DNA of 36,107 nt from Gammaproteobacteria bacterium (GTDB taxonomy: Bacteria > Pseudomonadota > Gammaproteobacteria > Pseudomonadales > Azotimanducaceae). A program made the translations under genes and the position numbers. Within the stretch, counting starts at the first letter, position 1, and the number at the start of each line of letters is the position of its first letter. The stretch covers positions 1 through 36,107 of the forward strand of contig JAPOVK010000060.1 of assembly GCA_026708185.1 (NCBI GenBank). The letters are read 5' to 3'. Below, one piece after another: positions 1 through 36,107 of this stretch. The notes under the pieces were generated by a model, which was given only the letters and a program-made list of their open reading frames with translations, was not told the origin of the DNA and did no database searches.

Positions 1-62
1 CCGGATAGTTTTGGAGGAGTTTCCCGCATATAGTTCAGTTTTACTAAGGCTAGCGCTACTTA
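1..62 (-). mobile_element. 5' part of a group I intron in 23S rRNA (insertion after U1931)
   Basis: Reading the minus strand, the 23S sequence is normal through CCTAAGGT, which ends at position 63 (E. coli U1931). It then departs completely from the expected continuation AGCGAAATTCC. The new sequence contains GCCTTAG at 50-44, which pairs with the exon end CTAAGGT and leaves a terminal U-G pair. This is the classic P1 helix and guide sequence of a group I intron. Further in, TATGCGGGAAACTCC (30-16) matches the conserved P element of group I introns. Position 1931 is a known group I insertion site in bacterial and organellar large-subunit rRNA. The rest of the intron, any homing endonuclease gene and the 3' splice site lie beyond the window. 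Confidence 0.85.
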
Positions 63-2092
<2,030 letters not shown>

Positions 2093-2453
2093 ATATAACC
2101 CAGCCCGCGAACGTCGTCGCGTGCCAGACTCAATGGTCGAACGAAAGTCGCCGGTAATTTACCTGTGACGGCGCCGAAAGGCGCCGCCACGCGAGAAACG
2201 GAACAATTACGCTCGTCGCTCGCAGACGCACAATTTCTACTTCAATAATTTGGGTTAAGCATCGCTCACGAGGCAGCGCCCGCCGTTGGCATGGCGCCGC
2301 AAGCGATGCTTGGCTTCATCAAAAACGAACTGTTAATGAGCATCTCTCATCCAAGGGAGGCACTGCCGCCCCGGTGTAGAGCCAACATCCAAACGGCGCA
2401 CGCGCTTTTCGCTTGGATGTTGGTTCATTGATGCTTGAGGACTTGCGCGCCAT
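2093..2453 (-). other. 23S leader and tRNA-Ala to 23S spacer
   Basis: This 361-bp spacer is part of the rRNA primary transcript and has no convincing coding gene. It holds a boxA-like element at 2331-2342 and several GC-rich inverted repeats, for example around 2171-2186. These probably form processing stems. The 3' partner of the 23S processing stem is outside the window. Confidence 0.7.
2331..2342 (-). promoter_or_regulatory. boxA-like antitermination element in the spacer before 23S
   Basis: The minus strand reads TGCTCATTAACA, one base different from the E. coli rrn boxA TGCTCTTTAACA. It lies between tRNA-Ala and 23S, where a second boxA is normally found. It is inferred to recruit the NusB/S10 antitermination factors. 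Confidence 0.75.
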
Positions 2454-2529
2454 TGGTGGAGCCGAGGAGGATCGAACTCCTGACCTCCTGTGTGCAAGAC
2501 AGGTGCTCTCCCAGCTGAGCTACGGCCCC
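2454..2529 (-). tRNA. tRNA-Ala (anticodon UGC)
   Basis: This is a 76-nt cloverleaf on the minus strand. The acceptor stem GGGGCCG/CGGCTCC contains the G3-U70 pair that marks alanine tRNAs. The anticodon loop is CTTGCAC, the T arm contains GTTCGATCC, and CCA is encoded (2456-2454). It lies in the 16S-23S spacer in the usual Ile-Ala order. Confidence 0.98.
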
Positions 2530-2661
2530 CCATTGCTACCTACCTGCGGACTGCTCGGTGAAACACGGCTGCGTGTTGCGGGTCCGTCGTCCATGGCTGG
2601 CAGGCACGACGCCTTAAACGACCGCCTGCGCGCATGAACGACGCATCGGCCGCTTGGCACT

Positions 2662-2738
<77 letters not shown>

Positions 2739-2960
2739 TCGTCGCGCAACGCCTCGACGGGATGCCTCGCTTCGCGCGGGCATCCCTGTCGCGTCCGCTC
2801 ACGGTCGCGCCTTACTTGACGCGTTTCGTCACAAGGACTCAAAGACAAGGCCATTCGTGTGGGCGCCGACACCAGGAAACAAGCATGGATCGCGCCAATG
2901 CCAACTACCAAGTCACCCGAAAGTGAACGGCAGCTTGCGTTGGTGGATCTTTTTTGGGTT
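2739..2960 (-). other. 16S to tRNA-Ile spacer
   Basis: This 222-bp transcribed spacer has no coding gene. It contains a strong hairpin, GGGATGCC paired with GGGCATCCC near 2758-2787. This is probably an RNA processing structure in the precursor. Confidence 0.6.
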
Positions 2961-4532
<1,572 letters not shown>

Positions 4533-4630
4533 TCAAGCAAGGCCACCCACCCCAAACTCCAGGCGTGCCGACGAGCGGCCCGCATGGTGCAGGGCTGGAC
4601 AGCCAAAAGGTTTGCTCGTGGCCTAGCATC

Positions 4631-4642
4631 GAGCGCCCACAC
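4631..4642 (-). promoter_or_regulatory. boxC-like element in the rRNA leader
   Basis: The minus strand reads GTGTGGGCGCTC, close to the E. coli rrn leader boxC GTGTGGGCACTC. It lies downstream of boxA and upstream of 16S, in the order found in E. coli. Confidence 0.6.
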
Positions 4643-4660
4643 GAATGGCTTGTCTTCAAT

Positions 4661-4675
4661 CTCTTAAAGAGCGCC
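4661..4675 (-). promoter_or_regulatory. boxA antitermination element in the rRNA leader
   Basis: The minus strand reads GGCGCTCTTTAAGAG, which contains the GCTCTTTAA core of rrn boxA. It lies about 130 nt upstream of 16S and just upstream of boxC. NusB/S10-dependent antitermination is inferred from E. coli. Confidence 0.8.
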
Positions 4676-4725
4676 CTGACGCCGACCGAAGTCGTGCCGG
4701 GCAAGCGCTGCCCAGAGGGGCAAGG

Positions 4726-4778
4726 CCTTGCCCAAGGGCAAGGGGGCCGTATCTTACGCCCGGCATCCGGTCTGTCAA
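4726..4778 (-). promoter_or_regulatory. rRNA operon promoter (P1-like)
   Basis: On the minus strand a perfect -35 TTGACA (4778-4773) is followed after 16 nt by TAAGAT (4756-4751) and then a GC-rich stretch. A GC-rich discriminator is typical of stringently controlled rrn P1 promoters. A short A-run (CAAAAAGG) just upstream could act as an UP element. Downstream, a perfect inverted repeat CCTTGCCC-AA-GGGCAAGG starts the leader. The promoter begins within about 60 bp of the tyrS stop codon. Confidence 0.75.
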
Positions 4779-4793
4779 CGCCTTTTTGCGCTT

Positions 4794-4810
4794 CGCGCCC
4801 GAAGGGCGCG
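4794..4810 (-). terminator. GC-rich hairpin after tyrS
   Basis: CGCGCCC and GGGCGCG flank a 3-nt loop just downstream of tyrS. No T-run follows on the minus strand, so it is not a clear intrinsic terminator. It sits between the tyrS stop and the rrn promoter and may limit read-through or protect the tyrS mRNA end. Confidence 0.35.
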
Positions 4811-4833
4811 CTTCGACGCCTCGCCGGCGTTAC

Positions 4834-6102
4834 TCAGCCTTCGACAATCACCATGTGCCAGCTCTTCCGGCCGCGGCGCACGACGTGGTAGCGACCATGC
4901 AACGCGTTGGCCGGCTCCAAGCGCATCCCGGCATCCACGACCACATCGCCGTTCACCCGCACACCTCGGCTCTGAACCAACCGTCGTGCCGCGCCGTTGG
5001 AAGGCGCGAGGCCGGCGCCGGTCATCGCGTCAAGCAGACCCGTGCCAGGAGTGACGGTGCTCACCGCCATGCCATCGCGGGCCAATTGGGACAAGTCGTC
5101 CTTGCGCAACGCCCGAACTTGGCCGTCGAAAAGCGCAGTCGTGATGCGTTCCGAGGCGTCCACGGCCTCGACGCCATGGACGAGGCGGGTCACCTCTCGA
5201 GCCAGCGTGCGCTGGGCATCGCGTCGCTCGGGGCGTTCGCGGACCGCATCGGCGGCCGCCTCGATCTCGCATTCTTCGAGCAGCGTGAAGCAGCGCAGAT
5301 AGGGGACTGCATCGGCATCCGCCGCGTTCAGCCAGAACTGGTAGAAGGCGTAAGGGGACGTGCGCCCGGCGTCCAGCCAGATCGCACCGTCCGCGCTCTT
5401 GCCGAACTTGGTGCCATCCTGCTTCGTGATCAGCGGGTGGGTGAACGCATAGGCCTGCCGCTGCAGCACGCGACGCACCAAGTCGACGCCGCTCACGATG
5501 TTGCCCCACTGATCACTGCCACCGACCTGGACCGTGCACCCGTATCGGCGCGTCAACTCGAGGAAGTCAAACGCCTGCAGCAGCATGTAGCTGAATTCCG
5601 TGTATGAGATGCCGGCGCCGTCCCGGTCCAGGCGCGAGCGGACCGAGTCGCGCTGCATCATCGCATTGACCGAGAAGTGCTTGCCCACGTCGCGCAGAAA
5701 GCCGATGACGTCCTTGTCCCGCGTCCAGTCCAGGTTGTTGACCACCAAGGCGGCGTTGTTGCCCTCAAGATCGAGGAACCGCGACACCTGCGCGCGCATG
5801 GCATCGACCCAGGCTTCGACGGTGGCCGCATCGTTCAGCGCGCGTTCGTCGACACGCCCGGAGGGGTCGCCGATGAGCCCCGTGGCGCCCCCGACGACGG
5901 CGATCGGTCGGTGGCCAGCTAGCTGGAACCGGCGTAGCATCAACAACGTGACGAGGTTGCCCACTTGGAGGCTCGACGCGGTTGGGTCGACCCCCGCATA
6001 CACCGTGCGCGAGCCGCCCACGAGATGCGCATCGAGACCTGCCTTATCGGACACCTGGGCGAGGAGCCCTCGTCCCTCGAGCGCACGGAGTAAGGAAGCC
6101 AT
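4834..6102 (-). CDS. tyrS: tyrosine--tRNA ligase
   Basis: This 422-residue class I synthetase charges tRNA-Tyr with tyrosine in the cytoplasm. The catalytic domain has the family blocks YAGVDPTASSLQVGNL (35-50), GGATGLIGDPSGR (71-83), the tyrosine-binding QVGGSDQWGN (192-201) and the KMSKS-equivalent KFGKS (232-236). A C-terminal S4-like RNA-binding domain covers about 350-415. The length is normal for the family. The HIGH motif reads QVGN (46-49), so both histidines are replaced. Family members normally keep at least the first histidine, which contacts ATP. The gene lies directly upstream of the rRNA operon on the same strand, as in Pseudomonas. The ATG at 6102 gives the expected N-terminus, but no clear Shine-Dalgarno precedes it. 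Confidence 0.96.
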   Translation of the reverse strand: MASLLRALEGRGLLAQVSDKAGLDAHLVGGSRTVYAGVDPTASSLQVGNLVTLLMLRRFQLAGHRPIAVVGGATGLIGDPSGRVDERALNDAATVEAWVDAMRAQVSRFLDLEGNNAALVVNNLDWTRDKDVIGFLRDVGKHFSVNAMMQRDSVRSRLDRDGAGISYTEFSYMLLQAFDFLELTRRYGCTVQVGGSDQWGNIVSGVDLVRRVLQRQAYAFTHPLITKQDGTKFGKSADGAIWLDAGRTSPYAFYQFWLNAADADAVPYLRCFTLLEECEIEAAADAVRERPERRDAQRTLAREVTRLVHGVEAVDASERITTALFDGQVRALRKDDLSQLARDGMAVSTVTPGTGLLDAMTGAGLAPSNGAARRLVQSRGVRVNGDVVVDAGMRLEPANALHGRYHVVRRGRKSWHMVIVEG

Positions 6103-6141
6103 GGGAGGAGCGACGGGTTCTTAAGGCCGTGCACCATAGCA

Positions 6142-7566
6142 GTGCCTAGGGGTTTCCATCAATCACGATTTCGTTTAATAATCGGCCTCCGCCTGGCTTC
6201 GAGGGCACTTTGGGACGGGCGTCATTGGCTCTATACAAGGGATGCTCGTCGGATCGTGGTCGCGCCGCCAAAGCAACACGCCATCATCGCTGTGGCCCTC
6301 GGCACGTTCCTGTTGGTGGTCGCCTTGGCCGGCCGGAGTTGGGACCAGACCGCGAATGCCGCTAGCGTCGCTTCCCCCGCCGAGCCCACCGAATCCACCC
6401 CCCCGCCGATCGCGGCCGCCCCACCCGCGCCTCCGCCCGCCTTGCCAACCCCGAGCGACTTCACCGCGCCGGTCAGGTCGGGCGACAACCTCGCGAAGAT
6501 CTTCGATCGCCACGGCTTCCACGCGCGGGATCTGTACCTAGTCGTTCATAGCGGGCCCTTTGGGAGGCGCTTGGCAGCCATCCGGCCCGGGCACGAGTTC
6601 GACTTCTCCGCGGACGAAGAAGGCAACCTGCAACATCTGAGGTATCGGCCAGATCGATTGAAGCGCCTCGACTTCCGCCGCATCGGCGACCGTTTCGAAG
6701 CCACCGAGACAGTCCGCGAACCGGACTTCGAACGCGTCTACAAAGCCGGCCGGATCCATGTCGACCAGTCGCTTTTCACCACCTGCAAGGACTTGGGCTT
6801 GAGCGACGCATTCGCGATTCGCTTGGCCGAGCTCTTCCAGTGGGACATCGACTTCGTCCACGACGTCCGCCCGGGCGACGAGTTCCACGTCCTTTACGAT
6901 GAGCGCCGCATCGACGGGGAGTTCATCGGCTACGGGGAGATTCTCGCCGCGGAGTTCGTCACCCGCCGTCGCTCCCACCAGGCCGTGCGCTACGTCGGTG
7001 CTGACGGCGTCGCAAACTACTACGCCCCCGGGGGCAACACCATGCGCAAGCGGTTCGTGCGTACCCCGCTCGACGCCCGCGTCAGTTCGCCGTTCAATCT
7101 CAAGCGCGTGCACCCGCTGTGGAAACGGGTCATGCCGCACCGCGGAATCGACTACGCCGCACCGACCGGCACCGCGGTCAAGGCGACCGGCGACGGCAAG
7201 GTCATCACTCGCTCGCGCACCCGTGCCAACGGCAACTACGTCGTCATCCAGCACGGCGAGCGTTACCAGACCAAGTATCTGCATCTTTCCGGTTTCGCCG
7301 GCGCTCTGAAGACGGGACAGCGGGTCAAGCAGGGGGAAGTGATCGGCTACGTCGGCGCAACGGGCTGGGCCACCGGACCCCATCTCCACTACGAGTTCTT
7401 GGTCGACGGCGTCCACAAGAATCCAAGCACGGTCGGCTTGCCCGATGCCGAACCGATCGCAGACGCGCTGCGAGAAGATTTCCTCGCCACGACGGCGCCG
7501 CTATTGGCCGACCTCCAAGCCCGCAGGGACAGCTACAGGATCGCGTTCCAGACCCCGGGACCGTAG
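6142..7566 (+). CDS. mepM: murein DD-endopeptidase, M23 family (MepM-like)
   Basis: This is a peptidoglycan hydrolase that would cut cross-links in the periplasm. From the GTG start the 474-residue protein has one membrane anchor (about 47-64), a proline-rich linker (about 75-105), a LysM/OapA-like region and Csd3-type middle domain (about 108-320), then an M23 peptidase domain. Zinc and catalytic residues are visible in HRGIDY (H333, D337) and HLHYE (H414, H416). It is divergent from tyrS, with 39 bp between the starts, and is followed after 7 bp by anmK. That order, with tyrS on the other side, matches Pseudomonas and links wall cutting to recycling. The start is uncertain: a GTG near residue 39 would remove a basic N-terminal extension and leave the anchor intact. 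Confidence 0.9.
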   Translation: MPRGFHQSRFRLIIGLRLASRALWDGRHWLYTRDARRIVVAPPKQHAIIAVALGTFLLVVALAGRSWDQTANAASVASPAEPTESTPPPIAAAPPAPPPALPTPSDFTAPVRSGDNLAKIFDRHGFHARDLYLVVHSGPFGRRLAAIRPGHEFDFSADEEGNLQHLRYRPDRLKRLDFRRIGDRFEATETVREPDFERVYKAGRIHVDQSLFTTCKDLGLSDAFAIRLAELFQWDIDFVHDVRPGDEFHVLYDERRIDGEFIGYGEILAAEFVTRRRSHQAVRYVGADGVANYYAPGGNTMRKRFVRTPLDARVSSPFNLKRVHPLWKRVMPHRGIDYAAPTGTAVKATGDGKVITRSRTRANGNYVVIQHGERYQTKYLHLSGFAGALKTGQRVKQGEVIGYVGATGWATGPHLHYEFLVDGVHKNPSTVGLPDAEPIADALREDFLATTAPLLADLQARRDSYRIAFQTPGP

Positions 7567-7573
7567 CACGGCC

Positions 7574-8686
7574 ATGAAATACGTCGGCGTCATGACCGGC
7601 ACCAGCATGGACGGTCTGGATGTCGCCGTACTCGATGCCAGCACCACCCCCCCAGCGATCGTCGCCGCGTCCACCGTAGCCCTGCCGAGCGAACTCGGGC
7701 GCTCGCTCGCCCGCCTGGTGGCTCCAGGAGATGGTGAGATCGACCGCCTCGGCGTAGCCGACGCGGCCCTTGGAGAGTTCATCGGCCGATCCGTACTCGA
7801 CTGCCTGGCAAGCTGGGACATCGCCATCAGCGAGGTGCGCGCCATCGGTTCCCACGGCCAGACCGTACGGCATCGCCCGGCCGTCGACCGTCCGTTCACG
7901 CTGCAAATCGGCGACCCCAACCGAATCGCCGAGATCACCGGCATCGACACCGTCGCCGATTTCCGCCGCCGCGACATGGCCGCCGGCGGTCAGGGCGCAC
8001 CGCTCGTGCCGCTATTCCACGAGGCGTTGTTCCGCCACCGGACTCGCCACCGCATCGTCCTCAACATCGGCGGCATTGCCAACGCGACCGTGTTGCCCGC
8101 CCAGACCTCCACCGTCACCGGGTTCGACACCGGGCCCGGCAACGCCCTGCTTGACGCTTGGTCACGGCATTGCCGGGACGAGCCCTACGACCGCGACGGC
8201 GCCTGGGCCGCCCGCGGCCAAGTCGTGGCACCCCTCCTATCCGTTATGCAGCGCGATCCGTTCGTCCACGCGACTCCACCGAAAAGCACCGGCAAGGAGA
8301 CCTACCATCTGGACTATGTTCAGCGCGCCGAACAACACGCGACGCACGACCACGACGCGATCGACGCGGTGGACGTCCAGGCGACGCTGGCGGAATTCAC
8401 CGCCTGGAGCATCGCTTTCGCCCTGCGCCGCTGGGGACCAGGACCGGGCGAGGTCGTAGTTTGCGGGGGAGGGCGGCACAACGCCGACCTGATGGGACGG
8501 TTAGGCCGCCGTCTCGACGATTTCGACCTGGCCACCAGCGACGACCTCGGTGTCGATGGGGACGCGTTGGAGGCCGCCGCGTTCGCATGGTTCGCGCACC
8601 GCACTCTTCTCGGCAAGCCCAGCAACGCGCCGGCCGTCACGGGTGCCAGCGGCGACCGCGTCCTCGGTGCGATTCACACGGCTTGA
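7574..8686 (+). CDS. anmK: anhydro-N-acetylmuramic acid kinase
   Basis: This enzyme phosphorylates and opens 1,6-anhydro-MurNAc to MurNAc-6-phosphate in cell-wall recycling. The protein has 370 residues, the usual length. It opens with the nucleotide-binding motif GVMTGTSMDGLDVAV (5-19), and later shows GSHGQTVRH, NIGGIANAT and CGGGRHN blocks typical of the family. I chose the ATG at 7574 because the family begins exactly there; the reading frame stays open further upstream only inside the preceding gene. It lies 7 bp after the M23 peptidase gene and is probably cotranscribed with it. It converges with erpA with 53 bp between stops, and no strong terminator is visible there. Confidence 0.96.
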   Translation: MKYVGVMTGTSMDGLDVAVLDASTTPPAIVAASTVALPSELGRSLARLVAPGDGEIDRLGVADAALGEFIGRSVLDCLASWDIAISEVRAIGSHGQTVRHRPAVDRPFTLQIGDPNRIAEITGIDTVADFRRRDMAAGGQGAPLVPLFHEALFRHRTRHRIVLNIGGIANATVLPAQTSTVTGFDTGPGNALLDAWSRHCRDEPYDRDGAWAARGQVVAPLLSVMQRDPFVHATPPKSTGKETYHLDYVQRAEQHATHDHDAIDAVDVQATLAEFTAWSIAFALRRWGPGPGEVVVCGGGRHNADLMGRLGRRLDDFDLATSDDLGVDGDALEAAAFAWFAHRTLLGKPSNAPAVTGASGDRVLGAIHTA

Positions 8687-8739
8687 GCGCCCGTTAGTTC
8701 GGGCCGATCGCCGAGATGCGGGTGCGAATCTCTGATCGA

Positions 8740-9072
8740 TCAGATCGCGAACGAGTTGCCGCAACCGCAGGTTGAGGAAGCGTTGGGGTTTGCGACTGTG
8801 AACTGGGCGCCCGAGAGGTCCTCGCGGTAGTCGATCTCGGCACCGGCGAGATACTGGTAGCTCATCGAGTCGACGACAGCGGTCACTCCGTCGCGGACGA
8901 TCACCGCGTCGTCGTCCGCGACGCCGTCGTCGAACGTGAACCCGTACGAAAACCCGCTGCAACCGCCGCCGGTGATGAACACGCGCAGCTTCAGCGAGGG
9001 GTTGCCTTCGTCGTCGATGAGTTCACGTACCTTGTGCGCGGCACGCGATGAGAATCCGATGTTCGCGTCCAT
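8740..9072 (-). CDS. erpA: iron-sulfur cluster insertion protein ErpA
   Basis: This 110-residue A-type carrier passes Fe-S clusters to apo-enzymes. The three conserved cluster cysteines are present: C38 in GGGCSGF and C102/C104 in STCGCGNSF near the C-terminus. Length and motifs fit ErpA rather than IscA or SufA, and the position beside anmK is conserved in Pseudomonas. A consensus -10 TATAAT lies only 6 bp upstream of the ATG and there is no room for a Shine-Dalgarno, so the transcript may be leaderless. Confidence 0.93.
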
Positions 9073-9078
9073 GCCGCC

Positions 9079-9084
9079 ATTATA
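9079..9084 (-). promoter_or_regulatory. -10 element of erpA
   Basis: The minus strand has a perfect TATAAT ending 6 nt before the erpA ATG. The best -35 match upstream is weak (GTTTAC, about 16 nt away). A start site 6-8 nt downstream of the -10 would fall on the start codon itself. Confidence 0.45.
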
Positions 9085-9204
9085 GACCCCGTGAACGCGA
9101 GTAAACGTCCCGGAAGGTCGCGGTTATAGTACGGTCGTTGACAACCGCGCACAGGAACCGCACTGCTACCCCGCCTCGCCGTCAAACGCCCCTCCCTGGA
9201 TTTC

Positions 9205-11067
9205 TTGCGTCGTCAGTTGGCGGGCGTCGAGTCGTTGCCACCGCTGATACTCCTCGCGATCGCGGCCGGTCTCCTGACCGGCCTAGTGGTTCTGCTGTTC
9301 CGGGCCGGCCTCGAAGGCGGCGCCTGGCTGACCGGTCGTCCGGACGCCGAGAACTTCGAGGTATTTGGGCCGTGGACGGCGTTGCTGATGCCGCTCCTCG
9401 GCGCGACCTTGCTCGGCTTGATCCTCAATCGGCTGTCGCCGGAGTCCCGGCGCTTCGGCGTCGTGCATGTGATGGAACGCCTGTCGCGGTACCAAGGGCA
9501 CATGCCGCTGCGCAGTGCGCTCTACCAGTTCGTCGGCGGCATAGCCGGGTTGACGGTCGGCCTATCCGGCGGTCGCGAAGGGCCTGCGGTGCATCTCGGC
9601 GCCGCCACCTCAAGCCTGCTTGGCAACGCGGTGCGGTTGCCCAACAACAGCATTCGGACGCTGGTCGCCTGTGGAACGGCCGCGGCCATCGGCGCCTCCT
9701 TCAATACGCCGATGGCGGGCGTCATCTTCGCGATGGAAGTTGTGATGATGGAGTACACGATCGCCAGCTTCATCCCGGTCATCATCTCGTCGGTCACCGC
9801 CACCGTGGTCAATCGCTGGTTCTTCGGCGACGTGATCGCATTCTCGGTCCCGGACACCGAACTGCGCTCCCTGCTCGAGATTCCCTACATCACGCTCGCC
9901 GGCGTCGCAGTCGGCTTGGTCGGCAGTGCGTTCATCGTGATGGTGAGGACGATTGCGCGCTTCCAGGTGGGGCCGTTCTGGATTCGCGCCATGGCCGCCG
10001 GCGCGGTGACGGGACTCGCCGCCATGGTCGCGCCCGCCGTTCTCGGCGTCGGTTACGACACGGTCAACCAAGCCTTGCTCGGCCAACTCGCATGGACTGC
10101 GCTCCTGATCATCCTGATTGCGAAGACCGTGGCGTCAGCCGCCTGCGTCGGGGTCGGGTTGCCGGTCGGGATGATCGGGCCGACCCTCATGATGGGTGCC
10201 ATGCTCGGCGGTCTGCTCGGCGTCGTCGGCAACGCGTTCGCGCCTGGCCTGGCCTCGGAACCCTCTTTCTACGTCATGCTCGGCATGGCCGCGATGATGG
10301 CCGCCGTGCTACAGGCTCCGCTTGCTGCGTTGCTTGCCGTTTTGGAGCTGACGGCCAATCCGGCGATCATCCTGCCCGCCATGCTCATCATCGTCGTGGC
10401 ATCGTTGACCGTGACGCAGGTCGCAAAGCAGCGGTCGATCTTTCTCACGACCTTAGGCGCGCTCGGCTTGCAGTATCCACCGGATCCGGCGTCGCAACAC
10501 TTGATGCGCGCCGGGGCCGCCGGGCTGATGACGCGCAGCCTGGCGCGCGTCCCGAGGTCCGCCCGCGTGCGTGACCTCCGCTCGGCATTGGCGAGCTCGC
10601 CCACTTGGCTCGTGATCGAAGAAGACGGCGGGTTTCGCGCGGTTTTGAACGCCACCGATCTCGCTGACCACCTGATTGCGCTGGGCGAGGCGTTGGCCAC
10701 CGCTGACACGCCGCCGGACGACTCGCTGCAGTTCGACCCCCGTCTTGATGCCGACGTGGTCGATCTCATGGAAGTGCCGGGCATGCGCAAGGACGCAGGT
10801 GTCATCAACAATCGCGCCACCTTGCTCGAGGCGCTCGCCGAGTTCCGTTTTACCGGCGTCGAGGCACTTTGCGTCGTGCGCGACGCGACCGCTTCGCGGT
10901 CGCCCCGAGATTTCGCTGCGCGAAATCTCCCGGGTGGGACGCGGCACCGAACGCCAGGCAACAAGCGAAGCGTCAGTCACATGGAAAGCGAGGCCGAAGT
11001 CGAGGTCGTGGGCGTGCTCACGCGCGACGACATCGACCGCTACGCGCAAACGCCGCAGGACCACTGA
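9205..11067 (+). CDS. ClC-family chloride channel/antiporter with CBS region
   Basis: This is an integral inner-membrane protein of 620 residues, probably a Cl-/H+ exchanger or channel. Hydrophobic helices run from about 13 to 410. The second ClC signature GGREGPAVHLGA is present with the gating glutamate E125. The first signature GSGIP is absent (the equivalent stretch reads RRFGVVHVMERL) and the GxFxP loop reads GMIGP, so anion selectivity may differ from the classic antiporters. The cytoplasmic tail (about 445-615) resembles a CBS pair. An in-frame palindromic repeat (10881-10931) and further low-complexity sequence insert about 35-45 residues between the CBS strands ALCVVRD and EVEVVGVLTRDD. 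The start is uncertain: TTG at 9205 is used, but the frame is open upstream. Confidence 0.88.
   Translation: MRRQLAGVESLPPLILLAIAAGLLTGLVVLLFRAGLEGGAWLTGRPDAENFEVFGPWTALLMPLLGATLLGLILNRLSPESRRFGVVHVMERLSRYQGHMPLRSALYQFVGGIAGLTVGLSGGREGPAVHLGAATSSLLGNAVRLPNNSIRTLVACGTAAAIGASFNTPMAGVIFAMEVVMMEYTIASFIPVIISSVTATVVNRWFFGDVIAFSVPDTELRSLLEIPYITLAGVAVGLVGSAFIVMVRTIARFQVGPFWIRAMAAGAVTGLAAMVAPAVLGVGYDTVNQALLGQLAWTALLIILIAKTVASAACVGVGLPVGMIGPTLMMGAMLGGLLGVVGNAFAPGLASEPSFYVMLGMAAMMAAVLQAPLAALLAVLELTANPAIILPAMLIIVVASLTVTQVAKQRSIFLTTLGALGLQYPPDPASQHLMRAGAAGLMTRSLARVPRSARVRDLRSALASSPTWLVIEEDGGFRAVLNATDLADHLIALGEALATADTPPDDSLQFDPRLDADVVDLMEVPGMRKDAGVINNRATLLEALAEFRFTGVEALCVVRDATASRSPRDFAARNLPGGTRHRTPGNKRSVSHMESEAEVEVVGVLTRDDIDRYAQTPQDH
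10881..10931 (-). repeat. Palindromic repeat family B, copy inside the ClC gene
   Basis: This 51-bp unit reads, on the minus strand, GGGAGATTTCGC-GCA-GCGAAATCTC followed by CGACCGC-GAA-GCGGTCGCGTCG, that is two adjacent hairpins. The same unit occurs at 34585-34635 and in extended form at 34647-34718. Here it lies within an open reading frame and, being 17 codons long, does not shift it. Confidence 0.85.
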
Positions 11068-11073
11068 CCTCGC

Positions 11074-11122
11074 ATGGAACAAACACCAGAGGGAGCCCGG
11101 CGACCGTCGGTGGTTGTTCCAT
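11074..11122. repeat. Inverted repeat after the ClC gene
   Basis: ATGGAACAAACACC (11074-11087) and GGTGGTTGTTCCAT (11109-11122) are complementary over 14 bp with one mismatch and a 21-nt loop. The structure starts 6 bp after the ClC stop. It has no T-run, so it may be a 3'-end stabilising hairpin or a short mobile repeat rather than an intrinsic terminator. Confidence 0.6.
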
Positions 11123-11227
11123 TGATGGTCGGCGTGGCCTTGGGCCGGAGGCGGAGTAAGCGCACAACGCGGCAGAGCGCGAGTTAGGCCCCGGGGCGCG
11201 CAAGCCCACGGTCGCTCGGAAGACCTT

Positions 11228-11233
11228 TACAAT
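11228..11233 (+). promoter_or_regulatory. Possible -10 of hemL
   Basis: TACAAT lies 30 bp upstream of the hemL ATG, in the 196-bp gap after the ClC gene. No good -35 match is visible at the right distance. The rest of this gap shows only the inverted repeat near its start. Confidence 0.35.
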
Positions 11234-11263
11234 CCGCCGATTCTTGAAGCTAGCAAGGCAGCC

Positions 11264-12550
11264 ATGCACCGGAAGGCCTCGAAGGACCTGTTCGACCGGG
11301 CGCTGAAAAGCACCCCCGGCGGCGTGAACTCACCGGTACGCGCGTTCCGCGGCGTGGGCGGCACGCCGGTTTTCTTCGCCCACGGCGACGGCGCCTGGCT
11401 CACCGACGAGGATGGCAATCGCTACGTCGACTTCGTCGGCTCGTGGGGACCCATGCTGCAGGGCCACGCCTTTCCGCCCGTGGTCGATGCGGTTCGGGAA
11501 CAGGCCATGGCGGGACTGGGATTCGGAGCGCCCAACCGCGCCGAGATCGCCATGGCCGAGGCCATCACCGAACGGTTTCCAGGCATCGAAAAGGTACGCA
11601 TGGTCAACTCGGGTACCGAAGCGACGATGTCCGCGATTCGCCTGGCCCGGGCCGCAACGAGCCGCGACAAGATCGTCAAGTTCCAAGGCTGCTACCACGG
11701 CCACGCCGACGCGTTGCTCGCCGCCGCCGGCTCCGGACTGCTGACCCTCGGACTTCCGGACTCGCCGGGCGTGCCGGCCGACACGGCCAAGCACACCCTG
11801 ACGGCTCCGTTCAACGACGTCGATGCCTTGCGCGAGATCTTCGACGGTGTTGGCCGCGACGTCGCCGCGGTGATCGTCGAACCGATCGCCGGAAACATGG
11901 GCTGCATACCCCCGGCACCAGGCTTCCTAGAGGCGCTTCGCCAGATCACCGCTGACGCGGGGAGCCTGCTCATCTTCGACGAGGTGATGACCGGTTTTCG
12001 CGTCCACCGGGGCGGCGCTCAAGGCGCCTACGGCATCGAACCGGATCTGACCACGCTCGGCAAGGTTATCGGAGGCGGCCTGCCCGTCGGCGCATTCGGC
12101 GGCAAGGCCGAGATCATGGACCGCGTCGCACCGGCCGGCGATGTCTACCAGGCGGGCACACTGTCGGGCAATCCGCTGGCCATGCGCGCCGGCCTCGCCC
12201 TCGTCGGGTCCCTTGACGATGCGTTCTACGGGACGCTGGTCGCAACCACGCGTCACCTCGCCGAGGCGATCAAGGCCTCGGCCGAACGACACGGCGTGCC
12301 TCTCGTAATCAACGCCGTGTGCGGCATGTTCAGCATGTTCTTCACCGACCAGGACGTGCGCAGCTTCACCGACGTGCAACGCGCCGATGCGCAGAAGTAC
12401 GGCCGCTTCTTCCACGCCTTGCTGGCACGTGGCGTGTACTTCGCACCCTCGGCATTCGAGGCGGCTTTCGTCTCGGGCGCACACGACGCAAATGCCGTCG
12501 ATCACACGCTCGCCATCGTTGACGAAGTCTTCCAAGACCTAGACTCGTGA
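11264..12550 (+). CDS. hemL: glutamate-1-semialdehyde 2,1-aminomutase
   Basis: This PLP enzyme converts glutamate-1-semialdehyde to 5-aminolevulinate in C5-pathway tetrapyrrole synthesis. The protein has 428 residues, the family length. It carries STPGGVNSPVRAF near the N-terminus, NSGTEATMSAIRLAR, the FDEVMTGFR block with the PLP aspartate, and the Schiff-base lysine K267 in TTLGKVIGGGLPVGAFGG. These residues separate it from ordinary class III aminotransferases. An AAGG sequence precedes the ATG at a suitable distance. The stop codon overlaps the GTG start of the next kinase gene (GTGA), so the two are translationally coupled. Confidence 0.97.
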   Translation: MHRKASKDLFDRALKSTPGGVNSPVRAFRGVGGTPVFFAHGDGAWLTDEDGNRYVDFVGSWGPMLQGHAFPPVVDAVREQAMAGLGFGAPNRAEIAMAEAITERFPGIEKVRMVNSGTEATMSAIRLARAATSRDKIVKFQGCYHGHADALLAAAGSGLLTLGLPDSPGVPADTAKHTLTAPFNDVDALREIFDGVGRDVAAVIVEPIAGNMGCIPPAPGFLEALRQITADAGSLLIFDEVMTGFRVHRGGAQGAYGIEPDLTTLGKVIGGGLPVGAFGGKAEIMDRVAPAGDVYQAGTLSGNPLAMRAGLALVGSLDDAFYGTLVATTRHLAEAIKASAERHGVPLVINAVCGMFSMFFTDQDVRSFTDVQRADAQKYGRFFHALLARGVYFAPSAFEAAFVSGAHDANAVDHTLAIVDEVFQDLDS

Positions 12551-13539
12551 CCTATGACATCTACGGCATCGGCAACGCGCTCGTCGACGCCGAGTACCCG
12601 GTAGACGAGACGTTCCTGCGCGATCGCGGCATCGCCAAGGGCCACATGACGCTGGTCTCGGAGGAGGAGATCGAGGCGATCGCGACCGGGCTTCTTGGAC
12701 GTGAGTCCCACCGCATGTCGGGAGGGTCGGCAGCCAATACCGTCTACGCTGTGCAGGGCTTCGGCGGTCGTGGCTTCTATTCCGGCCGCGTGGGCAACGA
12801 CGAGACCGGCAGACACTTCCTCGACGACCTGCGGGCTGCCGGAATCGACACGGGGGCGCATCGGCCAAGCGGTGGCAAGTCGGGCCGTTGCCTGACGCTC
12901 GTCACCGCGGACGCCGAACGCTCGATGACGACGTACCTCGGTGTGTCGGCAAGCTTGTCGCCGGACGACGTGAACGAAACGGCACTCGCCGCGTCGCGCT
13001 ACCTCTACGTCGAGGGCTACCTGGCCTCGACCGAGCCCGGTTGCGCGGCCGCCGTTTTCGCCCGCGAGGTCGCAGAATCGGAAGGTGTGAAGACCAGCCT
13101 GTCACTCTCCGATCCTTCCATGGTCGAGGGCTTCCGAGACGCGCTCGAGGACATGCTCGGCAACGGGGTCACGCAGCTGTTTTGCAACGAAGAGGAGGCG
13201 CTGGCTTGGACCGGCACGGACCGTTTGGACATCGCCGCTACCGAACTTGGCGACGTCGCACCGTTCGTGAACATCACCCTCGGCGCACGCGGCAGTCTCG
13301 CGTCGAGTCCTCGGGGACGCGAACTCACCCCGGGCCGAGACGCCGACGCGGTCGACACCACCGGCGCCGGCGACATATACGCCGGTGCCATTCTGTATGC
13401 GCGCAACGCTGGCGCCGGCCCGGCGGAGGCTGCCCGGTTCGCGAACTTCGCGGCCGCCCACCTGGTGTCGGTCCACGGCGCACGGCTGCCCAATCTCCCC
13501 GCATACGCAGCTCTGAAGAAGCTCTTCACCCGCCCCTGA
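12547..13539 (+). CDS. PfkB-family carbohydrate/nucleoside kinase (adenosine kinase-like)
   Basis: This 330-residue ribokinase-fold protein transfers phosphate from ATP to a sugar or nucleoside. The N-terminal signature MSGGSAANTVYAVQGFGG and the C-terminal DTTGAGDIYAGA with catalytic base D276 are intact. The start YDIYGIGNALVD resembles bacterial adenosine kinase-like members. It overlaps hemL by 4 bp (GTG inside GTGA), which suggests coupled translation, but no functional link to tetrapyrrole synthesis is obvious. It converges with the CoA-transferase gene with 16 bp between stops. The substrate is not certain; adenosine, inosine or a sugar are possible. Confidence 0.85.
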   Translation: MTYDIYGIGNALVDAEYPVDETFLRDRGIAKGHMTLVSEEEIEAIATGLLGRESHRMSGGSAANTVYAVQGFGGRGFYSGRVGNDETGRHFLDDLRAAGIDTGAHRPSGGKSGRCLTLVTADAERSMTTYLGVSASLSPDDVNETALAASRYLYVEGYLASTEPGCAAAVFAREVAESEGVKTSLSLSDPSMVEGFRDALEDMLGNGVTQLFCNEEEALAWTGTDRLDIAATELGDVAPFVNITLGARGSLASSPRGRELTPGRDADAVDTTGAGDIYAGAILYARNAGAGPAEAARFANFAAAHLVSVHGARLPNLPAYAALKKLFTRP

Positions 13540-13555
13540 AGCCCGAACCGAACGG

Positions 13556-15904
13556 TCAGTTACCGACCACCTTGCCGGCCGTTAGGCGATCCACCTCGGA
13601 CGTTGCCATGCCGAGGAGTTCGTAGAGGACCGTCTCCGTATGCTCACCGAGCAGCGGTGGGCGACGGGTTGCCGGACGACCGGCACCACGACGCAATATG
13701 GGCAACGCCGTGTAGGCACGGGTTCCCGACGTCGGGTGTGCGACCACGGGAAAGAAGCTGGTTTCGGTTGAAGCCATATCGTCCGCCGTCACGACCCGGG
13801 ATACGGGAACGCCGGCAGCCCGCAAGTCGCGCTCGACGTCCCGGACAGCGCGCGTCGCCGTCCAACGGCCAAGATGATCGTCCAAGACGCGTGCGTTCGC
13901 CAGCCGGTCCCGGCTCTCCGCAAAGGCCGGGTCCACCGCCCAGTCTTCGCCGACCACCTCGCCAAGCGACCGCCAATGCGCATCGTCCTCGACCGCGATC
14001 GCCACCCACCGTTCATCATCACCTTCATCAAGGCAGCGGTAGCAGCCGTGCGGTGCGATGTCGTGACTCGCGTTGCCAAGCGGTGCCAGATCCTCCTCGG
14101 CGAAGAACTGGCCGAGGTGACGATCGGCTACTAGCCCGGCCGCCACCTCGAACTGTGCCGCATCGATCAGGCAACCCTCCGGTGGACCTTCGAGCCACGC
14201 GCCCAGAACGGCGACCAGGTTCTGCTTGCCGGCGATGTGATCCGGGTGATTCAAGGTCGTACCGACAGGGAACGGGTCGTCCGGGTGCGCCCACTGATGC
14301 GTCACGCCCGCGAAGGTCTGCAGGTTCGGGCCGAAGGTCTGGTAGCCGTCGTACGGACCGGTGCCGAGGCCTTGGCTGCGGAGGTAGACCAAGCCGGGAC
14401 GTAGGGCACACGCCGCGGCGAAGTCCAGCCCCCACCGCGCGGCCACCGGGCCGCGGTTGTTCTCCATCACGGTGTCGCAGCAGGCGGCCAAGCGATGGAG
14501 CACGCGCACGCCTTCCGCGTGGGACAAGTCGAGCGCGACGCTTCTGACGCCCAGGTTCAGTTGATTGAACGTCGGGCTGTTGTTCACGTCCATGGCGCCC
14601 GCTAGGCCGTTTCGCCGCAGGAAGTCCACGTGCACCAACGACTCGACCTTGAACACTTCGGCACCCAGCAGCGCGAGCAACGACGCCGCCTCCGGGACGA
14701 CCGCGCCGACCCCGAGTTCGAGGATGCGTCGACCGCGCAAGGGACGGTCCACATCGAAGCTCGAATCCGATCCCACTGCGGAGCGATTTGCCGTCGCCGT
14801 CGCGAGCGCGCGCGCTTCGGCGCCGTGCTCATCGATCGCCGGCGCGGGGCTCACCGCGACGTTCAACGGGGCCGGCTCCAAGAGGACCGGCGGTCGCAAG
14901 AGTTCCATTGCGCCGAACTCCGGGTCATCGACGGCGACGAACACCGAGCGGGCTCGGACGTGGTCGTCGTTGCGAAAATCGCGCAGGCTGTAGACCGGCG
15001 AAATCGTCAGTCCCCGCCGCTGCCCTTCCTTGAAGAGCTCGAGAACCGTCCGCTCGCGAATCAACTCCGCGCAGAAGAGCTTCAGCGCGTCCGCGTTCTC
15101 CGCGCGGAAGCGGCGGTCGCTCCACGCGCCCGTGACCAGTTCCTCGGGTCGACCCAAGAGGTCCACCAAGGCCTCCCACTGCTTCGGCGTTGCGGCCAGG
15201 ACGCGAACGTAGCCATCCTTCGCCTCGTAGATCGGAAAGCCGTCCGGACCCAACCGAGCGGTCAGTGTTCCCTGGCCAGCGGCCTGCATGTTGTAGGAAT
15301 GCAGCGGGCGCGACCACGGCGTCACCGCCGAAACGGCGGCCTCCGCGTAGGGAATCTCGTAGTGGACGATGTGGCCGTGGCGTCGGCACACAACCGCGAC
15401 GGCCGCCATCACCGCGGCATAGACGCCCGCGCCATCGAGTGCGAGCCACGACGGCGCATTGCAGGGCGGCTGGTGCGGCCAACCGCTCGATGCCAACCCA
15501 CCGCTCGCGGCAAAGCCGACGATCGACGACGTGCCGAGCCCCAAGGCGTCCGTGACGGTGACGGTGGGCGTGGCGGCCCGCAGGCGCAAGGCGTGGAACG
15601 GCGACGCGTCGGCATCAAGCACCACGTCGGCCCGGTCGCAGAGGTCGCGTAGCAGCCTGATCTGGGTCGGTTCGTCCGGATCGACCACGACGCTCTTCTT
15701 GTTGGTGTTGCGGGTCAGGAACGCCAAGCTGGACCGGGGCGAGGCAGCTCCGGGCACCGTTGGCCTGCGAAACCGGGTCGCCGCCCCGCCCGGCGGCTCG
15801 ACCAGCCAGACCTCGGCGCCGAGCCCGGCCCATATGGCGCCGGCATACTCCGTCAGGGGGTGCGCCATCTCGACGACGCGCAGGTTACGGAGCAGTCCTG
15901 GCAC
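13556..15904 (-). CDS. CoA-transferase family III (CaiB/BaiF), two tandem domains
   Basis: This protein of 782 residues holds two class III CoA-transferase domains in one chain, about 1-390 and 405-782. Each opens like a family member: LRNLRVVEMAHPLTEYAGA and RGRRILELGVGAVVPEAAS, followed by LGAEVWLVEPPGG and LGAEVFKVES. The family moves CoA between carboxylic acids and is normally one domain of about 400 residues acting as an interlocked dimer, so this fusion may supply both halves. I chose GTG at 15904, because the longer frame upstream overlaps the preceding gene and has no family similarity. It is the last gene of the four-gene cluster, 10 bp after the SelA-like gene. Donor and acceptor are unknown. 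Confidence 0.85.
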   Translation of the reverse strand: MPGLLRNLRVVEMAHPLTEYAGAIWAGLGAEVWLVEPPGGAATRFRRPTVPGAASPRSSLAFLTRNTNKKSVVVDPDEPTQIRLLRDLCDRADVVLDADASPFHALRLRAATPTVTVTDALGLGTSSIVGFAASGGLASSGWPHQPPCNAPSWLALDGAGVYAAVMAAVAVVCRRHGHIVHYEIPYAEAAVSAVTPWSRPLHSYNMQAAGQGTLTARLGPDGFPIYEAKDGYVRVLAATPKQWEALVDLLGRPEELVTGAWSDRRFRAENADALKLFCAELIRERTVLELFKEGQRRGLTISPVYSLRDFRNDDHVRARSVFVAVDDPEFGAMELLRPPVLLEPAPLNVAVSPAPAIDEHGAEARALATATANRSAVGSDSSFDVDRPLRGRRILELGVGAVVPEAASLLALLGAEVFKVESLVHVDFLRRNGLAGAMDVNNSPTFNQLNLGVRSVALDLSHAEGVRVLHRLAACCDTVMENNRGPVAARWGLDFAAACALRPGLVYLRSQGLGTGPYDGYQTFGPNLQTFAGVTHQWAHPDDPFPVGTTLNHPDHIAGKQNLVAVLGAWLEGPPEGCLIDAAQFEVAAGLVADRHLGQFFAEEDLAPLGNASHDIAPHGCYRCLDEGDDERWVAIAVEDDAHWRSLGEVVGEDWAVDPAFAESRDRLANARVLDDHLGRWTATRAVRDVERDLRAAGVPVSRVVTADDMASTETSFFPVVAHPTSGTRAYTALPILRRGAGRPATRRPPLLGEHTETVLYELLGMATSEVDRLTAGKVVGN

Positions 15905-15914
15905 CGACCCAAGC

Positions 15915-16982
15915 CTAGCTTGCCGACTGCGACGCAAAAAACGCGCGCACGCGACCAACCACGGTGGGCACCTGGTCGAGGCGCATTTCGCGTGGATCGA
16001 ACAGCACGTAACCCTCGCCGAGCTGATGGTTCCGGGTGCGGATGCTCGGCTGGCCGTCGCGCAGAAACGCCACGAAATCCCGCAACTGGGCAACAGGCAG
16101 ATCCAGGGCGACGCGTCGGATCTCCCGCCCGGCCCGATCCGGGACAATCCGCACGTCGGCCGTTTCGGCGAGGCCCGTATGCAGCGCGTCCAACACGACC
16201 GAAACCGCTTGGGCGTCCGCCGGCTCGTCCAAGGCCGTCAACAGGCCCGCAATCTGCTCCTTGCCGACCTTCATCGGCCTGGCGATCCCGCGTTCCTGCA
16301 ATTCACAGGCCTCGATCATCGACGCCCGGCCAGCGATGAAGCCGCAGGTCGGGCCGCCGATCGCCTTGCCCCCCGAGTAGGTCACCAGGTCGGCCCCGGC
16401 GGCGATGTAGGTCCCGAGGTCGGCTTCCGCGGCAGCATCGACCAGCACGGGGATGCCGCGTCCCACCATGGCTTCGAGCGGCAACCGACCGTGCTGAACA
16501 CAATGGTGCGACTTGACGAACAGGATCGCGGCTGCGCGGTCCGACAGTGCCCTTGTCAGATCCGTTTCCGCGACCGCATCCAGCGAGCCGAATACCACCG
16601 GCAGACCCCCAGCCAAGCGGATCATCTGCGAAACCCGCGCACCGAAGTCGACATCGTGGCCGGCTTGCAGTAGGACTTCGTTGGGCCCTTCGACTTCGGG
16701 CAGGCGGCGAACCCGTCGCAGGTCCTTGCCGGTGAGGACGGCCGCAACGCTGATCGCGAGGCCGGCCGCGGCCCCGCTCGTGACGCACGCGGCCTCGGCG
16801 CCGGTGGCCGCCGCGATGCGCTTACCTGCGGCAAGTCGCAACGCCGCCAGGTCCACATGCGCCCTTGACGCCGCGGCCTGGGCCTGGGCGACGGCGGCAG
16901 ACTGCGCCGAGCCGCCGAGGGCCGTCAGCTTGCCGGCCGCGTTGATCACCGGCGCCACGCCGACCTGGCCGTAGGGATTCAA
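15915..16982 (-). CDS. SelA/DgaE-like PLP-dependent enzyme
   Basis: This 355-residue fold-type I PLP protein belongs to the group of selenocysteine synthase homologues that includes DgaE, the D-glucosaminate-6-phosphate ammonia-lyase. The N-terminus (VAPVINAAGKLTALGG) is typical of that group, VTSGAAAGLAIS lies in the cofactor site, and the PLP lysine is K206 in YSGGKAIGGPTCGF. At 355 residues it is shorter than true SelA, and no selenocysteine machinery is nearby. The start codon is TTG in TTGA, overlapping the amidohydrolase stop, so the two are translationally coupled. A beta-elimination or ammonia-lyase on a phosphorylated amino acid sugar is the likely reaction, by inference. Confidence 0.85.
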   Translation of the reverse strand: MNPYGQVGVAPVINAAGKLTALGGSAQSAAVAQAQAAASRAHVDLAALRLAAGKRIAAATGAEAACVTSGAAAGLAISVAAVLTGKDLRRVRRLPEVEGPNEVLLQAGHDVDFGARVSQMIRLAGGLPVVFGSLDAVAETDLTRALSDRAAAILFVKSHHCVQHGRLPLEAMVGRGIPVLVDAAAEADLGTYIAAGADLVTYSGGKAIGGPTCGFIAGRASMIEACELQERGIARPMKVGKEQIAGLLTALDEPADAQAVSVVLDALHTGLAETADVRIVPDRAGREIRRVALDLPVAQLRDFVAFLRDGQPSIRTRNHQLGEGYVLFDPREMRLDQVPTVVGRVRAFFASQSAS

Positions 16983-18109
16983 AGCGGCTGCATCCGCTCG
17001 TAGTACGCGTCGCCGAGAACCACGCCCCGGGTCTCGATCCGCGACGCCGCGCGCCGCCTGTCGCCGGTCGAGTCCTCGAGATCCATCGCCTCGTCAAGTT
17101 CGTCGAATACGGTCAGGCAGGCCCTTTGGCCTGGGCGGATCGTCCCGAAACCGTGTCGGTCCAGGCCGACCGCGATGGCGGGATTCCGGGTCACCGCGCG
17201 CACGACGTCCATTAGCGACATGCCGAGCGCGCGCAACTTGGTCATCGTCCGTGCCAGGGAAACGGCATAGCGGTCGACGTTGCCGCGGTGCAGATCGGAA
17301 CTGATCGTGTGCAAGGGCATGCCTTGCGCCAAGGCCGTCTCGCAGACGCGGAAGCAGAACGAAGACCGGCCGTGGCCCACGTCGACGACGACGCCGCGCT
17401 CGACCGCCTCCTTGAATGCCGGGATCACGGCGTCCGCAAAGCCCAATACGCCCCCGATTTTGCCGTGGTAGGTGTGCGTCACGATGTCGCCGGGGCGCAA
17501 CAGGTCGAGCACATCGTCGATCAGCGGCGGCGCGTTGCCGACGTGCAGCATCAGCGGTTTGCCGACAAGCTCGGCGGCCTTGCGCGCCAGTTTGACCGCC
17601 TCGAGACCGAAACTCCCGGTGTGCGAAGCCGATGCGAGAACCTTGACGCCCACCAACCAGTCGTGGCGCTCGAAGGCGCGCACCGTGCCGGGCAGGTCGC
17701 ACAGCTCCGGTCGCGATGCGTGGCCCCCACCCAGGTTGGGCAACCCCGGACTGCCGATGTTGATGAACGCGAACGTCGCCGTGGCCTGCGTCCGTCGCAC
17801 GAACCGCTCGAAGGCGTCGATCGTGGCCGCACCGGACGAGCCGGCATCGACGACGCACGCGACGCCCTGTTGAACCCCGATGCGGTCGGCCTCGAGCCTC
17901 GAGGTGTCGAACAACGGGTGGCTGAAGACGTGCGTATGCAGGTCGATGAACCCGGGCGCCACGCAGCAACCGCCGACGTCGATCACCTGGTCGGCCTCTC
18001 CGGCCAAGGCATCGACGACAATGCCGTCGTCGACGTGGACATCCGCACCAGAGACCGTTCCCGCCTCCACGTCGAACACCTGGCCTCCCGTGAGCGTGAG
18101 CGTAGTCAT
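16979..18109 (-). CDS. amidohydrolase/deacetylase-family metallohydrolase (COG3964-like)
   Basis: This is a 376-residue TIM-barrel metallohydrolase often misnamed dihydroorotase. Metal ligands are visible: HTH in PGFIDLHTHVF (H58, H60), the lysine in GVKVLASASHTG, histidines in LMLHVGN and THTYHGK, and the aspartate in ISSDLHRGN. Members of this group are reported to cleave acyl groups from small carboxylates rather than act in pyrimidine synthesis. It is commonly encoded beside a SelA/DgaE-like gene, as here. I chose the ATG at 18109 because GGTGAGG lies 8 nt upstream. An ATG at 18133 would overlap the kinase gene by 14 bp. Confidence 0.87.
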   Translation of the reverse strand: MTTLTLTGGQVFDVEAGTVSGADVHVDDGIVVDALAGEADQVIDVGGCCVAPGFIDLHTHVFSHPLFDTSRLEADRIGVQQGVACVVDAGSSGAATIDAFERFVRRTQATATFAFINIGSPGLPNLGGGHASRPELCDLPGTVRAFERHDWLVGVKVLASASHTGSFGLEAVKLARKAAELVGKPLMLHVGNAPPLIDDVLDLLRPGDIVTHTYHGKIGGVLGFADAVIPAFKEAVERGVVVDVGHGRSSFCFRVCETALAQGMPLHTISSDLHRGNVDRYAVSLARTMTKLRALGMSLMDVVRAVTRNPAIAVGLDRHGFGTIRPGQRACLTVFDELDEAMDLEDSTGDRRRAASRIETRGVVLGDAYYERMQPL

Positions 18110-18119
18110 GGCGTGTGCC

Positions 18120-19526
18120 TCACCGCAGTCCATCCAACGCGCGCATCGTATCTCTCACCACGTGCCAGCGCGCGTGCAAGTCCCGGTAGCTAGCCGCAGC
18201 CGCCGGTCCGGGCTCGACGCGCTTACCCCGTGGGACCATTGCCGCGGCTGCGGTCGCATAGTCCGCCTGCAGGCCAAGTGCGACGGCCAGGAAAATCGCT
18301 GCGCCACGACCTTCCACGGCTTCGTCCGACGCCTCCACGGCGTGGTCGAGAATGTCCGCGAGGATCTGGCGCCAAACCGGGCTGGCCGCGCCGCCGCCCG
18401 TGAGACGAATGCGGTTCGGCACGCCGCACCAAGTCGCCACCTGGTCGACGATGTCCGCCACCGCGAACCCGACGCCTTCGAAGAGAGCGCGAAACATCGC
18501 CCCACGGCCGTGGTCGAGCCGCAAGCCAGCGAACGCCGCCCGCGCATCGGCCCGTCGCTCCGGGGCCATCTGGCCGCCAAGGAAAGGCAGGAAGCTGACG
18601 CCGTCCGCGCCGGGCGGCACGGCCGCAGCTATCGATCCGGCCTCCCGATAGGCCTGTTCCCTGTCGGTCGCGCCCGCGGTGATGTCGACCAGCCAATCCA
18701 AGGCGCGTCCGCCGAGAACGGCGTTGCCACCAATGACGTGCCGATCGGGTGGCATCGCATAGAAGCGGTTTGCGCCCGCCGGCGCATTCGTGCTGATCGT
18801 ACGGGTCACCGCGTGGGTCCCCAAGGTAATCGCAAAGTCCCCGGGTTCAATGGCGCCAGCCCCGACGTTGGCGCATACGCCGTCATGCGCCCCGACGGCG
18901 ACCGGCGTACCTGCGGCGAGACCGGTTTCCCGCGCAGCCGCGTGGGTCAAGTGGCCACCCACTTGCCAGGGCAGCGCCGGTCGCGGCAGCAATTCGACGG
19001 GCAGATCCCAGTCGCGCACCAAGGCGACATCCCAGGCTGGCGCATCGGGTCCAGACGACCAATCCGTGTAATGCGCACCGGTGAGCCGGAACAGCAGGAA
19101 GTCCTTGCCGTACAAGGCGAGTCGACAGCGTCGCGCGCGATCACTTGCGTGTTCACGCAGCCAGACGTACTTCGCCACCAGCGCCGCGCCGTAGTTCGAC
19201 AACGGTCGCCCGGTCTCAGTCCGCCAAGCACGCAGCCTCGCCAACTGCTCGGCATGGGGATCGCCCGGCCATGCATCGGCCAACACGTTCCCAACGCGGT
19301 CCACGAACACACCCGCGCCGGCTCGCCCGGACAGTGAGATCCCGAGGACGTTCGCCGCGTCCAGGCGACGAAGCGCGTCGGCCGTGTCTCGCCACCAGTC
19401 GTCCGCGCGCTGCTCGCCGGCGGCGTGCCGCTTGACGACCTGGGCAAGCAACCGGCCGGTCGTCGAGAACGACGACACCTTGAGCCGAGTCGTGCCCAGA
19501 TCGATGCTGATCAAGTTCGCCGCCAC
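18120..19526 (-). CDS. FGGY-family carbohydrate kinase
   Basis: This 468-residue sugar kinase has two ribonuclease H-like domains. The ATP-site start ISIDLGTTRLKV, the catalytic aspartate in VGAHDGVCANVG, and the C-terminal adenosine motif RLTGGGAASPVWRQILAD are present. The family phosphorylates sugars, polyols and sugar acids; this one resembles xylulokinase/gluconokinase types, but I cannot fix the substrate. It begins with GTG 6 bp after the sfsA stop and ends 10 bp before the amidohydrolase, so it heads the catabolic set. Phosphorylation would be the first step if the set forms one pathway. Confidence 0.88.
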   Translation of the reverse strand: MAANLISIDLGTTRLKVSSFSTTGRLLAQVVKRHAAGEQRADDWWRDTADALRRLDAANVLGISLSGRAGAGVFVDRVGNVLADAWPGDPHAEQLARLRAWRTETGRPLSNYGAALVAKYVWLREHASDRARRCRLALYGKDFLLFRLTGAHYTDWSSGPDAPAWDVALVRDWDLPVELLPRPALPWQVGGHLTHAAARETGLAAGTPVAVGAHDGVCANVGAGAIEPGDFAITLGTHAVTRTISTNAPAGANRFYAMPPDRHVIGGNAVLGGRALDWLVDITAGATDREQAYREAGSIAAAVPPGADGVSFLPFLGGQMAPERRADARAAFAGLRLDHGRGAMFRALFEGVGFAVADIVDQVATWCGVPNRIRLTGGGAASPVWRQILADILDHAVEASDEAVEGRGAAIFLAVALGLQADYATAAAAMVPRGKRVEPGPAAAASYRDLHARWHVVRDTMRALDGLR

Positions 19527-19532
19527 GACCGC

Positions 19533-20231
19533 TCAGCGCAGGTTGACCGGCAGCATGTCCGTCGGGACGATGCCTCGGAGCGAGATGTCGCAGCGCAGCG
19601 CAAGGACCGTGACGCCAGCGGCGGCTGCACAGCGCAATGCATCGCCGTACGCTGGATCAATCTCGTCGGCCGGCCGCACGGCTTGAATCCCCGCGTGCAG
19701 GACGCAGAACACCAGCGCCGTCGACCAACCGGACCGCGCCAGGTCTGCGAGCGCCTCGGCGTGCCGGGTCGCACGCACGCTGACCGAGTCCGGGAACGCT
19801 CCGGAATCGGCGGCCTTCAAGGTCACCGACTTCACTTCGATGTAGGTCTCCCCGGCCAGCAGGTCGAAGCGTCCCCTGCCCGATACGCCCGGAATGGGCA
19901 CTTCCCGACGGATCGAAAGCCCCGCGCGAAACCCCGGCAGCAAGCCCCGGTCGAGCGCTTCCGCGACGACGCCGTTGGCCCGCGCCGTGTTGACTGCGAT
20001 TAGGTCCGCACCGGTGTCGCGCACCAGTTCCAGGGTGTGCGCGTATTTCCGGCGCGGGTTCGCTGACGTCGAGTACCAGACGGGACTGCCCGGTTCCGCG
20101 CAACCGAGCATGGCTCCGGTGTTCGCGCAATGCATGGTCAACGTCCCCTTGGCGGTCCGCACGTCGGCGAGAAAGCGCTTGTAGCGCCGGATCAGCGTTC
20201 CTGGACGGAGCCTTGGTTGGAATTCGACCAG
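19533..20231 (-). CDS. sfsA: DNA/RNA nuclease SfsA
   Basis: This is the sugar fermentation stimulation protein family, with a PD-(D/E)xK-like nuclease fold. Conserved blocks are TLIRRYKRFLADV, HCANTGAMLGC, STSANPRRKYAHT, RFDLLAGETYIEVKSVTL (nuclease motif) and AVRPADEIDPAYG. An ATG, GTG or TTG start at the family position is missing: the first ATG or GTG in the frame begins inside the conserved N-terminus. Translating upstream recovers LVEFQPRLRPGTLIRRYKRF, which aligns with the E. coli start MEF and gives 232 residues against 234. I therefore propose CTG at 20231, preceded by GAGGAG. It lies 17 bp after the aminotransferase stop and 6 bp before the FGGY kinase. Confidence 0.9.
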   Translation of the reverse strand: MVEFQPRLRPGTLIRRYKRFLADVRTAKGTLTMHCANTGAMLGCAEPGSPVWYSTSANPRRKYAHTLELVRDTGADLIAVNTARANGVVAEALDRGLLPGFRAGLSIRREVPIPGVSGRGRFDLLAGETYIEVKSVTLKAADSGAFPDSVSVRATRHAEALADLARSGWSTALVFCVLHAGIQAVRPADEIDPAYGDALRCAAAAGVTVLALRCDISLRGIVPTDMLPVNLR

Positions 20232-20248
20232 TCTCTCCTCGTCGCTCG

Positions 20249-21517
20249 TCAGCCGAGGCGCCGCAACGCCTCGCCGATCCGCTCGATTCCCTTGGCGATT
20301 TCGCGTTCGTCCACCGTGTAGGCGAAGCGAACGTGTTTACTGGCCCGAAATGCGCCGAAGTCGGTGCCCGGGGTGACCGCCACGCCGAACTCCTCGATCA
20401 GACGCTCGCAGAACGCCTCGCTGTCCCAACCCGTCGCGCCGATGTCCGCATAGGCATAGAAGGCGCCGGTCGGCCGCTGGGCAACCGGTAAGCCCAGACG
20501 GGCGAGACCGTCCAGAAGCATCTCGCGGCGGCGCGCGAAGATCCGGCGACGCTCCTCGTGGACCGCCATCGCCGGCGCCTGGAGGGCCGCCAGCGCCGCA
20601 TACTGCGCCACGCTCGGGGGCGCGATGTACAGATTCTGGGCGACGCGCTCGATTGCATCCATGGCGGACTCCGGTGCGACCAGCCAACCCAAGCGCCAAC
20701 CTGTCATTCCGAAGTACTTGGAGAAGCTGTTCACCACGAAAACGCCGTCGCCGACGGATAATGCCGACTCAAAGAGCAGGTCTTCCCCGGACAGACCATC
20801 TTCCACGTCGTAGACCAGACCGTTGTAGATCTCGTCGACGATCACGAAGCCGCGCTCGGTGACGAAGTCGCGTATGGCAACCAGGTCGGCGCGGCGCAGG
20901 ACGCTGCCCGTGGGGTTCGCCGGACTGCCGAGCAATACGCCCGTAGTGCGCGCCGTCCACGCGTCCTCAAGTGCCGCGCGGTCAAGCAGGAACCGTGTCG
21001 AAGCGGAGACCGGCACGCGGCGCGCCACGCCGCCAGCCGCCTGAATGAATACGTCGTTGCACGGATAACCGGGATCCGGCACGAGCACTTCGTCGCCCGG
21101 GTCGATGAGCACTTGTGCGAGCAGATTCAGGGCGCCGCTGGCGCCGGTAGTCACGGCCACCCGATTGGCCGCGACTCCGTAGCGTGCGGCGATGGCGGCC
21201 CGCAAGGCCGGCAAGCCCAGCGCTTGGGTGTATCCGGTCCGCCCCGCCGACAGCGCCTCGATCCCCGCGGCGACCACGGTCGGCGCGGTGGGAAAGTCGG
21301 GCTCACCCACCTCGAAGTGCACGACGTCGCGACCGGTCCGCTCGAGTTCGCGCGCCCGTTCGAGGATCTCGACGACCCGGAACGGCGCAATCCGGCCGAC
21401 CCGCGCCGAGAGCCGGGGAGCGCGAGGGGCCTGCCCCTCGCAAGGGACGGCCCGCCACGAAGCCCCGTTTTCGGCGGCCTCGGAAGCGTTGTTCGTCGCT
21501 CGTTTCTGTATGGCCAT
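20249..21517 (-). CDS. class I/II PLP-dependent aminotransferase
   Basis: This fold-type I aminotransferase has the PLP lysine in VNSFSKYFGMTGWRLGW, the cofactor aspartate and tyrosine in IVDEIYNGLVYD, and SPANPTGS in the binding loop. Relatives next to sfsA and dksA in gammaproteobacteria begin near LSARVGRIAPFRV. Here about 36 extra residues precede that point, part of them (VPCEGQAPRAPR) encoded by a palindromic repeat. The ATG at 21517 is used; a TTG at 21592 would add 25 residues. No ATG, GTG or TTG exists between 21517 and the family core, so the repeat seems to be translated. It is divergent from dksA and heads the minus-strand run to the CoA-transferase gene. The substrate is probably an amino acid but is not specified. 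Confidence 0.87.
   Translation of the reverse strand: MAIQKRATNNASEAAENGASWRAVPCEGQAPRAPRLSARVGRIAPFRVVEILERARELERTGRDVVHFEVGEPDFPTAPTVVAAGIEALSAGRTGYTQALGLPALRAAIAARYGVAANRVAVTTGASGALNLLAQVLIDPGDEVLVPDPGYPCNDVFIQAAGGVARRVPVSASTRFLLDRAALEDAWTARTTGVLLGSPANPTGSVLRRADLVAIRDFVTERGFVIVDEIYNGLVYDVEDGLSGEDLLFESALSVGDGVFVVNSFSKYFGMTGWRLGWLVAPESAMDAIERVAQNLYIAPPSVAQYAALAALQAPAMAVHEERRRIFARRREMLLDGLARLGLPVAQRPTGAFYAYADIGATGWDSEAFCERLIEEFGVAVTPGTDFGAFRASKHVRFAYTVDEREIAKGIERIGEALRRLG
21411..21445 (-). repeat. Palindromic repeat family A, copy in the aminotransferase N-terminus
   Basis: The minus strand reads CTTGCGAGGGGCAGG then CCCCTCGCGCTCCCCGGCT, a palindrome (GCGAGGGGC / GCCCCTCGC) followed by a conserved tail. 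The same sequence occurs at 25641-25677 and in tandem at 36005-36107. The tail GAGGGCTC is missing in this copy. It lies in the translated N-terminus of the aminotransferase. Confidence 0.8.
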
Positions 21518-21638
21518 TTGCAAGCGGTTTTGGTAGGTTACGCGCCCCGCCGAATCCGGCTCTCGTGCCGGAAGCATAGGCTTTATACGCAACGCTTGCG
21601 ACCGGCCGCCAACTCAAGAGAACGGGAGGTTCAAAGCA

Positions 21639-22121
21639 ATGTCCGCAAACGCGAATTCCGGCCAGGCACCGGGCCAAGCTCCCAATCGCGGCGCCGCGCC
21701 GGCGGATTCGCAGTTCGTCAACTTCACTCCGTATACGCCCGAGGACGGTGAGGATTACATGAGTGCCAGGCAGGTCGAGCACTTCCGCGGGATGCTCGAG
21801 TCATGGCGGCGCGAACTGATGGAGCAAGTCGACCGGACGGTCAACCATCTGCAGGACGAAGCGTCGAATTTCCCGGATCCGGTCGACCGTGCCACGCAGG
21901 AAGAGGAACTCGGAATCGAGCTGCGCACCCGTGACCGCGAACGACGGCTGATCCGCAAGATCACCGACACGCTGGCTCGGATCGACCGCGACGACTACGG
22001 CTACTGCGACACGTGCGGCGTCGAAATCGGCTTGCGCCGCCTCGAGGCGCGCCCCACGGCAACGCAATGCGTAGACTGCAAGGCGCTCGAGGAACTGCGC
22101 GAGCGGCAGCTTCGCGGCTAG
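21639..22121 (+). CDS. dksA: RNA polymerase-binding transcription factor DksA
   Basis: DksA binds the RNA polymerase secondary channel and, with ppGpp, lowers rRNA transcription and activates amino acid genes. The 160-residue protein has the coiled-coil tip motif DPVDRA and a C-terminal zinc finger CDTCGVEIGLRRLEARP...CVDCK with all four cysteines. An N-terminal extension of about 35 residues, rich in A, G, P and N, precedes the core. GGGAGG lies upstream of the ATG at 21639. It is divergent from the aminotransferase and upstream of gluQ, the usual gammaproteobacterial order. Its likely target, an rrn P1 promoter, is in this window. Confidence 0.97.
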   Translation: MSANANSGQAPGQAPNRGAAPADSQFVNFTPYTPEDGEDYMSARQVEHFRGMLESWRRELMEQVDRTVNHLQDEASNFPDPVDRATQEEELGIELRTRDRERRLIRKITDTLARIDRDDYGYCDTCGVEIGLRRLEARPTATQCVDCKALEELRERQLRG

Positions 22122-23047
22122 CCGCTTCGCCCAGGGGCGAAGCGGCCGAGAAGCGCCCTCGCACTTCTCCCACGAGGTTCCCCGGGACGCTTTACCGGGG
22201 CCGATTCGCGCCAACACCGTCCGGGCCGCTGCATCTCGGCTCGCTGCTCACCGCGGTCGCCTCGTGGCTAGACGCCCGGGCGCAAGGCGGCCACTGGGCG
22301 GTGCGCGTCGACGACCTCGACACACCGCGCGTCGCGCCGGGTGCCGAGTCCCGGATTCTCAGATCCCTCGAAGCGCACGGCCTCACCTGGGACGGGCCCG
22401 TGGTTCGACAAAGCCAGCACGTCGACCGCCACCGTGACGCGCTGGCAGAACTGGCTGAGTACTGCTACGCCTGCCGCTGCAGCCGCCGTGATCTGCGTGG
22501 CTCGACGACCTACCCTGGCACATGCCGACGCTTGAGCCTGCCTCGGCAAGGCAACGCCATACGCGTGCGCGTCCCGGTCGCGCCTATCGGGTTCGAAGAC
22601 CGCATCCAAGGCCCGCACAGCGAGAACCTCGCGACGACAACGGGCGACTTCGTCCTCTGGCGGCGGGACGGTTTCGCGTCCTACCAGCTTGCCGTCGTGA
22701 TCGACGACGACGCCATGGACATCAACACCGTGGTCCGCGGTGCGGACCTGCTCGACAATACGCCGCGACAACTCTACCTGCTGCAACGCCTCGGCCGGCC
22801 CGCACCCCACTACGCCCACGTTCCAGTCGTGGTCGAAGCGACGGGCGTCAAGCTCTCCAAGCACAATGCGGTCACGGCGATCGACGACCGCACTGCCCGC
22901 CACAACGTTGCGACCGTGCTCGGGCTATTGGGCTTCGACCCGCCCTGGGACCGGGTCGACGAGATGCTCGACTGGGCGCGGCGGCGCTGGGACATCGCTG
23001 CGGTGCCTTCAGAACCGGCCATTCCCGGTTTCACCGCCTTGGCATGA
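22067..23047 (+). CDS. gluQ: glutamyl-Q tRNA(Asp) synthetase
   Basis: This is a GluRS catalytic-domain paralogue that attaches glutamate to queuosine in tRNA-Asp. The core starts GRFAPTPSGPLHLGSL with the HIGH equivalent HLGS. It has the zinc ligands CRC, Y and C in CRCSRRDLRGSTTYPGTC, and the KMSKS equivalent KLSKH. There is no anticodon-binding domain, as expected. The start is a problem. Family members begin about 5-8 residues before GRFAP, and no ATG, GTG or TTG is found there. The nearest in-frame ATG (22067) lies inside dksA, overlaps it by 55 bp and would add some 40 residues encoded partly by the hairpin. The 3' end is secure; the true start may be a rare codon near 22175-22192. Confidence 0.88.
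   Translation: MRRLQGARGTARAAASRLAASPRGEAAEKRPRTSPTRFPGTLYRGRFAPTPSGPLHLGSLLTAVASWLDARAQGGHWAVRVDDLDTPRVAPGAESRILRSLEAHGLTWDGPVVRQSQHVDRHRDALAELAEYCYACRCSRRDLRGSTTYPGTCRRLSLPRQGNAIRVRVPVAPIGFEDRIQGPHSENLATTTGDFVLWRRDGFASYQLAVVIDDDAMDINTVVRGADLLDNTPRQLYLLQRLGRPAPHYAHVPVVVEATGVKLSKHNAVTAIDDRTARHNVATVLGLLGFDPPWDRVDEMLDWARRRWDIAAVPSEPAIPGFTALA
22122..22145 (+). terminator. Perfect hairpin after dksA
   Basis: CCGCTTCGCCC (22122-22132) and GGGCGAAGCGG (22135-22145) form a perfect 11-bp stem with a 2-nt spacer, starting at the base after the dksA stop. No T-run follows. It may be an attenuating or protecting hairpin, or it may lie inside the gluQ frame if gluQ starts within dksA. Confidence 0.5.
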
Positions 23048-23079
23048 GTGCCACCAGACAGATCAGTTAGACTCCAACG

Positions 23080-24426
23080 ATGATGCGCGTCCTCGTCCTG
23101 GAGCGTAACGCCGCCAAACGGCAGCGACTGCGTGGCTTGCTCCAAGACAACGGCTTCGAGGTTCTCGAAGCCAAGGCCGCAGCCGGCGCGCGCCAAGCCC
23201 GCGGCAACCGCGTGCGGACCGTGCTGGCCGACACGCTCTTGCTCGCCGAGGACGACCTCATCGCGCTCGCCCATCCCGTGCCGGTGATACTGCTTGCCGA
23301 AGCACCGAGCGTCACCCAAGCGGTCGAGTGCATGCGCAAGGGCGCCAGCGACTACCTCGCCTGGCCAGGCGAACCGGAACGACTCGTCGCCGCGGTCACG
23401 GCCGCCACCTCCGGGTTCGCCAACGGGGTTGCCAGCGCCGACGACCTCTCCGCCTTCGTCGGTGGCTCGCCCCCCGTCCGGGAACTCAAGGAGCGCATAC
23501 ACGAGGCGGCCCGGGCCGGCGGGCCGGTCTTCCTGCAAGGGGAACCCGGCACCGGGAAGGAACTCGCGGCCCGCGCCCTGCACCATGCGAGCGACCGCCG
23601 CTACGCGCCGCTGATCGTCCTCAACTGCGCGACGACGGACGAAGCCTCGATCGAGCCAGCACTGTTCGGCTACGACGTGGCGCCCGCCGGCGAGGGCAAT
23701 AGCGGCGGACTGATCGGCGCTGCGCGCGACGGTACATTGCTGATCAAAGACATCGACCTCATGCCGATCGCCGCACAGACGCGATTGGTGCGACTTCTCG
23801 ACCACGGTGATGCGCCCGCGGACGGCTCTTCGGCTGAAGCGCAGGCCACGACGGAGGTCGACGTTCGGATCATGGCGACGTCGCACCAGGACCTGCGCCA
23901 ACTCACGGCCAACGGGCATTTCCTGGCCCACCTGCTCGAGGCGCTTGGCCAAACTACGCTGCACGTCCCGCCTCTGCGCGACCGGGGCGACGACGTCGTG
24001 CAGATCGCGCAGGCCGTCCTCGACCGGGCCACAGCCAAGCTCGGCAAGCCGGGCATCGGGTTCTCGGCGGCCGCCTTCGCGGCGCTGTGCAACCACCCGT
24101 GGCCCGGCAACATCCGGGAACTGAAAAACACCGTCGAACGCGTGGCAGGACTCTGCGATGCGCCCGCGATCGATACGGACCTGCTTCCGTTCGACTTGGG
24201 CGAAGGCGGCACCTCGGCCGAACCGGCACCGGAGACCACGGGCAGTCTCGAGGACTTTTTCGTGAGATTCGTGCTCGCAAACCAGGACCAGTACACCGAG
24301 ACCGAGCTCGCAAGCCAACTCGGCATCAGCCGCAAGAGCCTGTGGGAACGGCGCCAACGCCTGAACATCCCCCGGCGGCGAACCCGGAAACGGGGACCTA
24401 GGCGACCCGCGGCGGGTTTGCGATAG
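23080..24426 (+). CDS. degenerate NtrC/CbrB-type sigma-54 response regulator
   Basis: The 448-residue protein has the layout of an NtrC-family activator: receiver (1-115), AAA+ domain (about 125-350) and Fis-type helix-turn-helix (about 395-432, TELASQLGISRKSLWERRQRL). Walker A is intact (GEPGTGKE, 154-161). The sigma-54 contact loop GAFTGA is missing, with LFGYDVAPAGEGNSGG in its place. Walker B reads LLIKDID instead of LFLDEI. The arginine-finger segment FREDLYYRL is replaced by FLAHLLEAL. In the receiver the phospho-aspartate may be D51, but the acidic pair is E8/R9 and the lysine is W95. The position between gluQ and pcnB is that of cbrB in Pseudomonas, but no cbrA sensor gene is present. 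Sigma-54 activation looks unlikely; DNA binding may remain. Confidence 0.85.
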   Translation: MMRVLVLERNAAKRQRLRGLLQDNGFEVLEAKAAAGARQARGNRVRTVLADTLLLAEDDLIALAHPVPVILLAEAPSVTQAVECMRKGASDYLAWPGEPERLVAAVTAATSGFANGVASADDLSAFVGGSPPVRELKERIHEAARAGGPVFLQGEPGTGKELAARALHHASDRRYAPLIVLNCATTDEASIEPALFGYDVAPAGEGNSGGLIGAARDGTLLIKDIDLMPIAAQTRLVRLLDHGDAPADGSSAEAQATTEVDVRIMATSHQDLRQLTANGHFLAHLLEALGQTTLHVPPLRDRGDDVVQIAQAVLDRATAKLGKPGIGFSAAAFAALCNHPWPGNIRELKNTVERVAGLCDAPAIDTDLLPFDLGEGGTSAEPAPETTGSLEDFFVRFVLANQDQYTETELASQLGISRKSLWERRQRLNIPRRRTRKRGPRRPAAGLR

Positions 24427-24432
24427 CCCGCT

Positions 24433-24472
24433 AGCATTACCGAGCATTACCGGGCCTCACGACACTTGAGGC
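24433..24472. repeat. Short direct repeat and hairpin upstream of pcnB
   Basis: AGCATTACCG occurs twice in tandem (24433-24452). It is followed by a 6-bp stem GCCTCA/TGAGGC with a 7-nt loop (24454-24472). The structure could end the regulator transcript weakly. A TACAAT at 24484-24489 may be the -10 of pcnB. Confidence 0.4.
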
Positions 24473-24536
24473 TCGTTAACCGCTACAATCCGCCGCTGTC
24501 GGAAGCACCTGTGCCCGCTCAAAGCGCCCAAGTTCC

Positions 24537-25862
24537 TTGCCAACGCGGATCGACGACCCCCGCCTTGACCCCGCCCGGGTATCCCGCGCCGCGGTTGCCG
24601 TGATCGATGGTCTTCGCGACGCAGGCTTCGACGCTTACCTCGTCGGAGGTTGCGTACGCGACCTCCTGCTCGGGCGCACGCCTAAGGACTTCGACATCGC
24701 GAGCGACGCCACCCCGGAAGAGGTGCGCGAGGTTTTCCCACGCGTGCGCGTCGTGGGGCGCCGCTTCCGCATCGCCCATGTGCGCATGCGCCGGGAGATC
24801 ATCGAGGTCTCCACCTTCCGCCGCGCACTCGACGAAAGCGACGGACATCGGCCGGTGATGTCGAGCGAAGGTGTGATCCTGCGCGACAACGCCTACGGCG
24901 CCATCCACGAGGACGCCTTCCGTCGCGACTTCACGGCCAATGCGCTCTACTACGATCCGATCGGGCATGTCCTGCTCGACTACTGCGACGGGTTGAAGGA
25001 CATCGAAGAACGCACGCTGCGCGTCATCGGAGACCCCGAGACCCGGTTCCGCGAGGATCCCGTGCGGATTCTGCGTGCAGTCCGTTTCGCCGCCAAGCTC
25101 GACCTCACGCTGCACGACGAGACACTCCGCGCCATCGCGCCGACGCACGCCATGCTCGACGCCATCCCGCCCGCCCGCCTATTCGATGAATTCGGCAAGC
25201 TGTTCATGGGTGGCGCGGGCGAGCAGACCTTCAAGGCGCTGCAGCAACACGGCCTGATGTCGCACCTGGTGCCCTTAAGCGATGACGGGTGCGACCTCGC
25301 ACGACTGGCCCTGGCCAACACGGATCAACGGATCCGCGAGGGCAAGCCGGTGACACCCGGATTCCTGCTCGCCGCATTCTTGTGGTCCGAGTTCGCCCAT
25401 CGCACGGAAAGGGCCGTGCCTCGTCAGGCGACCGAGGAGCAACTCGACAGCGCTGCCATGGCGGTCCTCGCCGCGCAGCAGTCCACCTTGGCGATTCCGC
25501 GCCGGCACGTCTACTTCGTGCGCGAAGTTTGGCGATTGCAGCCCGCCCTAGCGCGGCGAACCGCGAAGAATGTGCCGCGAGTGCTGGCCCACCGGCGGTT
25601 TCGTGCCGCCTACGACTTCCTGCTGCTGCGCAGCGCGGTCGAGCCCTCAGCCGGGGAGCGCGAGGGGCCTGCCCCTCCTATCAGAGACCTACGCGAGCTT
25701 GCGGACTGGTGGACGGAGGCCCAAGAGCTCGATGCGGACGACCTCGTCCAACGGCTGCCCCGCGAACGTTCGCCGCGACGGCGACGACGGCGCTACTCGC
25801 GTGGCAACCGCCGCAAAGGCAACCCCATGGCGACCGCCAACGGGGCCGCCGCCGCACCATAG
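24537..25862 (+). CDS. pcnB: polynucleotide adenylyltransferase (poly(A) polymerase I)
   Basis: This class II nucleotidyltransferase adds 3' poly(A) tails that mark RNA for decay. The 441 residues show LVGGCVRDLLLGRTPKDFD (35-53) with the catalytic DxD, then RRFRIAHVRM, RRDFTANALYYDP and the neck RFREDPVRILRAVRF, which identifies the tRNA nucleotidyltransferase/PcnB family. The position before panB and panC, together with the basic C-terminal tail, favours PcnB. Near residues 369-381 the sequence EPSAGEREGPAP is encoded by a palindromic repeat (25641-25677), in frame. The start used is TTG at 24537; the reading frame supports an N-terminus close to it. The next gene begins 6 bp after the stop. 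Confidence 0.94.
   Translation: MPTRIDDPRLDPARVSRAAVAVIDGLRDAGFDAYLVGGCVRDLLLGRTPKDFDIASDATPEEVREVFPRVRVVGRRFRIAHVRMRREIIEVSTFRRALDESDGHRPVMSSEGVILRDNAYGAIHEDAFRRDFTANALYYDPIGHVLLDYCDGLKDIEERTLRVIGDPETRFREDPVRILRAVRFAAKLDLTLHDETLRAIAPTHAMLDAIPPARLFDEFGKLFMGGAGEQTFKALQQHGLMSHLVPLSDDGCDLARLALANTDQRIREGKPVTPGFLLAAFLWSEFAHRTERAVPRQATEEQLDSAAMAVLAAQQSTLAIPRRHVYFVREVWRLQPALARRTAKNVPRVLAHRRFRAAYDFLLLRSAVEPSAGEREGPAPPIRDLRELADWWTEAQELDADDLVQRLPRERSPRRRRRRYSRGNRRKGNPMATANGAAAAP
25641..25677 (-). repeat. Palindromic repeat family A, copy inside pcnB
   Basis: On the minus strand this reads GAGGGGCAGGCCCCTCGCG then CTCCCCGGCTGAGGGCTC, matching the tandem units at 36005-36107. It sits in the C-terminal third of pcnB without breaking the frame. 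Confidence 0.82.
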
Positions 25863-25868
25863 CGGACC

Positions 25869-26549
25869 GTGGCCGCCGCGCCAGGCGACACCGTCCGGAC
25901 CGGTCCGTTCGCGCCGAAGTTCATCGCGGTCGAAGGTCCCATCGGCGTAGGCAAAACGACGTTGGCACGCCGCTTGGCCGACACCTTCCGGCGCCCTGTC
26001 CTGCTTGAGCCTGCTGCCGAGAACCCTTTCCTGAACCGCTTCTACCGGGAGGGACGACGCTACGCGCTGCCGACCCAGCTCTTCTTCCTGCTCCATCGCG
26101 CCGACCAGATCGCCCGCCTACACGACGACGACCTGATCGGGCCGCTCTTGGTCGCCGACTTTCTCATCGAGAAGGACCGCCTGTTCGCCGAGGTCACGCT
26201 GGACGCCCATGAAATGACGCTCTACGAGCAGATCTACCGCACGCTCGACATCCGCCCGCCACGACCCGATCTGGTGATCTACCTACAAGCGCCCGTGTCG
26301 GTGTTGCTGGATCGGATCCGCCGCCGCGGGATCGGCTACGAGCAGAGGATCGCCACGGATTACCTCGCTTCCCTCAGCGATGCCTACGCCGAGTTCTTCC
26401 ACTTCTACGACACCGCACCGTTGTTGATCGTCAATGCCGCGGAGATCGACTTCGCACACAATGAGCGCCACTACGGCGCGCTGGTCGCGCAGATCGAGGC
26501 GATGGACAGCGTCCGCCAATACTTCAACCCGAACCCCACCTTGCTATGA
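25869..26549 (+). CDS. deoxynucleoside kinase (dAK/dGK-like)
   Basis: This 226-residue protein has the P-loop FIAVEGPIGVGKTT (18-31) and the deoxynucleoside kinase blocks LLEPAAENPFL, QLFFLLHRADQI, VADFLIEKDRLFA and IYLQAPVSVLLDRIRRRG. It would phosphorylate a deoxynucleoside with ATP for nucleotide salvage. In related gammaproteobacteria such a gene can follow folK in the pcnB-folK-panB stretch. Here it directly follows pcnB (6 bp) and no folK is present. The start is GTG at 25869. The panB ATG is 10 bp after its stop. Confidence 0.88.
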   Translation: MAAAPGDTVRTGPFAPKFIAVEGPIGVGKTTLARRLADTFRRPVLLEPAAENPFLNRFYREGRRYALPTQLFFLLHRADQIARLHDDDLIGPLLVADFLIEKDRLFAEVTLDAHEMTLYEQIYRTLDIRPPRPDLVIYLQAPVSVLLDRIRRRGIGYEQRIATDYLASLSDAYAEFFHFYDTAPLLIVNAAEIDFAHNERHYGALVAQIEAMDSVRQYFNPNPTLL

Positions 26550-26559
26550 TCGGGTCGCC

Positions 26560-27381
26560 ATGAGCGCCCAGGCCCGCAAATCCCCCGTCTCCCTGAATAC
26601 GCTGCGGCAGATGAAGCGACGGGGCGAGCACTTCGCCTCACTCACCGCCTACGACGCTTTGTTCGCCGAGTTGATCTCGTCCTCCGGCGTCGACGTGCTA
26701 CTCGTCGGCGATTCCCTGGGGATGGTGCTGCACGGCCATGACAGTACGCTGCCGGTGACCTTGGACGACATGGTCTACCACATGAACTGCGTGCGTCGCG
26801 GCAACAAGGGCGCCCTGATCATGGCGGACCTGCCGTTCATGAGCTACGCATCGGAGTCGCAGTCCCTGGAAAGCGCCGCGGCGCTCATGCGCGCCGGCGC
26901 CCACGTGGTGAAACTCGAGGGGGGCGCTTGGCTCGCCGAATCCACGCGGCTCTTGACCGAACGCGGGATTCCGGTCTGCGCCCACATGGGACTCACGCCA
27001 CAGTCCATCAACCGCATCGGCGGCTACCGGGTGCAGGGCCGCAATCCCGACCATGCCCAGACCATGATCGACGAAGCGCTGATCCTGCAGGACTCGGGAG
27101 CCTCCATCATCCTGCTCGAATGCGTACCCGTCGACCTCGGCCAGGAGATCAGCGAGAAGCTCGAAGTCTGCGTCATCGGCATCGGTGCGGGGCCGCACAC
27201 CGACGGCCAGATCATGGTGATGCACGACATGCTCGGACTGACGCCGTCGAGCATCCGCGTACCCAAGTTCGTCAAGAACTTCCTGCCGGAGAGCAAAGAC
27301 GGCATACCGGGGGCCTTTCGCGCCTATGCCGACGCCGTCAAAGCCGGCGCATTCCCCGCGCCGGAGCACTGCTTCACCTGA
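26560..27381 (+). CDS. panB: 3-methyl-2-oxobutanoate hydroxymethyltransferase
   Basis: PanB makes ketopantoate from alpha-ketoisovalerate and 5,10-methylene-tetrahydrofolate, the first step towards pantothenate. The 273-residue protein has the metal-binding blocks LLVGDSLGMVLHG and MADLPFMSY, the substrate-site VKLEGG, and LLECVP with the conserved glutamate. The ATG at 26560 is preferred because the family begins KSPVSLNTLRQMK; the frame upstream lies within the kinase gene. It is followed by panC after 12 bp. Confidence 0.96.
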   Translation: MSAQARKSPVSLNTLRQMKRRGEHFASLTAYDALFAELISSSGVDVLLVGDSLGMVLHGHDSTLPVTLDDMVYHMNCVRRGNKGALIMADLPFMSYASESQSLESAAALMRAGAHVVKLEGGAWLAESTRLLTERGIPVCAHMGLTPQSINRIGGYRVQGRNPDHAQTMIDEALILQDSGASIILLECVPVDLGQEISEKLEVCVIGIGAGPHTDGQIMVMHDMLGLTPSSIRVPKFVKNFLPESKDGIPGAFRAYADAVKAGAFPAPEHCFT

Positions 27382-27393
27382 CGGGCATATCCC

Positions 27394-28236
27394 ATGGAAG
27401 TTGCCCATCGGATCGTCGAAGTCCGCACTACGCTTGCCGGATTCGGCGGCCACGCTGTCGGCCTCGTGCCCACCATGGGCAACCTGCACGAGGGCCACCT
27501 GGAACTGGTCCGCACCTGTCGGCGGCAATGCGACGTCAGCGTGGTGTCCATCTTCGTCAACCCCACCCAGTTCGGTCCGGGCGAGGACTACGCCAACTAC
27601 CCGCGCACGCTCGACGACGACTTGGCGCGCCTCGACGAGGCGCAGGTGGACGTGGTCTTCAACCCGGATGTTCAAGAGATGTATCCCGCTGGTCAGGACG
27701 ACCACGTCGCGGTCACCGTGCCCGGCCTCGGCGATACGCTTTGCGGGGCGAGCCGTCCTGGGCACTTCGACGCCGTCGCCACGGTAGTCGCCAAGCTATT
27801 CAACATCGTCCAGCCCAAGCATGCCTTCTTCGGCGAGAAGGACTGGCAGCAACTCGCCGTGATCCGCGCCATGGCCCGCCAGCTCGACATGCCCATCGAC
27901 GTGGTCGGCGTGCCCACGGTCCGGGCCGAAAGCGGGCTTGCGCTGTCGAGCCGCAACAACTATCTCAGCGATGCGGAGCGTGACCGCGCGGCACTCCTCA
28001 ACGCGACGCTGGTGGATATCAAGCGGGCCATCTCGACCGGCAGTCAGCGATACAGCGAGCTAGAAAGCCAGGCCGCGACCTTGCTGACGGACGGCGGATT
28101 CGACGTCGACTACGTCGCCGTGCGGGATGCCCATAGACTGTGCGAACCCCACTCGGCATCGACCGATCTGCGTATCCTGGCCGCTGCCCGCCTTGGCCGC
28201 GCCCGCCTGATCGACAACGTCGGCGTCGACCGCTGA
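27394..28236 (+). CDS. panC: pantothenate synthetase
   Basis: PanC joins pantoate and beta-alanine with ATP to give pantothenate. The 280 residues carry VGLVPTMGNLHEGHLELV (22-39), with the HxGH nucleotide motif HEGH at 32-35. They also carry SIFVNPTQFGPGEDYANYPR, FFGEKDWQQL and the KMSKS-like ALSSRNNYL. The length is normal. It probably shares a transcript with pcnB, the kinase and panB. No panD for beta-alanine supply is in the window. Confidence 0.97.
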   Translation: MEVAHRIVEVRTTLAGFGGHAVGLVPTMGNLHEGHLELVRTCRRQCDVSVVSIFVNPTQFGPGEDYANYPRTLDDDLARLDEAQVDVVFNPDVQEMYPAGQDDHVAVTVPGLGDTLCGASRPGHFDAVATVVAKLFNIVQPKHAFFGEKDWQQLAVIRAMARQLDMPIDVVGVPTVRAESGLALSSRNNYLSDAERDRAALLNATLVDIKRAISTGSQRYSELESQAATLLTDGGFDVDYVAVRDAHRLCEPHSASTDLRILAAARLGRARLIDNVGVDR

Positions 28237-28292
28237 TGGCGCGGCGTGCGCAGACGTTCCCGTCCGCATCGACAGCTCGCTAGACGCAACGC

Positions 28293-29879
28293 ATGTGGAC
28301 GCCAAGCAACAAGCCTCCCGAGCAACTCGCTTCCTGGCAGCGCCTGGCCGCGCTGGCCGAGCAACGGGCCGGCCAACCCATCGAACGCGAGTCCGCACGC
28401 TTCGAGACGTACTCTGCACGCATCGGCCCCGTGTTCATCGACTACTCCAAGCAACGCATCGACGCGCAAGTCATAGCAGCGCTCATCGACCTAGCCGAGG
28501 AAAGCGGCCTCGACGACGCTGTCCAAGCACTGTTCGACGGCGAGCACGTCAATACAACCGAAGACCGACCTGCCCTGCACACGGCCTTGCGTGCTCCCGA
28601 CGGCGAAGGCCCCAAGGCTGTCGCCGGGCTCGTCGAGGCGGAACGCAGTCGCTTCCTCACCTTCGCTGAGGATGTCCGAAGCGGCCACTGGCGCGGGTAC
28701 ACCGACAAGGCCATCCGCACGGTGGTTCACATAGGAATCGGCGGCTCGCACCTAGGACCGGAGTTGGTCTGCCAAGCCCTCCGCCCGAACAGCGACCCCG
28801 AGATCCGGTTCCTCACCAATATCGACGGCGACGCCGCGACCACGGCGCTCGCCGGGCTCGACCCGGCGACCACGCTGTTCATCGTCGCCTCCAAGAGCTT
28901 CACGACCCTGGAGACGCGGACAAACGCCGCGACCGCGCGAAGCTGGTTTGTCGAACGCACGTGCGAACCGGCCGCGATCGCACGCCACTTCGTGGCCGTG
29001 ACGGCCAACGACAAGGCTGCGCAAGCGTTCGGCATGCCCCCGACAAACCGTTTCGCGATGTGGGATTGGGTCGGGGGGCGCTACTCGCTCTGGTCGGCCG
29101 TGGGACTGCCCATCGCCATCTCCTTGGGGCGGTCCGGCTTCGACGACCTGCTCGCCGGTGCCTACCTCGCAGATCGACACTTCCGCACGACGACGCCGGC
29201 TCGCAATCTACCCGTGCTGCTGGCGCTTCTGCAGGTCTGGAACAGCAACTTCCTAGGTGCCGCGACGCACGCGCTGTTGGCGTACGACCGCCGACTGCGG
29301 CTGTTGCCGGACTACCTCCAACAACTGGAGATGGAGAGCAACGGCAAATCGACGCGCCACGACGGAACTCGGGTGGCGATGCACACCGCACCGGTCGTAT
29401 GGGGCGGAGAGGAAACCAACGGGCAGCATGCGTTCCACCAGCTACTGCACCAGGGTACGCGGGCGTTCAGCGCCGATCTCATCGCCACGATCAGCCCGGG
29501 TCACGGCCTTCAAGAACATCACCGCTGGTTGCTCGCGAACTGCTTTGCCCAAGGTCAAGCCTTGCTGGCCGATCACACGGCCGGCGTCGAGGCGCAAGGC
29601 AGCCACGTTCGCGGCCAGCATCCCGTGACGACCATCTTGCTGGACACGTTGACGCCTCGCGCTCTCGGTACCCTGCTCGCGCTCTTCGAGCACCGGGCTT
29701 TCTGCGCCGGCGTCATCTGGGGGACCAACCCGTTTGATCAACCCGGCGTTGAACTCGGCAAAGTCTTGGCCGGGCCCATCCAGGACGAGCTCGGCGACGC
29801 CCAGCCGACCGGTTCCGCAGTCGACTCCCCCACCTCGGAACTGCTCGCGCACGCGAAGAAGATCGCCTCCGCGCGGTAA
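28293..29879 (+). CDS. pgi: glucose-6-phosphate isomerase
   Basis: Pgi interconverts glucose-6-phosphate and fructose-6-phosphate. The 528-residue protein has the phosphate-binding blocks [12 protein letters not shown] and SKSFTTLET, the catalytic glutamate in MESNGKST, the ring-opening histidine in [12 protein letters not shown], and the C-terminal lysine in [10 protein letters not shown]. The length is close to the usual 545-550. The order panC-pgi-acs matches Pseudomonas. The 56 bp before the ATG show no clear promoter. Confidence 0.97.
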
Positions 29880-29977
29880 CGGGCCAACCTCGCGCCGAGC
29901 GGATGCGTCAATTGCATTGCGCACCAGCCCCCGGCTACTCTCAGTCGCCCTCGCCCCACACCCGCTCAGGAGCAGCC

Positions 29978-31906
<1,929 letters not shown>

Positions 31907-31941
31907 GGACAAGCCCTCGCAAGTCGATGGAGGAAATCGCC

Positions 31942-32391
31942 ATGGCCATTCTGAAATGGTCGGGCATCGTCGTCGCCGCGCTCATCCTCGGGCTGCTGGC
32001 GCTCAGGTTGCTGTACGGGGTGATCGCCAATCCACGCGTGATGGACGAGATCACCACGAGTCCGAACGGGGAACGGGCCGGTATCGTCATGGCGCTCACC
32101 TTGCCGGACGGGCGCACCTTGCCGGTCAACTATCGTCGCGAAGGCAACCAAGTCTACGCTGGCGCCGACGGTCGCTGGTGGCGCACGCTGCGGGACGGCG
32201 ACGCGCCCGTCACCGTGCTGATCCGTGGCGAGACCCTCACGGGACATGCGCACGTGGTGTTCGACGACCCCGCATTCAAGGCGGATGTCTTCAGTCGCCT
32301 GCGACCGACGGTCCCAAGCTGGCTACCCGCGTGGTTGGATGCGCACCTCGTCGTCATCGAACTCGACGGTTCGGAGCCTGCGCCACCGTAG
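31942..32391 (+). CDS. small membrane-anchored protein, possibly nitroreductase/DUF385-like
   Basis: I do not recognise this 149-residue protein with certainty. It has one N-terminal membrane helix (about 3-28, AILKWSGIVVAALILGLLAL) and a soluble part with NYRREGNQVYAGADGRWWRTL and TVLIRGETLTGHAHVVFDD. That pattern resembles the split beta-barrel of deazaflavin-dependent nitroreductase-like proteins, but the similarity is weak. The ATG at 31942 is chosen because GGAGG lies 7 nt upstream; an ATG at 31927 is possible. It follows acsA and converges with pnp, with 45 bp between. Confidence 0.7.
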   Translation: MAILKWSGIVVAALILGLLALRLLYGVIANPRVMDEITTSPNGERAGIVMALTLPDGRTLPVNYRREGNQVYAGADGRWWRTLRDGDAPVTVLIRGETLTGHAHVVFDDPAFKADVFSRLRPTVPSWLPAWLDAHLVVIELDGSEPAPP

Positions 32392-32436
32392 AACCTGGGG
32401 TTCACCAAGCGCGCCCGCGCGGTGCGACCAACGCAC

Positions 32437-34542
32437 CTAGCCGCCTTGGCGGTAGTTCTCGACTTCCTTCATCGACAGCTTGATGCGTCCCCGCTGGTCC
32501 GTGTCCAGGCATACGACTTCGACCTCCTGGCCTTCCTCCAGGTAGTCGGTAACCTTCTCCACCCGCTCCTGCGCGATCTGGGAGATGTGCAGGAGACCGT
32601 CCTTGCCGGGCAGGATCGTGATGAAAGCGCCGAAGTCGACGATCCGCGCCACGCGGCCGCTGTATATCTTGCCGACCTCGGCTTCGGCGGTGATCTCCTG
32701 AACCCGCGCGACTGCGGCATCCTTCGACTCACCGTCCTCCGCGTAGATTCGCACACTGCCATCGTCCTCGACGTCCACTTCGGCCCCGGTGTCTTCGACG
32801 ATGGAGCGGATGGTGGCGCCGCCCTTGCCGATGATGTCGCGGATCTTGTCCGGATCCACCTTCAACACGACCATGCTCGGGGCGTTGTCCGAAACGGTGG
32901 CCCGCGACTCGGAGATCACGTTGTTCATCTCGCCGAGGATGTGCAGCCGGGCGTCGAGAGCCTGGCCGAGCGCCGTCTCCATGATCTCCTCGGTCACACC
33001 CTCGATCTTGATGTCCATCTGTAGCGCGGTGACGCCTTGCGCCGTCCCTGCGACCTTGAAGTCCATGTCGCCGAGGTGGTCCTCGTCGCCGAGGATGTCC
33101 GTGAGGACCGCAAACCGGTCGCCTTCCTTGACGAGGCCCATGGCCACGCCCGCGATGGGGGCCTTCATCGGCACACCCGCGTCCATCAGGGCCAGCGAGC
33201 TGCCACAGACGCTGGCCATGGAACTCGAGCCGTTGCTTTCCGTGATCTCGGATACCACCCGCACGGTGTATGGGAACTCCTCCTCGGTCGGCAGGCAAGC
33301 GGCGATGCCGCGACGGGCCAGGTTGCCGTGACCGATCTCACGCCGCTTGGGGCCGCCCAGGAAGGCTTCCTCGCCGACACTGAAAGGCGGGAAGTTGTAG
33401 TGCAGCATGAAGTTGTCCTTGTAGGTGCCCTCCAGCGCTTCGATGAGCTTGGCGTCGCGCAGCGTGCCCAGGGTCGCCACCACGATGGCCTGGGTTTCAC
33501 CGCGCTGGAACAAGGCCGAACCGTGCGCCTTCGGCAGCACGCCGACCTCGACGTTGATCGGCCGCACCGTCTTCGTGTCCCGGCCGTCGATGCGCGGCTC
33601 GCCGTCCAGCACGCTCGCCCGGACGACGTCCTTCTCCAGCTTGTAGAACGCATCGACGATGTCGTCGTTGCCGAATTCGCCGTCGTCGCCGCCGAGTTCC
33701 GCGAGCAGCATGTCCCGGGCCGTACGCACGGCGCCTTGGCGTTCCTGCTTGTCGTGGATCCGGTAGGCGTCCGTGAGCGGCTGCCGCGACAGGCTGTCGA
33801 CGCGGTCCACCAGCGTCGGATCCATCGTGGGCGCCTGGAACTCCCAGCGTGGCTTGCCGGCCTCGGACGCTAGCTCTTTGATCGCGTCGATGGCGACCTG
33901 CATCTCCATGTGGCCGTAGAGCACGCCGCCGAGCATCTGATCCTCGGACAACTCCTCCGCTTGGGATTCCACCATGAGCACGGCCGACTCGGTACCCGCG
34001 ACCACCATGTTCAGTGCCGAGGACTCCATTTCCTCGTACCCGGGGTTGAGCAGGTAGCGCCCGTCGGCGAAACCGACACGGGCGGCGGCGATCGGCCCGG
34101 CGAAAGGAATGCCCGACACGGCGAGGGCCGCCGAAGAGCCGATGAGCGCGATGATGTCGGGATCCATGTCGCGGTCGACGGACATCACCGTGGCGATCAC
34201 CTGCACCGCATTCATGAAGCCCTGCGGGAACAAGGGCCGGATCGGTCGGTCGATGAGGCGCGACGTCAGCGTTTCCTTGTCGCTCGGTCGTCCTTCGCGA
34301 CGCAGGAAGCCGCCGGGGATCTTGCCCGTGGCGTAGAACTTCTCCTGGTAGTTGACGGTCAGGGGGAAGAAGTCCTGGTTGGGATTGGGGTTGGGATTGG
34401 CGACCACGGTGCAGAGCACCACGGTGTCGCCCATGGTGGCCATCACGGCGCCGGTTGCTTGGCGAGCGATCTTGCCCGTCTCGAGCACGACGCGGTGACC
34501 GCCGAACTGGAATTCCTTCCGTACTGGATTGACTGGTTTCAA
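32437..34542 (-). CDS. pnp: polyribonucleotide nucleotidyltransferase
   Basis: PNPase degrades RNA 3' to 5' with phosphate and is a degradosome component. The 701 residues contain two RNase PH domains (about 10-230 and 310-545) with [13 protein letters not shown] and [11 protein letters not shown], a KH domain (about 553-615, [12 protein letters not shown]) and an S1 domain (about 621-695). The length fits the family. The N-terminal loop has an odd NPNPNPN run encoded by repeated hexamers at 34379-34400. Upstream lies rpsO, and the 174-bp spacer carries palindromic repeats where E. coli has the RNase III site used for pnp autoregulation. Confidence 0.97.
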
Positions 34543-34584
34543 TTCATTCTCCTAAAAAAGTGGTTTTCTTCTTCTTCGCTTCTT

Positions 34585-34635
34585 GGGAGATTTCGCGCAG
34601 CGAAATCTCGCTCGACCGCTTGCGGTCGCGTCGTC
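34585..34635 (-). repeat. Palindromic repeat family B, copy 1 in the rpsO-pnp spacer
   Basis: A 51-bp unit read GGGAGATTTCGC-GCA-GCGAAATCTC then CGACCGC-TT-GCGGTCGCG on the plus strand. It forms two hairpins and closely matches the copy inside the ClC gene. It lies about 40 bp upstream of the pnp start. Confidence 0.88.
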
Positions 34636-34646
34636 ATCGCTTTCAT

Positions 34647-34718
34647 GGGAGATTTCGCGCCGCGAAATCTCGGCCGACCGCGGAGCGGTCGACAGCGACC
34701 GATTGCGGTCGCGTCGTC
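34647..34718 (-). repeat. Palindromic repeat family B, copy 2 in the rpsO-pnp spacer
   Basis: This extended copy has the GAGATTTCGC/GCGAAATCTC hairpin followed by two versions of the GACCGC/GCGGTC hairpin. Its end CGTCGTC runs into the rpsO stop codon (34719-34717). It is near-tandem with copy 1, so the rpsO-pnp transcript would carry several consecutive stems here. Confidence 0.85.
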
Positions 34719-34986
34719 AACGGCGCAGGCCTAGGCGCGCGATCAACGACGTGTAGCGCTGTTGATCGCGATCCTTGAGGTAATCCAGCAACTTGCGGCG
34801 CTGGTTGATCATTCGGATCAGGCCTCGCCGCGAGTGATGGTCCTTGGCATGGGCACGAAAGTGCTCCTGTAGCGAGTTGATGTTGTATGTGAGCAACGCC
34901 ACCTGCACTTCCGGAGAACCGGTGTCGTTGTCGGCGGTGCGGTAATCCTCCACCACCTTCCGTTTCGTATCGGCGTTCAAAGCCAT
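34717..34986 (-). CDS. rpsO: 30S ribosomal protein S15
   Basis: S15 binds 16S rRNA helices and helps assemble the platform of the small subunit. The 89-residue protein has the family length and sequence, including [33 protein letters not shown] and [11 protein letters not shown]. The order truB-rpsO-pnp is conserved in gammaproteobacteria. The stop codon touches the end of a repeat, so the original 3' flank may have been replaced. In E. coli rpsO is autoregulated through its leader; the 67 bp upstream here may act likewise. Confidence 0.98.
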
Positions 34987-35053
34987 GTCTCATCTCCAAT
35001 ATGCTTGTGTTGGGGCGAGGGGGCCGCGCATAGGTACAGCGATTCCCTCGTCG

Positions 35054-35989
35054 TCATTTCACGATCAACCGGCGTGGAGCGACCCGACCATCGTCGAGTA
35101 TCTCGCCCACGCCGATAAACGTTCCTTCGGTGTCCGTGCCTTCGACCAGCCGCACCCAGCCCGTTGTCGGGGCGTGCGGCACCAAGACCGGCTGGCCTTG
35201 CTTCAAATAGAATGCCGGCGCGCCGGTCAGGGCCACTTCCGGCCACTGCCCCACGGTGGAGGCCACCGGGCGCAACAGGTCGTCGAGTCTGTGTTCGAGG
35301 CGTGCCGTCTCGACGTCTTCGAGCGTCGCGAGGTCGTCCTCGCCGTAAGGTCCCGCCTGCGTGCGCCGTAGCGCGTCAACGTGCGCCCCGCAACCGAGCG
35401 CTTCGCCCAAGTCATGCGCGATGGTGCGCACGTAGGTGCCCTTGCTGCAGTGGAGGTCCAAGCTCAGTCGGGTGCCTTCGAAGGCGACGATCTCGTTGTG
35501 ATAGACCGTCACCGGTCGCGCCTCGCGTTCAATCTCGATGCCAAGGCGTGCGAGCTTGTAGAGCGGCTTGCCGTGATGCTTGACAGCCGAGAACATGGAC
35601 GGCACCTGCTCGATCTCGCCTCGGAAGGCATCCAAGGCGTCTTCCAGGCGAGCCCGGTCAACGCCTTTCACCTCGCGCTCCTGCAAGACCTCACCGTCGG
35701 CGTCGCCGCTGTCCGTGGAGATGCCAAGGCGAACATGCGCGAGGTAGCGCTTGTCCGAGTTCAGCAGGTATTGCGAGAACTTCGTCGCGTCACCGAGACA
35801 CAGCGGCAGGACGCCCGTGGCCAACGGATCCAGGCTGCCCGTATGACCGACCTTGCGCGCGTTGAACGCCCGTTTCACGCGCTGCACGGCGTCGCTCGAA
35901 CTCATCCCGGCGGGTTTGTCGAGCACGATCACGCCGCTCACATCGCGGCCTCGGCCCCTACGTGCCAACGTCCGACCCCGCTGCGCCAA
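35054..35989 (-). CDS. truB: tRNA pseudouridine(55) synthase
   Basis: TruB makes pseudouridine 55 in the T arm of tRNAs. The 311-residue protein has GVIVLDKPAGMSSSDAVQ, the catalytic aspartate D54 in HTGSLDPLATGVLPLC, and the later blocks MFSAVKHHGKPLYKLAR and CSKGTYVRTIAHDLGEALG. The PUA-like C-terminus ends RRLIVK. TTG at 35989 gives a basic N-terminus like those of relatives; a GTG near residue 17 is an alternative. Upstream, where rbfA is expected, only tandem palindromic repeats are seen before the window ends. Confidence 0.96.
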   Translation of the reverse strand: MAQRGRTLARRGRGRDVSGVIVLDKPAGMSSSDAVQRVKRAFNARKVGHTGSLDPLATGVLPLCLGDATKFSQYLLNSDKRYLAHVRLGISTDSGDADGEVLQEREVKGVDRARLEDALDAFRGEIEQVPSMFSAVKHHGKPLYKLARLGIEIEREARPVTVYHNEIVAFEGTRLSLDLHCSKGTYVRTIAHDLGEALGCGAHVDALRRTQAGPYGEDDLATLEDVETARLEHRLDDLLRPVASTVGQWPEVALTGAPAFYLKQGQPVLVPHAPTTGWVRLVEGTDTEGTFIGVGEILDDGRVAPRRLIVK

Positions 35990-36004
35990 GCGACCCGGGC
36001 TGTT

Positions 36005-36107
36005 GCATGCGAGCGGCGAGCCCCTCGCGCTCCCCGGCTGAGGGCTCCTCCATGCGAGGGGCGAGCCCCTCGCGCTCCCCGGCTGAGGGCTCTTCCTTGC
36101 GAGGGGC
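36005..36107 (+). repeat. Tandem palindromic repeats, family A
   Basis: Units start GCGAG(G/C)GGCGAGCCCCTCGC and continue GCTCCCCGGCTGAGGGCTC. Equivalent points (ATGCGAG at 36007 and 36052, TTGCGAG at 36097) are 45 bp apart. Two full units and the start of a third are present, and the array runs off the window. It lies immediately upstream of truB. Single copies occur at 21411-21445 and 25641-25677. Confidence 0.9.

Follow-up and report, generated by a model that had tools for sequence, protein, structure and literature searches.

A probable mobile group I intron after position 1931 of a 23S rRNA gene, cut by the end of a gammaproteobacterial contig

Introduction

At the left end of contig JAPOVK010000060.1, a 23S rRNA gene ceases to resemble rRNA a few dozen bases before the contig itself stops. 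The question raised by this locus is what those last bases are, i.e., the start of a mobile intron, some other insertion, or the product of a faulty assembly. The whole contig, 36,107 bases from a draft assembly of 65 contigs, was analysed and is referred to as the window; genomes and loci used for comparison carry G and L numbers. An earlier note, made from the letters alone, had proposed a group I intron interrupting the 23S rRNA at U1931.

Results

Departure from 23S rRNA

The contig's rRNA operon is encoded on the minus strand (Table 1). Read in that direction, the 23S exon runs to ACGGTCCTAAGGT, the last base of which is window position 63, and a further 62 bases lead to base 1. The Rfam model LSU_rRNA_bacteria fits with confidence up to window 63 and, beyond it, only with long gaps; the coordinates given in the earlier note for the exon end and the departure from rRNA are right. 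The exon end is CCTAAGGT, and the insertion follows directly after its final base, which we take to be U1931, using the E. coli numbering of the H69 stem-loop and counting along the sequence. The 62 bases of window 62-1 are not rRNA sequence, and locus L006 (genome G022) is interrupted after the same base.

Table 1. Coordinates of the rRNA operon, the visible intron start and its elements, and the complete relative in L006
Feature	Position	Strand	Remarks
16S rRNA	4532-2961	minus	rRNA operon, left end of contig
tRNA-Ile	2738-2662	minus	same rRNA operon as 16S and 23S
tRNA-Ala	2529-2454	minus	same rRNA operon as 16S and 23S
23S rRNA, 5' part (exon 1), ending at U1931	63..2092	minus	Rfam RF02541, 1634.9 bits, and alignment
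Probable group I intron, first 62 nt, cut by contig end	1..62	minus	58/62 identity to L006 and L062 introns; profile E = 1.1e-8
P1 exon strand CTAAGGT	63..69	minus	pairs with 50-44
P1 guide strand GCCTTAG, U-G pair at splice site	44..50	minus	read from sequence
Possible P10 strand CGCT	52..55	minus	complementary to AGCG starting the 3' exon
P3 5' strand CTGAAC, partner beyond contig end	33..38	minus	pairs 6/6 with GTTCAG in L006, L062 and L096
P4 and P5 5' strands with J4/5, TGCGGGAAACTCC	16..28	minus	by-eye comparison with RF00028 consensus line
L006 intron	L006:922-1554		633 nt

The H69 loop of the exon (window 70-87, minus strand) reads GTAAATATAAC, with adenine at 1914 in place of the cytosine found in nearly all other loci compared. 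This A1914 also occurs in G012 and G013, both of the same genus, and in L127, a Methylocystis bin; it is absent from G015. An exact-pattern search for the A1914 loop in 390 genomes of the order returned two matches, the source genome (G000) and G012, in a search that an unassembled 23S gene cannot match. An excerpt of PMC1190176 reports that C1914A has no clear phenotype in E. coli.

Intron elements in the 62 bases

The exon end CTAAGGT (69-63) pairs with GCCTTAG (50-44) through seven base pairs, the last of which is a U-G pair, as in the P1 helix of group I introns. Further downstream, TATGCGGGAAACTCC (30-16) is the sequence of J3/4-P4-J4/5-P5. Both the P1 pairing and a group I P element at the latter place had been named in the earlier note, and both are present; in addition, a strand capable of forming P10 lies between the two P1 strands, and the 5' strand of P3 precedes that of P4.

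A search of window 1-400 with the Rfam group I model RF00028, at E up to 10, gave no group I match, a silence that we attribute to the absence of the P7/P3/P8 core from the fragment. Free folding of window 80-1 gives no unusual stability (z = -0.24), with 78 of 200 shuffles folding equally well. With 62 nucleotides visible and RF00028 silent, the bases might be taken for an ordinary intervening sequence or another insertion outside group I; this is extremely improbable given how closely they match complete group I introns inserted after that base, and given the profile match described below.

Similarity to other introns of the L1931 site

Genome contigs were scanned with the pattern ACGGTCCTAAGGTN{6,34}CCTTAG, which demands one guide sequence, and at least 112 stretches were found. 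Applied to all loci, the pattern gave 118 rows among the matches listed, with copies of the window and duplicates counted, and in 96 of them the 3' exon was in reach. For counts on the intron start, a set of 113 sequences was used, in which the window was kept, its copies and two known duplicates were dropped, and the doubtful L133 and L161 were retained. These two match the pattern without being intron-like afterwards, and were removed from the profile set and from the set of 94 complete introns.

Over the 62 bases, the best identities among the matches listed are 58 (L062, L006 and L116) and 57 (L096, L058 and L143). A 43-nt profile of the stretch following CCTTAG, trained on 89 pattern-chosen introns after exclusion of titles naming Gammaproteobacteria, Betaproteobacteria, plain Proteobacteria or a Klebsiella-labelled bin, matched window 43-4 (E = 1.1e-8). 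Elsewhere in the window the best value was E = 7.4, and in the reversed window E = 4.6; when the Klebsiella-labelled L157 was included (90 introns), the match stood at E = 9.5e-9. The contig thus ends in sequence that resembles other introns of the L1931 site, both by direct identity (58/62 with L006 and L062) and by profile. The bin that holds L157, titled Klebsiella pneumoniae (isolate MaE-04nov19-196), has an L1931-type intron start near a contig end, and its label looks doubtful.

The elements read in the window recur across the pattern-chosen introns. Among the matches listed, the G of the splice-site U-G pair (the first guide position) is present in 112 of the 113 sequences, and a P10 of at least 4 bp can be formed in 59 of 113, against 6.1 expected from shuffled loops. 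The P3 script placed 43 of the 94 complete introns, the other 51 counting neither for nor against; P3 pairs 6/6 in 40 of the 43, compared with a mean of 1.4 (maximum 5) for shuffled partners and 10.7 (maximum 18) for swapped partners. As for size and gene content among the matches listed, 60 of the 94 complete introns measure 600-800 nt and 28 are shorter than 400 nt, and the longest frame carries a LAGLIDADG-like motif in 59 of 94. The view of position 1931 as a LAGLIDADG hotspot is supported by this motif count, by the stretches that the pattern scan found and by an excerpt of PMC1995217.

Taken with the P1 and the P4/P5 strands, this similarity makes a group I intron at L1931 the best reading of the contig end, and we conclude with high confidence that a mobile group I intron sits directly after U1931 and that window 62-1 is its 5' end, truncated where the contig stops.

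Complete relatives

Complete introns occupy the same base in L006 (633 nt), L062 (633 nt) and L096 (631 nt), all with a full-length LAGLIDADG frame. They share with the intron of the source contig the insertion base and 58, 58 and 57 of the 62 bases, respectively; they differ from it in being complete, whereas it is known from its first 62 nt. In L006, the intron ends in ...AACCG directly before AGCGAAATTCC, and the 23S rRNA resumes at AGCGAAATTCCTTGTCGGGTAAGT; in L062, it likewise resumes at AGCGAAATTCC. The open frame of the L006 intron comprises 144 residues (138 from the first ATG) and matches PF00961 (LAGLIDADG_1) at 7.2e-26, and the best solved relative of its protein is 5gkk, a 'putative homing endonuclease' (1.1e-55). 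The covariance search suggested in the earlier note, silent on window 1-400, reaches 62.1 bits on this intron, above the Rfam cut-off. What the note had hoped to read beyond the contig end, i.e., resumption of the 23S at A1932, a group I core and a LAGLIDADG gene, is therefore found in the relative L006.

By analogy with these relatives, the full intron is most likely about 630 nt long with a single-motif LAGLIDADG endonuclease gene. Alternatively, the intron could be unspliced or a decayed remnant that has lost its endonuclease, in which case the mature ribosome would contain an interrupted 23S rRNA or this gene copy would be dead. Everett et al. 1999 name an unspliced case in their title, 'An unspliced group I intron in 23S rRNA' (Simkania L1931), and the 28 complete introns below 400 nt imply that short forms without an endonuclease gene exist. 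However, every element open to inspection in the visible 62 nt is intact, including the U-G pair and a P10 strand, and the frames of the nearest relatives (L006, L062 and L096) are full-length, which leaves an unspliced or decayed intron unlikely.

Over the last 300 bases of the exon, 23S identity to the source contig is 92% for G012 and G013, 86% for L006 and L062, and 80% for L096. An intron start at 58/62 beside adjoining 23S at 86% raised the question of horizontal transfer from the L006 group. The comparison is uninformative: L116, from Peribacteraceae, also has 58/62, and with the intron start so conserved the contrast proves nothing on transfer. Between L006 and L062, the introns are 96.7% identical and the flanking 23S sequences 98.9% and 93.4%, values that fit common descent within the L006 group.

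The site in related genomes

Among 58 genomes comprising the source genome and its relatives, 19 (own genome included) matched the last 90 bases of the contig at E ≤ 0.01. In 16 of the 19, only the 28 exon bases of the 90-base query were matched. The match in G022 spans the junction, with 95% identity over 82 bases (E = 1.3e-31), and that in G028 has 78% identity over query bases 15-75. G028, of the same family, holds a different group I intron of 345 nt after U1931 (L021 1515-1859).

Two further insertions were seen in the family. G028 has one of about 810 nt after U1917 (L021 691-1500), 14 exon bases upstream of its L1931 intron, with a LAGLIDADG-like frame; RF00028 gives no match to it at E ≤ 0.01. 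G032 has an insertion near L1951 (L017 ~1539-2359) whose group I match is weak (36.3 bits, below cut-off) and which holds a LAGLIDADG-like frame.

Within the genus, 15 genomes (G001-G015) were searched. A readable site was found in three (G012, G013 and G015; loci L007, L008 and L022), uninterrupted in each, and the other 12 gave no match. These three intron-free relatives, together with the junction's position close to the end of one of 65 draft contigs, raise the prospect of an assembly join, i.e., a chimeric contig end at which a piece of another organism's intron was attached to the 23S gene. Against this, the junction base is identical in many independent records, and the adjoining 23S has A1914 like G012 and G013 and unlike L006, and is more similar to the former (92% versus 86%). 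An intron-bearing 23S of the L006 type is therefore not the piece that was joined, and the join would have to fall exactly at the splice site, which makes such an artefact very unlikely.

The statement that rRNA introns at this site are uncommon in Gammaproteobacteria finds no support, as at least 15 of the at least 112 stretches bear titles naming Gammaproteobacteria or a subgroup (L059, L062, L065, L075, L082, L096, L097, L109, L114, L123, L143, L146, L147, L155 and L163). Plain Proteobacteria, Betaproteobacteria, Burkholderiaceae and the Klebsiella-labelled bin were left out of the 15, and because the pattern demands one guide sequence, the figure is a lower bound and gives no rate.

Searches of the source assembly

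The 3' part of the 23S gene was not found in searches of the source assembly, nor were a P7/P8 core and a 3' splice site of the L1931 intron. With the L006 intron as query (L006:921-1553, offset by one base from its coordinates in Table 1), the contig's own end was accompanied only by chance-level matches (E 1.5 and worse), and the best match of the L006 LAGLIDADG protein to the assembly had E = 0.305, with 62 nt of intron sequence available. Because the contig stops here and the searches of the assembly yielded nothing further of the intron, we infer the core, the 3' splice site, the endonuclease gene, splicing and homing from the relatives.

The group I search of the source assembly gave one match, in a tRNA gene on another contig (L002 1501-1779, minus strand; G000:C2:111677-111955; 47 bits, just below the Rfam cut-off). 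This intron splits a tRNA gene with a CAT anticodon, probably tRNA-Ile(CAU), directly after the anticodon; ARAGORN with introns allowed misreads the split tRNA as Arg(ccg). The same split is seen in 28 of 31 loci examined (L002 and L025-L054), and a group I match is present in 52 of 150 genomes of the family. A similar intron is present in the tRNA-Ile of Azoarcus.

Discussion

Splicing and homing of the proposed group I intron would proceed as follows. Once the intron RNA had folded, a guanosine in the P7 site would attack on the 3' side of U1931, which the U-G pair of P1 holds in place; in the second step, the released exon would attack behind the terminal G of the intron and be ligated to A1932, with P10 as guide. 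23S genes without the intron would be cut at L1931 by the endonuclease and would acquire a copy of the intron during repair. There is a small chance that the contig broke where it did because 23S copies with and without the intron coexist in the genome or population, i.e., that homing is in progress; if true, a homing event would have been caught in a genus whose three readable members are without the intron.

The find matters mainly for annotation: the 23S gene very probably carries a mobile intron of a known kind and is not simply broken at the contig end. The design of PCR primers and rRNA-based binning should take an intron at L1931 into account.

Introns at L1931 have long been known in many bacteria, archaea and organelles, and that of the source contig is an ordinary further case. 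An excerpt of PMC1995217 names Simkania, Thermotoga and Synechococcus as carriers of LAGLIDADG-encoding introns at L1931, mentions green-algal organelles and Acanthamoeba mitochondria, and likens L1931 introns to IC1; archaeal LSU/1931 introns are filed as IB4 in the part of PMC6125680 consulted. Position 1931 is also among the 23S insertions of CPR bacteria in a passage of PMC11270868, and a passage of PMC4853749 gives three unclassified introns in the 23S rRNA of the gammaproteobacterium Thiomargarita. Like the previously described L1931 introns of 654-700 nt, compared here by their partial descriptions, the intron of the source contig occupies the same site and, in its visible part, is of the same kind, and the size and endonuclease type of its relatives agree with theirs; the hosts differ. 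The archaeal LSU/1931 introns and the CPR insertions at 1931, as described in those excerpts, share the site and many carry LAGLIDADG genes, again in other hosts. The present locus is one more gammaproteobacterial example of this very widely scattered intron site, in a genus that also has members in which the site is empty.
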